Source: a virus
Direction: 5' to 3' (one strand)
DNA length: 60,043 bases
IMG/VR virus record: IMGVR_UViG_3300036818_000078
Location: 1-60,043 of that record
The notes under the pieces are model-generated. The model was not told the DNA's origin and did not search any database. It saw nothing but the letters and a program-made list of their open reading frames with translations. Shown one piece after another: positions 1 to 60,043 of this stretch. The stretch's first letter is position 1, and each line of letters opens with the position of its first letter. The position numbers and the translations under genes were made by a program.

Positions 1-127
1 GGAGTTCCCTTGGCTATCCCCTTTAGTGACGACACATCTCCTGCTCTCAAGACGGCTATAGCGCAATTGTGGACATGGAGCAACTGGCAACAGAAGAAAG
101 CAGTTGAAGTTCGCTACGGAGCAGCAC
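1..127. repeat. Terminal direct repeat, left copy (assembly overlap of a circular genome)
   Basis: These 127 bases recur identically at 59917-60043. The portal reading frame continues without a break from the right copy into base 128, so the two ends are the same place on a circle. The exact odd length 127 is a usual assembler k-mer size, so I read it as an artefact of circular assembly rather than as physical phage termini. Confidence 0.9.
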
Positions 128-1317
128 TCGGGTCTGTGCTGGTGGAAGTCTCCGACGATTGGGAACGAGGCAAGGTGTGCTTAGAAGTCGTGTGGCCTGG
201 ACATGTGTGTGATCTCAAACTTGATAGTGCAGGAAACATCAAATCATATGCGATAGAGTACTACACCTATGAAGACAATGCAGGTCAGTACAGGTACAAG
301 AAGACAGTTGATCAGGACTATTTCAAGTATTTCAAGAATGATGAACCTTTTGACTACGGTGATGGGAGCGTGGTAGAAAATCCATACGGCTTCGTTCCCG
401 CTGTCTGGATTAAGCATAGCGATATGGGTGGCGACCATGGTGCTCCTGTCATATCCGGTTCTATGGGCAAAATGGACGAGCTGAACAACCTTGCATCACA
501 CGTGCATGATCAAATCCATAGGGTCATTGGCTCGCCTGTCATGATATCTACCTCAACAGCCATTGGGAAGAATATCTTTGATCGTGAGAAGCGCGGACCA
601 ACATCCGACTTTGCAGAACCCGCTGCTGACCAGGAGGGTTTGTTTATGCTTAGAGGCCCTGCCGATGCGAAGGTTGCATCTCTAGCAGGTAACCTTAATC
701 TTGCAGACGCTTTTACTCACATGCAGCAACTCGTCACAGAGATAGAAGGCGATCATCCTGAACTCTCGTTCTATCGTGAGTTGCGCACCATGTCGCAAGT
801 CACTGGACCTGGCGCAAATCGCATGATGGGAGACGTTGAGGGATTGATGCTAACAGCCCAGGCCGCGTATGATCAGCAGAATATCTCACTGTTTAGGATG
901 GCAGTAGCCGTTGCTGGTTTCCGTGCGAGCAGTGGTACATGGGGGCCACTCAACGATCAACAGAAGAAATTCTTACCGTTCAATCTCGACTCATACGAGC
1001 GTGGGGATCTTGAGATAGCAATCATGCCTCGTCCGCTTCTCACGTCAACGAAACTAGAGCGTGCTCAGGAAAATCTCGCCGTATGGACAGGAGTCGCTGC
1101 AGCAGTCAAGGCTGGCGTGCCTCTCGAACTTGTGCTTGTGGAAGAAGGGTGGACTGATGAGGAGATAGCCAAGCTTCAGCAGCTCAAACAGCAAGAGGCA
1201 GCGGACGCACAAGCGCAATTTGAGCAGCAGCAAAAGGTGATGGCACAAAATCAACCTCCTGCTCAAAATGGGAACAATGGACAGAATAACGGACAATTGC
1301 AAAATATAGGGGGATAG
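1..1317 (+). CDS. Portal protein, C-terminal part (gene continues from 59566 across the junction)
   Basis: The portal forms the dodecameric ring at the capsid vertex through which DNA is packaged and ejected and to which the tail joins. Joining 59566-59916 to 1-1317 gives one 555-residue reading frame, a normal length for SPP1 gp6-like portals. It lies directly after TerL and before scaffold and capsid genes, the standard order. The C-terminus is Gln/Asn-rich (about the last 45 residues), typical of the flexible portal tail. The apparent internal TTG start at base 10 is only the window edge and is not a real start. The assignment rests on size, order and overall character, not on a single catalytic motif. 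Confidence 0.85.
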   Translation, partial: GVPLAIPFSDDTSPALKTAIAQLWTWSNWQQKKAVEVRYGAALGSVLVEVSDDWERGKVCLEVVWPGHVCDLKLDSAGNIKSYAIEYYTYEDNAGQYRYKKTVDQDYFKYFKNDEPFDYGDGSVVENPYGFVPAVWIKHSDMGGDHGAPVISGSMGKMDELNNLASHVHDQIHRVIGSPVMISTSTAIGKNIFDREKRGPTSDFAEPAADQEGLFMLRGPADAKVASLAGNLNLADAFTHMQQLVTEIEGDHPELSFYRELRTMSQVTGPGANRMMGDVEGLMLTAQAAYDQQNISLFRMAVAVAGFRASSGTWGPLNDQQKKFLPFNLDSYERGDLEIAIMPRPLLTSTKLERAQENLAVWTGVAAAVKAGVPLELVLVEEGWTDEEIAKLQQLKQQEAADAQAQFEQQQKVMAQNQPPAQNGNNGQNNGQLQNIGG

Positions 1318-1320
1318 AGC

Positions 1321-1593
1321 ATGTCTAATGTACAAGCGTATATAGCCACAATAGAAGGTGGAAGCTTTGGGTTACGTGACTTTCGCGATGAAATGCCTGG
1401 AGTGTGGTTTGGTGTCAAGTATGGGCAATCTGACGGCTTTGGAGCTTTGATAGCAATCACATGGGATGAGGTTGAAGACTTCATGGTTCAAAACAAGGTT
1501 AATGACATCAGGGATCTAAATGGTCAAAAATGCATTATAGTTGATGAAGGTGGATTAGTACGTTTTATTAGCCTGTTTCGCCCGAAAGGATAG
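1321..1593 (+). CDS. Small hypothetical protein between portal and scaffold
   Basis: This is a 90-residue acidic protein starting 3 bases after the portal stop, inside the head operon. I do not recognise a family. It contains the stretch ITWDEVEDFM, which recalls the short acidic helices at the C-termini of the next two proteins. It is expected to be co-translated with the portal. Possible roles are a minor head component or an assembly factor, but nothing in the sequence decides this. Confidence 0.7.
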   Translation: MSNVQAYIATIEGGSFGLRDFRDEMPGVWFGVKYGQSDGFGALIAITWDEVEDFMVQNKVNDIRDLNGQKCIIVDEGGLVRFISLFRPKG

Positions 1594-1596
1594 AAC

Positions 1597-1914
1597 ATGA
1601 TAGTAAAAATGTGCAAAGGCTGGGTAAAAATTGGAGAGACTCTTTATCCAATAGACATAGATGATTTGGATATAGGGGTAGCGCATATAACCTATAACGT
1701 TGATATGCCACCTAACACAACAGTCACTATTGATCCACAAGAGTTGTATAGACTTACAGCGCATGCAAATTATGTGGCACCTGAATACATGTACAAAGCA
1801 CCACCATTAGACCCAGGACCTCCTGAGATGAGCGACAATGATGCATTTGACCTTATGGTCAGCATTAGAGAGGAGAGGCCATGGCAAATCCTACGGGACG
1901 ACGGCTCCGCATAA
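1597..1914 (+). CDS. Small hypothetical protein, paralogue of the next gene
   Basis: 105 residues, starting 3 bases after the previous stop. Residues near 88-94 read DLMVSIREER and closely match EIMDSIRKER at the end of the following protein; both also carry a middle segment with the pattern VTxxxxTID. The last 11 residues run past this shared end and overlap the start of the next gene, as if a stop was lost or a duplication fused the end. Function unknown; position suggests a minor head role. Confidence 0.7.
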   Translation: MIVKMCKGWVKIGETLYPIDIDDLDIGVAHITYNVDMPPNTTVTIDPQELYRLTAHANYVAPEYMYKAPPLDPGPPEMSDNDAFDLMVSIREERPWQILRDDGSA

Positions 1915-2186
1915 GCAGCAAGAGGCCGGATTCAGCAGTGAGTTGGGACGTTTTCCTGACCGATGCTGAAACAGGGGAGCCCATTGACGGTGTTACGCGT
2001 ATAGTTCTCACAATAGATGCAGGACAGAATCTCAACGAAGCATTGGTGACATATTGCGAGATTGAGGGTGGATCTGTATTGTGTGAAGATGGAGAGCCTG
2101 TAAAATTCTCAACAAAAGCTGAAAATGTTGAGATAGACGATTTGACAGCATTCGAGATCATGGACAGCATTAGAAAGGAGAGATAA
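1881..2186 (+). CDS. Small hypothetical protein, paralogue of the preceding gene
   Basis: 101 residues. Its ATG lies inside the end of the preceding gene (34-base overlap) and is preceded by GAGAGGAGAGG, which doubles as codons for the IREER end of the neighbour. C-terminus EIMDSIRKER matches the neighbour, supporting a tandem duplication. No recognised domain. Confidence 0.7.
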   Translation: MANPTGRRLRISSKRPDSAVSWDVFLTDAETGEPIDGVTRIVLTIDAGQNLNEALVTYCEIEGGSVLCEDGEPVKFSTKAENVEIDDLTAFEIMDSIRKER

Positions 2187-2255
2187 CCCCTACCAATCTC
2201 ATGCATATCATCATCAGTACAACCTATTGACAAACAGTTGAAAGGACGTTAGACT

Positions 2256-2870
2256 ATGACTATACCTCAGAATACCAATCCAAATCCCCAGGCGGGAAAT
2301 GGAACGGACCCTCAGCCCCAGGCGGGCAACTCGACACCCCGGGCGGGTAACGAGCCTCAAACTACTGTTTCACTTACTATTGCTGAAGATTTGCAACGAC
2401 AAATAGCTGAATTGCGAGCTGAGAATGCAAAGCACCGCAATAAGGCGAAAGAGCAAGAGCAAGCAGCACAGGCCGCTGAACAACAACGTTTGCGAGAACA
2501 AGGTGAATTCAAACAACTTGCAGAACAATCATCGGCACGTGTGAAAGAGCTAGAGCCTGTACAGGAACGCTATACAGCACTCTCAGGACTTCTTGCAGAC
2601 CAGATCAAGGCCCAAATCAAGGACTGGCCGAAGGAAGTCAGGGATTTGCTCCCAGGTGATGACACACCTATAGAGGTTCGCTACTCTCAGGTTCAAAAGC
2701 TTCAAACTCTTGCGACTCAATTGGCAAGCCAAGCTCAGCAACAGCAACGTGCAAGTCTTCCTGGCAACAAACCAGGGCCGCAACCTAACCAGAACAACGA
2801 GCAAACGCGAGAACAGCAAATCAACGACTATCGCGTAAGGCGTAGGCAAACAGGTTCTTACAACCTGTAG
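2256..2870 (+). CDS. Capsid scaffolding protein
   Basis: Scaffolding proteins template procapsid assembly and leave before or during DNA packaging. This 204-residue protein sits between portal and decoration/capsid genes, has a disordered N-terminus with three repeats of (Q/R)AGN, a long charged coiled coil (about residues 45-110) rich in Gln, Glu and Lys, a low-complexity QQQQ linker and a short basic C-terminal segment (RVRRRQTGSYNL). A basic C-terminal helix that binds the coat protein is the classic scaffold feature. ATG follows AAAGGACG. No protease motif is visible. Confidence 0.8.
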   Translation: MTIPQNTNPNPQAGNGTDPQPQAGNSTPRAGNEPQTTVSLTIAEDLQRQIAELRAENAKHRNKAKEQEQAAQAAEQQRLREQGEFKQLAEQSSARVKELEPVQERYTALSGLLADQIKAQIKDWPKEVRDLLPGDDTPIEVRYSQVQKLQTLATQLASQAQQQQRASLPGNKPGPQPNQNNEQTREQQINDYRVRRRQTGSYNL

Positions 2871-2934
2871 TAACAATTTAGTGTGTTTATCTTTTTGACC
2901 GCTCTTTACAAGCGGGGAAGGATGATACAAGCAT

Positions 2935-3333
2935 ATGGCTGCAATAAGCAAGGTGGGAAATCCTTCCTTAGCTTCCATGAATTTAGACCCAGGCGCCCAA
3001 AAGCTTCCTGCATTGATTGCTGGAGAGGCGCTTGCGGCTGGTGATGCGTGCTATGTCAAGTCTGACGGCTTGGTATGGCGTGCCATCGGTACAGCGGCCA
3101 ACGCAGCGGCAAAAGTGCGTGGCTTTGCCCCTACCCTCATCAACGTTGGTGAACCTGTCTCCCTCATTTTCAACGTTTCCATGAACTACGGCTCCGGTCT
3201 TACCCCCGGTATTGACGTTTTTCTTGGTGCTGCAGCGGGCGGTCTTGATACCGCAGCGACCACAGGTGGAACCGCTCCTATCGGATTTGCAGAAGACGCA
3301 ACACGTCTTTATCTTTTCCAGAGTAGATATTAA
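2935..3333 (+). CDS. Capsid decoration (cement) protein
   Basis: 132 residues, Ala/Gly-rich and beta-prone, immediately upstream of the major capsid gene. The segment GEALAAGDACYVKSDG followed by a small beta barrel resembles the DUF2190-type capsid stabilising proteins that trimerise on the capsid surface. There is no signal or membrane segment. Its start is preceded by GGGGAAGGATG, about 15 bases upstream, a slightly long spacing. Family assignment is by pattern and position. Confidence 0.75.
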   Translation: MAAISKVGNPSLASMNLDPGAQKLPALIAGEALAAGDACYVKSDGLVWRAIGTAANAAAKVRGFAPTLINVGEPVSLIFNVSMNYGSGLTPGIDVFLGAAAGGLDTAATTGGTAPIGFAEDATRLYLFQSRY

Positions 3334-3347
3334 AGGAGATATAGATC

Positions 3348-4406
3348 ATGGGTTTTGGTACCAATACCTCCTTTGATACGCTAGCGTTTGCTCGCAACAC
3401 AACGGTAGCGCAATTTGGAGAAGACAGAGCATTCGACGCGATAGAAATGGCATTTGAAGCGCATAATCAGCAGATGAATGAGATGCTCGAAGAGCTATCT
3501 GAGCCAACAACCGATCAAATTAGGGCCTATGGTGGCCCGGACACCATGGCGATGGAAGAGCTAGATGAGCATGGCACGCCAGAAGCTCAGAAGATTTCTG
3601 CAGGTGTGACGGTTGGGTTTCCGTGTCGATACTACGGCATCGGATTGCAGTGGACTAGGCTGTACTTCCGTTCTGCCATGGCTAACGAGCTTGCAGCCCA
3701 AGCAACGGCCGCTATGGATGCGGATAACAAGATGGTTAAGAGGGACTTGGCAAGGGCCGTTTTCACCCCTACCAACTACAACTTCATTGACCGCTTGCAT
3801 CCGAAGAAACTGACCTTGCCAGTCAAGGCCCTCATCAATGCGGACAGCTCAGCTATCCCGCTTGCTCCTGATGGAGCGTCATTCAACGCGGCCACACATA
3901 CCCATTATTTGGGTACATCATCCTTTGCTGCAGCCGACTTGATAGCAGGCATATCCACCGTCAATGAGCACTTTCTTTCAGGCAAGATCCAAATCTTCAT
4001 CAACATTGCGCAAGAGTCAGCAGTACGTGCATTTTCAGGGTTTACCGCAAGGCTTCCTGTCACTGTTATCGGGGCTATCACTGCTCAGCAGACGGTTGCA
4101 GAGTTGGATGTCTGGAATGTAACCAATCGCTGTATCGGTGACTTCAATGGGGTAGAGATATGGATCAAGCCATGGATACCAGCGAACTATGTACTGTTCC
4201 TGCACAGTGGTACAGGTGACAAGGTTCTGGTAAGGCGCTCGATCACTGGTGAAAATAGTGACCTCCAGTTACTTTTCGACCTTGAAGAGTATCCATTGCG
4301 CTCTAAGGCCATGGCCCGCGAGTTCGGCTTTGGAGTATGGAACCGTGTAGCTGCAGCTTGTCTTCTAACGAATAACGCTACTTACTCCGCTCCGACTATC
4401 AACTGA
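3348..4406 (+). CDS. Major capsid protein (HK97 fold)
   Basis: 352 residues, the size of HK97-type coat proteins without a long delta domain. It follows the decoration gene by 14 bases, with AAAGGAG before the ATG. The N-terminus is helical and acidic, followed by a long mixed alpha/beta region and the C-terminal segment with ITGENSDLQLLFDLEEYPL, like the beta strand of the P domain in this family. It is the only gene in the head cluster with the size and position of a coat protein. Expected to be the most abundant virion protein. Confidence 0.85.
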   Translation: MGFGTNTSFDTLAFARNTTVAQFGEDRAFDAIEMAFEAHNQQMNEMLEELSEPTTDQIRAYGGPDTMAMEELDEHGTPEAQKISAGVTVGFPCRYYGIGLQWTRLYFRSAMANELAAQATAAMDADNKMVKRDLARAVFTPTNYNFIDRLHPKKLTLPVKALINADSSAIPLAPDGASFNAATHTHYLGTSSFAAADLIAGISTVNEHFLSGKIQIFINIAQESAVRAFSGFTARLPVTVIGAITAQQTVAELDVWNVTNRCIGDFNGVEIWIKPWIPANYVLFLHSGTGDKVLVRRSITGENSDLQLLFDLEEYPLRSKAMAREFGFGVWNRVAAACLLTNNATYSAPTIN

Positions 4407-4418
4407 TGAGGTGATGTG

Positions 4419-4748
4419 ATGACAAAGAAAGATGACGACACTCAGCAGCCTAATCCACCTTTGGGAGGGACGGATCAAGCACCTACTCCCTCTGCAGAAG
4501 GGGAAGAGCAGCCACAGAACACCGCTGGTTTCCAAGTGGGGGAATTTGGAGAGCATCCAACGACAAGTGATCATCGGACCCTTGTTGATGCTCTTAAAGA
4601 GGCTTTCACAAAGGACATGGGTCCGATAATTCCCAAGATCGGTATGGATGAAACTATACCGAACGGGAAATATATCGTGCGTGGTCAGCTTGTGAACGCG
4701 CACGGCGAGCCTATCGATGAAAAAGGCAACAAGCTCAAAAAGGACTGA
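4419..4748 (+). CDS. Hypothetical head-region protein with disordered N-terminus
   Basis: 109 residues. A GTG at 4416 is in frame, but GAGGTG at 4408-4413 places the ribosome best on the ATG at 4419. The first 45 residues are Pro/Gln/Glu-rich and likely disordered; the rest contains KYIVRGQLVNAHGEPID, a small beta unit. Located between capsid and connector genes; possible minor head protein or head-completion accessory. Function not recognised. Confidence 0.65.
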   Translation: MTKKDDDTQQPNPPLGGTDQAPTPSAEGEEQPQNTAGFQVGEFGEHPTTSDHRTLVDALKEAFTKDMGPIIPKIGMDETIPNGKYIVRGQLVNAHGEPIDEKGNKLKKD

Positions 4749-4750
4749 TT

Positions 4751-5188
4751 GTGGATAGAACCGCAGCTAACGCGCTTTTAAATCAACAATATAGAGAGTT
4801 GACTGTAGATGCTAAGTTCACATCTCAAAACATAACAGATGCGTACTCAGCGGCTATTGACATGTCTTTGAGGCAACTTGGCTATCAGGAAAGCGATCTA
4901 GCGACTGCTGATGTTATTCAGTCAAATGTGCTCAAGTACATTGCACTGCTCAACTACTACGCTCTCAAGCGGTTCTCTACTCTGCTCTCGATCAAGTTCG
5001 ATGTGAAAGCTGGCAGTGGCGCTGTAGAGGCTGCTCGTTCACAAGCATTCAAAATGGTAGCAACCCTTATGGAGCAAGCTGCAGAGGAGTTGACACAATA
5101 CGGCATCTTTGTAGGCAGCTCGCAAGGCTTCCAAATCGGGACTATGACGCTCGACTTCCAAGAGCCTAGTGTATTGAGTGAGTTTTAG
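4751..5188 (+). CDS. Head-tail connector (adaptor) protein
   Basis: 145 residues, mostly helical, starting with GTG two bases after the previous stop. The helical bundle pattern (YSAAIDMSLRQLGY, then a long helix with LNYYALKRFSTLL) fits the gp15/gp6-type adaptor that forms the first connector ring under the portal. It is the first of four connector-size genes in the canonical order adaptor, stopper, neck, tail terminator. Confidence 0.65.
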   Translation: MDRTAANALLNQQYRELTVDAKFTSQNITDAYSAAIDMSLRQLGYQESDLATADVIQSNVLKYIALLNYYALKRFSTLLSIKFDVKAGSGAVEAARSQAFKMVATLMEQAAEELTQYGIFVGSSQGFQIGTMTLDFQEPSVLSEF

Positions 5189-5196
5189 AGGTGAGT

Positions 5197-5481
5197 ATGG
5201 CAGATCAAGTACCAAGTGTGGGAAAAGTTGTTCACTATGTGATGTCTGATGGGAGATATCCAGGGGAGCATAGACCAGCGATTATTGTCAAAGTCTGGGA
5301 TACAGATCCTAAGCCTGACTCTCTAGTGCAGCTCCAAGTCTTCACAGACGGGCCAAATGACTACTTGATAGATGTTCCTGGTCATAACGGAGTTGCATGG
5401 CGTACATCGGTTCACCATGACGAAACAGAAAAGAAGCCTGCTACTTGGCATTGGCCCGAGTATGTCCCTGCTAAGGAATAA
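5197..5481 (+). CDS. Conserved phage protein of unknown function
   Basis: 94 residues. The ATG at 5197 has AGAGG five bases upstream and is preferred to the in-frame GTG at 5191. The pattern GKVVHYVMSDGRYPGEHRP, then VQLQVFTDG, then WRTSVHHDE and TWHWPE is one I recognise from many phage proteins of unknown role, typically found among structural genes. It looks like a small beta-barrel fold. No catalytic motif is evident. Confidence 0.7.
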   Translation: MADQVPSVGKVVHYVMSDGRYPGEHRPAIIVKVWDTDPKPDSLVQLQVFTDGPNDYLIDVPGHNGVAWRTSVHHDETEKKPATWHWPEYVPAKE

Positions 5482-5484
5482 AGC

Positions 5485-5850
5485 ATGCCAATTTTTACAC
5501 CAGACGATATGCAGACCTTTGCGGATATCGTCACTGATCTCGCAATGGATAAGCCCTGCACAATAACGAGAACTCCTGAGACCGATGGCCCGTACGGGAC
5601 GCAGGCAGGCACTCCTATTGTCGTCATTGAGACGGTTTGTCTGATGAAAATGTTGCCTACTCCTTTCTTACTGCAAACTCACGATGACAAGCTGGGAGTG
5701 ATTGCCAAATGGACTCTGGGCTTTCCTTTGGGGACCAACCCATTAGAGGGTGATGTGGTCAATGTCGAGGGGCAAAGGGTGCTGATATCGCTTGTGAAGG
5801 AAGAGTCCTTTGCTGTCATGGATGAAGTCCTTGCAAGTGAGGTGGAATGA
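5485..5850 (+). CDS. Head closure / stopper-like connector
   Basis: 121 residues, beta-rich. In SPP1-type connectors the second small protein after the capsid is the stopper that closes the channel after packaging. Size, beta content (GDVVNVEGQRVLISLVKEES) and position fit. The stop overlaps the start of the next gene (ATGA at 5847-5850), implying translational coupling. Confidence 0.55.
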   Translation: MPIFTPDDMQTFADIVTDLAMDKPCTITRTPETDGPYGTQAGTPIVVIETVCLMKMLPTPFLLQTHDDKLGVIAKWTLGFPLGTNPLEGDVVNVEGQRVLISLVKEESFAVMDEVLASEVE

Positions 5851-6251
5851 TGGCCGACGAATGGAACAATTGGTTAAGAGTTGCTGAAGCCATGACACCA
5901 GCATGTAGGGAAGCTGTCACTAATACGGCAAAAGCAGGCGAGATACACGTCAAAGCGCAAATTGTGATGAATGGGCAGGTACTCACAGGCAACATGCTCA
6001 AAAGCGTGTATTCAAGCACACCAGACGGGAGCACGTACCAAGATGTTGATAGAGGATTGCCTGAAATCACACCTGAGAACGAAACAGAGGCAATTCTAGC
6101 GGTATCAGCAGATTATTCTGTGTTTCCCAATTATGGGACTACTCATCAGTCTGCAAAACCGTTCTGGGAGCCAGGACTAGACCAGATGGCTGGTGATTTT
6201 GAGACTCAAATGGGGATAGTAGCTCAAAAGCTAGAAGATGCAGGAAGATAA
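5847..6251 (+). CDS. Neck / tail-completion protein, HK97 gp10-like
   Basis: 134 residues (ATG at 5847 or 5850; GAGGTGGA lies upstream of both). The C-terminal pattern YSVFPNYGTTHQSAKPFWEP matches the HK97 gp10-type signature (Y..Y.E.GT....P.PFl.PA). These proteins bridge the connector and the tail terminator in siphophages. It lies at the expected place before the tail terminator. Confidence 0.75.
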   Translation: MMADEWNNWLRVAEAMTPACREAVTNTAKAGEIHVKAQIVMNGQVLTGNMLKSVYSSTPDGSTYQDVDRGLPEITPENETEAILAVSADYSVFPNYGTTHQSAKPFWEPGLDQMAGDFETQMGIVAQKLEDAGR

Positions 6252-6689
6252 ATGAGTGTAGCAGAGGCGGCTTTAGGTCTTTCGTTCTTTCTCACGACGC
6301 TTGAAGCTGACTCAACGCTCACCAGTCTTTCGCCGGGTGGGATCAGAGTAGGGGCTATGCCAATAAGGTCAACTTATCCTGGCACGGTCATTGCATTCCA
6401 GAGTGGACTTGATGTGATTTATGTAAATGCCAGAAGATCATCAGTGAACGCACTCTATCAGGTAAAAGCAGTCGGAAAGATGGATGATCGGCAGGCGGTA
6501 GTGGACTTGGCAAGCCAAATTGACATTGATCTAGGAGGTGACCAAGGGCTCAAGAATGTCTTCATCCCAAATGGGTACATAGGCTCTTGCTACAGGGAAT
6601 CGCCACTACTCTTGATCGATACTGACAAATCAGGTGTGCAATTCATGCATTTAGGTGGATTATATAGAGTTAGAATACAGCAAAGGTAA
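6252..6689 (+). CDS. Tail terminator (tail completion) protein
   Basis: 145 residues, starting immediately after the previous stop. Alpha/beta pattern with a C-terminal strand (GLYRVRIQQR) and location just before the major tail protein match DUF3168-like tail terminators, which cap the tube at the head-proximal end. Assignment is positional with a fitting size. Confidence 0.65.
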   Translation: MSVAEAALGLSFFLTTLEADSTLTSLSPGGIRVGAMPIRSTYPGTVIAFQSGLDVIYVNARRSSVNALYQVKAVGKMDDRQAVVDLASQIDIDLGGDQGLKNVFIPNGYIGSCYRESPLLLIDTDKSGVQFMHLGGLYRVRIQQR

Positions 6690-6698
6690 GGTGACCAA

Positions 6699-7985
6699 AT
6701 GAGCTTTACACCGGAACCAAGCACCATAGGAGTTACAAATCAGGTAGGGGTTGAAGTAACGCCAGGGACGGCAGTTCCGGCGAACAAGCGTATCGACAAC
6801 ATCTTGTATAAGTTCGGGCCTAAAGGCGATTTCAAGAAGACAGCAGGCACAGGGCGCAAGTATCCTAGTGTACAGCAATTAAATGCTGAATGGGTGGAAG
6901 GCTCGTTTACTGGCAGCATGGACTACAATAGCATGCTCTACCCATTTACAGGTGCCATGGGAGTGACCACGCCAGTTGCTCACGGCGCGTCAGCAACTGC
7001 CAAGGACTGGATCATCGATGCGAGCTTGTCAGGAGCAAAGCAGCCACAGACTCTCTCATTTGAGCAAGGCGATCCGGCGATCAGGGCTCACAAATTCGCG
7101 TATGGCCTTACCAGAAAGATCGGTTACAAGCTCGATAGGCAGACTGACGCCTCTATTTCTGGTGATATCCTTGCACAGATCGTCACCGATGGTATCACGA
7201 TGACAGGCAGCCCAACGGCTGTGGCGCTCTCTCCAATCGTTGGCCAGCACTTCAATTTCTATCTTGATCCAACATTTGGCGCTCTTGGCACAACCCAGCT
7301 TTTGAAGGTGCTCAAAGCTGAATTCAACATGGATACTATCTATGGTCCTGCATGGTACCTCAACCGCTCTCTTTCCTCATATTCTGCTCATGTTGATCTT
7401 AACCCGAACTCTACATTCAAGTTTATGGTAGCGGCCGACGCCACTGGCATGGCCCTGCTCAATACGATGAGAGATGGCACGACACGGTTTGTACGAGTTG
7501 AGGCGCAAGGTCCTGTTATTGACAACAACCAGACGGTGACGATTGGAGGCGGTGCAACCACGGGTAACTTTACCCTCTCGTACAAAGGGCAGACCACCGC
7601 AAACATTCCTTATTCAGTCGGTCTTACTGCTGCTACGGTTCAAACTGCTTACCAGCTTCTATCAACCGTATTGACTGGTTGTACAGTTTCAGGTCCGAAT
7701 GGCGGGCCATATGTTTTCACGTATGTAGGGGCTCTTGCTACCGATACAACAGCCATGACCGCTACAAATGTCAGCTTGACGGGTGGCACACCAACAATTG
7801 TCGTTACCCAGACGCAAGCCTACTTACGGTTCGCACACGACATGGCACTGAAGATAGGACAACCATCCGAATGGCAGGACGACAACGGCGTGTATGCCAT
7901 TGAATGGGACTGCGACATCTTTGAGGATAGCGGCTGGGGCCATGCACACCAGGTGACTCTTACCAACCTTATCACGGCTCTTTAG
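6699..7985 (+). CDS. Major tail tube protein with inserted surface domain
   Basis: 428 residues. The first about 265 residues and the last about 60 (LRFAHDMALKIGQPSEWQDD to the end) form a phage tail tube domain of the Phage_tube_2 type. Between them, about residues 268-367, sits a separate beta domain with the motif GNFTLSYKGQTTANIPY, then GGPYVFTYVGAL and LTGGTPTIVVTQ. This module is known as a repeated decoration-type domain in virion proteins; inserted here it would project from the tube at every hexameric ring. Located directly before the chaperone pair and tape measure. Confidence 0.85.
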   Translation: MSFTPEPSTIGVTNQVGVEVTPGTAVPANKRIDNILYKFGPKGDFKKTAGTGRKYPSVQQLNAEWVEGSFTGSMDYNSMLYPFTGAMGVTTPVAHGASATAKDWIIDASLSGAKQPQTLSFEQGDPAIRAHKFAYGLTRKIGYKLDRQTDASISGDILAQIVTDGITMTGSPTAVALSPIVGQHFNFYLDPTFGALGTTQLLKVLKAEFNMDTIYGPAWYLNRSLSSYSAHVDLNPNSTFKFMVAADATGMALLNTMRDGTTRFVRVEAQGPVIDNNQTVTIGGGATTGNFTLSYKGQTTANIPYSVGLTAATVQTAYQLLSTVLTGCTVSGPNGGPYVFTYVGALATDTTAMTATNVSLTGGTPTIVVTQTQAYLRFAHDMALKIGQPSEWQDDNGVYAIEWDCDIFEDSGWGHAHQVTLTNLITAL

Positions 7986-7994
7986 GACGGAATT

Positions 7995-8360
7995 ATGCCA
8001 ATCAAACTATCACAGCTCGCAGCGAAAGCGGCTCCGCTCACTCTATGGTTCGATAACGACCCTCTAGAACTTGAGTACTACCCAAACAAAATCACCGATG
8101 AGATGATTATGGGATGGAACGAGGCAAAAGCGAAAGGCGAGCGTGGTACTGCTGAATACGTGCAAGAGAATAACGAGACGTTTCTCAGTTTCATCAAGTC
8201 TTGGGATTTACTTGAAGATGACGATATCACCACAGTACCGCTCATACCTGAAAGAATGATAAGTGTACCTGTTAGCATCAAGGGATACATCCTAGATGCC
8301 ATCATGGGAGAGATCCAATCGGGGGAAGCGGGCAAGCCCAAGATCAAGAAGAGAAAATAA
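7995..8360 (+). CDS. Tail assembly chaperone (gpG-like)
   Basis: 121 residues with a basic lysine-rich C-terminus (KPKIKKRK). In siphophages the G-type chaperone lies between tube and tape measure genes and binds the tape measure during tail assembly. The gene ends AGA AAA TAA TG, where the stop overlaps the start of the next gene by one base; the AAAA run also allows a -1 slip into the next frame (see findings). Confidence 0.75.
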   Translation: MPIKLSQLAAKAAPLTLWFDNDPLELEYYPNKITDEMIMGWNEAKAKGERGTAEYVQENNETFLSFIKSWDLLEDDDITTVPLIPERMISVPVSIKGYILDAIMGEIQSGEAGKPKIKKRK

Positions 8361-8563
8361 TGCTTGGGCGCTATCTCGCAACAGACGGACTCATGGGGGA
8401 AGTACCTGATTGGTATGTGGTGGGAAAAGCAGCAAAATATTGGGGCGTGCCACCATGGGAGATGATGAAACAGTCGATATTTTGGAGGGAAAAGGCACTG
8501 ATTGCTATGTCAGCAGAAGCAAGCGCAAGAAAGCAAAAAGAGAAGCTGAACGGAGGACAATAA
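8360..8563 (+). CDS. Second tail assembly chaperone (gpT-like)
   Basis: 67 residues in the -1 frame relative to the gpG-like gene, starting at the ATG that overlaps its stop. Contents PDWYVVGKAAKYWGVPPWEMM and a charged C-terminal helix match the T part of G/GT chaperones. It may be made by re-initiation at the overlapping ATG, by -1 frameshifting as a GT fusion, or both. Confidence 0.7.
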   Translation: MLGRYLATDGLMGEVPDWYVVGKAAKYWGVPPWEMMKQSIFWREKALIAMSAEASARKQKEKLNGGQ

Positions 8564-11560
8564 TTGTCGGTCACAGTGAGCCAACTTGCTACAAAAATAG
8601 TGATTGAAGGTGCTGTCCAAGCTAAAGCTGATTTGGTAGCTATGGATACCAATTCAAGATTGGCTCAAGCCGGGATGAAAATGCTGCAAAATGCGTCTGC
8701 GGATGCGATTAGTAGTCGGTTGTCTGCTGAGATAGACAATGCTCAAGGCGGTCTGATGGACCTTGCGTCGCGTGCCAATGCTGCTGGTCTTGATATCTCC
8801 AAGCTGTCCACTCTGCAAGCCAAAGCCGCAGAAAGTGCTGCAAGGTTGGGAGTAGCTGAGTCTCAATATGCTTCTGCTCAGCAAAAAGCCAACGAATTGA
8901 TCCAAAGCGGGACGGCTTCTGCTGAACAAATTGCGCTAGCTCAATCAAAAGCTGCTTTGTCTGCTGAAAAGGTCAATGTTGCTGAAAATGCCGTGTATGT
9001 CGCAATGGAGAAAGTCAACACGGAGTCCAATCGCCTTAACGTTGCGCTCAAAGAGAATGCAGACGCGGCTATTAGCACGGCAAGCGCAATGGATATCGTG
9101 AAGAGTGCGATGGCAAATGTCGGCGAGGGCATGCAGTCCGCTATCAATTGGATGAGCGATTTTGCTAGTAAAGCCGTTTCTTCTGCAGGCGAGTTTGTTT
9201 CTAGCTTCAATAGCGTCTCGGACGAGATGACCATGGTATCTGACAAAATGGTGACAACTGAAGCAACGGCAAAGGAGTCCTCTGGCGGTTTCCTCTCTGG
9301 ATTTAAGAATGCAGCAGGCGGTATTCTCGACTTTGGCTCCAAGGTTGGCTTTGCTCTAATGGGTGTGCAGATGGGTGTGCAGATGGTTTCCGGGGCTGTC
9401 ACTGCTGTTATAGGCCCTGCTGAAGCCTATCAAGAAGTCCTCAAACAGACAAATGACGTATTGAAGAGTACACAAGGCGCTGCTGGCATGTCAGCACAAG
9501 CGATAGCTGATCTTGCTACCTCCCTCTCTCACTCCACATTTTACTCACGTGATGCGGCACAAGCAGGCGAAAACTTGCTCTTGACCTTCACGGGAATAGG
9601 CAAGGATGTATTCCCGCTCGCAACCAAGACCATGCTCGATATGTCTAAGGCCATGGGTCAAGATGTGAAGAGCACGGCTATTCAGATGGGTAAGGCCCTA
9701 AATGATCCTGCCAAGGGGCTCACGGCCTTAACCCGTGTGGGTGTGACCTTCACAGACTCTCAGAAGAACATGATCAAGAGTATGGTAGCGGCTGGTAACA
9801 CGGCTGGTGCTCAAAAGATCATGCTGCAAGAGCTTCAAAGGGAGTTTGGTGGCTCGTCTGACGCAACGCAGACGCTGGCAGGTAAATGGGAGATACTGAA
9901 AAATAGATTTGAGGAAGTCAAAGAGAATATCGGGAATTTCCTCCTGCCAATCCTCAGCAATCTTGCAAGCTTCGTGATTGACCGCATCATGCCTGCTCTC
10001 GATGATTTTGGAAATTGGTTCTCAAACATCGCTATGCCAGTGCTGACGGCCTGGGGCCATGCTCTTCAGGTCTATGTCATCGACAAATTCAATGATCTAA
10101 AGACATTTATGGATAAAAACGTTATGCCTAAGCTAGTAGAGTTCTGGAGTTATGTCACGACAAAGATCGTACCTATTTTAATCGTTTGGGGACATAACAT
10201 ACAGGTATACGTTATAGACAAATTCAATGATTTAAAAGCATTTATTGAGAAGAACGTCATGCCTGCCATCTCTACATTTTGGGGATACGTTCAAACGAAG
10301 ATTGTACCTATTTTAGTATCGTGGGGACATAACATACAGGTCTATGTCATTGATAAGTTTAACAATCTTAAAACGTTTATAACGTCTCAAGTTCTACCTA
10401 GGTTGGCTGAATTCTGGTCATTCGTTCAAACGAAGATTGTGCCTACACTGCAGGTGTGGGGAAACAATATCAAAATATGGGTTATTGATAAACTATCCGA
10501 TCTTTGGTCGTTTATTAAGACAAAAGTTATGCCTAGCCTGTCCGATCTTTGGTCATTCATCACAACTCAGATAGTGCCTGTGCTCGTTTCGTGGGGGACC
10601 ACTATCAAAACGTGGGTTATCGACAAGCTATCTGATCTTTGGAGCTTCATCACCACAAAGGTTATGCCCAAGCTCGTAGAGTTATGGTCATTTGTTCAAA
10701 CTCAAATCGTGTCTGCCTTCAGCAATTGGGGTCAGAAGATAGCAGATGTGCAGACAAACATAAGCAACTTCAAGACGTTTATTGATACACAAGTGATACC
10801 AGTGATAAAAATGTTGTGGCAGTGGATTAATGATCATATCGTGCCTGTATTTCAGTCATTATGGGATATAGCAGTCAAAGTTAGCGGGAGCCTCGACAGT
10901 CTAAAGACAAGCACAGGCCATTTGATGGATTCATTAAAGCATCTATGGGATGTTGTCTCACCTATTCTTACTCCTGCTCTGGAATTTCTTGCATATACAG
11001 CAGGAGTGGAAGCCGGAGGCAAATTTGATGGATTGAAGCAAGCCATTGACGTTTGCGGTGATGTGCTCAATATGTTTGTAAAAAACGTGAGTATGGGAAT
11101 TGATGCATTAGCAACGCTGATTGACTGGCTTGCAACGGCTATTGGGTGGGTAAATGATTTTGACGCGGCTATCACCAATGCAGCAGCCGATTTACTGAAT
11201 ATGGTTGGCATCCAGGCATCACATGTGGATAGTAGTGGCAAGCCTATAGCCCCATCTGGTGGTACAGGCGGCGGCGCTGTCAAAAGTTTTGCCTCTGGCA
11301 TAGAAAACTTCGGAGGTGGATTTGCCTATGTACATGCAGGCGAGATCCTTACCTACCTGCCGAAGGGATCGAATGTGTATAACCCGTCCCAATCAGCAAA
11401 TATATTGAACGGAGCAGGGCTTGCCTCTACAGGATCAGGGCTTCAGCAACAGACTGTCCACATCCATAACTACATCGATGGCAAGCAAATCACCAACAAC
11501 GTCGGACCTCGCATCATCAAGTCAGCCCGCACGAACGGGCCATTGCGAGGCAAGCTATGA
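8564..11560 (+). CDS. Tape measure protein with 45-residue internal repeats
   Basis: 998 residues, the longest head-tail gene before the hub, and it sets tail length. TTG start directly after the previous stop with GGAGG ten bases upstream. Residues 1-240 are Ala/Gln-rich coiled coil; a hydrophobic stretch lies near 265-285; about residues 485-735 hold five copies of a 45-residue unit with the core WGxxIQVYVIDKF and VMPxLxEFW. The last 100 residues are Gly-rich with a beta tail (HIHNYIDGKQI). Its stop overlaps the next start (ATGA). Confidence 0.92.
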   Translation: MSVTVSQLATKIVIEGAVQAKADLVAMDTNSRLAQAGMKMLQNASADAISSRLSAEIDNAQGGLMDLASRANAAGLDISKLSTLQAKAAESAARLGVAESQYASAQQKANELIQSGTASAEQIALAQSKAALSAEKVNVAENAVYVAMEKVNTESNRLNVALKENADAAISTASAMDIVKSAMANVGEGMQSAINWMSDFASKAVSSAGEFVSSFNSVSDEMTMVSDKMVTTEATAKESSGGFLSGFKNAAGGILDFGSKVGFALMGVQMGVQMVSGAVTAVIGPAEAYQEVLKQTNDVLKSTQGAAGMSAQAIADLATSLSHSTFYSRDAAQAGENLLLTFTGIGKDVFPLATKTMLDMSKAMGQDVKSTAIQMGKALNDPAKGLTALTRVGVTFTDSQKNMIKSMVAAGNTAGAQKIMLQELQREFGGSSDATQTLAGKWEILKNRFEEVKENIGNFLLPILSNLASFVIDRIMPALDDFGNWFSNIAMPVLTAWGHALQVYVIDKFNDLKTFMDKNVMPKLVEFWSYVTTKIVPILIVWGHNIQVYVIDKFNDLKAFIEKNVMPAISTFWGYVQTKIVPILVSWGHNIQVYVIDKFNNLKTFITSQVLPRLAEFWSFVQTKIVPTLQVWGNNIKIWVIDKLSDLWSFIKTKVMPSLSDLWSFITTQIVPVLVSWGTTIKTWVIDKLSDLWSFITTKVMPKLVELWSFVQTQIVSAFSNWGQKIADVQTNISNFKTFIDTQVIPVIKMLWQWINDHIVPVFQSLWDIAVKVSGSLDSLKTSTGHLMDSLKHLWDVVSPILTPALEFLAYTAGVEAGGKFDGLKQAIDVCGDVLNMFVKNVSMGIDALATLIDWLATAIGWVNDFDAAITNAAADLLNMVGIQASHVDSSGKPIAPSGGTGGGAVKSFASGIENFGGGFAYVHAGEILTYLPKGSNVYNPSQSANILNGAGLASTGSGLQQQTVHIHNYIDGKQITNNVGPRIIKSARTNGPLRGKL

Positions 11561-14500
11561 CAGCAACCGCAATCGCTATCACCATAGCAGGAAGCTCATA
11601 CAACGTCTGGGAGGGCTCACTCAGCTTGCCTGACCAGATAGAGCAACGGTCAAAATGCTCATTCATGGTACATGATCCCTCAGCCTCTTTCCTCTTCAAA
11701 AAAGGCCAGCGAGTTATTGTGAATGACACATTAGAGGGCTTACTGTTCGATGGGCGCATAACCGACATTGTAAGAGATCCGGGTGTGGGTACAGACATGT
11801 ATCACACTATCACTTGCGTTGATAGAATAGCAGACCTCGACGGACAAACGTCAAATAAGCTGTATGTCAATCAATACGCTGGTGTTATTGCAGTTGATCA
11901 AATAAAAGACCAATGGGTAAACGGCATTCTTGCCACATTTGCGCTAGATACAGACACGACACAAGCCAACTTCAAGGAAGGTAACCTGAGTGGGACGGTT
12001 GCTTCTGCTAATGTAGACGACGGGAATTTGGAGTTAGCCCCGGCTGGCGCTGCGCTCAATATTGTCGAGAGTACAACTAGCAATTTCAGCACAGGCACGC
12101 TCACGAACACCACAGCGGCCAGTAACACGCTCGCACCGACTGCGACTAGTAGTATCAAACTTGTTGGTACAGAGTCCCTGACCGATAGCGGAAACGCTTA
12201 TTCCTACATTCAGATATTCCAAGGTGGTGGCATTGTCGTTGTTGGAAGTCGGTACCTTGCATACGATGTCTGGATTGCAGACGGCTCACCATCGGGTCAA
12301 GCGGGCGTTGACATGGTGTTCACAGATGGAACCAAACTCAGAGATACGGTACAGGATTATAGATACTATGACTCACAAAATATTCCACCACATCCAAATC
12401 AGGAGATAGGACAGTTTGCTAAGGGACAGTGGTATCATCGGACCTTTCTGCTTGATAACTTTTCAGGTAAAACGATTGCATACGTTACCGTCGTATTGGA
12501 AGGGAATGTACAAGGAACCTACACAGCATACTTCAAAAACATCAATGAGGTGAATAGCAGTGGTACAGTTATTAATTCATTCTTTAATGGCACATTTGGT
12601 GTAAATCCACCTAGAATGTTGTTCAATAGCGGCTATTCACACGTATCTTGCACACTTGTCAATACGTACGACTGTTCTATAGCTAACCGTGTTAGTTCAT
12701 CATATAGTATGAGTCACGTAAATATACTCAAAAGCACCTTCATATCATGGCTAGCAACTGAGCCCGCTAATACCTCTGTACAGATTGAATATTCTATTGA
12801 TGGGGGAAACAGCTATACCGTCTGTACAAATAATAGCCCACTTCCAAATCTGCCTGCAGGCTTGAATGTAGCAGGAAAAAGCATTCAGTTCAGGCAAACA
12901 TTCCTACAATCAGAGAAAGCCCTACCTGACGATATGCCCTTCCTCAAAAGCATGCACGTCTCTCTTGTACCCTCGTATACGGCCACAAAAACAGATGCGG
13001 TGTGGAGCGGCACGACGAATGCAGAGTGGAACAATGTCGGTATGACCTTTACGAATACACAGGTCCCAGGCGTGCTCTTGACGCTATTCCAGTCGGTCAG
13101 AGAATGGTCTACTGCTGATCTCTCAGGCATGACATTGTATGGAGCGGGAGCATCAGGCCCGGGGCCTACAACTGTCAAGCTGTTCTGCAATCGTGGGAAT
13201 CTATGGGTTGCAACGGGCGTGTCGATGGAGGGCCATGCTCGAGCGGACTTTGTAGGATCATGGCAAAATGGCAGGATAGATTGTGATGTCTATTTTGATC
13301 GTACAGATGCTTTTGCATCAATTGAGTACAGGCGTACGAATGATAGTAACTATGATGCTAATTACGCATATGCTGCTCAATTTGCGCTCAACACGGTATC
13401 TTTGCAACGTGGATCAAACAGCTCTGCAAGTTCAACGGGCGTACGAACTCAAGTAGCTACTGCTGCTACTGGCCTTACAACGGCTGACTGGCATCATGTC
13501 ACCATCATCTTTAACGGTTCCAATCATCAAATATGGGTAGATGACGTTGTACTCATTAATGCAACGGATAGCACATACACGGCATCAGGACATGTTTCAT
13601 TTAGAGCATCAAATGCAAACGTGTCATCGGGGTATCAGGGCCAATTTAACAATTTTGGCATAACTGTTGTAGGGCTCAGCGGGACCTTCCTCAATCCATC
13701 CACATCATTGACGAGCTTAGGGACCTATCTCAATAGCGTGATTAGCTGGCAAGATGAGAGCATCAACGGACAAAATACAAGCCTGCTAGTCGAGAGCACA
13801 ATCAATGGCGGAAGTTCGTTCCAGACGTGTACGAATGGCGGGCCCGTCAACACCAACTTTACCCCTGGCCAGTCGCTATCAGGTATCTCTTTCCAGCTCA
13901 GAGTCACGCTGGCCACAGCAAGTGCTAGTGCGATGCCACAACTGCAAAGTCTCGTAGCGCGAGTCTTGGGAGGATTTAGTAGCACAGGAACGCGGATCCA
14001 CAAAGCTCTACTCCTGACAAACGTCGATGTGTGTGGATCCACGATTGTGGCTTGGAACGCTCTTACACCAGTAGGCACAAGCGTAGCAGTGGCTACGAGC
14101 TTGGATGGCATAAGCTATACCAGCATCGCAAATGGTGGATCCATAACAGGTATCACTCAACAACCCGCGCCCACCGTTGACAGCTTCAATCTCAATACAA
14201 GCGGCTCGTATATCATGACCTTCCAAGCAGGTGGGAATATTGGTGTGTGGAATTTTGATACAGTCAACTCGCGAGTAACCGTAAATAGCGGACTAGCTAC
14301 CGTTCTGCTCAACTCTACGATATCGGTCAAAGATGTGGATGTGTATATGGATGCAGACGCTCTCAATCAGGATGGATTGGTATGGAGATGGCAGGATGCG
14401 AGCAACTTCTATGAGCTATTGGTATTCGATGCCTCTTCTGATACAGGAACAACCAATATTCTCAAATTGTTCAAAATTGTCTCAAATGTCACGACGCAAA

Positions 14501-16122
14501 TAGGCTCAAATATCGCTATCAGCTTTAAGAGAGGACAACAAATTCGATTTAGAGTGCTGATGGTGGGTACATCTATTCAAGTATGGATGGATGGGACGCG
14601 GCTTATCAATACGACGGATGCGGCGCTCGCAGGTCCTGGCAAGGTTGGTTTGATGCATGTCAGTGGCACGGGAATAAATGGTGGAAGCTTCCATCTGCTC
14701 AGGATACAGCCACAAGGGGACAATCTTACAGGAAAGCTGGTCTACGTCAAGGAAACTTTGACCAGCACAGATCCGATCAGCACACCACAAATCACCAACA
14801 CGACCACGCTGGTCACCAATCCCAACATCGGCATGGGGAGCCTTGTTCCACTTGCAGATTATAGGAACACATACAAAACGGACAATATCAAAGATCTTGC
14901 TAAGAGGTCTAACTACTACTGGAATGTGAAACAAGACGGCTCTTTCATCTTCCTTCCAAGAACGGCTGTTCCTGCGCCATGGGTCCTGTCCTCTAGCAAT
15001 CCACCTGACATTCTTGATGAAGGATTGAGCCTAGAGGATAGTGCAGACGCTTACAGGAATAGACAGACACTCATCAATGTGCAATCCACTATTGTATCTG
15101 TAGAGCCACTAACAGGGAATGGAACAGACACGACGTTCACATTAGGCTTCCCTGTTGTTTCTATGACTTCTATGTCACTAAATGGGCAAGTCAAGACATT
15201 TGGGTTGAAAGGGACAACGGGAGCGGATTTCTACTATGCCGTAGGGGATAGCGGGATCACTCAGGATGCAAGCGGCGATGTGCTGCAAAAGGACTTTGAC
15301 CAGTTGGTCGTGAGCTACGTCGGCCAGACGACCACGACCGTTACGCGGGACAACACAGGCCAGTTTCCAGGGACAACTTCACAGAGAGACTACCTAGACC
15401 AGTCGGGTCTATCCATCCCTGTACAAATTGTCCTCAATCAGGCATCGGCTGTGGTCTCAGCGAGCGGGAATAGCGACGATCTAGACGTGAGCCTGGTCAG
15501 GCGCATAGCGTTCGATGCCAACATCACAGCACAGAGCGGGACGTCACCAACGGTCAGATTTTTCATTGATCGCAAGGCTACCGATGGAAGCTATGTCCAA
15601 ATCTATGACAGTGGTGTGATATCTGCCCTCACTCAGGTCTCTACCACGATAGGCCCTAAATGCACAGTGACTGAGGTCCTAGGTACAACAGTTCGTGCGA
15701 GGTGGACTATCGGAGGATCTGCAGGCCCTACCAAGACCTTCTCTCTCTCCATCCAAGGCCGTGTAGACCCTGCCATCGCTGGCATCGGGATAGTAGAGGC
15801 TGTGGAAGATGTGAGCAGTATGAACCTAGACGTGCCTGGGGCTCAAGCTCTAGGGGACTCTCGACTGCAACAGTTGGGAGTGATAGGGCAAATACTCAAG
15901 TTCAAGACAGAGCGGACGGGGCTCGCAGCGGGTCAATACCTCACTGTGTTGCATCCTGTGCTCAAACTCAACGACGCGGCCATGCTTATCACGCAAAGCA
16001 CACGCACACAGAAGTCTTTTATTGACTCAGGTTCACCATCGCAGTGTTATCGTTTTGATGTAACTGCAACATCAGGGCCTTCTTTGGGCGATTGGGAAGC
16101 TACTTTGAATAGCACACTATAA
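11557..16122 (+). CDS. Large tail hub / tail-associated protein with carbohydrate-binding-like insertions
   Basis: 1521 residues. The first about 120 residues and the last about 120 (ending in a segment after DSRLQQLGVIGQILKFKTER) resemble the split baseplate-hub fold of siphophage tail proteins. Between them are beta-rich modules: a LamG/concanavalin-like domain near residues 640-710 (WHHVTIIFNGSNHQIWVDDV), a second near 970-1040 (FRVLMVGTSIQVWMDG), and discoidin-like units. A module at about residues 1286-1400 is homologous to the whole next protein. It likely forms the tail tip and contacts host polysaccharide. Start ATG overlaps the tape measure stop. Confidence 0.8.
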   Translation: MTATAIAITIAGSSYNVWEGSLSLPDQIEQRSKCSFMVHDPSASFLFKKGQRVIVNDTLEGLLFDGRITDIVRDPGVGTDMYHTITCVDRIADLDGQTSNKLYVNQYAGVIAVDQIKDQWVNGILATFALDTDTTQANFKEGNLSGTVASANVDDGNLELAPAGAALNIVESTTSNFSTGTLTNTTAASNTLAPTATSSIKLVGTESLTDSGNAYSYIQIFQGGGIVVVGSRYLAYDVWIADGSPSGQAGVDMVFTDGTKLRDTVQDYRYYDSQNIPPHPNQEIGQFAKGQWYHRTFLLDNFSGKTIAYVTVVLEGNVQGTYTAYFKNINEVNSSGTVINSFFNGTFGVNPPRMLFNSGYSHVSCTLVNTYDCSIANRVSSSYSMSHVNILKSTFISWLATEPANTSVQIEYSIDGGNSYTVCTNNSPLPNLPAGLNVAGKSIQFRQTFLQSEKALPDDMPFLKSMHVSLVPSYTATKTDAVWSGTTNAEWNNVGMTFTNTQVPGVLLTLFQSVREWSTADLSGMTLYGAGASGPGPTTVKLFCNRGNLWVATGVSMEGHARADFVGSWQNGRIDCDVYFDRTDAFASIEYRRTNDSNYDANYAYAAQFALNTVSLQRGSNSSASSTGVRTQVATAATGLTTADWHHVTIIFNGSNHQIWVDDVVLINATDSTYTASGHVSFRASNANVSSGYQGQFNNFGITVVGLSGTFLNPSTSLTSLGTYLNSVISWQDESINGQNTSLLVESTINGGSSFQTCTNGGPVNTNFTPGQSLSGISFQLRVTLATASASAMPQLQSLVARVLGGFSSTGTRIHKALLLTNVDVCGSTIVAWNALTPVGTSVAVATSLDGISYTSIANGGSITGITQQPAPTVDSFNLNTSGSYIMTFQAGGNIGVWNFDTVNSRVTVNSGLATVLLNSTISVKDVDVYMDADALNQDGLVWRWQDASNFYELLVFDASSDTGTTNILKLFKIVSNVTTQIGSNIAISFKRGQQIRFRVLMVGTSIQVWMDGTRLINTTDAALAGPGKVGLMHVSGTGINGGSFHLLRIQPQGDNLTGKLVYVKETLTSTDPISTPQITNTTTLVTNPNIGMGSLVPLADYRNTYKTDNIKDLAKRSNYYWNVKQDGSFIFLPRTAVPAPWVLSSSNPPDILDEGLSLEDSADAYRNRQTLINVQSTIVSVEPLTGNGTDTTFTLGFPVVSMTSMSLNGQVKTFGLKGTTGADFYYAVGDSGITQDASGDVLQKDFDQLVVSYVGQTTTTVTRDNTGQFPGTTSQRDYLDQSGLSIPVQIVLNQASAVVSASGNSDDLDVSLVRRIAFDANITAQSGTSPTVRFFIDRKATDGSYVQIYDSGVISALTQVSTTIGPKCTVTEVLGTTVRARWTIGGSAGPTKTFSLSIQGRVDPAIAGIGIVEAVEDVSSMNLDVPGAQALGDSRLQQLGVIGQILKFKTERTGLAAGQYLTVLHPVLKLNDAAMLITQSTRTQKSFIDSGSPSQCYRFDVTATSGPSLGDWEATLNSTL

Positions 16123-16136
16123 GGAGTATAAACGAC

Positions 16137-16508
16137 ATGAGTAAGGTAGTTCTACTCAATCAAGCGGCGGCCATGAAAACGTCAAATAGTGATACAGGCA
16201 ATATTCCATGGGGGAATGCATCAACGATTGCAGTAGACGTTATTGTGACTAATCAGCAAGGGACAAGCCCAACACTTCAGATACTTGTAGACCGTCTAGG
16301 TGCCGATGGAGTCACCTATTTCAATATGTACGACAGTGGCGCTATTTCAGTGAGTACTGCTAGTACAACACCTGTTGTGATTAAGCAGAGTATAGGCCCA
16401 GGATGTACAAAAACTGAGGAGATTGGATCGAGCGGACGTGTGAGATGGGTTATTGGTGGGAGTGCAACACCTGGAGCCCTTTTTGCAATCTCGATTCAGG
16501 GGGAGTAA
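16137..16508 (+). CDS. Stand-alone beta-sandwich virion protein
   Basis: 123 residues. AAGGAG lies ten bases before the ATG. It matches the module inside the large hub protein: VVLLNQAAA versus QIVLNQASA, GTSPTLQILVDR versus GTSPTVRFFIDR, MYDSGAIS versus IYDSGVIS, and a shared VRWVIGGSA end. It is probably a tail-tip accessory or adhesin produced by duplication of that module. Confidence 0.7.
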   Translation: MSKVVLLNQAAAMKTSNSDTGNIPWGNASTIAVDVIVTNQQGTSPTLQILVDRLGADGVTYFNMYDSGAISVSTASTTPVVIKQSIGPGCTKTEEIGSSGRVRWVIGGSATPGALFAISIQGE

Positions 16509-16518
16509 AGGAGGATTT

Positions 16519-16992
16519 ATGGCTAGATATGCATTGCGATTCGGGGGACCTGTCTTATTGCCTGATTTGGTTATTCCTCCTGCAAATATCACATTGTATA
16601 TGCGCGGGAAGGGTGCTCCTAATGCAGCCAGAGTAAGCATAGTATCAATAGATTATTTCTCTCCTGTATTTGTAGGAGATATTGGCAATCCACTTTGTAT
16701 GCAAGTTTTGCACAAAGACGGATCGATTGTCAGCATATTAGGAGCAACAATATCTATGGAGCTGCAAAGCGTTACAAATCCTGCAACAATTAAGGTATGC
16801 ACGGCTCCATGGGTAATAAATCCTGCTGATGATGGCAGAGCTTTTTATCCTTATCGATCAGGGGACTTAGATACAGCGGACTCATGGAAATTATGGATCA
16901 AAATGCTTATCAAAGGAGAGTCTGTCCATCTTGACGATGGAGCAGGAAGCCCTAAAGTGCTTGTGATTGAGCCCTTACCGTTAGGAGTTTAA
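16519..16992 (+). CDS. Probable tail-tip / baseplate protein
   Basis: 157 residues from the ATG at 16519, which has AAAGGAGG nicely spaced; the frame is open farther upstream but without a start signal. The sequence has the pattern of an N-terminal BppU-like immunoglobulin-type domain (a strand of GATISMELQSV followed by GRAFYPY and WKLWIKM), which attaches host-binding proteins to a baseplate. This is a pattern-level suggestion only. Confidence 0.6.
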   Translation: MARYALRFGGPVLLPDLVIPPANITLYMRGKGAPNAARVSIVSIDYFSPVFVGDIGNPLCMQVLHKDGSIVSILGATISMELQSVTNPATIKVCTAPWVINPADDGRAFYPYRSGDLDTADSWKLWIKMLIKGESVHLDDGAGSPKVLVIEPLPLGV

Positions 16993-17019
16993 CCCTTTAG
17001 GGGAGAAAGAGAAAAGACA

Positions 17020-18009
17020 ATGCCAGTAACAGGCAAGACTATCCTAGATGCTGCTGATATCCCACAGAATAGTGTGATTGTTCCTGGGAATCCCGCGCCC
17101 GTGCTCATGCGTGGATCGACAAATGTATCAACGGACAACAACGACAATACAACCACGCCTGTAAGCTTCAATCTTGAGCAAATTGGAGAGATAATTTTCA
17201 CACTTGGACAGAAGATCAAAGACCTTTCCATTTCTGTAGCGATTGCTACTGATCAAATTGTCTCTATTCAGCAATCTGATCTGTCTGCAACGGGCGTGAT
17301 TAATGCTGCTCAACCTCTTATTGGCACACCAGTTGCAGGTGCGTCGGTCACTCTTGTACTCGGACAAGGTCAATCATCCTGGAAAGCTCAGCTTCTCGCA
17401 GGAGGCGGCGGGTTCACATCAGCTACCACGATTGTTGTAGACGGCTCTCCTGATGGTGGTACGACATGGTATAGCAAATCATTCAAGGTAGCTGGTGTTA
17501 CTCCAAATAATCCACAGTCAAGCATTGTTGGTCCTGGGCCTCTCGAATTGACAGGCAACGCGGCGTCTCTCACACACATCAAAGTGCGATGCTCTGTCCT
17601 CAATTCGACCGAGACGATCAATGCCAGGATCGATGCAAGCGCGGCTATTGGTGATGTGGGACTGATGGGGTCCTTACCCGCAGGACAGAACCTTGTGGGC
17701 TACGTTGAGGACATCGAACAGCAGGGCTACATTGCGCTTACATCGCCACCTGCTACAACGAATGTAGGAACCGTAACTACTTTGACCTTTTCTCAGCAAG
17801 TAAATAGAGTGGAAATCACGAATGGAGGTCCTGCTACCATAAACTACTCTTTTGATAGCGATCCGTGTACTGCTGGTTCTTTTTATCTTGTTCCTGGTGC
17901 CTATTTAAACAAGCCGAAAAAAGTAACTACCGTTAATATCCTTACAGCAACAGCTCAAAATATTAACGGAAGCACAGCAGGCAATATCGGCGTGAAAGGA
18001 TCACTGTAA
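17020..18009 (+). CDS. Tail-tip protein with beta-sandwich repeats
   Basis: 329 residues. The first 90 residues are probably an attachment region; residues about 90-205 form a beta-sandwich with SPDGGTTWYSKSF and a Gly/Thr-rich core, similar in type to the modules in the two preceding genes; the last 90 residues form another beta unit. GGGGAGAAAGAG precedes the ATG. One-base overlap (TAATG) with the spike gene suggests co-translation and possibly a structural partnership. Confidence 0.65.
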   Translation: MPVTGKTILDAADIPQNSVIVPGNPAPVLMRGSTNVSTDNNDNTTTPVSFNLEQIGEIIFTLGQKIKDLSISVAIATDQIVSIQQSDLSATGVINAAQPLIGTPVAGASVTLVLGQGQSSWKAQLLAGGGGFTSATTIVVDGSPDGGTTWYSKSFKVAGVTPNNPQSSIVGPGPLELTGNAASLTHIKVRCSVLNSTETINARIDASAAIGDVGLMGSLPAGQNLVGYVEDIEQQGYIALTSPPATTNVGTVTTLTFSQQVNRVEITNGGPATINYSFDSDPCTAGSFYLVPGAYLNKPKKVTTVNILTATAQNINGSTAGNIGVKGSL

Positions 18010-19979
18010 TGAGTGGAACAACTTTAGTAGTACAACGCAATTCTACCGTCATTAACGCTTCAGATTATGCGGGCGGTCGTATTCCTGACGGGGTAACCGA
18101 CTTTACTACAGTAATTCAGGCAGCACTCAATCAAGCTCATACCAATGGTGGTGGTACCGTCCTTGTTCCATTTGCAGGGAATGGGAATTATGTAATTAGC
18201 TCACCACTTGTCATTTATAGCAATACCACTCTGACCGTAGATCCAGGCGTGACAATAACAATGTCTGCAGGTGGAAACACCAACCTACTCAAGAACGCCT
18301 CAACCATTCCCTCTAGAACAGTTGCAGATGCTGTTACAACCGCAGCTTCTACAACAGTCACATCAGCAACCGCAAACTTTCAGGCTGGCGACGTGGGTAA
18401 AGCTGTGGGCGTACTTGGAGCGGGACCAAATTACGGACTCTCAACAGCTCCAGGATCACTGTATGGCACGATTGTCACCGTCAATAGCACAACAAGCGTG
18501 GTTCTGTCCGTTGCTGCAACAAGCTCTAAAACGAATGCAACACTAGCAGTATTTCCTGCTAGAGATACCAATATCACGGTTGTGGGCGGTTCATGGGATC
18601 GCGGTAATGCGGACTCTGTGTATCAATCACTCAATAGCCATAGCTTCTTCTTTCGTCGTGTCGATGGTCTGTTTTTCTCACAGGTCAAACAAATCAGCAA
18701 TGGTAGCCAAGGAATCGGTGGTCGATACGGATACTCAATTGCAGATGTCACAAAAGTTTTTGCTGAGAAGCTCGACTTTAACGTGGCAGGTGGAGGTATT
18801 CAGTTTGCAGGCCCTGCTCAGTACGTGACAATTCGTGGAATGACAGGCTTTTCCGGTGATGACCTGGTTGCTTTTGTCGCGACAGATGGACAAACGCAAG
18901 TCGGATCACTGCTGGGGGATGTGAACGGATCAATGACCGACATTCTTGTCGAAAACCTTCAGTGCAACAATGCCTATACTGCTCTCAAGATTGCATCGGG
19001 TATCGGCTCAAATAATGTCGCAAATACGATATCTAGGTTCAAAGCGCGTGATATCTTCGGCTCTACGATTTTCGGTCCTGTCAACATTGTTGATTACGCA
19101 GGTGCAACTACGTTTAGTGGTGAGATTGAAAATGTAAGCGTGGCACCCGGGGCGAATCAGCCGCTTATCAAGATTGCAGCAACAAATGCAGGAGAGGTTA
19201 TTCTAAAGGGTTTTAAATTTCCTAACCTGAGTACACCTAATACGGGCGTTATTAAGGTAGACCAACCCGTCACAAGCTTGATCATTAAAGATCTTGAGTT
19301 TATGTCTGCAAGTGCGACATCAGGCGCGATCATTCAGGTAAATACCACCTCTATAGCAAATCTCGTTATTGACGGTGCCCATACGCCGCTTAATCCAAGC
19401 GGTACCATCCACCTCATTCAGTTCAGCACAGCAAGCACTACAGTTACATCAATGCGACTGAGTAACATCTATCGAACATCGGGCGGGAATACAGTCAATG
19501 TAGTTGCTGCGAGCTATACATTTACAGATGTGCAATTTAACAATGTATATGAGTCAATAGCATCTTTGTTTGTTGCATCAGCAGATAGTGCCAACACAGT
19601 CAATATAGGGGCAAGCAACTGCCGATGTACCGGAGCGTTGATCATCCTGCAATCGCCTGCCAATATCGCATTAAACAATGTCAAGCATAGTCAGTCAGGC
19701 GGTGCTGTTCGTGCCAATTCCGCAGCTGCAACTCCCGTGCGTGTGCTTGGAGCAAACGTAGCGGTATCAGGCGGTACACTTTTTACTCGTACCGCAGCAC
19801 AAGCTCTGTCCGCAAATGGGTTGACCTTACTGCAAGATATATCACTCCTGACACCAACCGATCAGGATATTGTCAATAACAGCAATGGTGCTCTCAGTTG
19901 TGGTGCGGGATTGTGCATTTTCCACACGGGTGGTACAGGGAATGGATGGAAGAATCTGTACTCAGGGGCCACGTATTAG
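18009..19979 (+). CDS. Tail spike with pectate-lyase-like beta-helix
   Basis: 656 residues. Residues 15-60 contain SDYAGGRIPDGVTDFTTVIQ and then GGGTVLVPF, the classic start of the Pectate_lyase_3 / tailspike beta-helix (short-side D-G-x-x-D-x-T pattern). The rest shows repeated strand-turn units (IVDYAGATTFSGEIEN, LKGFKFPN, LIIKDLEF). Such spikes bind and often cleave surface polysaccharide, so this is the likely receptor-binding or depolymerase protein. Catalytic residues cannot be assigned by eye. Confidence 0.8.
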   Translation: MSGTTLVVQRNSTVINASDYAGGRIPDGVTDFTTVIQAALNQAHTNGGGTVLVPFAGNGNYVISSPLVIYSNTTLTVDPGVTITMSAGGNTNLLKNASTIPSRTVADAVTTAASTTVTSATANFQAGDVGKAVGVLGAGPNYGLSTAPGSLYGTIVTVNSTTSVVLSVAATSSKTNATLAVFPARDTNITVVGGSWDRGNADSVYQSLNSHSFFFRRVDGLFFSQVKQISNGSQGIGGRYGYSIADVTKVFAEKLDFNVAGGGIQFAGPAQYVTIRGMTGFSGDDLVAFVATDGQTQVGSLLGDVNGSMTDILVENLQCNNAYTALKIASGIGSNNVANTISRFKARDIFGSTIFGPVNIVDYAGATTFSGEIENVSVAPGANQPLIKIAATNAGEVILKGFKFPNLSTPNTGVIKVDQPVTSLIIKDLEFMSASATSGAIIQVNTTSIANLVIDGAHTPLNPSGTIHLIQFSTASTTVTSMRLSNIYRTSGGNTVNVVAASYTFTDVQFNNVYESIASLFVASADSANTVNIGASNCRCTGALIILQSPANIALNNVKHSQSGGAVRANSAAATPVRVLGANVAVSGGTLFTRTAAQALSANGLTLLQDISLLTPTDQDIVNNSNGALSCGAGLCIFHTGGTGNGWKNLYSGATY

Positions 19980-19995
19980 GAGGAATTATGGCAGT

Positions 19996-20247
19996 CTACA
20001 TGTCTGCATTCTCAGCTTTGCGTTTCGCACGACGTGCAGCATTGTATTCCCGTCGCCACGCAAGATTGTTCTTTTGCCAATCGCTATTGCGCTGCTTGAT
20101 CTTGTCGGGATCTTCTGCATATTGGAGGTCATCGCGGCGTTTATCGCCTGCCTTAGCTTTCTCAGGATTGTCCTTGCGCCACTTGGTGTGAGCGGCTTTC
20201 TTGTTCTGACGGCGCTCTTCATCGGTAAGTTTTCGAGGTCTGCTCAT
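19996..20247 (-). CDS. Small basic protein on the opposite strand
   Basis: 83 residues (start MSRPRKLTDEERRQNKK). It is highly charged: repeats of KWRKDNPEK, DPDKIKQRN, REYNAARRAKRK. The same kind of basic helix (REYNKRPEIREKRRKY) ends the HTH/zinc-finger protein at 36363-36833. The opposite strand also has an open frame with AGGAGG, but its composition is that of an antisense shadow. Such orphan basic proteins are often remnants or relatives of HNH homing elements. A weak promoter (TTGCCT, 17 bp, TACACT) ends only six bases before the ATG, so the message may be leaderless. Confidence 0.6.
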   Translation of the reverse strand: MSRPRKLTDEERRQNKKAAHTKWRKDNPEKAKAGDKRRDDLQYAEDPDKIKQRNSDWQKNNLAWRREYNAARRAKRKAENADM

Positions 20248-20373
20248 AGCGCAAGTGTAGCAAATCTCGACAATTGAGGCAATATGCCAAGATGTTTCAC
20301 CGTGCGAGAGGGATAGTTGAGCAGACGCACACGCTGGTATAGAATGACACATCATAAGGAGAATGAAAACGAC

Positions 20374-21795
20374 ATGATTTTTACACGTGAGCAGTGGTGT
20401 AGGGACGTGCTAAATCTCTTGGGTAACACGTCTCCTTCTGAACTGCTGATTAATTTTATGGTGGGATGGACTTGCTCTGAAACAAAAACAGATTCAGGAG
20501 CATTATTTAACTTGCTCAATTCTACACATGAAGCTCCTGAATCTACTGATTTCAATGCAACTGGTGTGCAGAACTATATCTCGTATGAGCAAGGCATACA
20601 AATGACTGTAGAGACACTAAACGGCAAATATTATCCTAGTCTTCTATCAGCATTAAAAAATAATACGATAACAAATCCTCTTAGTCTTGATATTCTTGCA
20701 AATTTGCATATGTGGTGCGGAGGCTGCGGATATGGAGAGAACTTTGTTCATCTTGGAGAGTTGCATAGAAACGATACATTTGGAGGTATCATGCAAATTA
20801 TTCCGTTGTTCAACAATAACTGTTTTAAAGGTGCGAACAATCCACGTTACATCATCCTGCACGGGACAGCAGGGGGCGCTAGTGCTTTGAACATCGCCCA
20901 ATACTTCAAAGGAACTGAAGGAGGCAATAACCCTACTAGTGCTCACTATGTCATTGATCAGGCAGGTGTCATTTATCAATGCAATAGTGAGGATGATGGT
21001 GCGTGGGCAAATGGAGTAGTTTCAGCAGGGCATGATCCATGGTGGAATGTGAACGGTAATCCCAATCCTAACAACATCACCATCTCAATTGAGCATGTAA
21101 AACCTGATACAGCGAACGCTACTCCGCTCACTCCTGCCCAGCAGGCTGCAAGTTTTGCGCTCGTAGCTGATATTTGCGAGCGGAGAGGAATACCTAAACG
21201 CCCTGCCGATGCATTAGGCGGAGTGACCGGACACTTTTCAATAGATCCTGTGAATCGCGCACGCTGTCCAGGTCCGTACAATTGGGACGCTTTGTGGGAG
21301 CATTTAGCAGGAAATCAACCGGAGGATATACCAGTGACCATCGATTTAACAAACGCTACTGTTGCATCACACTTTACCGGAGATGCTAATCAGTGGACAT
21401 GCAAAGATACGAAATTTACTCTGCATGGTGAAATCCTGACTTTCTATCAATCCTTTGGAGGTAACTCGCTATGCGGGCTTACACACCTGGGATTGCCTCT
21501 ATCAGCAGAAACGCCCATTCTCGGCAAACTAGGGACGGTCTACCAACGCTTTGAGCGTGGCGTACTTGCATTCGATCCCAACAAATTAACCGATAATCCG
21601 CCAGGATCGGGCCGTGTGTACTTGCTCCATATCGATAGCGGGCTGGGCCAAGACCCTCGAGTCGCCATTCTACAGGCACAGGTAGACAATCTCAAAAATC
21701 TGCCAGTGGTAGCCAATTTAGAACAAATTACCACTATCGGACAACGTATTCGTGATGACGTCGATCTTGTTGTAAAGCTTGCTACAGTCATTTAG
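20374..21795 (+). CDS. Endolysin: N-terminal wall-hydrolase-like domain, amidase, wall-binding repeats
   Basis: 473 residues. Start ATG at 20374 has AAGGAG twelve bases upstream, and the leader AAACGAC before it matches that of the gene at 16137. Residues 1-140 resemble a phage glycosidase-like domain (FMVGWTCSETKTDSGALFNL, later GVQNYISYEQGIQMTVETL). Residues about 155-320 are an N-acetylmuramoyl-L-alanine amidase (Amidase_2/PGRP) with apparent zinc ligands H163, H287 and C298. The C-terminus has LGFP-like units (CGLTHLGLPLSAE, VYQRFERGVLAFDP) that probably bind the wall. It precedes the holin genes, so it is the main lysin. Confidence 0.85.
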   Translation: MIFTREQWCRDVLNLLGNTSPSELLINFMVGWTCSETKTDSGALFNLLNSTHEAPESTDFNATGVQNYISYEQGIQMTVETLNGKYYPSLLSALKNNTITNPLSLDILANLHMWCGGCGYGENFVHLGELHRNDTFGGIMQIIPLFNNNCFKGANNPRYIILHGTAGGASALNIAQYFKGTEGGNNPTSAHYVIDQAGVIYQCNSEDDGAWANGVVSAGHDPWWNVNGNPNPNNITISIEHVKPDTANATPLTPAQQAASFALVADICERRGIPKRPADALGGVTGHFSIDPVNRARCPGPYNWDALWEHLAGNQPEDIPVTIDLTNATVASHFTGDANQWTCKDTKFTLHGEILTFYQSFGGNSLCGLTHLGLPLSAETPILGKLGTVYQRFERGVLAFDPNKLTDNPPGSGRVYLLHIDSGLGQDPRVAILQAQVDNLKNLPVVANLEQITTIGQRIRDDVDLVVKLATVI

Positions 21796-21811
21796 GAAAG
21801 GAAGTGATACT

Positions 21812-21910
21812 ATGCTGCATTTTCTTATGAATTGTCTTAACCCGCTCGCTGTCCTCATGCTGTTTACGGGAAGGGACATGTACCAAATGAGCTTAAATAC
21901 ATGTCCCTGA
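21812..21910 (+). CDS. Possible 32-residue hydrophobic peptide
   Basis: AAAGGAAG lies eight bases before the ATG. The product begins MLHFLMNCLNPLAVLML, a short membrane-like segment, and stops just after a hairpin at 21873-21907. It may be the truncated front of a lysis protein displaced by the adjacent homing endonuclease, or a small peptide in its own right. Low support. Confidence 0.3.
   Translation: MLHFLMNCLNPLAVLMLFTGRDMYQMSLNTCP
21873..21907. terminator. Hairpin GGGACATGT / ACATGTCCC between amidase and endonuclease genes
   Basis: Nine perfect base pairs with a 17-base loop. It lies at the 3' ends of both the amidase transcript (+) and the HNH/AP2 gene (-), so it may stop transcription from either side, but it has no clear U-run. 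Confidence 0.35.
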
Positions 21911-21915
21911 AAGAT

Positions 21916-22704
21916 CTAAAGGATATTGGTGTAGGCATGAGAACCAAAGATACGTATCGAAGCCTCGTTATAGGCACAAGCAGCTTCTTCGGCGGTATCA
22001 AAAGCACCGAGGTAGATGTGTTTTCCCTGGTGTTTAATTTGTGCTACCCAGTGGTTTCGCCTTTTCTCCCAAATTACACCGCGATAACCGCTTGTATTGC
22101 GTTTGTAAAGTCGTCCTACGGTGCTTTCAACCTGGATATCTGGCAAACCTTCATTGATGCGTGCAAAATCCTGATAATAATGCAATGCCGCCTTGTTGTA
22201 TTGAATGGCAGCTTCTTCTGGAGTGTCGTAAAGTCCCAAATGAATGAATTTGCCGTCAACAGAAATAGTTGCCCTCCATTTGTTTTGATGAGAAAAAACA
22301 CCCTTGTAAGGGCGTGTGCTAGAAATCTTGCCACGATTCATAACATTTTGTGCAATTGTAGCAAGTCGCAAGTTTTCTCTCCGATTATTCAGCGTATCCA
22401 AATCCTGATGATCCGTGACTTCTTGCGGATGAGGAAGCAAAGGGCGTCCGAGTTTGCGCTCCAAGATCGTACGATGCAAGCTAATGCGCCCATGCTGTTG
22501 CGATATGCCACTACCATGGCGTACGGCATATCCTCTTTGCACATGCCACTTGTATTGAGCCAAATCGCGATCTATTTCATCAATCAAGGCAAATTTGCCT
22601 TGAGAGAGTGGGATGAGAATTGTAGGAATATTGTTCTGAGGGGAGCTGAGTGCGTCAAAAACAAAGGTGTGCTGAGTGAGGTTTTCTGGTATACTGGTGT
22701 CCAT
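21916..22704 (-). CDS. HNH homing endonuclease with two AP2 domains
   Basis: 262 residues from the ATG at 22704 (AAAGGAAC upstream). Residues about 35-120 form an HNH nuclease (H77 in SLHRTIL, DHQDLDTLNNRRENL with the second histidine and asparagines). Two AP2 DNA-binding domains follow at about 132-185 (YKGVFSHQNKWRATI) and 205-258 (YRGVIWEKRRNHWVAQI). This is the structure of a free-standing mobile endonuclease. It is reversed relative to the lysis operon and has its own promoter, as expected of an inserted mobile gene. Confidence 0.9.
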   Translation of the reverse strand: MDTSIPENLTQHTFVFDALSSPQNNIPTILIPLSQGKFALIDEIDRDLAQYKWHVQRGYAVRHGSGISQQHGRISLHRTILERKLGRPLLPHPQEVTDHQDLDTLNNRRENLRLATIAQNVMNRGKISSTRPYKGVFSHQNKWRATISVDGKFIHLGLYDTPEEAAIQYNKAALHYYQDFARINEGLPDIQVESTVGRLYKRNTSGYRGVIWEKRRNHWVAQIKHQGKHIYLGAFDTAEEAACAYNEASIRIFGSHAYTNIL

Positions 22705-22784
22705 AGCAAGAGTTCCTTTCTTGTTATCACGGCTCCGGCTATTCCAGTAGCGCGGGGCCAAAACCATGTCAATTTGACCTCTTC

Positions 22785-22813
22785 AGTATACCACAAATCG
22801 GCTTCTCAAGCAA
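22785..22813 (-). promoter_or_regulatory. Promoter of the HNH/AP2 gene
   Basis: On the minus strand TTGCTT (22813-22808), 17 bases, TATACT (22790-22785), preceded by TG one base upstream (extended -10). It lies about 80 bases before the start codon. Confidence 0.55.
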
Positions 22814-22829
22814 GTTTAGGAGGTGTCAC

Positions 22830-23006
22830 ATGCCTTTTTTATTAAAACTAGTAGAACCTCACGCGGTTACGGCTTTATTCGTAGCGGCTTCCTGCCTCTT
22901 CGGTTTTGGCTATCCAGGCTATCAAGCTCGCAATTGGGCATGGGTACTTTGGCTTATCATTGGCATTCTTGCCATAGTTTCTTGGGTCATGCTCGTATTC
23001 TCTTGA
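22830..23006 (+). CDS. Small two-helix membrane protein, candidate holin
   Basis: 58 residues after TTTAGGAGGTG. Two hydrophobic segments (about 13-30, and 38-57 with WVLWLIIGILAIVSWVML) separated by a short polar turn are the layout of a class II holin. It lies after the amidase (across the inserted endonuclease) and before other membrane lysis genes. Confidence 0.6.
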   Translation: MPFLLKLVEPHAVTALFVAASCLFGFGYPGYQARNWAWVLWLIIGILAIVSWVMLVFS

Positions 23007-23038
23007 CGTCTCTGTGCTCTTTGCAGTAAAGGCGATGT

Positions 23039-23329
23039 ATGACAGATCAGTATGGAAGAGATCCGCGTGTGGACAAACATGAACAGATCCTTGACAAGCT
23101 CGTAGAGCAGCAAATAAGGATAGAAGAGATATTGAAAGTACAGATCAGGCGTGCTGATATTCAAGAAGCAGCACTAAAAGACAAGGATGATGCTGACCGG
23201 AAACGGGATTTGAAGTTAGCGGAAACGCTCGCGACAATGGGCCAATCTATGACCATGATCAAATGGGTAGCGGGACTCATAGGTGGCACTCTTATCCTCA
23301 ATTTTGCTCAGCATTTTCTACCTAAGTAA
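23039..23329 (+). CDS. Coiled-coil protein with C-terminal membrane anchor (lysis region)
   Basis: 96 residues: a charged coiled coil (about 10-72) followed by one transmembrane segment (MIKWVAGLIGGTLILNFA). This layout is shared by XhlA-type hemolysin/holin partners, which anchor at the membrane by a single C-terminal helix. Lies in the lysis cassette. Confidence 0.65.
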   Translation: MTDQYGRDPRVDKHEQILDKLVEQQIRIEEILKVQIRRADIQEAALKDKDDADRKRDLKLAETLATMGQSMTMIKWVAGLIGGTLILNFAQHFLPK

Positions 23330-23341
23330 GGAGGTGAGTGC

Positions 23342-23653
23342 TTGACACTTACTGTAGTAGATATCACTCCTATCATATTCTGCTTGATAGGGATAGTTAT
23401 ACCGCAATTCTACAGCAACACAAAATATAAGGCTGCTGTGATTGTTGTATGTATGTTTATTGTTTCGTTCGCTGGCGCTTGGATTATGCAGGTATCATTC
23501 AAACAACCATTTAGTATGATGTTTTCGCGTCTATTCTCGTTGATAGGAATATCACACGTCGTGTTTAGTACATCGCAGTCGGCCATGTATTGGAAAGTCG
23601 TACTCCAAAGAGTAGGATTTTACAAGAAAGAAGAGGAAGAGGAAAAACCATGA
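23342..23653 (+). CDS. Membrane protein of the lysis cassette
   Basis: 103 residues, TTG start with AAGGAGG at the proper distance. Three hydrophobic segments (about 7-22, 30-50, 58-80) and a basic/acidic tail ending EEEEEKP. No family recognised; membrane topology and position suggest a holin or antiholin. It overlaps the next start by four bases. Confidence 0.6.
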   Translation: MTLTVVDITPIIFCLIGIVIPQFYSNTKYKAAVIVVCMFIVSFAGAWIMQVSFKQPFSMMFSRLFSLIGISHVVFSTSQSAMYWKVVLQRVGFYKKEEEEEKP

Positions 23654-24045
23654 ACGTACCTATTGTCAACGTTATTATCGATCAATTTGCTTTGTACATC
23701 CTACCACCACTCATAGCATTTGTGTGGACTACTGGCGTTGTATACGCTCGCAAGGCTGGTGAGAAGCTTCCATCAAATGTGCGTAAAGTACTCTGGGACT
23801 ATGCGAACACAGTAGTCAAAAGCGTCATGCAGAAGGCCAATGAGGACTGGACGGATGAGCAGAAGAAGACCTATGCAGTAGGTGAGATACGACTGCTTCT
23901 CAATAAAGTAAGCAGGAAAGTGAGCGCCATGGTACCGGACGAGCTGATAGGCCATGTTGTTGAGCAAGTCATCTTCGAGATCAAGAAGGCGATTCCCCCT
24001 GTAGACCCACCTACACAACCTGCAATCAGGAGAGCAAGCCTATGA
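23650..24045 (+). CDS. LL-H family holin
   Basis: 131 residues. One N-terminal transmembrane segment (FALYILPPLIAFVWTTGVVY) is followed by a conserved soluble domain with ANTVVKSVMQKANEDW and KKTYAVGEIRLLLNK, the pattern of phi-LL-H-type holins (Phage_holin_6). It would permit lysin access to the wall. ATG lies four bases inside the previous gene; stop overlaps the next gene. Confidence 0.75.
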   Translation: MNVPIVNVIIDQFALYILPPLIAFVWTTGVVYARKAGEKLPSNVRKVLWDYANTVVKSVMQKANEDWTDEQKKTYAVGEIRLLLNKVSRKVSAMVPDELIGHVVEQVIFEIKKAIPPVDPPTQPAIRRASL

Positions 24046-24392
24046 GCCTGCAATCAGCTCAACAGGATATCATCGATGCACAGGCTGCGCTCCTAGCCCT
24101 AGGGACAATCACACCAAGCAACTTTGATCAGGCACGTGTGCAGATAGCAAAATGGAATAATGCCCAGCTCGAGATACAGAAGTATCAGAACGAGCAGTTT
24201 CGCCCCGACGCCTTCAGCTTGATCAATCAAATTCAGTCGGCAGCAGCAAATAGTGACAAGGTGAGCGTCATTTCACTCTTCTTGCGCAAATTTGCCGAAT
24301 ATGCTGCAACACAGACGCAAGCTTTAGAGCCGACGCATCCTACTGTAAAAAGTATTGTAGATGCTATGGGGCCAATGGGCACGGGGAATTAG
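24042..24392 (+). CDS. Helical protein of unknown function at the end of the lysis operon
   Basis: 116 residues, predicted all-helical with no membrane segment (QSAQQDIIDAQAALLALG, YATQTQALEPTHPTVKSI-like end). Start overlaps the holin stop by four bases. It is the last gene before the convergent tRNA cluster. Not recognised. Confidence 0.65.
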   Translation: MSLQSAQQDIIDAQAALLALGTITPSNFDQARVQIAKWNNAQLEIQKYQNEQFRPDAFSLINQIQSAAANSDKVSVISLFLRKFAEYAATQTQALEPTHPTVKSIVDAMGPMGTGN

Positions 24393-24403
24393 GAGAGGGA
24401 TGA

Positions 24404-24486
24404 CGGAGGATACAGGAGTCGAACCTGCATAGGTTTTATCCTAGACGGTTTAGCAAACCGCTTCAATACCGTTATGACAATCCTCC
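24404..24486 (-). tRNA. tRNA-Ser (GCU)
   Basis: Acceptor stem GGAGGAT/ATCCTCC with discriminator G, anticodon loop TTGCTAA giving anticodon GCU, a serine-type long variable arm (stem CTAGG/CCTAT-like) and T-loop TTCGACT. CCA is not encoded. Last of three tRNAs in transcription order. Confidence 0.9.
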
Positions 24487-24488
24487 AA

Positions 24489-24560
24489 GGCCCCTAACAG
24501 GACTTGAACCCGTAACATGCGCTTTACAGGAGCGCTGCTCTACCATTGAGCTATAGGGGC
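24489..24560 (-). tRNA. tRNA-Thr (UGU)
   Basis: Acceptor GCCCCTA/TAGGGGC, D-arm GCTCAATGGTAGAGC, anticodon stem GCGCT/AGCGC with loop CCTGTAA (anticodon UGU), T-loop TTCAAGT. Two to three bases separate it from its neighbours, so all three tRNAs are processed from one transcript. Confidence 0.93.
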
Positions 24561-24563
24561 AAA

Positions 24564-24644
24564 CGGTAGAGACACGAGTCGAACGCGCTAGGCTGTTACA
24601 CCCGACTGTTTTCAAGACAGTTTCCCACCGTTGGGCTCTCTACC
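24564..24644 (-). tRNA. tRNA-Ser (UGA)
   Basis: Acceptor GGTAGAG/CTCTACC, discriminator G, anticodon stem ACTGT/ACAGT with loop CTTGAAA (anticodon UGA), a serine-type variable arm and T-loop TTCGACT with several G-U pairs. D-stem is short. First of the cluster. Confidence 0.85.
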
Positions 24645-24650
24645 AAGGCA

Positions 24651-24659
24651 AGTATAGCA
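24651..24659 (-). promoter_or_regulatory. Extended -10 promoter element of the tRNA cluster
   Basis: Minus strand reads TGCTATACT seven bases before the first tRNA. The -35 region is poor, as usual for TGn-extended promoters. It would give the tRNAs transcription independent of the flanking plus-strand operons. Confidence 0.5.
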
Positions 24660-24692
24660 CCTTTTGCAAGGGGAATCTAACAGGAGAACAAA

Positions 24693-24857
24693 ATGTACAT
24701 TGTCGTAACAGAAGTGGAAGATGAGCAGAAGATGAGCACTATTGCTACTCTTCTCTACAAAGAAGGCACTTTCATTGTGTGGAAGTTTTTTGGACATCCT
24801 GACGATATAGAGCGTCTTGGCATCGCTATCAAAGGAATGGTACTCATACAGGTATAG
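24693..24857 (+). CDS. Small hypothetical protein before the protease
   Basis: 54 residues, ATG after CAGGAG. Alpha/beta pattern (MYIVVTEVEDEQKMSTIATLL) with no membrane segment. It is 12 bases before the papain-like protease and probably in its operon; it could be a partner or propeptide-like inhibitor, but this is speculation. Confidence 0.6.
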   Translation: MYIVVTEVEDEQKMSTIATLLYKEGTFIVWKFFGHPDDIERLGIAIKGMVLIQV

Positions 24858-24869
24858 AAGGAGATTAAT

Positions 24870-25616
24870 TTGACACAACACGCATATGGTAGGCTGCCTG
24901 ACCTGGAAGATTTTAGAGATCACACGTTTCAAATGGCACCTAGTGTTGCGCTGCCACCACTAGTCGATTTGAGGCCACAGTGTCACGCGGTTGAGGATCA
25001 GTTGAATTTGGGAGCCTGCACATCTTTCGCCGCTGGCGAGGCTATCAGAATGGCTAGAGAGAAACAGGGGCTACCTGACTTTGTGACCTCGCACCTTTTT
25101 CTCTACTATAATTCTCGCTCTAAGAGCACAAAGTCCGTTGACGCGGGAGCGACGATCAGGGATACCATCAAAGCTGCAGCAACCTTTGGGGACTGTGCGG
25201 AGACCGACTGGCCGTATGATATCTCCAAGTTTGCGAGCAAGCCTCCTGCTCAAAGCTATACCGATGCCAAGACAGATAGAGCGATTAGCTACTTGAGAGT
25301 TGCGCAGAGCTTGACGCAGATCAAGAATTGCCTAGCTCAGGGATTTTCACTAGACATCGGCTTTACTGTATACCAGTCATTCGAGAGTCAACAAGTAGCA
25401 GATACGGGAATAGTGCCTATGCCAAGCAAGAGAGAGTCAGTCTTGGGAGGACATAGTGTGCTTGTTGTGGGCTATCGTGACTCTGATAGCCGTTTTATAT
25501 GCAAGAATAGCTGGAGTGCGTCATGGGGAGACAAGGGATACTTTTACATGCCATATGCCTACTTGCAGGATAGTGGACTTTCAAGCGATTTCTGGACGGT
25601 GCGAGCCATCGGATAA
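24870..25616 (+). CDS. Papain-like (C1A) cysteine protease
   Basis: 248 residues, TTG start with AAGGAG at the proper distance. All catalytic positions of the C1 family are present: oxyanion-hole Q44, nucleophile C50 (LGACTSFA), H195 (GGHSVLVVGY) and N213 (CKNSWSASWGDKGYF). There is only a short N-terminal segment (YGRLPDLEDFRDHTF) and no signal peptide. It may act inside the cell or be carried by the virion. It lies between the lysis region and a strong terminator. C1 proteases are uncommon in phages, so this is a cargo or specialised function. Confidence 0.9.
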   Translation: MTQHAYGRLPDLEDFRDHTFQMAPSVALPPLVDLRPQCHAVEDQLNLGACTSFAAGEAIRMAREKQGLPDFVTSHLFLYYNSRSKSTKSVDAGATIRDTIKAAATFGDCAETDWPYDISKFASKPPAQSYTDAKTDRAISYLRVAQSLTQIKNCLAQGFSLDIGFTVYQSFESQQVADTGIVPMPSKRESVLGGHSVLVVGYRDSDSRFICKNSWSASWGDKGYFYMPYAYLQDSGLSSDFWTVRAIG

Positions 25617-25638
25617 GCTTGTGTAACTTTTTGACAAA

Positions 25639-25670
25639 AAGAGAGGGTAGAATTGTATCTACCCTCTCTT
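25639..25670. terminator. Strong bidirectional terminator hairpin
   Basis: AAGAGAGGGTAGA pairs perfectly with TCTACCCTCTCTT (13 bp, 6-base loop). It ends the protease transcript (+) and the small membrane protein transcript (-). Confidence 0.8.
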
Positions 25671-25676
25671 GCTGCA

Positions 25677-25781
25677 TTAATCACGGAAAAACATCCAATG
25701 TAAAAGTTTTGCCATTCCGAAGCAGCCGATCATGAACAGGAAAATGAAAAGAATAGCACCTGCAAGAGGCAAGATTTCCAT
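25677..25781 (-). CDS. 34-residue membrane peptide
   Basis: Start MEILPLAGAILFIFLFMIG after AGGAGA; one transmembrane helix and a short basic end. It is the last gene of the repressor operon, 11 bases downstream of the 25793 gene. A small membrane toxin or exclusion peptide is possible but unproven. Confidence 0.5.
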   Translation of the reverse strand: MEILPLAGAILFIFLFMIGCFGMAKLLHWMFFRD

Positions 25782-25792
25782 ATCATTTTCTC

Positions 25793-25996
25793 CTATGGCA
25801 AGATGTCAATTCGTGGCTGTTTGTCCAGAGGGAGTGAACGGCTCCCATTGGCATACTGGATCTGCCAATCTAATTGAAACTTTCCATTTTCAAGCTTTAT
25901 AGTGTTCTGGATGACAGTGCTAGCACTGTCATCCAGCTCTCTTTGATAGCCGATGCACTTTTGCCCGACTATTTTCTCAACTTGATTTTCCATCAT
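25793..25996 (-). CDS. Small hypothetical protein in repressor operon
   Basis: 67 residues from the ATG at 25996, which has AAAGAGGGA just upstream and overlaps the end of the XRE gene by 20 bases. Sequence includes IVGQKCIGYQRELDD and a beta-rich C-terminus. No family recognised. Co-transcribed with the HTH genes. Confidence 0.55.
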   Translation of the reverse strand: MMENQVEKIVGQKCIGYQRELDDSASTVIQNTIKLENGKFQLDWQIQYANGSRSLPLDKQPRIDILP

Positions 25997-26261
25997 TCCC
26001 TCTTTCTTGCCATTCTCGACAAATACGCTGTACTTCTTCTGCTGACTCAAATCCCAGGACTTGAGCAATCTTCTCTGCAAAGATGAGCCGGGGGATATTC
26101 TCCCCTTTCTCCCATCTCTGGACTTGATAGGAGCCCGTTGTACCAAGGGAAAAAGCTTTGGCACCCTTGACTAAAGACAGTCCTTTAGCAAGGCGAGCTG
26201 CTTTGAGAGGATGGATATCTTCAGGCACCACTCGCTTCCTTTGCTCTCCATCGATACTCAC
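25977..26261 (-). CDS. Cro/C1-type (XRE) helix-turn-helix regulator
   Basis: 94 residues from the GTG at 26261; a better ribosome site (AAGGAAG) points to the GTG at 26231 or 26228, which starts just before the HTH and gives about 83 residues. HTH core: PLKAARLAKGLSLVKGAKAF, then QVQRWEKGENIPRL. Probable repressor acting on the adjacent divergent promoter region. Confidence 0.75.
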   Translation of the reverse strand: MSIDGEQRKRVVPEDIHPLKAARLAKGLSLVKGAKAFSLGTTGSYQVQRWEKGENIPRLIFAEKIAQVLGFESAEEVQRICREWQERGNDGKSS

Positions 26262-26460
26262 CGTATTGTCCCCCTACGAATTTCGCGCCGTCCTCACGTA
26301 CAAAGCCTTTCATGCGACGGCACATAGCATCCGCTGTCGTGTAGGGGACATGTGCAAGAGACGCAATTTCCTTAAAAGAATGACGATGATCTTTATCACT
26401 AATTTCAAGACTCAAGATGACTTCCCGTGTCTTTTGCTCTCTTTCTTTCTCTGCTGACAT
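26221..26460 (-). CDS. Small DNA-binding (winged-HTH-like) protein, first gene of repressor operon
   Basis: 79 residues from the ATG at 26460 (AAAGGAATTG upstream). A helix-turn-helix pattern is visible in SFKEIASLAHVPYTTADAMC, followed by a beta wing (FVGGQYGEYRW). It directly follows a near-perfect promoter with a palindromic operator, so it may be an autoregulator. Confidence 0.65.
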   Translation of the reverse strand: MSAEKEREQKTREVILSLEISDKDHRHSFKEIASLAHVPYTTADAMCRRMKGFVREDGAKFVGGQYGEYRWRAKEASGA

Positions 26461-26502
26461 TTTCAATTCCTTTTCTGCTAAACACATTTATCAACTACTC
26501 AT

Positions 26503-26531
26503 AGTATAGCGCAATTGCGCCTATCTGTCAA
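26503..26531 (-). promoter_or_regulatory. Promoter and palindromic operator of the repressor operon
   Basis: Minus strand TTGACA (26531-26526), 17 bases, TATACT (26508-26503). The spacer holds the perfect 12-bp palindrome GCGCAATTGCGC, placed where a repressor would block RNA polymerase. Confidence 0.8.
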
Positions 26532-26569
26532 GGGCTTTTGGCACCAATTTAGGGCTCAACAAAAAGGCA

Positions 26570-26598
26570 TTGATATGCATGAGTTCATCAGCTATACT
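26570..26598 (+). promoter_or_regulatory. Divergent plus-strand promoter
   Basis: TTGATA (26570-26575), 17 bases, TATACT (26593-26598), 46 bases before the ATG of the membrane protein gene. It faces away from the repressor promoter only 40 bases distant. Confidence 0.7.
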
Positions 26599-26643
26599 TC
26601 TGGTAGAGATATTTACTATACATGAGCTTGTCAGGAGGGCCAT

Positions 26644-27078
26644 ATGGACAATCCGCTTATTTTACCATCAATCGTCATTGGTTTATCGTACATCGTCCTA
26701 GGTGTGTTGTTATTCTTTTGTGCTAAAATGCTTCTCTCGTCTCCTTGGCTACGGTTTTTCACGCTGAGGGCAATTGTCAGCACTGCTGCAGACTCACTTG
26801 AGATGCACTCTCCTGACGATCATCCGCAGAGAAAGAAACAGAAGACAGACCGCTTGACACATGCAATTATCGAAGATGTGAGCCATGAAACAAACAATGC
26901 GCTCACGATTGATGCGCTAATTGATGCGTCAATGCTTGCAAATGACACAAACCCACATCTACGGGCGATACGCTTGAGTGAGAAGGATACTGAAGAACTG
27001 AGGATACAGAGTATGAAGTCGCTTGGGATAAGGCAACGGGCGGGAATGACAAGCGGGACAATGAGAAGCTTGCATTAG
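26644..27078 (+). CDS. Membrane-anchored protein with cytoplasmic tail
   Basis: 144 residues, AGGAGGG before the ATG. One N-terminal transmembrane helix (about 8-30) and a charged soluble region with no known domain. It is a monocistronic gene divergent from a repressor operon. Such an arrangement is typical of a lysogeny-expressed or exclusion function, but this is inference only. Confidence 0.65.
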   Translation: MDNPLILPSIVIGLSYIVLGVLLFFCAKMLLSSPWLRFFTLRAIVSTAADSLEMHSPDDHPQRKKQKTDRLTHAIIEDVSHETNNALTIDALIDASMLANDTNPHLRAIRLSEKDTEELRIQSMKSLGIRQRAGMTSGTMRSLH

Positions 27079-27103
27079 GATTGAGCCAGTTGAGGACATG
27101 AAA

Positions 27104-27131
27104 AAGCCGCTGTCCGTTGTGGAAGCGGCTT
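27104..27131 (-). terminator. Rho-independent terminator
   Basis: AAGCCGCT/AGCGGCTT stem with a 12-base loop; on the minus strand it is followed by TTTTTC. It ends the minus operon 28420-27146. Confidence 0.7.
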
Positions 27132-27145
27132 GATTGTTGTGTGAT

Positions 27146-27460
27146 CTATCTGCCAAGGATAGCCTTCATAGCGTCTAGGTTAGAGGCAACGTTCACAATT
27201 TTGAGATAATCGCACTTCTGCCCGCCTCTACCATCTTCAACGCCCATGTTTACCTCATGCCCATTAAATGTGATGTTCCTGTGGATACGGGTCCCTGACG
27301 GACCCCCGTCTGCTGAGTGGAATTCTCCCATTTGGCAATTCGGGGGAAGCTTTGTGAACTCCCCAAATTGACCATCATACGAGATTTCAGCACCATTCTT
27401 TACTAAAAGATCAATAGCCGCTTGGGATACATTTCCGAATAATCCGTCTAACTTAATCAT
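27146..27460 (-). CDS. Hypothetical protein
   Basis: 104 residues, GAGAAAGAGAG before the ATG. Mixed alpha/beta with no recognised motif (VSQAAIDLLVKNGAEISYDG near the start). Last gene of a four-gene minus operon ending at the terminator 27104-27131. Confidence 0.6.
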   Translation of the reverse strand: MIKLDGLFGNVSQAAIDLLVKNGAEISYDGQFGEFTKLPPNCQMGEFHSADGGPSGTRIHRNITFNGHEVNMGVEDGRGGQKCDYLKIVNVASNLDAMKAILGR

Positions 27461-27511
27461 GTTAAAACTCTCTTTCTCGACTTGAGGACGTGCCTCACGA
27501 TTTTGTGGGAA

Positions 27512-27733
27512 CTAATATACTGCACTAAATCCCTGATCCAGAAGATGCTGACGGACCTTCTGCATTGTCTCACTCTTTGTGCCCTCAGGGAATTGGACAC
27601 AGGGATAATTGAGAGACTCATCTACTGTCAGCCCTACCACATCTGACGGTAGAGCCGCTTGAACCTCATCAATCGTGGCATACTGCCCTTTATTCTTTGC
27701 AGAATACGGGACTTTCCAATACGGACCGCTCAT
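27512..27733 (-). CDS. Hypothetical protein
   Basis: 73 residues, GGAAGGAAC before the ATG. Contains a small alpha/beta unit (ATIDEVQAALPSDVVGLTVD). No family recognised; in the operon of small accessory genes. Confidence 0.6.
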   Translation of the reverse strand: MSGPYWKVPYSAKNKGQYATIDEVQAALPSDVVGLTVDESLNYPCVQFPEGTKSETMQKVRQHLLDQGFSAVY

Positions 27734-27818
27734 GATTTGTTCCTTCCAACTATCAAGCTCACAATTGGCTTGCTGCTACCAGCATCCGAAGATACTGGCA
27801 ACGGCCAGACAACTGGGA

Positions 27819-28028
27819 CTAATCGATCAACTGACCGACTTGATACTCAGGATTGTGCACAACGGCTATTACATATTTCTGTAATTTTGGGTCCCAGACC
27901 GCTACCGCCCCATACGCATGCAGGACCGCATGCGCAATCGTGAACGCGCAAGGCAGACTAGCAGGGCCGTTGACCCGCATCAGCTCATCGCACTTGAGCT
28001 GAAACCAAACGAGCGGGACTACTTGCAC
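27819..28028 (-). CDS. Hypothetical protein overlapping its upstream neighbour
   Basis: 69 residues from a GTG at 28028 that overlaps the end of the preceding gene by 10 bases; a later in-frame ATG (MRVNGPASL) is an alternative. Hydrophobic core AHAVLHAYGAVAVWD. No clear ribosome site. Not recognised. Confidence 0.45.
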   Translation of the reverse strand: MQVVPLVWFQLKCDELMRVNGPASLPCAFTIAHAVLHAYGAVAVWDPKLQKYVIAVVHNPEYQVGQLID

Positions 28029-28420
28029 CTTTTGACGATATCAAAGACATAATACTTGAAGAAATCCTCATCTGCGGCATAAGAGCCGTCATCCTGTGGA
28101 ATGAAGAAAACATTCATCCCATCTCTTCCCAGGCGAGCTTCCCACTTTGCAATAAATGCTTCACGGGAAACACCATCTAGGAAGATATCAGGGACCTCAT
28201 TAGGGAAGATTTTGAGATCAACCACATGATCATATCTTTTCCCATTGATACGCTGATTGCGTATTTTTCGATCTTCAGAGATCTCACGATCGAATCGATG
28301 CGCCCCAATAGAGAGAGAGACGGAGACCGTCGCCAGCTTTTGTGGGACATGTGACCTAACCGCAGGCACATTTTCCTCAACCATATTAGGCGTCAATAGC
28401 TCGTCGGATAACCAACCCAA
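28019..28420 (-). CDS. Hypothetical protein
   Basis: 133 residues, alpha/beta, with DHVVDLKIFPNEVPDIFLDG and DGMNVFFIPQDDGSY. No nuclease or binding motif stands out. First gene after the strong hairpin at 28444-28476, which may attenuate the transcript reaching it. Confidence 0.6.
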   Translation of the reverse strand: MGWLSDELLTPNMVEENVPAVRSHVPQKLATVSVSLSIGAHRFDREISEDRKIRNQRINGKRYDHVVDLKIFPNEVPDIFLDGVSREAFIAKWEARLGRDGMNVFFIPQDDGSYAADEDFFKYYVFDIVKRCK

Positions 28421-28443
28421 TTTCGAACTCGCTTTCTTGTGCT

Positions 28444-28476
28444 ATCAACACTGCCTGAATATCAGGCAGTGTTGAT
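28444..28476. other. Perfect 15-bp hairpin between two minus-strand genes
   Basis: Fifteen uninterrupted pairs (ATCAACACTGCCTGA and its complement) around a 3-base loop. No U-run follows on either strand. It may be a transcript stabiliser, an attenuator or a protein-binding palindrome. Confidence 0.7.
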
Positions 28477-28501
28477 CCCGCCACCAAGGACGGGAGACTA
28501 A

Positions 28502-28714
28502 CTACTCTTCTTCTGAACTACCTACGCGCTCATCAATTTCCTGCTGGGACATGCCCTCTTGCGCCCATACTTCACTATCCACACTGTAGAGGACAGGGAC
28601 ATCTTGTCCTGCTTTCCTGATAGACCCTGAAAACCCATCAGGAGTTGCAATTTCGTGTCGCTGTGTGACTCCCTCATCATCTGAGAGGAGGACCTCACGA
28701 ATAATATGCTTCAT
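28502..28714 (-). CDS. Small acidic hypothetical protein
   Basis: 70 residues, MKHIIREVLLSDDEG start and an acidic end (VGSSEEE). AGAAAGGC lies upstream. It is the first gene after the promoter at 28776-28805. Its small, acidic nature is like anti-restriction or inhibitor proteins, but no specific family is recognised. Confidence 0.6.
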   Translation of the reverse strand: MKHIIREVLLSDDEGVTQRHEIATPDGFSGSIRKAGQDVPVLYSVDSEVWAQEGMSQQEIDERVGSSEEE

Positions 28715-28775
28715 CTCGACTGCCTTTCTGAGATTGCTCTCAGCTCCTGCAAGAACAACTCTTGCTTACATATCT

Positions 28776-28805
28776 AGTATAGTACATTGCTATACGGTTT
28801 GTCAA
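28776..28805 (-). promoter_or_regulatory. Promoter overlapped by GTATAG-N7-CTATAC inverted repeat
   Basis: Minus strand TTGACA (28805-28800), 18 bases, TATACT (28781-28776). The inverted repeat spans the spacer and the -10 box, and recurs with the same 7-base gap at 29647-29675. Confidence 0.75.
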
Positions 28806-28844
28806 GGGGATTTTGGACCAATTTCCGAATCCCCTGAGAATTGC

Positions 28845-29183
28845 CTACTTTGCTCTAGGAGTGTAGGGAGCCTCGGCCCATTCCCCATTGACGAACCTGC
28901 CAACCTTCTCGACATTCTCCTGCTCTTTCCAGAGCTCAAATTGCTCTTTGGAGAGATGCTCATCGTTGCCTTGCCAGGCTATGAACTCGCGTCCGACGCG
29001 CTCGACTCTGACTTCGTACTGATCTTGCTGCATTTGGCTTTCCCTTTCTTGCTTGACCGCTAGCCAATATCTGTCAAGCGCTATTAATACAACCTGCGTT
29101 TTGGTCTGGCCTTTCCACTTGGCAAGATCACTTAATTGCTGATCTGACCCTTCAGGCATATCCCTAATGTTGAATTGGCCCAT
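28845..29183 (-). CDS. Ribbon-helix-helix-like DNA-binding protein
   Basis: 112 residues from the ATG at 29183 (AGGAGG upstream). The N-terminus (QFNIRDMPEG, then LSDLAKWKGQTKTQVVLIALD) fits a ribbon-helix-helix fold: a strand followed by two helices with the usual G-x-T/S turn. The C-terminal half is charged. Probably a small transcription regulator of the surrounding operons. Confidence 0.65.
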   Translation of the reverse strand: MGQFNIRDMPEGSDQQLSDLAKWKGQTKTQVVLIALDRYWLAVKQERESQMQQDQYEVRVERVGREFIAWQGNDEHLSKEQFELWKEQENVEKVGRFVNGEWAEAPYTPRAK

Positions 29184-29193
29184 AGGGGACCTC

Positions 29194-29607
29194 CTAAGAA
29201 TACTGAGTGTATCGCCCGTCAGGCAATTCAATGAGATCAAAATCTGCAATCTGTGTACATAGAGTAGTCAGAAGACTCTGCACTCTGCGAGGCTTGAGGT
29301 TTAACACCGTCTCACCGTTGCTTGCCTCAACTAAAGCGTTGAACATTTCTTCTGCTGTGAATGGCTCGGTAGCAGCCGCCGCTGTTGCTCTTGCACTTCT
29401 CAGCATATCGAACTCACCGCTGACCTCTTGACGGATACCTTGTAACATTTCCTCTTTCCTCTCCAGAAGCTCTTTGGCATCATCAGAATAGATCTGATTA
29501 GAAGGCTTCAAGACATTTTTGTGAGTAGCTAACCATTGGAGGTACGAAGCAGGAACCTCGTTCACTTTCTCGTTTTTGTGTTTGCCGAATGTGAAAATTG
29601 CTCTCAT
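29194..29607 (-). CDS. FGKHK-motif (DUF3820-like) protein
   Basis: 137 residues, AAAGGAG before the ATG. The first 30 residues (FTFGKHKNEKVNEVPASYL then QWL) match the start of DUF3820-type proteins. The same module opens the protein at 30072-30506. The rest is helical. Function of the module is not established to my knowledge. Confidence 0.65.
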   Translation of the reverse strand: MRAIFTFGKHKNEKVNEVPASYLQWLATHKNVLKPSNQIYSDDAKELLERKEEMLQGIRQEVSGEFDMLRSARATAAAATEPFTAEEMFNALVEASNGETVLNLKPRRVQSLLTTLCTQIADFDLIELPDGRYTQYS

Positions 29608-29646
29608 TTCCGTATCTCCTTTGTTTTGTATCTCTCATCTACAAGT

Positions 29647-29675
29647 AGTATAGCAGATATCTATACGTCTGTCAA
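29647..29675 (-). promoter_or_regulatory. Promoter overlapped by GTATAG-N7-CTATAC inverted repeat
   Basis: Minus strand TTGACA (29675-29670), 17 bases, TATACT (29652-29647). It carries the same operator-like inverted repeat as 28776-28805, and another CTATACG half lies upstream near 29693. Confidence 0.75.
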
Positions 29676-29793
29676 GCAATTTACTATACGATTTAGACCA
29701 CTTTCAGAGATTGCTAGAATGTCGTTCATGCCCGTCATGCATCTCGTTGTGGGCAAAAAGTTAGCTGCTAGTCCACCATCTAGCAGCTTGGGA

Positions 29794-30072
29794 TTACATT
29801 CTCTCATTTAAGAATTCTTCTATCTCTTTGAGGGACTTGAAACTTTGCGCTCGTCTCTCTTCGACTGCATTATCATCAGGAGAGACATACGGAGCAATCC
29901 AGTATCTTGGTTCCTGTGGATACTGGTGCCCAACAGGGATAAACTTGCTTGTGCTGCTCATCCAATTCCAGCCAGCCTTCGCTAGCTTTTGATTGATGCG
30001 ATCTTTAATCTTGGGACCCGATCCAGAACGAGCGCCACCCCAATTTTTGCTATCCTCCACTCTTCTACCCAT
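29794..30072 (-). CDS. Small protein with AT-hook-like N-terminus
   Basis: 92 residues. The stretch WGGARSGSGPK resembles the GGARxGAGRP/K DNA-contacting N-termini of phage packaging and replication proteins. The remainder has WIAPYVSPDDNAVEERR. It overlaps the stop of the upstream gene (TAATG). Confidence 0.6.
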   Translation of the reverse strand: MGRRVEDSKNWGGARSGSGPKIKDRINQKLAKAGWNWMSSTSKFIPVGHQYPQEPRYWIAPYVSPDDNAVEERRAQSFKSLKEIEEFLNERM

Positions 30073-30506
30073 TAATTTACCCTATCACCTTTCTCATTGT
30101 ACTGTGGCAATTGTCCCTTTTTGATAAGAGTCGCACGAACAAAGATCTGTAGAGGGTCAACACGGATTCCCATTCCCCTATACCCAGCTTTCAGAAGCAT
30201 ATTCTCGACATCATTGGAACCGCTAAATGAAACGCCTGATTTTACCAACTCATCTGCCAAGATCTCAGTAAGCCTATCGCCCTTCTCATCAGGTAGATAG
30301 GAGAATACTTTGGCAGACTCTTCAATCTCTTGCCTGACAGACTGACGGCGACGGGTCAACTCTTGGATTGCCAACTCTGTCCAATTGACTCCATTGCGAA
30401 TGATTGGTTTGGGATTGTAGTCGGAATCTTGCATCCAGACCAAATACTCCTTTGGAAGATCCTTGATATCGGTGCCTCTGTGCTTGCCAAATGGGATAGT
30501 TGCCAT
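30072..30506 (-). CDS. FGKHR-motif (DUF3820-like) protein
   Basis: 144 residues, GAGAGGTC before the ATG. Residues 5-25 (PFGKHRGTDIKDLPKEYLVW) match those of the 29194-29607 protein, so the two are paralogues in the N-terminal module with different C-terminal parts. First gene after a fully consensus promoter. Confidence 0.65.
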   Translation of the reverse strand: MATIPFGKHRGTDIKDLPKEYLVWMQDSDYNPKPIIRNGVNWTELAIQELTRRRQSVRQEIEESAKVFSYLPDEKGDRLTEILADELVKSGVSFSGSNDVENMLLKAGYRGMGIRVDPLQIFVRATLIKKGQLPQYNEKGDRVN

Positions 30507-30553
30507 AATTTTGACCTCTCTTCTTGTTTTCGTACCTCAATTGGTATAGTTGA

Positions 30554-30582
30554 ATTATATTTCATTCAAGATGAATTGTCAA
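30554..30582 (-). promoter_or_regulatory. Fully consensus sigma70 promoter
   Basis: Minus strand TTGACA (30582-30577), 17 bases, TATAAT (30559-30554). The spacer contains the inverted repeat TTCAT-N5-ATGAA, a possible operator, and one GTATAG half-site follows downstream. Confidence 0.85.
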
Positions 30583-30631
30583 TAGTTCAAGATAGCAATA
30601 TTTGACAGCATGTAAAACCCGTTATGCATCT

Positions 30632-30709
30632 CTAATGGATGTATATCGATATGATGATACCTAGTGCTATGAGCAGCACAAATACCAGTATTGGGATAAA
30701 TCTATTCAT
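30632..30709 (-). CDS. 25-residue membrane peptide
   Basis: MNRFIPILVFVLLIALGIII and a short end, after CAGGAGAAATTG. A single transmembrane segment, similar in style to the peptide at 25677-25781. It lies just after the terminator of the upstream HTH gene, so it may depend on read-through. Confidence 0.4.
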   Translation of the reverse strand: MNRFIPILVFVLLIALGIIISIYIH

Positions 30710-30732
30710 CAATTTCTCCTGTAAATTGAGCA

Positions 30733-30770
30733 CAAAAAAGAGGCTACCTGATTTGTCGATAGCCTCTCTT
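30733..30770 (-). terminator. Rho-independent terminator
   Basis: Minus strand stem AGAGGCTA/TAGCCTCT followed by TTTTTT. It ends the HTH gene at 30785-30979. Confidence 0.85.
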
Positions 30771-30784
30771 CAATGAGCTTGGCC

Positions 30785-30979
30785 CTAGACGGATGCTGCT
30801 ACGTTTACGCCTTCTAGGATCTTATCAAGCTCACTACGCTTGACTCTGTAGGATTGCCTCTTGCCTTTGTGTGGCAAACTGACGGCTGTAAGTACACCGT
30901 TCTTAATCCATCTCCTACAAGTTGTGGCATCACAGCGTAAAATCTGGGCAATCTCACTCACAGTCAACAAATCGTTCAT
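30785..30979 (-). CDS. Excisionase-like helix-turn-helix protein
   Basis: 64 residues, AAAGGAGAG before the ATG. MerR-like HTH_17 pattern: LLTVSEIAQILRCDATTCRRW, then GVLTAVSLPHKGKRQSYRV. Such proteins act as excisionases or small regulators. It is a single-gene unit with its own promoter and terminator. Confidence 0.8.
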   Translation of the reverse strand: MNDLLTVSEIAQILRCDATTCRRWIKNGVLTAVSLPHKGKRQSYRVKRSELDKILEGVNVAASV

Positions 30980-31034
30980 TACTCTCTCCTTTGGTAAAAG
31001 GTCACTAAAGATATGGTTACACTTAATGCCCTAA

Positions 31035-31063
31035 AGAGTACCATCTATCCCGATCAATGTCAA
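31035..31063 (-). promoter_or_regulatory. Promoter of the excisionase-like gene
   Basis: Minus strand TTGACA (31063-31058), 17 bases, TACTCT (31040-31035), about 56 bases before the ATG. Confidence 0.65.
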
Positions 31064-31097
31064 GCATTCCGGTACTCGTCAGGTGCTCATGACAAGC

Positions 31098-31259
31098 TCA
31101 ACTATTCACCAAGTCCTCTAGCTGCTCATCGCAGAGCTTTACAATATCTGCTAAAGCTCTGACGTATATTTCGGCCTTAAATAAATCTGATTGATGCTGT
31201 GATGCCTCATCTACAGCTTCTTGTGCCAGTTTGCAAATTTTCTCTACGAGATCAATCAT
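31098..31259 (-). CDS. Small helical protein
   Basis: 53 residues from the ATG at 31259 (AAAGGAC upstream). Entirely helical, amphipathic (IDLVEKICKLAQEAVDEASQ). The 31260-31399 stretch before it shows nothing else. Function unknown. Confidence 0.55.
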   Translation of the reverse strand: MIDLVEKICKLAQEAVDEASQHQSDLFKAEIYVRALADIVKLCDEQLEDLVNS

Positions 31260-31399
31260 GGTCAAAGTCCTTTCGTGTTGAATGCCTCTCAGTCGCAACA
31301 GGATGCGATTTAGGGCGATTAGAAATCTGCCTATCCACTCATCAGTAAAACATCCTACAAGGACAGTCAGGTCGAGCGTGTCAACGAATAGCTAGAGAT

Positions 31400-31693
31400 T
31401 TACGTCCCGTTCGCAGTCTCGAACTTGAAAATGCATGTGCAACACCATATCCCTAACCTCTCATGCCATACAAACTTCTCTACACTCTTTAAACACGTCC
31501 TACGTCCACAATAGCCGTGCTTTTGACAATAGATGCTACCTCCTGGGCTCAAGAGAGTTGCAGGCTCGCTACACTTGCAGCATGGTCCGAGTGGACTTGC
31601 AATCGTCGGCGGGTTGCCAGTCGGCGGTATCTTCGCGCCTGCTACTGTGTGAGGCGTGGCGAATAGCTGCTCTTGGATCATGATTTCGCCCAT
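31400..31693 (-). CDS. Cys-rich zinc-binding protein
   Basis: About 97 residues (the frame is open to 31702; start at 31693 or 31702). Cys motifs CCKCSEPATLL, YCQKHGYCGRRTC and CCTCIF suggest two zinc sites. It overlaps the upstream small gene. Last gene of the replication operon. Confidence 0.55.
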   Translation of the reverse strand: MGEIMIQEQLFATPHTVAGAKIPPTGNPPTIASPLGPCCKCSEPATLLSPGGSIYCQKHGYCGRRTCLKSVEKFVWHERLGIWCCTCIFKFETANGT

Positions 31694-31878
31694 TCTTGCC
31701 AATTCTCAAGTTTCAGCTTCTCTACAATCTTTCGTTGATCTTCGTTCAACTCATGCCTCTCAGCACGTCGCACAAACTCAGCAGGCTCAAATGCTGAGCG
31801 CTCGAGTGCAAAGCGGCAGGTGGAGCACAGGCAGTAGCGACCATGGGGTGAGATGTTCATACGGCCTCCAGGTCCCAT
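31678..31878 (-). CDS. Small protein with CLCSTC zinc motif
   Basis: 66 residues with one CxxC pair (YCLCSTCRFAL) and a helical C-terminus. It overlaps the methylase end and the next gene's start, so all three are translationally coupled. Role unknown. Confidence 0.55.
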   Translation of the reverse strand: MGPGGRMNISPHGRYCLCSTCRFALERSAFEPAEFVRRAERHELNEDQRKIVEKLKLENWQEWAKS

Positions 31879-32717
31879 AAACTAGCTTGCGCCGACGGAT
31901 AATTTAGTAGCAGCAGCTCAGTAGCATAGTCGTGTTTCTCATTCGTTTTCTGCGCGTGCTTGGGTGTCTCCCAGGTTATCCGTCTCCATTTGTCGGCCGG
32001 ATATAAATCATCTAGCGCAGGATGAGGATAGTAGGACAGGACGACAAAAGCCGACGATTTATTCAGCAGGTCGGCTAGTCGCTCGTGGTCTGCCATCGTA
32101 AAAGATTGGTTGTAGTAGTGCTCAGTGCCGATGTAAGGCGGGTCAGCATAGATGAGCATACGAGGCTTGTTGTAGACCTTAAAGACTGCAGCAAAGTCCC
32201 GATTGTCGATCATAACAAGCTTGAAGCGTTCTTGAACCTGCTTGAAGAGATCAATAGCGCTGTGATAGGAATGGACAGGTCCGCTTTTCGTATTCTTGAT
32301 GCCAGACGACCAGCCCTTGGGTTGTGGGTCTATATGGGCACTAAAGTTACTCCTGAGCACATAGAACCATCTGGCTGCACGCTCCAGTGGCTCCAGGTCG
32401 GTCCCATCCCAGAGGCTATAGTGATATCGGTAGTAGACCTCTCGACTGTATGGCAAACTTCTGCAGCGTTCCTCCAGGGCCTCTAGATTGTCTCTGCATT
32501 GCATCCAGAAATTGACCAAATCTCCATTGATATCATTGTAGGCTTCTACATGCCGATATGGTTTCTTTTGCATGAGCACGTGAGCGGCGCCGCCAAACAG
32601 TTCGCAGTACGTGTCGTACGCCGACGGCGAGGGAAACTGTTTGATGATATGCCTTGCTGAATAGTGCTTCCCTCCCATCCAAGGTAACGGGCTCCTGCTC
32701 TGATTCATAATTGCCAT
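31857..32717 (-). CDS. DNA adenine methyltransferase (Dam / D12 class)
   Basis: 286 residues. Motifs in order: PWMGGK (12-17), ELFGGA (39-44, SAM binding), DINGDLVNFW (62-71) and the catalytic DPPY (192-195, in IYADPPYIG). This matches D12-class N6-adenine methylases such as Dam. It probably protects phage DNA from restriction or marks replicated DNA. Its start overlaps the previous stop (TAATG). Confidence 0.93.
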   Translation of the reverse strand: MAIMNQSRSPLPWMGGKHYSARHIIKQFPSPSAYDTYCELFGGAAHVLMQKKPYRHVEAYNDINGDLVNFWMQCRDNLEALEERCRSLPYSREVYYRYHYSLWDGTDLEPLERAARWFYVLRSNFSAHIDPQPKGWSSGIKNTKSGPVHSYHSAIDLFKQVQERFKLVMIDNRDFAAVFKVYNKPRMLIYADPPYIGTEHYYNQSFTMADHERLADLLNKSSAFVVLSYYPHPALDDLYPADKWRRITWETPKHAQKTNEKHDYATELLLLNYPSAQASLWDLEAV

Positions 32718-32998
32718 TATCCTGTCATCTCCAGTGCAACTGGTAGCAGCCAGTCGATATACGCTAGCATCACTACATAATGTGCCGACGTTCGTAGCTC
32801 AGGACGGCGTGCATCCCTGCCTACAAATTGCGCTACAAAACGTTTGAGAGCCTCGTAACACTCCCATCGGTACTCAGCACTGCCATACTCGAGCGCAGTG
32901 TCTAGGATCGCTTCTATGCGATTTGGCTCGAGCTGGTAGATCTCAGCTAAGTGTGACTCGTGCTCAATCGCGTCAAGTGCTCTTTGTCTTGTGATCAT
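32717..32998 (-). CDS. Small helical protein between helicase and methylase
   Basis: 93 residues, helical, containing EYRWECYEALKRFVAQFVG. No family recognised. Co-transcribed with replication genes; the hairpin at 33019-33069 lies just upstream. Confidence 0.6.
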   Translation of the reverse strand: MITRQRALDAIEHESHLAEIYQLEPNRIEAILDTALEYGSAEYRWECYEALKRFVAQFVGRDARRPELRTSAHYVVMLAYIDWLLPVALEMTG

Positions 32999-33018
32999 TT
33001 CAGTCCTTGAATATCCCG

Positions 33019-33069
33019 TGGCTATATGAGATGGAGTATGTAATCTGCATGTCTCATCCCATATAGCTA
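33019..33069. other. Long imperfect hairpin between replication genes
   Basis: Arms 33019-33040 and 33048-33069 pair over 22 positions with a 7-base loop; most exceptions are G-T pairs in the plus-strand sense. There is no U-run. A processing or attenuation element, or part of a plus-strand transcript, is possible. Confidence 0.5.
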
Positions 33070-33081
33070 TGTCACGCGCTA

Positions 33082-35178
33082 CTAATTTACCTGTCCTAAT
33101 TTACGTTGCATCTCTTCTAGACCAGCTTGTATTTTTCGCACTTCATTGCTTCCATACAGGGACTGCAGTCGAATACTGTACTCTTTGCGGGATATTTGAC
33201 CCGTGGGGAGATCACTCTCAGGGACAAACCACTGTACCGTTCCAAGTGGGGCCAATTTCTCAGGATCTGCCTGTTGCAATTTCAGATAGGTATCTCGAAA
33301 TTCCTGCATAAGAGAAATCGGTAACGGTTCGTTGTTTTGCGTAGACACTGTAGACGCCGTAGACGCTCCACCTGTTTTTATGCCTTCCGATGGCTCCACA
33401 GGCTCGTCTAGCTGTCCGTCTATGCCGTAGACGCTCCGTAGACGCTCCTGATTTCCGTAGACGTCTACAGCGTCTATAGTGTCTACGCTGTCTACAGCGT
33501 CTACAGCGTCTACGGAGTTTGCATTTTTCTCTTTCTTTGTTTTAGGGGAGGGAATCAGAGTTATATACCCACCTTTGATACCTGCTTCCTTATCTTCTTC
33601 CACCCACTTAATCTCATCATCATTCTTCATTTTATAAAGGAGTTTACGTATCTTCTCACTGTCATCAGTACCATCTACCAGCACTGCTATATCTTTAGGC
33701 ATCATTGGTGTTAGAGCAACGTCTAGGAAGTCAATGATGGCCCGACGCTCTTGACTGAGGGTATAATAGAGGGCTGTTTGTCCATCTCCTAATACCTTCC
33801 AGAAACCATTATTAAAGGCTATAGCTAGGTTTACCTCTTCTTTGTAGTCGCGTCCAGATGCGTAGACGGTGCCCTCAGCATCACCACGTCCGCGTTTTAT
33901 ACTGATAAAGCCGTCAGCACACGCTGTAACACCTGTTGTGGCGTTCAGTTCGTCAAACGGGTCGTCTGCGTTTGCTTTGCGTAGGTGGAATTGGATGAGG
34001 ATACAGATCCCGTACTTGTCTGCAAGCTCTTTGATACCTGCTAGGGCCTCGTACTCAGCATCATAGCCTGTTTCACCATTGCGACTCTTCACACGGGGTT
34101 TGACTTTAACCCACGGGTCGACAATGACAAGGCGCGTCCTTGGATGAGCGATAATCCACACCTCAAGTTTTGCTATGCCATTGCTGTCCAATCGGGGCCA
34201 CTTGGTTTCAATGTGTAGATCCTTTGGTGCGATGCTTCCAGGTCCCAGCAACTGACCGATACGATCTTGCAGACGGCGCTCTGTATCCTCTAGAGCTAGA
34301 TAGAGGGCCTCGCCTTGCTTTACCTGATATTTGCCTAGGGCTATTCCGCCAGAGGCCACCGCCATGGCTATGTTGAGATCTAGCCATGATTTACCAATCT
34401 TCTGTTTCCCACCAAGGACAATCAGTCCCATCGGCAGGAGTTCAGGCACTGCATATTCAATTGGCGGGAATTGCTTCTTCATCAAGTCGTATGCTGAGAT
34501 AGGGGCTGGCTCTCCTATCCTCTTGCGCTCATTTTCCTCTTTAGCTGATCGGAGCAAGTTGGTAAACTCGCGCATGGGGAATTCATGATGCCATATATCG
34601 AAGGCTGCTAGACGGATACGATCCTGCTCTATGGTATCCATCTCGGCTATCTCACCAGCTAGGGCATAGAGATCTTGCTTGTTGCCACATGTCAGAGCGT
34701 CCATAACCCGCTGATTCTCTATATTCCAGACGGGATCTGGCCTCACTGCCTGTACAGGTGCTGGTTGTTTCTTCTCTGTTCTTACCTCTTTAGGTGTGTA
34801 GGCATCGGGCTCAAATACTAGCCTGAAATCCTTCCATCCCTTCCCATGGCAACTATTATGGCTGCAGCTCGCACCTACACGCCCGTCAGCTTGTTCATAT
34901 AGACATGCGCTATTATCCGTATGAGATGAGTCCCAAATACATGCTTTAAGGTGATAACGCCTTCCACCATTATAGGGATCTACAGATTTATACTGTATCT
35001 GATATTTCTGTATGAAGCTTTCCATTGTGAACGTCTCACGTATCCATTGCGTCGGTTTGTGACCGTTGCTTGAGACATCTGCTTTTTTTGCATAGGCAGC
35101 CACAGCCTCTAGTAAGTGGCGCGGGACGGGTTGCCTCTTAAAATTCAAGTATTCGTGAGAATCTATGGGGGCGCTCAT
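33082..35178 (-). CDS. RepA-like replicative helicase / ATPase
   Basis: 698 residues. A Cys/His-rich zinc-like region lies at about 80-111 (C80, C92, C105, C110), then a RecA-like ATPase (AAA_25/RepA type) with Walker A GGKQKIGKS (256-264) and Walker B RLVIVDPW (about 340). Residues about 570-600 are a low-complexity linker (VDAVDAVDSVDTIDAVDVYG). The C-terminus is helical. It pairs with the primase gene just upstream. The DNA of the linker carries the GTAGAC repeat cluster at 33341-33513. Confidence 0.85.
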   Translation of the reverse strand: MSAPIDSHEYLNFKRQPVPRHLLEAVAAYAKKADVSSNGHKPTQWIRETFTMESFIQKYQIQYKSVDPYNGGRRYHLKACIWDSSHTDNSACLYEQADGRVGASCSHNSCHGKGWKDFRLVFEPDAYTPKEVRTEKKQPAPVQAVRPDPVWNIENQRVMDALTCGNKQDLYALAGEIAEMDTIEQDRIRLAAFDIWHHEFPMREFTNLLRSAKEENERKRIGEPAPISAYDLMKKQFPPIEYAVPELLPMGLIVLGGKQKIGKSWLDLNIAMAVASGGIALGKYQVKQGEALYLALEDTERRLQDRIGQLLGPGSIAPKDLHIETKWPRLDSNGIAKLEVWIIAHPRTRLVIVDPWVKVKPRVKSRNGETGYDAEYEALAGIKELADKYGICILIQFHLRKANADDPFDELNATTGVTACADGFISIKRGRGDAEGTVYASGRDYKEEVNLAIAFNNGFWKVLGDGQTALYYTLSQERRAIIDFLDVALTPMMPKDIAVLVDGTDDSEKIRKLLYKMKNDDEIKWVEEDKEAGIKGGYITLIPSPKTKKEKNANSVDAVDAVDSVDTIDAVDVYGNQERLRSVYGIDGQLDEPVEPSEGIKTGGASTASTVSTQNNEPLPISLMQEFRDTYLKLQQADPEKLAPLGTVQWFVPESDLPTGQISRKEYSIRLQSLYGSNEVRKIQAGLEEMQRKLGQVN
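33341..33513. repeat. GTAGAC / GTCTAC iteron-like cluster inside the helicase gene
   Basis: GTAGAC occurs at 33341, 33350, 33359, 33427, 33438 and 33457; GTCTAC (or GTCTAT) at 33463, 33472, 33481, 33490, 33499 and 33508. Spacing is mostly exactly 9 bases. The two orientations meet at the perfect palindrome GTAGACGTCTAC (33457-33468), so the cluster is one large inverted arrangement. A possible origin or protein-binding array. Confidence 0.75.
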
Positions 35179-35839
35179 CTGTGTTATCTCCTTTACATGC
35201 TAATGTTCCGTACAATTTGATAATGCGGGACGGGTTAAACAGCGTCTGGTCTACGTGTATTCCCTCTTCATCGAACCGTGTCGCTAGACCTTCTAGAATA
35301 TGTTTGATGAGCGGGGTTTCAGTCGTGGGGAAATCGATTTGATAGAGTAGATGAGACCCGTTACCACTGTCCGCTAAAATAGGCTCAGGCCATCCCTCTG
35401 CTCTGAGTGCATCGCGTATCTTGCGACTATGCGCAATGGATTTTTGATGCTCTTCTTCAGTAGAAGAAATGTTTGTGACACGATCAGGGTCACTATCAAT
35501 AGCCAGCCACTGGTAGCCGATGATATACTTATCAGGTGTGCTATAATCTTTCTTCTGAGGAACAAGCTTGTTTTTTGCTCTGTGAAGTAGGTCAGGGTGG
35601 CACGGTTGCAGTGTTATATAGATGCCAGTTGCCTGACGAAGTGTAGATATCTCTTTGAGTAGATCGTTGATATTATCGAAGTAGCCACCCATCGTCTGGA
35701 GATAGCGGCTATTCTGCTCTCTGGAAGCGTTAAGCGCTCGTATCTCGACAATCTGGCCGGGCGCTGTGAGGAGGTGATAGGCCCGCTTTACCTCTTGAAT
35801 ACTTACCAGTTTTGAGGATATATCGCGGATGTTTGTCAT
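35138..35839 (-). CDS. Archaeo-eukaryotic-type primase (prim-pol) catalytic protein
   Basis: 233 residues from the ATG at 35839 (an ATG at 35860 is also in frame). Catalytic metal-binding pair D115 and D117 in WLAIDSDPDR; SGNGSH (158-163) in ILADSGNGSHLLYQID and SRIIKLYGTLACKGD complete the AEP pattern. It makes primers for the helicase encoded next; the two genes overlap by about 40 bases. Confidence 0.85.
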   Translation of the reverse strand: MTNIRDISSKLVSIQEVKRAYHLLTAPGQIVEIRALNASREQNSRYLQTMGGYFDNINDLLKEISTLRQATGIYITLQPCHPDLLHRAKNKLVPQKKDYSTPDKYIIGYQWLAIDSDPDRVTNISSTEEEHQKSIAHSRKIRDALRAEGWPEPILADSGNGSHLLYQIDFPTTETPLIKHILEGLATRFDEEGIHVDQTLFNPSRIIKLYGTLACKGDNTDERPHRFSRILEF

Positions 35840-35883
35840 AGGTACACACTTTCTATGCATACCCAAATCCCTTGTACTTCACC

Positions 35884-35913
35884 TTGACAAATTTTAGGCA
35901 AGGCGCATATACT
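35884..35913 (+). promoter_or_regulatory. Plus-strand promoter of a small RNA
   Basis: TTGACA (35884-35889), 18 bases, TATACT (35908-35913). No plus-strand gene follows. AGAGATA at 35914-35920 pairs with TATCTCT at 35941-35947 and could be an operator. Confidence 0.75.
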
Positions 35914-35919
35914 AGAGAT

Positions 35920-36032
35920 AGGGTAGCGTCGTCTAAGGCTTATCTCTTCCGGGCGGCAATCCATCAGGGATAAGTCTGCTGCTACGAAATTGTTAGTTGT
36001 CCTCAGCCAGTCCTCAACTGGCTTTATTTTTT
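35920..36032 (+). ncRNA. Predicted structured small RNA, antisense to the replication operon region
   Basis: Between the promoter above and the terminator at 36005-36032 lies about 113 bases with no start codon in a useful context. It can fold as a long hairpin: GTAGC (35923) with GCTAC (35981), and AGGCTTATCTC (35936-35946) with GGGATAAGTCT (35967-35977), capped by a 20-base loop rich in G and C. The RNA would lie between the primase gene and the upstream HTH gene, both on the other strand. Confidence 0.65.
36005..36032 (+). terminator. Rho-independent terminator of the small RNA
   Basis: AGCCAGT-CCTCA-ACTGGCT followed by TTATTTTTT. The U-run is on the plus strand only, where there is no protein gene to terminate. 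Confidence 0.8.
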
Positions 36033-36218
36033 GTCTTCTGTCCTGGTGTTTCTGTCGATGTAACGGTCTAGTGCCTCTGATCTCACTCGAAATCGCCCTC
36101 CAACTCTGACTGCCTCCAGCTTCCTTTGTGCGATGTATCTCTGAACAGTGGATTTCGATACTCTGAGTATCTCGGCGACTTCTTCCAGTGTGAGCAGTGT
36201 ATCTGCCATAACGATCAT
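36024..36218 (-). CDS. Excisionase-like helix-turn-helix protein
   Basis: 64 residues from the ATG at 36218 (AAAGGAG upstream). HTH_17 pattern TLEEVAEILRVSKSTVQRYI, then RKLEAVRVGGRFRV. Similar in type to the 30785-30979 protein but more typical of excisionase-family DNA-binding proteins. An extended -10 (TGGTATACT) lies near 36252. It may be the Xis partner of the integrase or an activator of the replication operon. Confidence 0.8.
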   Translation of the reverse strand: MIVMADTLLTLEEVAEILRVSKSTVQRYIAQRKLEAVRVGGRFRVRSEALDRYIDRNTRTEDKK

Positions 36219-36362
36219 GTGACCATCTCCTTTCCTCATGTGCTTGCCTTAGTATACCATGCTTTGATGGGATTTGGGAAACTTTTCTTGTTATGCCTGT
36301 ATAGTAGCTAAGCTCGCAATTGTGCGTAGCAATTCCTTGTGTAACATCCATAGAACGTGTGT

Positions 36363-36833
36363 TCATGTTGTTGTCTCCTTTGCACGTTTGTATCGCTCTT
36401 TCCGCTGTTTTTGCTCTTTCTCTCTTATCTCGAGACAAGTGTTGTATCTCTCCATCCGATACTTACGCCTCTTCTCTCTTATCTCAGGCCTCTTGTTATA
36501 CTCTCTCTGACTCTCGTTATAACAATCCCTGCATACGCTGCGGACACCATACTTGCCACCTTGATGGCTGTGCCAATACTCAGCAGTAGCGTCCAAGGTG
36601 CGTCCACACGGGCCGTTGCAACGTTTTTGCGGCGTGACCTCTTTCGGACGCGCCTGTTTCTCCTTTGTGCTCATAGCACGCGCACGTATGCTGTGCAGGT
36701 GCTTGTTAACGGTACCATACCCTATGCCAAGCCTTGCAGCTATCTCGTTGTATGATAAGCCAAGTTCGTGCAATTCCTGTATCTCGGCTTCTCTAGGTGA
36801 AAGCAGGGTCTTGTCTGGTTTGGTGCTACCCAT
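36363..36833 (-). CDS. LuxR-type HTH plus zinc-finger protein
   Basis: 156 residues. Residues 10-50 form a LuxR/sigma4-like HTH (SPREAEIQELHELGLSYNEI, then GIGYGTVNKHLHSI). Residues about 70-105 form a Cys4 finger (RCNGPCGRTLDATAEYWHSH, then CRDC). The C-terminus is a long basic helix. The finger is the same module that occurs four times in the HNH protein at 48832-49833. Last gene of the 39.5-36.4 kb operon. Confidence 0.75.
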   Translation of the reverse strand: MGSTKPDKTLLSPREAEIQELHELGLSYNEIAARLGIGYGTVNKHLHSIRARAMSTKEKQARPKEVTPQKRCNGPCGRTLDATAEYWHSHQGGKYGVRSVCRDCYNESQREYNKRPEIREKRRKYRMERYNTCLEIREKEQKQRKERYKRAKETTT

Positions 36834-36836
36834 GGC

Positions 36837-37100
36837 TCAACCTTTCTCTACCAATCTGCTGTATCCTGTGCGCCAATAGTGCCTAGGTTTTGGCTTCGTC
36901 TCAATAAGTACAATGCCATCGCCTCCCCATATCTCTAGCCCTGGTTCTGGTACCCAAGTGTAAGGTTTTTCAATCGTGAGCTGCTTCTGTCCAGGCAGTG
37001 ACCATGTGTGATCCCTGCTACTCCATCTGGGTTCTAGATCTAAAATGAGATACCCGTCTACTGTTTCCGTAACCTCTCGTATCTTTGCGTCAATGCTCAT
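36837..37100 (-). CDS. Hypothetical protein
   Basis: 87 residues, beta-rich (YLILDLEPRW, LEIWGGDGIVLIE). No recognised family. It ends 3 bases before the next gene; its upstream neighbour is equally close. Confidence 0.6.
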   Translation of the reverse strand: MSIDAKIREVTETVDGYLILDLEPRWSSRDHTWSLPGQKQLTIEKPYTWVPEPGLEIWGGDGIVLIETKPKPRHYWRTGYSRLVEKG

Positions 37101-37103
37101 GGC

Positions 37104-37325
37104 TCAACCTTTCTGTATCTGTACCCAATCGATCAGTCGGCAGTACTGGCAAATCCGCTGCTCAACTGAATAGCAACCGTGCCAATAGCAAATAGGTGTC
37201 TCACACTTCGCACACGTGCCTTCTGCTTTTCGTATGCAAAATGTCTGATGGCAGCATGGGACCATGCATTCGGGTCTTGATGTCCCGTTGTAGATCAAAT
37301 ATCGTTCGATTATGCTCTCGTTCAT
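37104..37325 (-). CDS. Cys-rich zinc-binding protein
   Basis: 73 residues with eight or more Cys/His ligands (CMVPCCHQTFC, CAKCETPICYWHGC, CQYC), resembling a cross-brace or B-box-like zinc fold. Function unknown. Confidence 0.6.
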   Translation of the reverse strand: MNESIIERYLIYNGTSRPECMVPCCHQTFCIRKAEGTCAKCETPICYWHGCYSVEQRICQYCRLIDWVQIQKG

Positions 37326-37336
37326 ATTTCTCCTTA

Positions 37337-37669
37337 CTAGTGGCTATCATCGTGCCTTTTGCCCCATTTACAGCGTGTTATCATCATCTCTAGATAGTCG
37401 TCACATCTTTCTATGCTGTCTTCCTTGACCCAGTAGGAGCATAGTCCACACGTTCTCTCATGCTCTTCCATGGTCTCTTTTAAGCGTTGTAGTATGCGTG
37501 AAATATTGTCTGTAGTGACATCTGAAGCTTCATACCTTTCTATGTGCATGCTGTTTCTAACACTAGCCAGACGTTCGCATTCTGCTTGTCCGTGGTGGCC
37601 TTTCAGTACCAAGCGACCGCAAATAGGGCAACGCTCTAGAAGTACCCCGGGTCCGTCGTGGTCGTTCAT
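37337..37669 (-). CDS. Zinc-ribbon-like hypothetical protein
   Basis: 110 residues. N-terminal CPICGRLVLKGHHGQAEC is a CxxC...HxxxxxC zinc motif; a second CGLC lies near residue 75. Start overlaps the upstream gene's stop (ATGA). Confidence 0.6.
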   Translation of the reverse strand: MNDHDGPGVLLERCPICGRLVLKGHHGQAECERLASVRNSMHIERYEASDVTTDNISRILQRLKETMEEHERTCGLCSYWVKEDSIERCDDYLEMMITRCKWGKRHDDSH

Positions 37670-37938
37670 CTTTTCCTCTTTTTGTCGATGGCGATAATGC
37701 CTTGTGTATCCATGTCGCTTATTGCCACAACTCGCTCCGTCTCCAGTGTCGAGAACTCATAGCGATTGAGCTGTTCAATGATACTGTTGCCGGCAGTATT
37801 GATAGCAATGAGCTGCTTTACAACGTCATACCTGTGCTGGTCACTGTGCGATGCGATATAGCGACCTACACGCTCTTTGATGCCTTGCGACTGCTCTGCA
37901 ATACGTTTCGCTAGAAATAGCATCTCTTGTTCGTTCAT
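37666..37938 (-). CDS. Helical hypothetical protein
   Basis: 90 residues, mostly helical, basic C-terminus (DKKRKR). Four-base overlaps with both neighbours imply translational coupling. Not recognised. Confidence 0.6.
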   Translation of the reverse strand: MNEQEMLFLAKRIAEQSQGIKERVGRYIASHSDQHRYDVVKQLIAINTAGNSIIEQLNRYEFSTLETERVVAISDMDTQGIIAIDKKRKR

Positions 37939-38093
37939 GATTTATCATCCTTTGCTGGCTCTATCTCTCTTCGCGTATCATTCCGAATACGCTCTGCAAA
38001 CATCACAAGAAACTCTCGGATAACTTCTACATCCAAGCCTTGATATTCGATCTCGTTAAAAAGCTCTTGCGCATCTTCTTCAAATTCAATCAT
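37935..38093 (-). CDS. Small acidic protein
   Basis: 52 residues: MIEFEEDAQELFNEIEYQGL at the start, helical throughout, preceded by GGAGAAGAGC. It overlaps the next gene by four bases. No family recognised. Confidence 0.6.
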   Translation of the reverse strand: MIEFEEDAQELFNEIEYQGLDVEVIREFLVMFAERIRNDTRREIEPAKDDKS

Positions 38094-38104
38094 GCTCTTC
38101 TCTC

Positions 38105-38467
38105 CTAGTGTGCAGGATAGTTAATAGCGGTATTAGACTTTGTTGCGAGCGGTGTTGTCTGTGCTTGCTGCGGCTGCTTCGCTTTTTGCTCCTCGAGATA
38201 AGCAGGATATGCGGTGAGGACACAACTCTTGCTTTGTGCGACTTTCTCCAGCCTTGACTTGCAGGCATTGATGTGGAATTGTGCCTCGTCTGGTGTCAGG
38301 GCTTCGAATTCGTCTCTCCCAAATGCGAGAGAATCATTCCAATATCTCGTGCCGAATTGCTTCTCAACACGCAATGCCACCATGAAACGTAAAAGGTGCG
38401 AGAGGGTTGTATCAAGGCGCAATCCTGACTGTCTAATCATTCGCTCAAATGTTGCTATCTCCATCAT
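38105..38467 (-). CDS. Hypothetical protein with Gln-rich tail
   Basis: 120 residues from the ATG at 38467 (AAGAAGG upstream). Helical core (LSHLLRFMVALRVEKQFGTR) and a low-complexity end (AKQPQQAQTT). Its start lies inside the end of the upstream gene. Unknown function. Confidence 0.6.
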   Translation of the reverse strand: MMEIATFERMIRQSGLRLDTTLSHLLRFMVALRVEKQFGTRYWNDSLAFGRDEFEALTPDEAQFHINACKSRLEKVAQSKSCVLTAYPAYLEEQKAKQPQQAQTTPLATKSNTAINYPAH

Positions 38468-39002
38468 TGTGACCTTCTTCTTTTGATTGCAAATGCATGA
38501 AGGTGACACGGTACAATTCGTCGTCTACATGTTTGTGTATGTGGATCATGCCTGCTTTTTCAAGATGCGAAACAAGCTCTACCACGTTTTGATCTTCAGC
38601 AGTCAGGAACAACCCTAGATGTTGGTAGAATTGTCCCTTTATAAGCAATACTGCATATTGGAAGTACGATGTGCATCCTAAGCAGTCGTTCTGAAAGAAG
38701 TGCTGCTCGAGAGCACGGTAGAATGCTCGCGCTTGTACCATCTTGATGCCTTTGAGAGCACTGATAATCTCTTTAGGTGGCACGCCTTTCTGCTCTTGCT
38801 CAACACCATAGCCTTTGTATCGTGCATAGGTTACGGCTTCCTCTCTTGTTGACACTTCCGCTTTACGAAGGATAACAGGTAGATATTCACTAACTAAGAT
38901 GCTTTCCTTGACATGCATTCTCATAGCACACTCTGTATCAGAGTATCCTTGTGCTAATAATTGCATGTAACGCTCGTCTGAGAATGGGATGTTGACTGCC
39001 AT
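38445..39002 (-). CDS. Hypothetical protein, HTH-like N-terminus
   Basis: 185 residues from the ATG at 39002 (GAGGAATT upstream). Residues 10-60 could form an HTH (YMQLLAQGYSDTECAMRMHV) like LuxR-type effectors. The rest is helical with two Cys (DCLGC). It may be a regulator but is not assigned to a family. Confidence 0.55.
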   Translation of the reverse strand: MAVNIPFSDERYMQLLAQGYSDTECAMRMHVKESILVSEYLPVILRKAEVSTREEAVTYARYKGYGVEQEQKGVPPKEIISALKGIKMVQARAFYRALEQHFFQNDCLGCTSYFQYAVLLIKGQFYQHLGLFLTAEDQNVVELVSHLEKAGMIHIHKHVDDELYRVTFMHLQSKEEGHNDGDSNI

Positions 39003-39022
39003 AGGGAATTCCTCTACTTCGA

Positions 39023-39484
39023 CTAATGAACGCAAATAACGATGTCGGTCGATCTATCGTTGTAGACTCTCACGTTAGCACTCATCTCGCATCCTGCTAT
39101 GCCAATAAATGCAAGAGTACCATTGAATGGGGTACCATATTTCTCTAGTACATCCGCTGAGATACGGAAATACATGGCATACGATATACCAATGGATATT
39201 GGGTCTACACCGTACATCATTTGATGAATGGAGATAGAGTCTAGACATGCAGACAGCGTGCTTTGTCGGCTATGGGGGGGATAGTGGGAAGCTGCATGTC
39301 TATCGTCGGGGGAAAAGTGGGAACGTCCTGGGCCTGACATTTCAATGTTGGCCTGCTGCTGCGCGAGGTCTAGTTCGTTCGCTGCGAAAGACCTGAGCGT
39401 GGCTTTTATGCGTGCAACAAAGTTGTCTCTTCTCTCGTGAGAAGATTCGGAGAAGTCAGGCGAAAAATAATTAAATTCATTCAT
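39023..39484 (-). CDS. Hypothetical protein, first gene of the 39.5-36.4 kb operon
   Basis: 153 residues: a helical, disordered N-terminal third (SPGRSHFSPDDRH-like) and a more hydrophobic C-terminus (GTLAFIGIAGCEMSANVRV). No family recognised. It faces the divergent gene at 39658 across a 170-base control region. Confidence 0.55.
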   Translation of the reverse strand: MNEFNYFSPDFSESSHERRDNFVARIKATLRSFAANELDLAQQQANIEMSGPGRSHFSPDDRHAASHYPPHSRQSTLSACLDSISIHQMMYGVDPISIGISYAMYFRISADVLEKYGTPFNGTLAFIGIAGCEMSANVRVYNDRSTDIVICVH

Positions 39485-39705
39485 GTCGCCCTACCCTTCG
39501 TTGTAGTGGGGAACAATCTCTACAATTGACACTGAAATAGGATGAAAACCGATACTTCACTTTGCGATTTTGTGCTATTATATGGATGAGATGGTCACTC
39601 ACAAAATATGTTTTGGTAGCATAAGAGCAAGCGCAACTCTCATCATAATCTCAACTGATGAGTGGTGTCAAGGCTTTTGTAGCCGAGATTTTGGAGGAAA
39701 CAGAA

Positions 39706-40239
39706 TTGGATGGACAGCAAGAAAAAGGCGTTCCTAGCGTAGAGGATGAAATTGTCTACGAAAGAGCACGTGTACTCTTCGGGCTCATCTTGAGGCTGCT
39801 TTGCGGACGTGCAAATATTACACAAGACTACTTGGAGGAGCAAGGCAAAGCCTACCGTGATGTTCTCATTGCGGAGGGCAAGCTTCCGGCCAAGTATCCG
39901 GTCGGGGCTCTCGATCAGGAGGCAATTTCTCGTGTCTGGACAGGCGAGCGTGAGCCCTCCTCACGCCCTCAAGTAGGCATTTGGCTTGATGTGATCGAAA
40001 ATACGTTCAATAGTGAGAAGTATCTTGAGATACGCAAAAAGTACAAATTGCAAGCATACGACTTGCCTCCTGATCTCAAAGTGGACATGTATCACTTGGC
40101 AGGCTTCGGAGCACCTGACGAGATTGTAGCATCCTACAAACGTCGGCTTTCGATGATTAAGAAAGGAGCGCTTCCTAGATTTTGGAACAATTCAAAGAAA
40201 CGAGCATTTAGGGAAAAAACCGATGAATTAACCAATTAG
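39706..40239 (+). CDS. Regulator-like hypothetical protein
   Basis: 177 residues from a TTG at 39706 with GGAGG eight bases upstream; an ATG at 39658 is in frame but has no ribosome site. The helical segment LCGRANITQDYLEEQGKAYR followed by ALDQEAISRVWTGEREPSSRPQ suggests a Cro/C1-like DNA-binding part. It lies tail-to-tail with a true XRE repressor. An extended -10 (TGCTATTAT) lies at 39572-39580. Confidence 0.55.
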   Translation: MDGQQEKGVPSVEDEIVYERARVLFGLILRLLCGRANITQDYLEEQGKAYRDVLIAEGKLPAKYPVGALDQEAISRVWTGEREPSSRPQVGIWLDVIENTFNSEKYLEIRKKYKLQAYDLPPDLKVDMYHLAGFGAPDEIVASYKRRLSMIKKGALPRFWNNSKKRAFREKTDELTN

Positions 40240-40439
40240 AAGTCGAACAAATCTTTGACCGGACAGCCTAGGGCCTGGGCTATCATCGCAAGGCGGTCAA
40301 ACTCAGGAGCATCCTCTGCATGTTCCCATCTGTAGACAGTATTTGTAGATACGCCTATCTTTTCAGCCAGTCTCTCTTGAGACATCTTCTTTTCTTTTCG
40401 TAGTTTCCTAATGCGATTGCCAAATAGATTTCTAAGCAT
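40236..40439 (-). CDS. Cro/C1-type (XRE) repressor
   Basis: 67 residues with a textbook HTH_3 domain: IRKLRKEKKMSQERLAEKIG, STNTVYRWEHAEDAPEFD, ending in GCPVKDLFDF. It is a single-domain Cro-like regulator. The leader contains the inverted repeat TAGCAC-N15-GTGCTA, a plausible autoregulatory operator just before the start codon. Confidence 0.9.
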   Translation of the reverse strand: MLRNLFGNRIRKLRKEKKMSQERLAEKIGVSTNTVYRWEHAEDAPEFDRLAMIAQALGCPVKDLFDF

Positions 40440-40493
40440 GTAGCACCTTAAAATACGTTTAGTGCTACCATTATCCCGTTTTTTAGCTTTATT

Positions 40494-40518
40494 TCCACCA
40501 CGCTCAGGGTGGATTTTT
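40494..40518 (+). terminator. Possible plus-strand terminator
   Basis: TCCACC-N8-GGTGGA followed by TTTTT. It could end transcription that passes from 40239 antisense through the XRE gene. Confidence 0.5.
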
Positions 40519-40634
40519 CATATCAGGGGAGTAGAAATCAATTGATGTAAGGTTACTTCTGTCCATTTTCGCTCGTTTTACCTTTGAGTAAATATCTATG
40601 AGAATAGTATCATAGTGAAACGAGGAGAAACACC

Positions 40635-40847
40635 ATGCATGGTTTACATACTAATGAGTTTTTCACACCTGTCACACAAGCCTATCTCATATGTCCTAAG
40701 TGTGGTACGATGTGTTGCATAGATCATGAATTTCGGCATGGTCTGCTCCCTGTAAAGCGGCAGGCGATTCTGAGAGCAAGTGGCTGCGGAACGGTACTAG
40801 CATCTCAGGAAACAGAAAAGCTTATGAGCATAATGAAAGAAAGATGA
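40635..40847 (+). CDS. Small zinc-binding protein
   Basis: 70 residues after AGGAG. Motif CPKCGTMCCIDHEFRH resembles a zinc ribbon. Overlaps the next gene's start by four bases. Function unknown. Confidence 0.6.
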   Translation: MHGLHTNEFFTPVTQAYLICPKCGTMCCIDHEFRHGLLPVKRQAILRASGCGTVLASQETEKLMSIMKER

Positions 40848-41218
40848 ATATGAACAGTTATCCAAATCAACCAAATCCTGAGTACCAAGGTGGCTACCAG
40901 CAACAGCCTCCACAGCAGCCCTATTATCCCCCTCAGCAGGCGGGATATCCCTATCAGCAACCTGTGCCACCTCAATATCAACCCTATCCGCAGCAGATGA
41001 TGTATCCGCAGCAGCAAATCAATGTGAATGTCGGATACCAGCGACCACAGCAGATCTCTATGCTCGTCCGTTTCATCTATTTCTGCTTCGTCGGATGGTG
41101 GATTGGTATGCTCTGGCTGGGGATTGCACTCGGCTTCTGCTGCTCGATCATCGGCCTGCCTATCGGACTTATGATGCTCAACAGACTCGGGGCTGTGATG
41201 ACACTCTCTCGCAGGTAG
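40844..41218 (+). CDS. Pro/Gln/Tyr-rich YccF-like membrane protein
   Basis: 124 residues (ATG at 40844 or 40850). The first about 70 residues are repeats of P-Q-Y type (QQPPQQPYYPPQQ), the rest two membrane segments (FIYFCFVGWWIGMLWLGIAL and CCSIIGLPIGLMML) in the YccF-like layout. Such PQ-rich membrane proteins are common in some Chloroflexota and Actinomycetota. Possibly a host-surface or superinfection-exclusion protein. Confidence 0.7.
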   Translation: MNMNSYPNQPNPEYQGGYQQQPPQQPYYPPQQAGYPYQQPVPPQYQPYPQQMMYPQQQINVNVGYQRPQQISMLVRFIYFCFVGWWIGMLWLGIALGFCCSIIGLPIGLMMLNRLGAVMTLSRR

Positions 41219-41228
41219 TGTCTAGACA

Positions 41229-41266
41229 AAAAGGGACCGGGTTGTATGAGTAACCCGGTCCCTTTT
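41229..41266. terminator. Strong bidirectional terminator
   Basis: AAAAGGGACCGGGTT pairs perfectly with AACCCGGTCCCTTTT (15 bp, 8-base loop). It separates convergent genes. Confidence 0.9.
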
Positions 41267-41274
41267 CTTGTGTG

Positions 41275-42135
41275 CTATTTCTTGTGTAATTTTTGCCATT
41301 CTGCATACGCTTTTTTATATGGCTGTAAAAAATGCTTTTGTGAAGTTGAAACATCTACCTCATAGATTGTCCTCTTGGCCTTAGGGTTTATCTCGCTAGG
41401 GACTATGTTTATCACTTTCCCCCCAGCAGTCTCTAAGAGCTTCATGCCGTCTGGTGTCCCTCCGTTGGCATAGATTTTTGCTATCTCTACTCCTTTTTCT
41501 CCCCACTTCTGTAGAGTTATGCCTACAAACCTCATTAAAAGCACCTTTGCATAGTTAGTTCGTCGGTCTGGTGGAACGCATGGATTAGACATAAAGTCAA
41601 TGATAATGCACTCTAACGGTCCCCCTGGCTCAAACCTTGTGATTGACTCCTCTCCAAATAGCCAACCTCGTTTACCTGCAATGAATTCAAGGGTTGCCCC
41701 ATGAGTAAGAGGGACAAAATTAATTGAAGCTGCGAGGCTTCCACAGTTTGATAGCTTTTTGTCATACAGGTGGTAGGTGCTTTCAGGACTAATCCTTGCT
41801 AACCGTCTGGTGTGCTCTATAGCTTGTGGGGTGACTGCCAGCTTTCCGAAGACAAGGTGTGCAAGTTGGTTTTCAGCATCCATATCGCTTATAGTTGCTT
41901 GTCTGTACTCAAAGTCCCTAGACTCTTCAAAGAAGAGAGCAGCTTGTATTTGTGCAAGCTTGCTATCAATCTCACTTTTGAGGTAAACACCTTTACCGTG
42001 CCCAGGCAGCATTATCCTGTTAACCCTACCTGTTTTTACCCAAGTGTGAAAAGTATTGTCATTTAGTCCTAAAACAGCTCTAGCTTGTGCTGCTGTATAG
42101 TACAGGTCTTTAACATGCGGTTGGTTTTGACTCAT
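41275..42135 (-). CDS. HTH protein with GNAT acetyltransferase-like domain
   Basis: 286 residues from the ATG at 42135 (GGAGGTGG upstream). Residues 10-65 are a MerR/HTH_17 domain (YTAAQARAVLGLNDNTFHTW, VNRIMLPGHGKGVYL). The remainder resembles a GNAT fold: ECIIIDFMSNPCVPPDRRTN, AKVLLMRFVGITLQKWGEKGV, then IYANGGTPDGMKLLETAG. A DNA-binding acetyltransferase-like regulator is inferred. It has its own divergent promoter with repeated TTAGAC sites. Confidence 0.7.
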   Translation of the reverse strand: MSQNQPHVKDLYYTAAQARAVLGLNDNTFHTWVKTGRVNRIMLPGHGKGVYLKSEIDSKLAQIQAALFFEESRDFEYRQATISDMDAENQLAHLVFGKLAVTPQAIEHTRRLARISPESTYHLYDKKLSNCGSLAASINFVPLTHGATLEFIAGKRGWLFGEESITRFEPGGPLECIIIDFMSNPCVPPDRRTNYAKVLLMRFVGITLQKWGEKGVEIAKIYANGGTPDGMKLLETAGGKVINIVPSEINPKAKRTIYEVDVSTSQKHFLQPYKKAYAEWQKLHKK

Positions 42136-42155
42136 AAAACCACCTCCTTTCACTA

Positions 42156-42184
42156 AGTATATAGGACTTATTCCCGTTTGTAAA
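42156..42184 (-). promoter_or_regulatory. Promoter of the HTH/GNAT gene
   Basis: Minus strand TTTACA (42184-42179), 17 bases, TATACT (42161-42156), about 20 bases before the start codon. Confidence 0.7.
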
Positions 42185-42188
42185 TAGG

Positions 42189-42281
42189 TTAGACAGATTA
42201 GACAGCAAATTTATTGACAACCCCGATTTCTTATGGTACTGTTAAAACAGTCTAACAAATTAGACAGCAAATTTATTGACA
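42189..42281. promoter_or_regulatory. Divergent control region with duplicated TTAGAC operators
   Basis: A 23-base direct repeat occurs at 42197-42219 and 42259-42281, each ending in TTGACA. TTAGAC sites lie at 42189, 42198 and 42260, and GTCTAA at 42250 forms the inverted repeat GTCTAA-CAAA-TTAGAC. The first TTGACA (42214-42219) pairs with TACTGT (42237-42242) at 17 bases as a plus promoter. Confidence 0.75.
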
Positions 42282-42311
42282 GTTCTCTACTTCTAGGGAG
42301 AAAGGACTTTA

Positions 42312-43193
42312 ATGCAGCAGTTGATTACAGCCACCACGCCCATAGAAAAAGACAAACCCTATGTCTACAAGCTATCTTATTCTGATGGGATAGTGTTCTA
42401 CATAGGAAAAGGCACGAATGAGAGAATACATGATCATGAATGGGAAGCAAGCTGGAAAAATGAAAGGTTGCACAACCTTCATAAATCACGTGTTATTCGC
42501 AAGATATGGGAAGAAGGTGGACAAGTCATAAAGCATATTCTAGCCTATTTTGAAACAGATCAAGAGGCATTGGAATATGAAGTGTCCTTGATCTTCTTCA
42601 TGAGAGGGCATGGACATCTAGCAAACAGTACGGATGGAGGGGAAGGAATTAGGGGCCTTGTCTTCTCAGAGAAACACCGTGAAAGGTTAAGTGGAGCAGC
42701 AAAAGGGCGCACACACTCTGAAGAAGCTAAGGGAAAGGTAAGCAAAGCAAATAAGGGGCGTATTCATTCTGAAGAAACCCGCAAAAAGCTAAGTGAGCAA
42801 CGCAAGGGACGTGTATTCTCAGAAGAAACCTGTAGAAAGATAAGTGAGTCAAACAAGGGACGAAATATACCAGAGGCTCAACGCGGAAGGATAAGTGAGT
42901 CAAACAAGACTCGTATTGTATCTGAGGATACCCGCAGAAAGATGAGTGAAGCACGTAAAGGGCGTAAAGGCCATGTTCCGTCTGAGGAGTCCCGTAGGAA
43001 GATGAGCGAAGCGCACAAAAACCCGCCTGAAGACCTTCGCAAGAAATGGAGTGAACAGCGTAAAGGTCGTGTCCAATCTGAAGAAACCCGTAGGAAGAAA
43101 AGTGAGACCTTAAAAGGTCGCATTATTTCTGAAGAAACCCGTAGGAAAATGAGCGAAGCGGCTAAAAATCGCACAAACGTGAAAAATAATTAG
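42312..43193 (+). CDS. GIY-YIG homing endonuclease with NUMOD3 repeats
   Basis: 293 residues. GIY-YIG nuclease at residues 15-105: PYVYKLSY and FYIGKGTNERI carry the paired motif, and E89 lies in DQEALEYEV. Residues 125-285 contain about nine copies of the basic NUMOD3-type unit (HSEETRKKLSEQRKGR). This is the architecture of free-standing mobile endonucleases; the repeats bind DNA nonspecifically or along the site. Confidence 0.9.
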   Translation: MQQLITATTPIEKDKPYVYKLSYSDGIVFYIGKGTNERIHDHEWEASWKNERLHNLHKSRVIRKIWEEGGQVIKHILAYFETDQEALEYEVSLIFFMRGHGHLANSTDGGEGIRGLVFSEKHRERLSGAAKGRTHSEEAKGKVSKANKGRIHSEETRKKLSEQRKGRVFSEETCRKISESNKGRNIPEAQRGRISESNKTRIVSEDTRRKMSEARKGRKGHVPSEESRRKMSEAHKNPPEDLRKKWSEQRKGRVQSEETRRKKSETLKGRIISEETRRKMSEAAKNRTNVKNN

Positions 43194-43229
43194 TCATCTT
43201 ACAGATGAGAAGAAAGGAAAAAATTGACA

Positions 43230-44483
43230 ATGAGTCATAACACGCCTCACCAGCCATCGGCTAACAATCTTGCCATTGTAGGATCGATAAAGGCTTTTGC
43301 CGTCTTTATCATCGTAGCTGCAGTAATTTATTCCGAGATACTGTTTCTTGGGATTATCGGGTCTCTCTTTCCATCAGGTCCTCTTGCAATCGGCGCTATG
43401 ATCGGCGCGGTTACCACAGGGATGAGTGTGCTTGCTTTGTGCCTAGGAAAATCACACTGGTTCCGACCTGGAATGCAGTTAGTTGTAGCGTGGATTTTTA
43501 CCGTAGTTGAGGTAGGGGTCCTTATAGCAAACGACATACTAGCGTACCAGTTGCACACAGGGGCTCAACTAGATCAGTTTACAGGTACTTGGAAGTTGTT
43601 TTGTGTAGCTACTCCGGCCCTCTCGTTAGTTGGGTGGATTCTCCTTTTCTTCTTCGATCCTAATCGAGCGATCATGCACAAACGTATGGAGCTAGAGGAT
43701 AGGCAGGCTAAAGGAAAAGTAGACCTTGACACAGCGGTACATGAGAAGGCTATGCATTTTCACTATCGCGCTATCAGCATGGTTGGTAGTGGCATGGAAC
43801 AGCAAATGGAAGCGTTGATGCCAGAGTACACACAACTAGCCGCTCGTCAAAAGCTAGCTGCTATTGCCAGTGACCTCACAGGTACCCACATCTCACACAA
43901 TCAATTGAGTAGCGGGACCTCACAGCAGTCCCTACCAGCACCCAGCCGTATCGTTGACGCTGACCCTGCGGAAGAAGAGGATGAAGTAGAGGAAGCGGCT
44001 AGCCGTGGTCATGTGCTAGACAAATACAACGTGCAAGAAACAATTGACAACGAAGTCAAGCCACTCGAACGTAAATCCTGGCGCGATAAGATCAAGGATA
44101 CTATCGATTTCAGTACACCAGATGTTCCACGGCAAAGAGGAAACGAGACCGCTGTTATCACTGATGATAAACCGATCACTGAAGAGAGAGCTGGACAGGA
44201 GACTCGTACACGTCGGCTAGGTGGTGACAAGGACTTTACTGATCAAGAGGAAAGTATTGACACGTCAGAGCCTCCAGAGAATTATCTCGACTGGTCTCCC
44301 AAGCAATGGAAACAGGCCAAGGCACAGCTCACTAAAGAGCAGTATGACGAACTTTTTGATGACGCTTTTCCTCCAGAAGGCTTGAAGCCAACTCCAAAGA
44401 AAAGGCCAGCTTCCAAGAGACCAGCTTCTAAAAAAAAAGTGACTCGGCGCAAGGTGATAGGGATGGGAAAGCAGGGCGGATAA
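43230..44483 (+). CDS. Four-helix membrane protein with long cytoplasmic tail
   Basis: 417 residues from the ATG at 43230. Four hydrophobic segments (about 18-42, 52-72, 83-104, 125-145) are followed by a helical, charged cytoplasmic part with Asp/Glu stretches and a basic end (KRPASKRPASKKK). Nine consecutive A at 44430-44438 near the 3' end permit a -1 slip that would replace the last residues and add 72 others. Function unknown. Confidence 0.7.
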   Translation: MSHNTPHQPSANNLAIVGSIKAFAVFIIVAAVIYSEILFLGIIGSLFPSGPLAIGAMIGAVTTGMSVLALCLGKSHWFRPGMQLVVAWIFTVVEVGVLIANDILAYQLHTGAQLDQFTGTWKLFCVATPALSLVGWILLFFFDPNRAIMHKRMELEDRQAKGKVDLDTAVHEKAMHFHYRAISMVGSGMEQQMEALMPEYTQLAARQKLAAIASDLTGTHISHNQLSSGTSQQSLPAPSRIVDADPAEEEDEVEEAASRGHVLDKYNVQETIDNEVKPLERKSWRDKIKDTIDFSTPDVPRQRGNETAVITDDKPITEERAGQETRTRRLGGDKDFTDQEESIDTSEPPENYLDWSPKQWKQAKAQLTKEQYDELFDDAFPPEGLKPTPKKRPASKRPASKKKVTRRKVIGMGKQGG

Positions 44484-44656
44484 GTGATGAGTTAGCCCAT
44501 GCGATTAAGTGGCTTCCATGGGCTGACGCAGGTTTCCCAACTCCTACCCATCTCTACAAAAATCCAAGGGAAATGAAACGCGAAAAGCATAGGCCAAAAC
44601 CGGAGATTGAAATTGAAGCGCGAAGACTTTTAGGACAAAAAATTGACGCTGATTGA
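44438..44656 (+). CDS. -1 frame extension of the membrane protein gene (probable frameshift product)
   Basis: The -1 frame is open for 72 codons after the A9 run and contains protein-like sequence, e.g. SDELAHAIKWLPWADAGF and PEIEIEARRLLGQKIDAD. It has no ATG, GTG or TTG with a ribosome site at its beginning, so translation by frameshift (AAAAAAA slip) or by polymerase slippage is likely. Alternatively it is the ruined end of a longer gene. Confidence 0.5.
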   Translation, partial: SDSAQGDRDGKAGRISDELAHAIKWLPWADAGFPTPTHLYKNPREMKREKHRPKPEIEIEARRLLGQKIDAD

Positions 44657-44698
44657 GGCGAAAATCCGTCAATTGTTCTCAGAAAGGAGCATTCAAGA

Positions 44699-44863
44699 AT
44701 GCCTGCTCAGTGGCATAGATGCCAGTCTTGTACAAAGGTAAAAGCCGACACAAGATTGTACTTACAGAACAACAAAACCATTCGTTATTGCAAGGCTTGT
44801 AGTTTCAAATTTGCGGACATTAAACCAAAGATAAACCAGCGAGTACCCGAGCGATTTAGATAG
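44699..44863 (+). CDS. Small zinc-ribbon protein
   Basis: 54 residues after AAAGGAG. Two Cys pairs (CQSCTKVKADTR and YCKACSFKF) make a zinc ribbon; the C-terminus is basic. Too short for routine gene callers. An inverted repeat AATTGACG/CGTCAATT precedes it at 44641-44674. Confidence 0.6.
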   Translation: MPAQWHRCQSCTKVKADTRLYLQNNKTIRYCKACSFKFADIKPKINQRVPERFR

Positions 44864-44879
44864 CTTTAAGGAGGTTAAA

Positions 44880-45017
44880 ATGTCCCCCAATTGTTGCAAC
44901 AATTGCACTCGAACGAACTGTACTTTGACCAAAGTTTTAGTAGGATGTTTAAAGGTGAAACTTTGTGATAAATGTCTTGCAAAGTGGCGTGCAAAAAACA
45001 ATTTTAGAGCGAAGTAA
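44880..45017 (+). CDS. Cys-rich 45-residue protein
   Basis: AAGGAGG precedes the ATG. Eight cysteines (NCCNNCTRTNC, then C, CDKC) in 45 residues suggest two zinc sites; C-terminus is basic. In the operon of small proteins before the transglycosylase. Confidence 0.6.
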   Translation: MSPNCCNNCTRTNCTLTKVLVGCLKVKLCDKCLAKWRAKNNFRAK

Positions 45018-45025
45018 AAAGCGTC

Positions 45026-45067
45026 GGGAGACATGTGGGCGTCCTGGAAAAACATCCCACATGTCCC
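45026..45067. other. Leader hairpin before the transglycosylase gene
   Basis: ACATGTGGG (45031-45039) pairs with CCCACATGT (45056-45064), extended by three more pairs around one bulge. It contains ACATGTCCC, also found in the hairpin at 21873-21907. A translation control element or attenuator is possible. Confidence 0.55.
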
Positions 45068-45101
45068 TGCTCGATCCGTTGCTGAAAGGAGCATTTTTAG
45101 T

Positions 45102-45611
45102 ATGCGATATGTGTCAAGTTTTGTGTGTTTGGCTTTTGTATTCTCCGTTCTTAGTGCGTCAACAAGTAGCTGCGAGCGGCCTATAACCGATGGCTCATAT
45201 AGCCTCAATTCTTCCACCAGTCAGTCAGGAACAGACTACAGGTCCATGGCCCGTCAGGACGCTATCGATAATGGCATTGATCCCGCCTTGTATGAACGCC
45301 AGATAAATCAGGAAAGCGGATTTAACCCGAATGCAGTGTCTAGTGCTGGCGCAATTGGCATCGCTCAAATCATGCCCTCAACCGCTTCTAGCTGGCATGT
45401 AGACCCCTGGAACGCTGCAGACTCTCTCAGAGTAGCCGCTGATCATATGCACTGGTATTATCAGCATTATGGCTACGATTATGCTAAGGCACTAGCAGCA
45501 TATAATTGTGGCCCAAATTGCGTTGGCGGGGCGCTAGCTGGTTGCAGTTCTTTCTGGCGTCGATGCATTCCCGCTGAGACGAAAAACTACATAGAAAATA
45601 TCATGAGCTAG
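45102..45611 (+). CDS. Secreted lytic transglycosylase (SLT domain)
   Basis: 169 residues from the ATG at 45102 (AAAGGAG upstream). An N-terminal signal peptide (about 1-20, RYVSSFVCLAFVFSVLSAS) is followed by a Cys (TSSC) that could be a weak lipobox. Residues about 55-165 are a soluble lytic transglycosylase fold: INQESGFNPNAVSSAGAIGI with the catalytic Glu, AQIMPSTA, and AYNCGP. Being secreted and far from the lysis cassette, it may act on the wall during lysogeny, entry or DNA transfer. Confidence 0.85.
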   Translation: MRYVSSFVCLAFVFSVLSASTSSCERPITDGSYSLNSSTSQSGTDYRSMARQDAIDNGIDPALYERQINQESGFNPNAVSSAGAIGIAQIMPSTASSWHVDPWNAADSLRVAADHMHWYYQHYGYDYAKALAAYNCGPNCVGGALAGCSSFWRRCIPAETKNYIENIMS

Positions 45612-45646
45612 GAGCAAAGGTTTATGAAGTACTTGCTCATATACCG

Positions 45647-45796
45647 ATGCGGGGGAAAACACATGAGTACTACTTTCCAAAGCTTACACAGTGTGTTTAT
45701 CTCATCGGTAACTTAGTTAGGCATTCTGGTGTGAAGCACTGGACTATTCTTGAGAGGACAAAAAACAGTTGGGTAGAAATATGCACACAACCATAA
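45647..45796 (+). CDS. Small hypothetical protein, start uncertain
   Basis: The frame is open from before 45618 to 45796 and reads convincingly (FPKLTQCVYLIGNLVRHSG, KHWTILERT). The first in-frame ATG (45647, 49 residues) has no ribosome site, while AGGAG at 45610-45614 points to a GTT at 45621 or an out-of-frame ATG at 45624. A shifted or non-canonical start is possible. Confidence 0.4.
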   Translation: MRGKTHEYYFPKLTQCVYLIGNLVRHSGVKHWTILERTKNSWVEICTQP

Positions 45797-46017
45797 AACG
45801 AACTGCGAAATGTCGGTCTATTCCCAGACGGGCCACACGTCGCAAGAGCAGGCAGTTACCGCATATTCTCAAGCATTTTACGTTTGTCATCATATGCCTG
45901 TCAATTTTTCTGTTTGTTCTATCAAGCGTGTTTTATAGCTCAGCACTGGTGTTTGATGCCATTGTGTTACTTGTAGGTTGCGCTGTTGTAGATGGGCTCG
46001 CTTTAGTCCTGCAATGA
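45769..46017 (+). CDS. Small membrane protein with basic N-terminus
   Basis: 82 residues from TTG at 45769 (78 from the ATG at 45781). The first 35 residues are very basic (RRATRRKSR); two membrane helices follow (FVIICLSIFLFVLSSVFY and DAIVLLVGCAVVDGLALVL). Ends before a strong terminator. Unknown function. Confidence 0.6.
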   Translation: MGRNMHTTIKRTAKCRSIPRRATRRKSRQLPHILKHFTFVIICLSIFLFVLSSVFYSSALVFDAIVLLVGCAVVDGLALVLQ

Positions 46018-46037
46018 AAGTCTGAAAGGATCATGTA

Positions 46038-46073
46038 AAAGCTCTGTGTTGGGATGTCAACACAGAGCTTTTT
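46038..46073 (+). terminator. Rho-independent terminator
   Basis: AAAGCTCTGTGTT/AACACAGAGCTTT, 13 pairs, 8-base loop, followed by TT. Ends the 42.3-46.0 kb operon. Confidence 0.9.
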
Positions 46074-46139
46074 GTTGAACGTAAATTCGTTGACGACTCT
46101 GCGATGATTGTCCTAGACATCATTGGACAGGAGCGGACA

Positions 46140-46781
46140 ATGCACTTCTATAACGCTATACAAGCAGCCAAGTACATCGGCTGCGATCCTAAGACGGTAC
46201 GCCGTATGCTCAAACGAGGCGAGCTGACAGGGGAACGCACTGAAAGAGGCTGGCTCGCAATTCCAGGGGGTCAGGTTGAGTATGCGAAGATCAAGTGGGA
46301 AGAGGAGCAAGCCAAATTTGCACGCCCATGGCTGTCTAAGGAGTCATCAGGAGAAGTGCCCAGGGACGCATTGGACACATTAGGTAGGGACGACATGGAC
46401 ATCATCAGGAGAGTAGAGGCACTCGAGCAAAAAGTAGCTGAGCTAGAGAAAGCCTTGTCCAATGCGTCCCTACACGTCCCTACACAGTCTATGCCACAAC
46501 CAGCCACTTCTGATATCCCTCCCAAGACAAAGCCCTCAGCTCGCAACGTCGCCACAAGCAGCCCTATTCCTGATGGTTGGGTCCTCTGTAGTGACTTCTT
46601 CGAGGCACGCGATATCAAAGAGACGACCTGTAGACGCTGGCTCAAAGACGGACTTCAAGGTGAGTACTTCGAGTTCGAAGAAGTACCACGCCCAGGCCGA
46701 GTTGACAAGTATCGCTATTTCAACTCAATTCAACAGGAGAAAGCGCTCGAGCTACTCAGGAAGTACGGCAAGTTGAGCTGA
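46140..46781 (+). CDS. Two-HTH regulator with coiled coil
   Basis: 213 residues from the ATG at 46140 (CAGGAG upstream). N-terminal MerR/HTH_17 domain (NAIQAAKYIGCDPKTVRRML), a short coiled coil (about 90-112), a disordered Pro/Ser linker, and a second HTH-like region near the C-terminus (ARDIKETTCRRWLKDG). Probable dimeric DNA-binding regulator. Confidence 0.7.
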   Translation: MHFYNAIQAAKYIGCDPKTVRRMLKRGELTGERTERGWLAIPGGQVEYAKIKWEEEQAKFARPWLSKESSGEVPRDALDTLGRDDMDIIRRVEALEQKVAELEKALSNASLHVPTQSMPQPATSDIPPKTKPSARNVATSSPIPDGWVLCSDFFEARDIKETTCRRWLKDGLQGEYFEFEEVPRPGRVDKYRYFNSIQQEKALELLRKYGKLS

Positions 46782-46913
46782 TCACTTGGCCCCGTACGAG
46801 TCTCGAATACGCAAGAGGAACGTATTCACAGCAGCCTCCGCAGCACGTCTATTAATCTCTTTCTTCTCTTCATCAACAGTCCAGAAGCAGCGAGCCTTTT
46901 TTGAGATAATCAT
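46782..46913 (-). CDS. Small hypothetical protein
   Basis: 43 residues, AAAGGACC before the ATG, helical and charged (WTVDEEKKEINRRAAEAAVN). It converges exactly onto the stop of the plus-strand regulator (stops adjacent at 46781/46782). Confidence 0.55.
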   Translation of the reverse strand: MIISKKARCFWTVDEEKKEINRRAAEAAVNTFLLRIRDSYGAK

Positions 46914-46928
46914 AGTGGTCCTTTCCTG

Positions 46929-47216
46929 CTACCAGCAAATCTCAATGAGATATTTCCCCTCTGGTATCTCTTGCCTTGCACAGAGAGCAAAGAGCAGCCA
47001 ATACACAGAGACGTTATAATTCTCGGTTTCAAAACGTTTTACATCTCTTTCTATCCACTCATCAAAATCTGCTATCCTGACATCGAAAACCTGAGCACTG
47101 TCATTAGACCAGCCCTCTGCTATTTGGTAGTCAGGCTTGTTGAAACACTCTTGAATAAGCTGCTCTGCCTCACGATATGATAGGACGTTGTATGCCTCTT
47201 GTTTGAGTTGTCTCAT
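46929..47216 (-). CDS. Hypothetical protein
   Basis: 95 residues, AAAGGATAACC before the ATG. Alpha/beta with VFDVRIADFDEWIERDVKRF. No family recognised. The 47217-47330 gap holds an inverted repeat (GCACGATGAA at 47267 and its complement ending 47323). Confidence 0.6.
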   Translation of the reverse strand: MRQLKQEAYNVLSYREAEQLIQECFNKPDYQIAEGWSNDSAQVFDVRIADFDEWIERDVKRFETENYNVSVYWLLFALCARQEIPEGKYLIEICW

Positions 47217-47330
47217 GTGGTTATCCTTTCTCGGTCGGTTGGTGTATACTAGTCACAACGGTTTAAGCACGATGAAATAGCCCTAGTCGATTTTAACCCA
47301 CTTCAACTTGAGCTTCATCGTGCCAAGATT

Positions 47331-47909
47331 TCATCTTTTTTTCAACCATCGCTTAATACGTTTCACATCAGCAGTCTTAATGAATACACGGGTATCCCCA
47401 AAAAACTCATGTGTTTTAATGCCTAGCCTTTTTGCCCATCTACATAAAGTAGCCCTATTCACTTTTAATTCAATCGCTACTTGAGTTAGCCACTGATATG
47501 GAGCTGAACGTGGAATTGGTGGTCTTGGGACATATGGTATCACTTGGTTACTGGGTGAAGTTCTTAATTGTGGCTCATCTGGTTTTGCTGTACGGGATAG
47601 CAGATAGCTCCTCACGCGTTCAACTGTTTCCGGTCCAAGCACTCTAACCAGATCGTCATCAATGCGGTTTCTCTTTTTGACATTGCAATTCACACAAGCA
47701 GGCACACAATTATTAACATGTGTGCCCTCATGCATAACAGGTACAAAATGTTCTAATACTTCGTACGGTCTGAATAGGCAGTATGCGCACATGCCGTTAA
47801 AGTCTGCTACGGTTTGCTCCCATTCAGCAAGAGTTAGAGTCCCTTGCTTTCCCATGCGTCTAGCAATACCGACATGCGCTCTCACTCTCTGATAATCTGT
47901 GGTCTGCAT
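47331..47909 (-). CDS. HNH endonuclease with C-terminal HTH
   Basis: 192 residues from the ATG at 47909 (frame open to 47984). HNH core: MCAYCLFRP, EHFVPVMHEGTHVNNCVPAC, VNCNVKKRNR, with two CxxC pairs. The C-terminus has an HTH (TQVAIELKVNRATLCRWAKR) for site recognition. Typical mobile endonuclease. Confidence 0.8.
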   Translation of the reverse strand: MQTTDYQRVRAHVGIARRMGKQGTLTLAEWEQTVADFNGMCAYCLFRPYEVLEHFVPVMHEGTHVNNCVPACVNCNVKKRNRIDDDLVRVLGPETVERVRSYLLSRTAKPDEPQLRTSPSNQVIPYVPRPPIPRSAPYQWLTQVAIELKVNRATLCRWAKRLGIKTHEFFGDTRVFIKTADVKRIKRWLKKR

Positions 47910-47976
47910 GCTATAATATTCTCCTAAGTAGTCTAAGGGGTGCGTCATCAGTTTCCAGGCTAGGGCGCACCCCGGG

Positions 47977-48183
47977 CTATGCAACGCTTTCCTCTACGAA
48001 CAAATCCCCAACCTTAGTACCTAATGCCCTGGCTATTCTTTCCAGTGCATCAAGCTTAACCTCGGTTGTATTATTAGTCCAATAGCGGGTTAGTAAAGGC
48101 AGTGTAACCTGACTCCTAAGCTGCAATTGAGAGCGATTAAGTCCCTGGGCCTCTGCTATTTCTTTTATGCGTAGTCTCAACAT
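47977..48183 (-). CDS. Cro/C1-type (XRE) regulator
   Basis: 68 residues from the ATG at 48183 (AAAGGAG upstream). HTH_26-type pattern: LRIKEIAEAQGLNRSQLQLR, then TLPLLTRYWTNNTTEVKLDA, ERIARALGTKVGDLF. It faces the plus-strand early promoter across an operator-rich region, the layout of a lysogeny switch. Confidence 0.85.
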   Translation of the reverse strand: MLRLRIKEIAEAQGLNRSQLQLRSQVTLPLLTRYWTNNTTEVKLDALERIARALGTKVGDLFVEESVA

Positions 48184-48203
48184 GTTGTATCTCCTTTCTT
48201 GTT

Positions 48204-48305
48204 GATACAAAGAGGATACCACACAAACGTATTTTTGTCAACGTCGTATTCTTGTCAATATTCGTCTATAAACGTATTGACAACGACGTTAGTCTAGGGT
48301 ATACT
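48204..48305. promoter_or_regulatory. Divergent switch region with repeated operators
   Basis: Minus promoter: TTGACA (48241-48236), 17 bases, TATCCT. Plus promoter: TTGACA (48277-48282), 17 bases, TATACT (48300-48305). Between them CGTATT(T/C)TTGTCAA occurs twice directly and once inverted; TTGTCAATA/TATTGACAA and AACGTCG/CGACGTT form nested inverted repeats. Confidence 0.8.
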
Positions 48306-48347
48306 ACTAGTAGATCAAGAACACCACTACTCAGGAGGACAAGGACA

Positions 48348-48830
48348 ATGGCAACACGAAAAGCAATCAAGCAGGTTCAGGTACTTGCGAGATACGCCCA
48401 CAAAACAGACGGTCAACTAAACGGCATTGTAACGTATTGTGTACGTAGTTCAAACGGCAAGGACTTCTACTACACAACACTGGTAAGCGGACATGCGACG
48501 GGCTGTAGCTGTCCTAGCACACGCCCTTGCTACCATATGACTGGTCTAGAATGCAAAGAAGCTGGTCGTCCTTTCGCTTCCAAGTCGTTGCCAGTATGGG
48601 CCATGTGGTTGGTAGAGGCTGGTGTGCTGGCTGCTCCTAAGCACGTTGTAGAGATGCCTGCACAGGAGATTGTGCCACCAATTGCAATGGAACTCCCAGA
48701 GGAGCTGAGAGGGCGTGGGAAGAAGGCGATATCAACGGATCTCACACACAAGGGTACGTTGAACGGTGCTCAGCAGTCAGCGGGGCTGTTGAGTATGCTA
48801 CCGTCAAGGAAGAAATCGGAGGTAGCATAA
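48348..48830 (+). CDS. SWIM-type zinc-finger protein
   Basis: 160 residues from the ATG at 48348 (AGGAGG upstream). The motif CSCPSTRPCYHM is CxCx(n)CxH of the SWIM fold, preceded by YYTTLVSGHATG. SWIM domains bind DNA or proteins. It is the first gene of the early plus-strand operon. Confidence 0.8.
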   Translation: MATRKAIKQVQVLARYAHKTDGQLNGIVTYCVRSSNGKDFYYTTLVSGHATGCSCPSTRPCYHMTGLECKEAGRPFASKSLPVWAMWLVEAGVLAAPKHVVEMPAQEIVPPIAMELPEELRGRGKKAISTDLTHKGTLNGAQQSAGLLSMLPSRKKSEVA

Positions 48831-48831
48831 G

Positions 48832-49833
48832 ATGGGGGATGCATTAAAACGTTGCAATGTATGTTGTAGAGAGTACCCTGCTACAACAGAGTACTTTCAC
48901 AGAACTAAGGCTATGAGAGATGGGTTTTTCAAGCAGTGCAAAGAATGCAGAGGCAAAGCAGCCAAGTCGTATCACGCAAACCTTGCGCAACGTGAGTCAA
49001 TCCCATTGACTGATGTGCCTTCTGAAAAACGGTGCAATAAGTGCCACAATAGTTTTCCTTTGACAACAGACTTTTTTAACCGCAATAAAACCAATAAAAA
49101 CGGTTTTGCTAATCAGTGTAGGAGTTGCACAGGTAAGGAGAGAAGAAGAAACGCTGTTGTGAGATATAGCAGAGAAGGGTACAAGCTATGTAAGGAATGC
49201 GAAAAAGAGTACCCCGCTACTACTGAATACTTTTACCGTGATAAAAAGGGAAGAGAAGGGTTGCACGGCTACTGCAAAGGGTGCCAAAGCGCAAAGAGAA
49301 CTTTTACTCTTCCTGATGATACTACAGGAATGCATAAATACTGCACGAAGTGTCAAAGAGAACTACCTGCTACTACGGAGTACTTTCATCGCAATAATAT
49401 TGGAAAAGGAGGTATCAACGGTGAATGTAAGGCATGTAAAAAAGCTCATCAACAAAAACCAGAGGTAAAGAGGCGAATTTCTTCTCAAAGGCGTGTTTAT
49501 CGAAACCTCCCTGGTGTGCGAGAGCGACTGCGTGTTTACAGTCACAACAGACGTGCCATCAAGAAAGCCATCCCAGGTACTTATACCTCTGCTCAAATCC
49601 AAGATCAACTGAAGAGGCAAAAGCACAAGTGCTACTACTGTCATAAGCGGTTTCAGAAGATCAAGGATAAACATATCTACCACATAGAGCACACGTTCCC
49701 ACTCAGCAGAGTAGCAGGGACCGACATTCCTGCTAACAGCATCGACTACCTCGTGTTAGCATGTCCGCATTGCAATCACAGCAAGAGTGATAAATTCCCA
49801 TGGGAATGGGCAGAAGGTGGCAGATTGTTATAA
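48832..49833 (+). CDS. HNH endonuclease with four tandem zinc fingers
   Basis: 333 residues. Four copies of a Cys4 finger of the form CxxC...P(A/L)TTxxFxR...G...CxxC lie at about residues 8-42, 67-100, 120-152 and 167-200 (e.g. CNVCCREYPATTEYFHR). A C-terminal HNH nuclease follows: CYYCHKRFQ, HIEHTFPLSRVAG, LACPHCNHSKSDKFPW. The fingers probably read a long target. One matching finger occurs in the 36363-36833 protein. Confidence 0.85.
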   Translation: MGDALKRCNVCCREYPATTEYFHRTKAMRDGFFKQCKECRGKAAKSYHANLAQRESIPLTDVPSEKRCNKCHNSFPLTTDFFNRNKTNKNGFANQCRSCTGKERRRNAVVRYSREGYKLCKECEKEYPATTEYFYRDKKGREGLHGYCKGCQSAKRTFTLPDDTTGMHKYCTKCQRELPATTEYFHRNNIGKGGINGECKACKKAHQQKPEVKRRISSQRRVYRNLPGVRERLRVYSHNRRAIKKAIPGTYTSAQIQDQLKRQKHKCYYCHKRFQKIKDKHIYHIEHTFPLSRVAGTDIPANSIDYLVLACPHCNHSKSDKFPWEWAEGGRLL

Positions 49834-49891
49834 GCAAACAAAATCAGCGCCTAGTCGTAAAGCGAAAGCTAGTTAGAAAGGACATTCTAAA

Positions 49892-50125
49892 ATGAACGAT
49901 TTTGAGGTCAAACTCATGAACATGGACGATGATGAGTATGAGGCATTTCTAGCAGAGTCGGCGCGTTACTGCGTCGAGAATGGACTACCGATGGCAGGAG
50001 AGGCCATGACGCAAGAGATGCAGGACTTGGAAGAGATTGAGAACAAGGACTGCTGGTCGCAAGAGCAGGGCATGCAGGCTCTTGAAGAGGCGATGTGGAA
50101 GAAGTATCAGGAGGACATCTCATGA
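49892..50125 (+). CDS. Small acidic protein
   Basis: 77 residues, AAAGGACATT before the ATG. Strongly acidic and helical (MDDDEYEAFLAESARY). Stop overlaps the next start (ATGA). Could be an inhibitor or DNA mimic by composition, which is speculation. Confidence 0.6.
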   Translation: MNDFEVKLMNMDDDEYEAFLAESARYCVENGLPMAGEAMTQEMQDLEEIENKDCWSQEQGMQALEEAMWKKYQEDIS

Positions 50126-50310
50126 ACGCTTTCATCACGCAGCCTATCACGGCTATCCCTCCTGTACATGTTCTCACAGTGACATGCATGTGTTGCTGGT
50201 ACAGGATGCATCCGACGGCGGAGTATCCAAAGAATTGGAGTAGCACTCTGTGTACGGAGCATAAGGAGTGGTACAGGCAGAGGAAGTCCGGTGGGAAGGC
50301 TGGAAGATAA
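50122..50310 (+). CDS. Small Cys-containing protein
   Basis: 62 residues with CMCCWYRMHPTAE and CTEHKEWYRQ, a possible zinc site. Start overlaps the previous stop. The stop lies within the first of two hairpins at 50293-50365. Confidence 0.55.
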   Translation: MNAFITQPITAIPPVHVLTVTCMCCWYRMHPTAEYPKNWSSTLCTEHKEWYRQRKSGGKAGR

Positions 50311-50365
50311 CAGACAGCCTTCCCTAAGATCGAGCGAGATGCCGACCTTCGAACTCCGGCATCTC
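50293..50365. other. Twin hairpins before the Sak4-like gene
   Basis: GGGAAGGCTG/CAGCCTTCCC (10 bp) at 50293-50324 and GAGATGCCG/CGGCATCTC (9 bp) at 50336-50365. No U-run. Perhaps an RNase processing or leader-control element for the downstream gene. Confidence 0.6.
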
Positions 50366-50414
50366 TAGTGAAATAGTAGCATAATTATTCAAGTAAGGAA
50401 AGCGAGTAAGGATC

Positions 50415-51329
50415 ATGGCATTCAAAAAAGCGGTAAAGTACGGTAGTTTTCTCAGAATGGCAATAGCAGGACCTGCAGGCAGTGGGAAGACTTGGACAGC
50501 TCTTACTCTTGCATCTGTGCTAGCTGGCGAGGGTGAAATTGCAGTTATCGATACTGAGCATGGAAGTGCTTCAAAATATGCAGATCAATTCTTGTTCGAC
50601 ACTCAAGAGTTGACCAATTTCAACCCAAACAACTACATGGCGGCTATCAAGGAAGCAGAGCAGGCAGGCTATGCGGTACTCATCATTGATAGCCTCTCGC
50701 ACGCCTGGACAGGTTCCGGTGGTCTTATGGAACAAAAGGATATCATTGCTAAGCAGAAGTATAGCAACAATGGTTTTTCAGCTTGGTTAGACGCTGGCAA
50801 GATTCAGAATAATCTCGTCAACACCATTCTGAGCAGCAAAATGCACATTATCGTTACTGTCCGCTCTAAGATGGAATACGTTGTCGAGCCTATTAATGGC
50901 AAGCAGACACCTCGTAAAGTCGGCCTAGCACCTGTACAGCGCGACGATCTCCCATATGAGTTCGATGTGTTCGCAACGATGGAAAATGACAATACCATGA
51001 TTGTTGACAAGTCTAGGTGTCCGCAACTATCGGGTCAAGTCATTGCAAAGCCAGGTGCTGAGGTTGCAACGGTGCTCAAAGCATGGCTTGACGGTGAACC
51101 TGCACCAGAGTTGCCTGCGCCAGCCCTAGCACAGGAACCCACTCCGATACCTGCTAGGACTGTCAACCCAGACGGCCCTGCTACAGAGCAGCAAATAGCC
51201 ACTATCGGCAAGCTTCAAAAACAGTTGGGTGAGGAGCCTGCAAACCTAGAAGGGCTTGGATTTGAAGACTGTGCCGCTCTGTTGAGAGAGTACAACCAAC
51301 GGCTGCAAGAGAAACGAAAGAGCGCATAG
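50415..51329 (+). CDS. Sak4-like RecA-fold ATPase (AAA_24), recombination
   Basis: 304 residues. Walker A GPAGSGKT (19-26), IDTEHGSASKYA (45-56), Walker B AVLIIDSLSHAW (87-98). This is the AAA_24/Sak4 single-domain RecA-like pattern. Residues about 225-250 form a Pro/Ala linker, then a helical C-terminus (ATEQQIATIGKLQKQLG). It probably promotes strand annealing or exchange with a partner SSB. Confidence 0.85.
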   Translation: MAFKKAVKYGSFLRMAIAGPAGSGKTWTALTLASVLAGEGEIAVIDTEHGSASKYADQFLFDTQELTNFNPNNYMAAIKEAEQAGYAVLIIDSLSHAWTGSGGLMEQKDIIAKQKYSNNGFSAWLDAGKIQNNLVNTILSSKMHIIVTVRSKMEYVVEPINGKQTPRKVGLAPVQRDDLPYEFDVFATMENDNTMIVDKSRCPQLSGQVIAKPGAEVATVLKAWLDGEPAPELPAPALAQEPTPIPARTVNPDGPATEQQIATIGKLQKQLGEEPANLEGLGFEDCAALLREYNQRLQEKRKSA

Positions 51330-51380
51330 CAAGTAGTCGGGCTGCTCTCTCACGAGGGTGGCCCAGAAAGTGAGTTCGAG

Positions 51381-51527
51381 ATGAGATATCTTATCCTCAA
51401 ATGGTCCATTGAATTGCGAGCCTTGCGTGTTCGCATTATCAGCAGGATTGTAGGTTATCCTACGGGATGTTACGCATGTGGCGATCCATCGTGCTATTCC
51501 TGCAACCTCGTGTATGAGGACGAATAG
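51381..51527 (+). CDS. Small Cys4 protein
   Basis: 48 residues: a basic helical start (LILKWSIELRALRVRIISR) and CYACGDPSCYSC, a zinc knuckle. Weak ribosome site. Before the terminator at 51610. Confidence 0.45.
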   Translation: MRYLILKWSIELRALRVRIISRIVGYPTGCYACGDPSCYSCNLVYEDE

Positions 51528-51609
51528 CGCAAGTAGAGGCTAGGTGGGTTGGCTCAAGTGCCTAAGTGCGTCAAATAGACCAACCCACTGCCATATCATA
51601 GCCAACCTG

Positions 51610-51641
51610 GAGCCTGATGTCAAAGTCAGGCTCTTTTTTTT
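51610..51641 (+). terminator. Rho-independent terminator
   Basis: GAGCCTGA-N8-TCAGGCTC followed by eight T. Ends the 48.3-51.5 kb early operon. Confidence 0.92.
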
Positions 51642-51716
51642 GTGCCCAGAAACAGCTCAATATTTCCGTAAGAAGTTACACAAGGTATCACTTGTCTCAC
51701 CTCTTGTCATCCTATC

Positions 51717-51745
51717 TTGATGTGTATCTCATCCTATGGTAAACT
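51717..51745 (+). promoter_or_regulatory. Probable promoter of the KGG-protein operon
   Basis: TTGATG, 17 bases, TAAACT, about 70 bases before the next gene. Weaker than others in the genome but the only match in the gap. Confidence 0.4.
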
Positions 51746-51814
51746 TGTTCCATCAACGAATATGTCTTCAGGACATAAAGGTAGCACATCGGATGACGTA
51801 ACACGGAGGTAGCA

Positions 51815-52108
51815 ATGTCAGTTGATCAACCGGAAGACGAGCAAGTAGAACGTCCCAAGTCCAATAGAGGCTTTGCATCCATGTCTAAGGAACAGAGAAG
51901 AATTATTGCATCAAAGGGAGGCAAGGCTGCTCATGCGCTTAAAAGAGCACACCAATGGACCCATGACGAGGCGGTGGCAGCAGGAAAGAAAGGTGGTGGC
52001 AGAACATCAGTGACGTATGCAAAACGGGCTGCATTAAGGCATGGTGGCTTTACAGATGAGGAGATACAAGAAAAGCTAGACAGTCTCAACAAGGCTATAG
52101 AGGAGTAA
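51815..52108 (+). CDS. KGG-motif protein
   Basis: 97 residues. RGFASMSKEQRRIIASKGG, AAHALKRAHQWTHDEAVAAG and KKGG are the repeats of the YciG/KGG family of small basic proteins, associated with stress and nucleoid-type functions in bacteria. AGGTAG precedes the ATG. Confidence 0.75.
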   Translation: MSVDQPEDEQVERPKSNRGFASMSKEQRRIIASKGGKAAHALKRAHQWTHDEAVAAGKKGGGRTSVTYAKRAALRHGGFTDEEIQEKLDSLNKAIEE

Positions 52109-52112
52109 AGTG

Positions 52113-52481
52113 ATGAGTGAGAATATTTACCCATTTCAACATAGCCCGTATGAAGACGGTCCTTCACCTGTCAACCCGTTCAAAGATGTCCTTGACATGA
52201 TACGGGATTCACAAGTGAAGGCTGCGAGAATAGTGGAAGCTACAAAGGAGCAAGAGGCAGAGATTATAGAAGCAGCAACACAGAAAGAGGAGTTACACAA
52301 GCATGATTACCGCGTGACAGGCGGGATGTATTTCGCTATACGATACTGCATAAGATGTGGTAAGTCGTGGCGATTGCCACTACGCTATGACGACTTTGAA
52401 GATCCTCCTGTAGCAGAGTGGGAGACGATTAGCGAGCCTGTAGACTTGAGTGTGCCTATTTTACCAGACTATGAGGGATAG
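52113..52481 (+). CDS. Hypothetical protein with zinc site
   Basis: 122 residues from the ATG at 52113. Helical N-terminus, then HKHDYR and CIRCGKSW, a possible HxH-CxxC zinc-binding unit. Unknown function. Confidence 0.6.
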   Translation: MSENIYPFQHSPYEDGPSPVNPFKDVLDMIRDSQVKAARIVEATKEQEAEIIEAATQKEELHKHDYRVTGGMYFAIRYCIRCGKSWRLPLRYDDFEDPPVAEWETISEPVDLSVPILPDYEG

Positions 52482-52484
52482 ACA

Positions 52485-52742
52485 ATGAGCGAAGATATCA
52501 CACAAGATCCTGAGTATCGCAAAGGATACGAGAGAGGCATTGAAGCATACAGAAGAGAACAGTCTCTAGAGGTGAAAGGGTTTCATGCTGGCTACAACGC
52601 ACTCAAGACACCTAAGACTGTAGAGAGTAAAGCTGTCCCTGACAACTCAGAACGAGGCTGGCCGTCTCTCTCAACTCTTGAGGAGAGAATTGACGAACTT
52701 GAGAAGAGACTGAATAAGCTTGAGTGGTACACTGAGGAATAG
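52485..52742 (+). CDS. Small helical protein
   Basis: 85 residues with a C-terminal coiled coil (LEERIDELEKRLNKLE). GYERGIEAYRREQSLE and FHAGYNALK suggest helices. In the same operon as the endonuclease-like gene. Confidence 0.6.
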   Translation: MSEDITQDPEYRKGYERGIEAYRREQSLEVKGFHAGYNALKTPKTVESKAVPDNSERGWPSLSTLEERIDELEKRLNKLEWYTEE

Positions 52743-52748
52743 AGCCGT

Positions 52749-53405
52749 ATGAATGATCCATGGCAGGCTATCAGAGAGCATAATGCTCAATTGCGTCAAT
52801 CCCAATCTAGCAGATTGCAGCAAGTCTCCGATGCGCAGGACCTCAAAAAGAAAGAATTTGAATATCAGCAGGCTATCAGAGAGCAAGCGCGGCGTGAATT
52901 GGAGCAGCGTCAAGCAGAAGCAAGGCGCATTGTAGCGCAACAAGCTACAGACCGCAAAGCTCATAATGAAGCATCTCGCAATGCCCTACTGACTCAATCT
53001 GCTCAAGATTTGAGGATTGCACACCAGAGGAGTCACGACGCACGCCTCGTAGCCAAACAGAACTTACAGGAAAGGCAACAGGTTGTGAGGAATGGCAGTC
53101 CAATTGAAACCGCATTCTTTGAGGCATGGTGTGTAGCATATCCAGATATCACGCTTATTCGTCAACATCAGGTTCTCAAGTATCGACTAGACTTTGCTCA
53201 TCTAGACACAAAAATAGCTATTGAGTTAGACGGTCATAGTTTTCATAGTAGCAGGAAAGACCGCAATAAGGACTACAAGCGACAAAGAGAGATAGAAACT
53301 TTTGGTTGGTCTTTTGTTCGGTTCACAGGCAGTGAGATATTTCAAGATGTGGGTAGCTGTGTAGAGATAGTGGCAAAGCGCATTAAAGAGCATATGGCGA
53401 GGTAG
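52749..53405 (+). CDS. Coiled coil fused to a DUF559/Vsr-like PD-(D/E)XK nuclease
   Basis: 218 residues. Residues 1-110 are a charged coiled coil. Residues about 118-215 form a restriction-endonuclease-like fold: E120, LDFAHLDTKIAIELDG (D and the ExD-like IELDGHSFH), KRQREIETFGWSFVRFTGSEI. The D...ELDG pair gives the metal site expected of DUF559/Vsr-type nucleases. Nothing indicates specificity. Its stop codon lies at the start of the pentamer array. Confidence 0.8.
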   Translation: MNDPWQAIREHNAQLRQSQSSRLQQVSDAQDLKKKEFEYQQAIREQARRELEQRQAEARRIVAQQATDRKAHNEASRNALLTQSAQDLRIAHQRSHDARLVAKQNLQERQQVVRNGSPIETAFFEAWCVAYPDITLIRQHQVLKYRLDFAHLDTKIAIELDGHSFHSSRKDRNKDYKRQREIETFGWSFVRFTGSEIFQDVGSCVEIVAKRIKEHMAR

Positions 53406-53900
53406 GCATGGTCAGGTGAGGTAGCGTCAGGTTCGGTCTGGTTAGGTTTGGAGCAGCATGGTCAAGCTAGGTTTGGCAAGGTAGGCGGGGCACGGTAGGC
53501 ATGGTGTGGATTGGTACGTTGTTGCGGGGTGATGCGTGGCTTGTCTAGGTTAGGTATTGCAAGGTTGGAGCGGTGTGCCAAGGTGAGGAAAGGTCAGGAC
53601 TGGTGAGGTTTGGTACGGCGTGTCTGGGTGAGGATTGGCATGGTTGGTGAGGTTGGGTTGGGCTAGGCAGTGCGCGGTGATGCTAGGCCCGGTAGCGCAT
53701 GGCCCGGTAGCGCATGGCAAGGTTCGGACTGGTTCGGTGCGATTCGGTTCGGCATGGTCCTGTAAGGCATGGTTGGCAAGGTATCGTATAGCGCGGTACG
53801 GTTCGGTATTGCAAGGTATGGCGCAGCATGGTAGGCAAGGGCAGGCACGGTAAGGTTGGGCGGGGCACGGACAGGTATGGCAAGGTACGGTATGGCAAGG
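53401..53900 (+). repeat. Pentanucleotide array (about 100 tandem G(T/C)NNG units)
   Basis: For 500 bases the plus strand is built of 5-base units with GG at each junction, e.g. GGTAGGCATGGTCAGGTGAG. Phase shifts occur near 53485, 53580, 53640 and 53775. A 15-base unit GGCCCGGTAGCGCAT is repeated exactly at 53686 and 53701. Open frames here on both strands are by-products of the composition. Unique in this genome; function unknown (see findings). Confidence 0.95.
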
Positions 53901-53941
53901 TTTTATTTGTTTTCGATTAGTTCAAGGAGAGGTCTAACAGC

Positions 53942-54493
53942 ATGATACGTTCATTTCAGGTTCAAATCACAGGGATTACACCAGTGATCATTAATCGCTT
54001 TCATGAAGAGGCTGCTGAAGAGGCAACTAGTAGTATGAGGTCAGCACGCAAAGAGCGACCAGCCCCACAAGAAGACGCGGCTAGCCGTCTCTATCAGAAT
54101 GGGAATGGCCCGTTCTTGCCTGCTGAGAACGTCAGACAAAGCATCATTGAAGCTGCAAAACGTTTCAAGCTTGGGAGACGGGCTGCTACAACCGACGTAG
54201 CTGCAGCGGTATTCATATCACCTTTTGAGCTTCCACTAGAAGGTGAGTGGCATGTGGACAGTAGAGCAGTCGTTATTCCTGCAACGGGTGGGCGTATCTT
54301 GCGACACAGGCCGATGTTCGATGAATGGAGTGTCAAATTTCAGCTCCAAATTGACACAGACACAGGCATTGATGAGAAGCTTATAAAAGAGGTATTAGGG
54401 AGTGCAGGAAAGCTAGTAGGAATAGGTGATTTTAGACCAGCTCGCAAGGGACCGTATGGCAGATTTAGTATAGACTCTTGGGAGCAAGAGTAG
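53942..54493 (+). CDS. Conserved phage protein with RAMP/Cas7-like features
   Basis: 183 residues, AAGGAGAGG before the ATG. Beta-alpha start FQVQITGITPVIINRF, then LPAENVRQSIIEAAKRFK, HVDSRAVVIPATGGRI, RHRPMFDEWSVKFQLQI and a Gly-rich end GKLVGIGDFRPARKGPYG. The opening strand and closing G-rich loop recall RAMP-type RNA-recognition folds. Homologues of this kind occur in many phages, usually without assigned function; a nucleic-acid-binding role is inferred. Confidence 0.65.
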   Translation: MIRSFQVQITGITPVIINRFHEEAAEEATSSMRSARKERPAPQEDAASRLYQNGNGPFLPAENVRQSIIEAAKRFKLGRRAATTDVAAAVFISPFELPLEGEWHVDSRAVVIPATGGRILRHRPMFDEWSVKFQLQIDTDTGIDEKLIKEVLGSAGKLVGIGDFRPARKGPYGRFSIDSWEQE

Positions 54494-54495
54494 AG

Positions 54496-54783
54496 ATGAA
54501 ACGCTTTGGGCTACCCACATACCCAATAGCTGATGGTATGCTCGTCAGGAAAAGACCACCTGACGAGCTACAGTGGCTTATAGACCACGGTTTCTTCGTG
54601 TCCTGGAGTTATCATCACCTCATTGTAAAGCTTCCTAATGGGATTTACAGGCTTTACCGCAACACGCAGCCAGTAGGACAAATTGAAGCGGAAGCAGCCA
54701 CGCTTGACGAACTGATACGGGACAACAGCGTGCCGATTGCGATGTACCAATGGCATGATGACAGAGGTGAGGATTTGGCATGA
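54496..54783 (+). CDS. Hypothetical protein
   Basis: 95 residues from the ATG at 54496. Mixed alpha/beta (HHLIVKLPNGIYRLYRNTQP). Overlaps the next gene (ATGA). Not recognised. Confidence 0.55.
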   Translation: MKRFGLPTYPIADGMLVRKRPPDELQWLIDHGFFVSWSYHHLIVKLPNGIYRLYRNTQPVGQIEAEAATLDELIRDNSVPIAMYQWHDDRGEDLA

Positions 54784-54905
54784 GTGAGCCTGTAAAAGAC
54801 GCCTTCCTCATCCTCTTCATCATTATCCTCACTGCCGTGTTTATCTACCTTATCATGATGTCAGGTGCTCTAGAGCCATATGATGATGAAAGTGAGAATG
54901 AATGA
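54780..54905 (+). CDS. 41-residue membrane protein
   Basis: One transmembrane helix (AFLILFIIILTAVFIYLIMM) and an acidic end (EPYDDESENE). Start overlaps the previous stop by four bases. Confidence 0.6.
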   Translation: MSEPVKDAFLILFIIILTAVFIYLIMMSGALEPYDDESENE

Positions 54906-55160
54906 ATGATAGGACGATTGAAGCGCGTAGTGAGAAGACACTATATCATCACCTATTTAGTAGCAGTTCTCATCATCATAGGTCAATTCTGCTGTCAAGC
55001 CTATCTCGTATTCACAAATAGCGATAAGACGCTCTACCTTGCTATTCCAACTCTTCTTACAGCTTGGATACTAGCAGCAGCAGAGCAAATAAGGACATTA
55101 GAGACGATAAGAAGAGAAGCGTACCTTGCTGCGATTAGGAGGATCAATAGGCTCAACTAG
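54906..55160 (+). CDS. Two-helix membrane protein
   Basis: 84 residues. Basic N-terminus (GRLKRVVRRHY), then two hydrophobic segments (IITYLVAVLIIIGQFCCQAY and YLAIPTLLTAWILAA). Begins immediately after the previous stop. Unknown role. Confidence 0.6.
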   Translation: MIGRLKRVVRRHYIITYLVAVLIIIGQFCCQAYLVFTNSDKTLYLAIPTLLTAWILAAAEQIRTLETIRREAYLAAIRRINRLN

Positions 55161-55248
55161 GGAAGCATCTCAAGTATATCCGTATGCATGAGATAGAAGG
55201 CAGAATTGGCAGATTGAATGCATGAGATGAGATTGAAAGTATGGGAAT

Positions 55249-55278
55249 TTGACAAACTGCTGAGATGTGAGCTATACT
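55249..55278 (+). promoter_or_regulatory. Integrase promoter
   Basis: TTGACA (55249-55254), 18 bases, TATACT (55273-55278), 46 bases before the start codon. The integrase thus has independent transcription. Confidence 0.8.
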
Positions 55279-55323
55279 GATGTCTGTAAATTTGCGTTTA
55301 ACGACACCAGAAAGGGAAAAGCT

Positions 55324-56241
55324 ATGTCTCAATCTCTCGACACTACGGATTTCTCAGCCTCTTTGCAAAACGCTACAGGTCAGTTATCAAAGAGATCTAA
55401 GCGCATTTATGAGAATGATGCTAAGGTCTTTGCAAAATGGCTTCTTGATTATAATCTAATACCTGATGTGTTTAGCCGTTCTCATGCCATTGCTTACAGA
55501 GCATACCTAGAAGAAACTTACCAGAAAGCAACGGCTAAACGGATGTTATCGGTAGCACGTCGTATCTTTGCAGAGCAGGTTATGAGTGGCAAGAGATCTG
55601 ATAATCCATTCCAGGATGTAAAAGGGTTCACCGTTGCAAACGAGACGACACATACAGCATTGACGAAAGAGCAAGCTAAAGAATTGCTAGATGCTATTGA
55701 CCAATCAACGCTTATTGGGAAACGTGATTATGCTTTAGTCTCTCTTTTGCTACGAACTGGGATCAGGCGTTCTGAATGTGCTGCTCTCGACATTGGGGAT
55801 TTGCAGAATGAGCAGGGCCATACTATAGCAGTCATCCGTCATGGCAAAGGAGACAAAAGGCGCATTATCAAAATCCCTGTTGATGTCTTTCGATCAATCC
55901 AAGTATATATCAAAAGCGTTGATAGAGTGCGTGATCCATTAGATGCTCCGCTCTTTGCTGGTTTTGATCGGTGGCTCCGCTCTACTGGTGAACGCATTAG
56001 CGATAAGCTGATAGAGCGAACGGTCAAATATTATGGCAGGCTCATAGGGGTACCGAAGCTTACACCGCATGGTCTGCGAGCAACATTCATCACGTTGGCT
56101 CTTGAGGCAGGTGCTACCCTCTTGCAAGTCCAATATGCAGCAGGCCATGATGACCCGCGTACTACAGAGCGCTATCAAACGCGAAAGCTGAATTTGGATG
56201 ATAATGCAGTAGACAAGCTAGCGTTCTTGAGCAGGGAGTGA
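55324..56241 (+). CDS. int: Tyrosine recombinase (integrase)
   Basis: 305 residues from the ATG at 55324 (AGAAAGGG upstream). N-terminal SAM-like core-binding domain (about 10-100), then a catalytic domain with R148 (TGIRRSE), K175 (HGKGDKRR), H249 and R252 (TPHGLRATF), H275 (AAGHDD) and nucleophile Y284 (TERYQTRK). All active-site residues are present. Lacks a long arm-binding domain, similar to XerC/D-like phage integrases. A tRNA-like element probably containing attP lies 500 bases downstream. Confidence 0.95.
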   Translation: MSQSLDTTDFSASLQNATGQLSKRSKRIYENDAKVFAKWLLDYNLIPDVFSRSHAIAYRAYLEETYQKATAKRMLSVARRIFAEQVMSGKRSDNPFQDVKGFTVANETTHTALTKEQAKELLDAIDQSTLIGKRDYALVSLLLRTGIRRSECAALDIGDLQNEQGHTIAVIRHGKGDKRRIIKIPVDVFRSIQVYIKSVDRVRDPLDAPLFAGFDRWLRSTGERISDKLIERTVKYYGRLIGVPKLTPHGLRATFITLALEAGATLLQVQYAAGHDDPRTTERYQTRKLNLDDNAVDKLAFLSRE

Positions 56242-56737
56242 AAGAGGGATAAATCAACCTCACCAGATGGCCCACAACTGCCTTTGCCAAGACCAAACGA
56301 TACAGAGTACCTAGAGCACTAGATGGCCTCTGAAGCTTATCCTAGTGTCATATGGTAGAGGTGATATTGTGAGCCCGCTTCACAGGCGGATCTAGCAATC
56401 TCATCTATTTGTACTGATGAGATACTTGTCATGGTGTGTGGACAAAGTGTGAATAGTATTCTATACTAGAATTGATGAGAGAGCAGGGGAATTTCTCCTA
56501 TTCCTTTGGGGAGTGAACGCCTCTTCCATTCAGTTAGACCGTCTCTTGTTTTTATGTCAAACTGTTCTCTCTTCTTATTCGGTATTTACGCATGTCGAAT
56601 GTGTGAATATAAAAGGTGAGGAAGTACCTCACTTGTACCTTGTTCTATATCCTAACCAGCAACTTATCGAGCATACCAATGAGATTGGGTGAGCCGAGCA
56701 TCCAAGTGCTCGGCTCTACTCACAGGAACATCAATCT
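56242..56737. other. Noncoding region downstream of the integrase
   Basis: About 500 bases without a credible gene. It contains a promoter (TGGACA 56439-56444, 17 bases, TATACT 56462-56467), a hairpin GTGAGG-AAGTA-CCTCAC near 56617, and a 10-bp hairpin GAGCCGAGCA/TGCTCGGCTC at 56691-56716. It probably specifies a transcribed leader for the tRNA-like element and may include integrase arm sites. Confidence 0.6.
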
Positions 56738-56905
56738 GGAGAGTGGCGGAAAATGGTAGACGCTCTCATCTTTAGAGATGCATCTTTAGGGATGACTTAG
56801 CTTTGAGGCCAACCAGTCGGGGTCAAGCAGAAGCAAGAGGTAGCAACTCGACCGACGAACGAGCAAACTATCTTATGTGAGGTGCAAATCCTCACCTCTC
56901 CACCA
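56738..56905 (+). other. tRNA-Leu-like element with expanded middle; probable attP
   Basis: The 5' end reads as a leucine tRNA front half (GGAGAG, then TGGCGGAAAATGGTAGACGC, a Leu-type D-arm). The 3' end reads as a T-arm (TGAGG-TGCAAAT-CCTCA) followed by CCTCTCC, A and an encoded CCA (56902-56905), which pairs with GGAGAG. But the middle is about 100 bases instead of 45 and holds tandem hairpins (CATCTTTAGAGATG, CATCTTTAGGGATG) without a clean 7-base anticodon loop. It may be a degenerate tRNA carrying the attP core identical to a host tRNA 3' end. Confidence 0.6.
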
Positions 56906-56918
56906 AGAAGGAAGATTT

Positions 56919-57140
56919 ATGGATGATGAAATAAAGATAGGCGAAATAGAGAACGATGCGATTGCATTGACGCTCTACTTCCCATCAGATGAATTTCAGA
57001 AGATGAAAAGCATTCTTGAAGAGTATGACAAGAGAAAGATGGATGAGTACGATGTTATGCCCAAGCTCATGTATTGGGCTTATAAGTCTATCAGATCGAA
57101 TATCCACTCAATAGACTTGCAAAATAAGCTCAAACCGTAA
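56919..57140 (+). CDS. Hypothetical protein before the small terminase
   Basis: 73 residues from the ATG at 56919 (AAGGAAG upstream), 13 bases after the tRNA-like CCA. Alpha/beta start (IGEIENDAIALTLYFPSDEF), then a helix. First gene of the packaging operon; function unknown. Confidence 0.65.
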   Translation: MDDEIKIGEIENDAIALTLYFPSDEFQKMKSILEEYDKRKMDEYDVMPKLMYWAYKSIRSNIHSIDLQNKLKP

Positions 57141-57150
57141 AGGGACTGAC

Positions 57151-57777
57151 ATGAACGACGAACGCAAACCATGGGATCAACTAGAGGACGAAGGCGAGTC
57201 GTCGCTCTGGTATGGCCGATTTAGGGCCTACTTGCTCATGGGTTTCAAGCGTTCTGTCAATGCGGTATTTCAACAGGAATTGGAGGAAAGAGGAGGCGAT
57301 TGGAGGGATGAAGCATATGGCAGTTGGTACGATTATGCGAAGAAGTATAGATGGGATGATCGTGTAGCAGCATATGATGCACATTGGATAGAAGAACAAG
57401 ATAAGCTCATTGCACAAGAGCGAGAGGTGGTTATACGCACTGGATTTGCTTTACAGCACAAGCGCATTGAAGCATTAAACAGCACATTAGAAGAACTTCT
57501 TGAGATGAAAAAAGATCATGATAAAGTGTGGTTACCTGATGTAAAAGCAATAGGAAACGGGCCAAATGCAGAGCGTGTTGATCTTGTAAATTTCAATGCT
57601 CCGCTCTTTACGCTTATAGAGAAGTACGCAAATAGTATAGCTGCTGAAATGGGCGAAAGAGTCAAGAGGAAAGATATCACCGTAACAGAGTTGCCACCTA
57701 ACGTGTACCTATTTGATCCAGATGATGATGGAAGTGTTATACAAGCAAAAGAAGGTGAGGAAGATGAGAGAGCATAA
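57151..57777 (+). CDS. terS: Terminase small subunit
   Basis: 208 residues, starting KPWDQLEDEGESSLWYGRFR, with an N-terminal HTH-like part (RAYLLMGFKRSVNAVFQQEL, then WYDYAKKYRWDDRVAAYDAH), a long central helix and an acidic C-terminus. This matches phage small terminases that bind the packaging site and load TerL. Its pac/cos site is expected nearby but cannot be recognised by eye. Confidence 0.8.
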   Translation: MNDERKPWDQLEDEGESSLWYGRFRAYLLMGFKRSVNAVFQQELEERGGDWRDEAYGSWYDYAKKYRWDDRVAAYDAHWIEEQDKLIAQEREVVIRTGFALQHKRIEALNSTLEELLEMKKDHDKVWLPDVKAIGNGPNAERVDLVNFNAPLFTLIEKYANSIAAEMGERVKRKDITVTELPPNVYLFDPDDDGSVIQAKEGEEDERA

Positions 57778-58183
57778 ATACAGAGCATGGCACAAACGAG
57801 AGAAGAAAATGCATGAAGTGATGTGTATTTACTTTGGGGTGAAATACGGCATGGCTCCTAGTGATCGCGCTGACTTGGTAAGCCTGGAATATAAGAGTGA
57901 ACACTACCGTGTAGGTGAACAGGTTGAGCTCATGCAGTACACAGGACTCAAGGATTGCAAAGGGCAAGAGATCTACGAGGGAGATATCGTTAAAGATCTT
58001 CAGTACATTGGTCAGATTTTAGGTGAACATGAGGTTAAGTATGATGAAGATATGCAACTTAGGCCATTTCACGAAATAGACGGGTATGATGGGGAAATAT
58101 GGATGGATGGAAGAAGGTATGAAGTCATAGGCAATATTTACGAACGTCATAAATTGGTGAGGGAGGAAGATGGTAGCCAGTAA
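57764..58183 (+). CDS. YopX family protein
   Basis: 139 residues from the ATG at 57764 (AAGGTGAGGAAG upstream). Hallmarks of the YopX family: YRAWHKREKKMHEV at the start, LMQYTGLKDCKGQEIYEGDI, and EVIGNIYERH at the end. The family is common in phages and has no firmly known function. Overlaps both terminase genes. Confidence 0.9.
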   Translation: MREHKYRAWHKREKKMHEVMCIYFGVKYGMAPSDRADLVSLEYKSEHYRVGEQVELMQYTGLKDCKGQEIYEGDIVKDLQYIGQILGEHEVKYDEDMQLRPFHEIDGYDGEIWMDGRRYEVIGNIYERHKLVREEDGSQ

Positions 58184-59564
58184 GCCGTACCTCACCACCA
58201 ACTATAACAAGCTCAAAGTCTCCAAGGACAATCGCCCCTACCGTGCGTTTGGGGGAGCCCTCGAAGCATGGAAGTCTGGTGATAGAGAGGCATTATTCTC
58301 AGGACCAGCAGGAACCGGCAAGAGTAGATTGATACTGCAAAAAATCCACTTCTGTGCTCAAAAATACCCCGGCATGCGTGCTATCATGTGTCGCAAAACG
58401 CGCAAAAGTCTAGCACAATCTGCCATGGTGACATACGAGAAAAAGGTGTTACCTGCTGGCTGGCTAGAGAATAGATATGTTCACTTCAACACCACAGATC
58501 AGCAGTATGAGTACTGCAATGGCTCAATTATAGCCGTAGGTGGCCTAGACGACCCTTCCAAAGTGATGTCTTCTGAATGGGACATGATCTATCCTCAAGA
58601 GGCTACAGAACTGCTAGAAGACGACTGGCAAGCATTAGTTACAAGACTGCGTAACAACGTCATGCCATACCAACAAATTCTAGGGGACTGCAACCCAAGT
58701 TACCCTACACACTGGCTCAAACAGCGCTGTGAGCGCGGCACAACACGTATGATCCTCTCCAAGCATGCAGACAACCCAAGCCTGGACAAGGACTATCTCA
58801 AGTCTCTCAAGAACTCTCTACACGGTGTGATGAAGCTACGCTTATTCGATGGCATATGGGCTGCAGCAGAGGGACTGGTATACGACAATTGGGACCCGGC
58901 TGTCCACATTGTCACGAAAAAGCAGCTCACAGACTGGAATATCTTTCATCCTGACGGCACGCTCAACCGACTCAAGATCAAAAGTGTTGTAGCTGGTGTT
59001 GACTGGGGGTTTACCAATCCAGGTTCAATTGGCATTTATGTGATTGATAATGACAATAGAATGTACATGATGCGAGAAGTGTACAGAACAAGACGACTTA
59101 TTGGTTGGTGGGTAGAGCAAGCACAAGCGTTACATAAGGAGTTTAACGTTGATGAGTGGATATGTGACCCGTCTGAACCTGCTTACATCAGTGACTTTTG
59201 CAATGCAGGTTTGAACGCGTTTGGAGCAAACAACGAAATCAGGCCAGGGGTTGACGCAGCACTCGAGCGTCTTGATGTACGTGCCGATGGGAGAGCAGGT
59301 TTCTACATGTACGAATTTGCGCTCCAAGACAGGGATGAGTTGCGAGACAATAGTCACCAACCCGTCTCCTTTGAGAATGAGATCAATGCCTATGTATGGC
59401 CTCAATTAAAAGACGGACAACCTGTAAAAGAAGTACCTGTAAAACTGAACGACCATTCAATGGATCAATGGAGATATACGTGCAAACACTTACATGTAGA
59501 CTCTGGTATCACAGAACTTGATAGTAACCTTGTAGAGTCGTTATACAGCTATGTGGGGTACTGA
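58170..59564 (+). CDS. terL: Terminase large subunit
   Basis: 464 residues. ATPase: Walker A GPAGTGKS (45-52) and a Walker B-like MIYPQEATE (139-147, catalytic E144). Nuclease: D278 (AGVDWGFTNPGS), D333 (WICDPSEPAY) and an Asp in HSMDQWRYT near 440. It pumps DNA into the capsid and cuts it. The gene is followed two bases later by the portal. Headful or site-specific cutting cannot be told from the sequence alone. Confidence 0.95.
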   Translation: MVASKPYLTTNYNKLKVSKDNRPYRAFGGALEAWKSGDREALFSGPAGTGKSRLILQKIHFCAQKYPGMRAIMCRKTRKSLAQSAMVTYEKKVLPAGWLENRYVHFNTTDQQYEYCNGSIIAVGGLDDPSKVMSSEWDMIYPQEATELLEDDWQALVTRLRNNVMPYQQILGDCNPSYPTHWLKQRCERGTTRMILSKHADNPSLDKDYLKSLKNSLHGVMKLRLFDGIWAAAEGLVYDNWDPAVHIVTKKQLTDWNIFHPDGTLNRLKIKSVVAGVDWGFTNPGSIGIYVIDNDNRMYMMREVYRTRRLIGWWVEQAQALHKEFNVDEWICDPSEPAYISDFCNAGLNAFGANNEIRPGVDAALERLDVRADGRAGFYMYEFALQDRDELRDNSHQPVSFENEINAYVWPQLKDGQPVKEVPVKLNDHSMDQWRYTCKHLHVDSGITELDSNLVESLYSYVGY

Positions 59565-59565
59565 T

Positions 59566-60043
59566 ATGGGATTTATGTCACAAATGTGGAACGCTGGCCG
59601 CGCGTGGGTAGCCGCTCGCCGTGCCTATGACGAGCCAGGACTTGGTGGTCAATATCGTTCGTACTACAGGAGGATGTCAGAATATGACTTGCTTTGGAGT
59701 TACTACAACAGCTCAGCTTTTGACAAGGCTGCCAGATTCCTCAATAGTCAGGCCAGCGGAACCTATGGGCCTTTCCTCTGGGACCGATATAAGGCAAATT
59801 ATAATCTGTACAGAAACATTCGTCTCATATACAACCCTACAACGCGACTCGTCAACTTCTATGCTGGACAGATCTATCCAGGTATACTCTCTGAAGACGG
59901 CTCAAAACTACCCGATGGAGTTCCCTTGGCTATCCCCTTTAGTGACGACACATCTCCTGCTCTCAAGACGGCTATAGCGCAATTGTGGACATGGAGCAAC
60001 TGGCAACAGAAGAAAGCAGTTGAAGTTCGCTACGGAGCAGCAC
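59566..60043 (+). CDS. Portal protein, N-terminal part (continues at base 128 of the window)
   Basis: Starts MGFMSQMWNAGRAWVAARRA just after TerL and stays open to the window end. Bases 59917-60043 duplicate 1-127, so the gene continues in the same frame at 128. N-terminal sequence (YRRMSEYDLLWSYYNSSAF, NPTTRLVNFYAGQIYPG) fits the start of phage portal domains. Total length 555 residues. Confidence 0.88.
   Translation, partial: MGFMSQMWNAGRAWVAARRAYDEPGLGGQYRSYYRRMSEYDLLWSYYNSSAFDKAARFLNSQASGTYGPFLWDRYKANYNLYRNIRLIYNPTTRLVNFYAGQIYPGILSEDGSKLPDGVPLAIPFSDDTSPALKTAIAQLWTWSNWQQKKAVEVRYGAA
59917..60043. repeat. Terminal direct repeat, right copy
   Basis: Identical to 1-127; see that entry. Confidence 0.9.

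Follow-up and report, generated by a model that had tools for sequence, protein, structure and literature searches.

The main text of a 2026 preprint (PMC13142463) describes VIPR, for Viral Interference Programmable Repeat, as a system in which the gene for Vipr, an early-branching RAMP, is flanked by vrRNAs of 9–16 GGY/NN repeats, and in which double-stranded DNA is read through the NN pairs, each pair being separated from the next by one skipped base of the target. VIPR represses competing phages and has accessory vap genes. Seven types are distinguished there, some with predicted nucleases, 'staggered arrays with overlapping vrRNAs' are found among the loci, and the system is proposed as older than CRISPR, the experiments in that account having been made on members other than the phage studied here.

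We compared with these systems a locus in the window, a stretch of 60,043 nucleotides of viral DNA. The whole is best explained as a VIPR locus, carried by a temperate-type soil phage, whose pentamer array provides RNA guides for Vipr, and we put the probability of this reading at roughly 93%. The kind of system is already known, and what is new is the member and possibly its punctuation; the locus would extend VIPR to a clade of soil phages, adding a nuclease neighbour and a long array with several guides. A sequence-only reading of the same DNA had named no known element of this sort, a statement that can now be replaced: the array is genuine, looks functional, and can be named as a set of vrRNA guides belonging to VIPR (PMC13142463). 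The main features of the locus are:

52110..54493, plus strand: exchangeable cassette of two small ORFs, nuclease, array and vipr, replaced in the sister phage G006
52749..53405, plus strand: PD-(D/E)XK nuclease (MTES_1575/DUF559, from Pfam matches), 218 aa, candidate vap
53401..53903, plus strand: VIPR guide (vrRNA) array, ~100 GGYNN units with seven 4-base units
53942..54493, plus strand: vipr gene, RAMP/Cas7-like, 183 aa (PDB, Foldseek and PHROG matches)

With the type II loci of Escherichia phage SUSP1 and a Pseudomonas fulva prophage, as presented in the main text of the preprint (PMC13142463), the window locus has in common a Vipr homolog, same-strand flanking intergenic GGY/NN repeats, carriage by a phage and a minimal locus. 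SUSP1-type loci contain four separate vrRNAs of ~100 nt with 3' tails, whereas the window contains one continuous, punctuated array of ~100 units and is without the invariant structured 3' tail that each vrRNA has in SUSP1-like type II loci. It differs from SUSP1 further in that a nuclease gene adjoins the array and that its Vipr is only distantly related. The DUF559/MTES_1575 nuclease fits the vap description given in the same text for the nuclease- or helicase-bearing types III–V, and the continuous multi-guide array may be of the 'staggered' kind (PMC13142463). For types III and V the same text describes an enrichment in host defence islands; the window locus, by contrast, lies in a phage.

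The pentamer array

From 53401 to 53903 the plus strand of the window is filled by about 100 GGYNN pentamers (Y = C/T), the same consensus that the sequence-only reading had written in another register as G(T/C)NNG. The array with a 5-base period that it placed here is borne out by autocorrelation, the check it had proposed: lag-5 identity amounts to 0.48 (its harmonics at lags 10 and 15 reach 0.50), compared with 0.295±0.019 in shuffles (n=500, maximum 0.36, so that all are exceeded) and with 0.355 for the highest value of any 200-base stretch of the window outside the array. Successive GG dinucleotides are spaced exactly 5 bases apart in 50/92 cases and 10 apart in 15/92. The pentamer columns are occupied by G in 84%, G in 95% and C/T in 91% of units, followed by two free positions, in line with the earlier statement that the N positions vary while the repeat is kept, and the exact 15-base duplication reported at 53686/53701 is real. 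As had also been noted, the array starts inside the stop codon of the upstream nuclease gene. A cyclic five-state model applied to both strands of the window returned the array at 53401–53903 alone with no second array, and returned no array from the shuffled window.

Between this array and those of related phages GGY is conserved and the NN letters are hypervariable; a DNA similarity search with the array in the phage collection gave no match. An Rfam scan of 52.0–55.3 kb was also empty, so there is no hammerhead or other known RNA in that region, and a promoter and terminator scan at the locus gave nothing exceeding shuffles. As for features of class 1 CRISPR-Cas, a repeat-spacer array is absent, and none of the ten neighbouring ORFs tested matched a cas family.

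Vipr and its nuclease neighbour

The ORF at 53942–54493 belongs to phrog_4652, whose function is unannotated. When its sequence was searched against the PDB, the single match was entry 36pp, 'SUSP1 Vipr protein' (phmmer, E=2.3e-9), and a profile built from 84 sequences returned the same entry at E=2.2e-43, with the second match at E=0.4. An AlphaFold model calculated from the 84-sequence alignment reached a pLDDT of 94.4 and a pTM of 0.88; an earlier model from 5 sequences (pLDDT 57) was discarded. The best 50 Foldseek matches listed for the final model come without exception from CRISPR effector complexes and are of the Cas7/RAMP kind (Csm3/Cas7-type), with E-values down to 1.4e-7. The sequence-only reading had described this protein as RAMP-like, and it proves to be a Vipr homolog with a Cas7-family fold. 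The fold is common to Csm3, Cmr4, type VII Cas7 and Cas7-11 (Foldseek 1e-7 to 1e-5), and since the TM scores are about 0.5 it is shared without close similarity; identity to these Cas7-family RAMPs is 8–15%, and the window neighbourhood is without CRISPR repeats or other cas genes. According to the model in the main text of the preprint, Cas7 RAMPs and Vipr alike form an oligomer that reads a guide RNA with periodic interruptions (PMC13142463). The homology to Vipr and the match of the model to the Cas7 family together identify array plus gene as a VIPR locus. PADLOC gave no match for Vipr and weak partial matches for the nuclease.

The protein encoded directly upstream of the array, which had been called PD-(D/E)XK-like, matches Pfam PF18741 (1.2e-13) and PF04480 (5.3e-12). 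The same nuclease family occurs directly beside the array in the related loci L009 and L010; in L072 its gene separates vipr from the array. A D-F-A and an E-x-D-G motif are invariant in the four nucleases, and catalytic-type residues are kept. The protein is the natural candidate for the accessory (vap) nuclease of the locus, and it may act together with Vipr.

Linkage of arrays to vipr and exchange of the cassette

IMG/VR was scanned by the repeat pattern alone, blind to vipr, and arrays were then confirmed under the five-state model. This search of other genomes, which the sequence-only reading had suggested, yielded at least 120 stretches and, with them, at least 109 array-bearing viral loci. 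Among the matches listed, a Vipr homolog lies within 2 kb of the array in 85/109 loci, and 84/85 of these linked vipr genes are on the strand of the array; of the 24/109 loci where Vipr went undetected, some are short or break off close to the array, and divergent Viprs may have been missed. An array or a Vipr was present in 0/96 control loci fetched for unrelated patterns. Repeats of the GGYNN kind also flank Vipr homologs in wV8, Medea1, LittleE, LESphi2, MakoManhole and DSL-LC04, with tail-like non-repeat sequence after the arrays in wV8. Membership in VIPR is supported jointly by the protein, by the repeat and by the conserved linkage of the two.

In wV8 (L317), publicly annotated 'DR_4' repeats lie at the vrRNA-like repeats around gene 95, which is vipr; together with phrog_4652 these are earlier annotations of the vipr family and its flanking repeats, given with no function.

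The sequence-only reading had proposed a comparison with relatives, and there the outcome is divided. Three related loci keep it: the Viprs of L009, L010 and L011 are 66–70% identical to that of the window, and each gene has an array beside it with NN letters quite different from those of the window, downstream of vipr in L011 and on both sides of it in L009 and L010, the window array being upstream. The sister phage G006 (genome of 60,021 bases, terminase 97% identical) has neither vipr nor array. Between flanks shared by the two phages (window 51805–52120 and 54497–54785) G006 carries 1.26 kb of other genes compared with 2.4 kb in the window, which makes the locus an exchangeable cassette. 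That sister phages differ in this way at one and the same site shows that VIPR behaves as an accessory module.

At L232:4750-6020 the place of the cassette in G006 holds an apparent PD-(D/E)XK nuclease (IEARWAVFFD...PDFWLP...WIEIKG) that by eye resembles the product of L011 ORF 1729–2304. The contig of another related phage (G011) breaks off within a GGYNN array at L246:16395-16603, and vipr could lie beyond its end.

The window phage encodes an integrase (55267–56241), head and tail proteins and a terminase; the integrase, and relatives from soil-type records, point to a temperate-type soil phage. Genome contigs scanned for a host contained only distant homologs, at 23–37% identity.

Putative delimiters and guide modules

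The phase slips mentioned by the sequence-only reading are present and all of one kind: each is a 4-base unit, GGTA or GGTT, with GG immediately after it. There are seven of them, mostly 59–79 bases apart. In the six units that precede delimiters within the array the third and fourth bases are always C and A (hypergeometric p=9e-5), and a test for regular delimiter spacing in the window array alone gave p=0.07. The slips look like delimiters between guides, not noise, and divide the array as follows:

53401..53404, plus strand: first delimiter, GGTA, sharing bases with the stop codon of the nuclease gene (TAG at 53403–53405)
53405..53483, plus strand: guide module 1, 15 units and GGTA
53484..53497, plus strand: short module, 2 units and GGTA, probably a remnant
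53498..53566, plus strand: guide module 2, 13 units and GGTT
53567..53645, plus strand: guide module 3, 15 units and GGTT
53646..53774, plus strand: double-length module 4, 25 units and GGTT, containing the 15-base duplication
53775..53833, plus strand: guide module 5, 11 units and GGTA
53834..53903, plus strand: guide module 6, 14 units, with the end GGCAAGGTTTT

The NN letters of module 1 read AT CA GA AG CA TC CT TA TT GC AT CA TA TT AA. The modules abut with no intervening sequence, and no conserved 3' tail was seen. If the delimiters are guide ends, modules of 15, 13, 15, 11 and 14 units fit a guide length of 9–16 repeats, and module 4 may represent a pair of guides that have lost the delimiter between them at GGCAAGGTTCGG. 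We infer that the 4-base units are guide boundaries, either as the end of one filament and the start of the next or as a processing site; in breaking the 5-base register they would mark guide ends, and the array would therefore hold about six or seven guides.

Long arrays of unrelated VIPR loci likewise contain one 4-base unit about every 44–64 bases. In L021, L023, L052, L070, L082, L110 and L126 the median spacing is 44–59 bases, and its coefficient of variation is 0.10–0.37, where random placement would give about 0.85. Together with L120 and the window, these seven give a set of 115 4-base units, of which 85 are GGCA, with the consensus GGYA/GG (the slash marks the unit junction). The last base of the pooled units is A in 93%, whereas the units before and after them have A at the corresponding position in only about half of cases. 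The median pooled module is 9 units, which agrees with the 9–16 repeats per vrRNA reported in the preprint (PMC13142463). In the clade member L011 the slips have the form GGAN, then mostly GC, and lie 45–104 bases apart. Delimiter units have no description in the main text of the preprint (PMC13142463). Such a short unit would offer a simple rule for cutting arrays into single guides and decoding them, a step required for finding their natural targets.

Another delimiter, GGCTAA/TGGGT, was observed at L124:4599-5048, where a two-base shortening recurs every 53–68 bases. The delimiter pattern was not seen in the long arrays L031 and L076. The 713-base array beside the vipr gene at L031:6300-7012 has zero phase slips, and is either one huge guide or a series with delimiters that keep the register.

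Target search and codon phase

When 156 arrays were decoded with skips of 0–3 and compared with 2.9 Mb of DNA, only chance-level matches were obtained, as judged from reversed-order controls. One high-scoring skip-3 match was rejected as the end of an array cut by the locus border. The 574 units of the clade gave no excess over shuffled guides in 3.0 Mb of mostly phage DNA, and four decoded guides (modules 3, 2, 1 and 6), scanned through IMG/VR for exact matches to 8–9 NN, gave chance-like matches only.

Four mutually homologous viral contigs (L335, L338, L341 and L343) match the first 10 NN of module 6, starting at its first unit. The match is in codon phase, over the peptide KHTKCGTHMK, and the next three units fail. 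As the contigs are homologous it counts as one event, at about chance level by estimate over the hits examined in the four scans, and we regard it as a candidate target without claiming it.

In 4/4 clade phages the NN letters fit codon positions 1–2 best of the three phases, as would be expected if the skipped target base were the wobble base (PMC13142463). The scores, in log units, are 6.5, 5.6 and -10.8 for the window, where the margin over phase 2–3 is small (6.5 vs 5.6), and 12.4, -7.6 and -45.0 for L011. This test mildly favours the reading of the NN letters as guides and is no substitute for a target.

Proposed mechanism and alternative explanations

By analogy with related systems (PMC13142463), the array would be transcribed as plus-strand RNA, and the free bases of one module would jointly pair with DNA, one base being skipped between pairs. 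Vipr would coat the RNA, presumably with one subunit to each pentamer, holding on to GGY and leaving the two free bases exposed. The resulting guide complex would find and repress a competing element, which the adjacent nuclease might allow it to cut, and the 4-base units would separate successive guides. In its most specific form, which we advance tentatively at a little under even odds, the proposal is that the guide bank is a continuous pentamer text in which GGYA/GG punctuation ends and starts Vipr filaments, with many guides per transcript, and that in this clade the bank and the PD-(D/E)XK nuclease form a phage-borne, target-cutting VIPR.

Among the roles listed by the sequence-only reading, that of a structured noncoding RNA stands, and those of G-quadruplex, origin, packaging site, recombination hotspot and selfish expansion find no support: none of them accounts for the fact that unrelated phages have the array linked to vipr in a fixed strand orientation, or for the third-position pyrimidine. 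A DNA element of two-tetrad G-quadruplexes or i-motifs, serving as an origin, packaging or recombination site, is compatible with a GG every 5 bases; it leaves the pyrimidine after GG (91%), the delimiters and the same-strand vipr in 84/109 array loci (among the matches listed) without explanation, G006 does without the array, and we consider it very improbable. Neutral or selfish growth of the array through slippage has less still to recommend it. The exact 15-base duplication demonstrates that local duplication does occur, but slippage predicts near-identical neighbouring units where the NN letters are instead hypervariable, and GGY is retained across phages; the tracking of vipr by arrays in a blind search refutes it in practice.

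The remaining alternative accepts a VIPR locus and makes the array autoregulatory, Vipr binding the leader of its own mRNA and so limiting its expression, with no guiding to DNA. In its favour, array and vipr share a strand, the array comes immediately before the gene, and no terminator was found in between; nor was a DNA target found among the 3.0 Mb of mostly phage DNA. In related loci, however, the array follows vipr (L011) or flanks it on either side (L009, L010), a leader would need neither hypervariable NN letters nor regular delimiters, and the related systems target DNA (PMC13142463), so that we judge autoregulation improbable, if less so than the two preceding explanations, and retain the reading of the array as a set of guides for Vipr.

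Other repeats in the window

Two further regions of repeated sequence were observed in the window. At 42834–43147 a homing-endonuclease-like gene (phrog_314) contains two sets of 51-base tandem repeats, possibly repeated DNA-binding modules, and at 10456–10715 there is a tandem duplication inside the tape-measure gene, of 135 bases and 74% alike.
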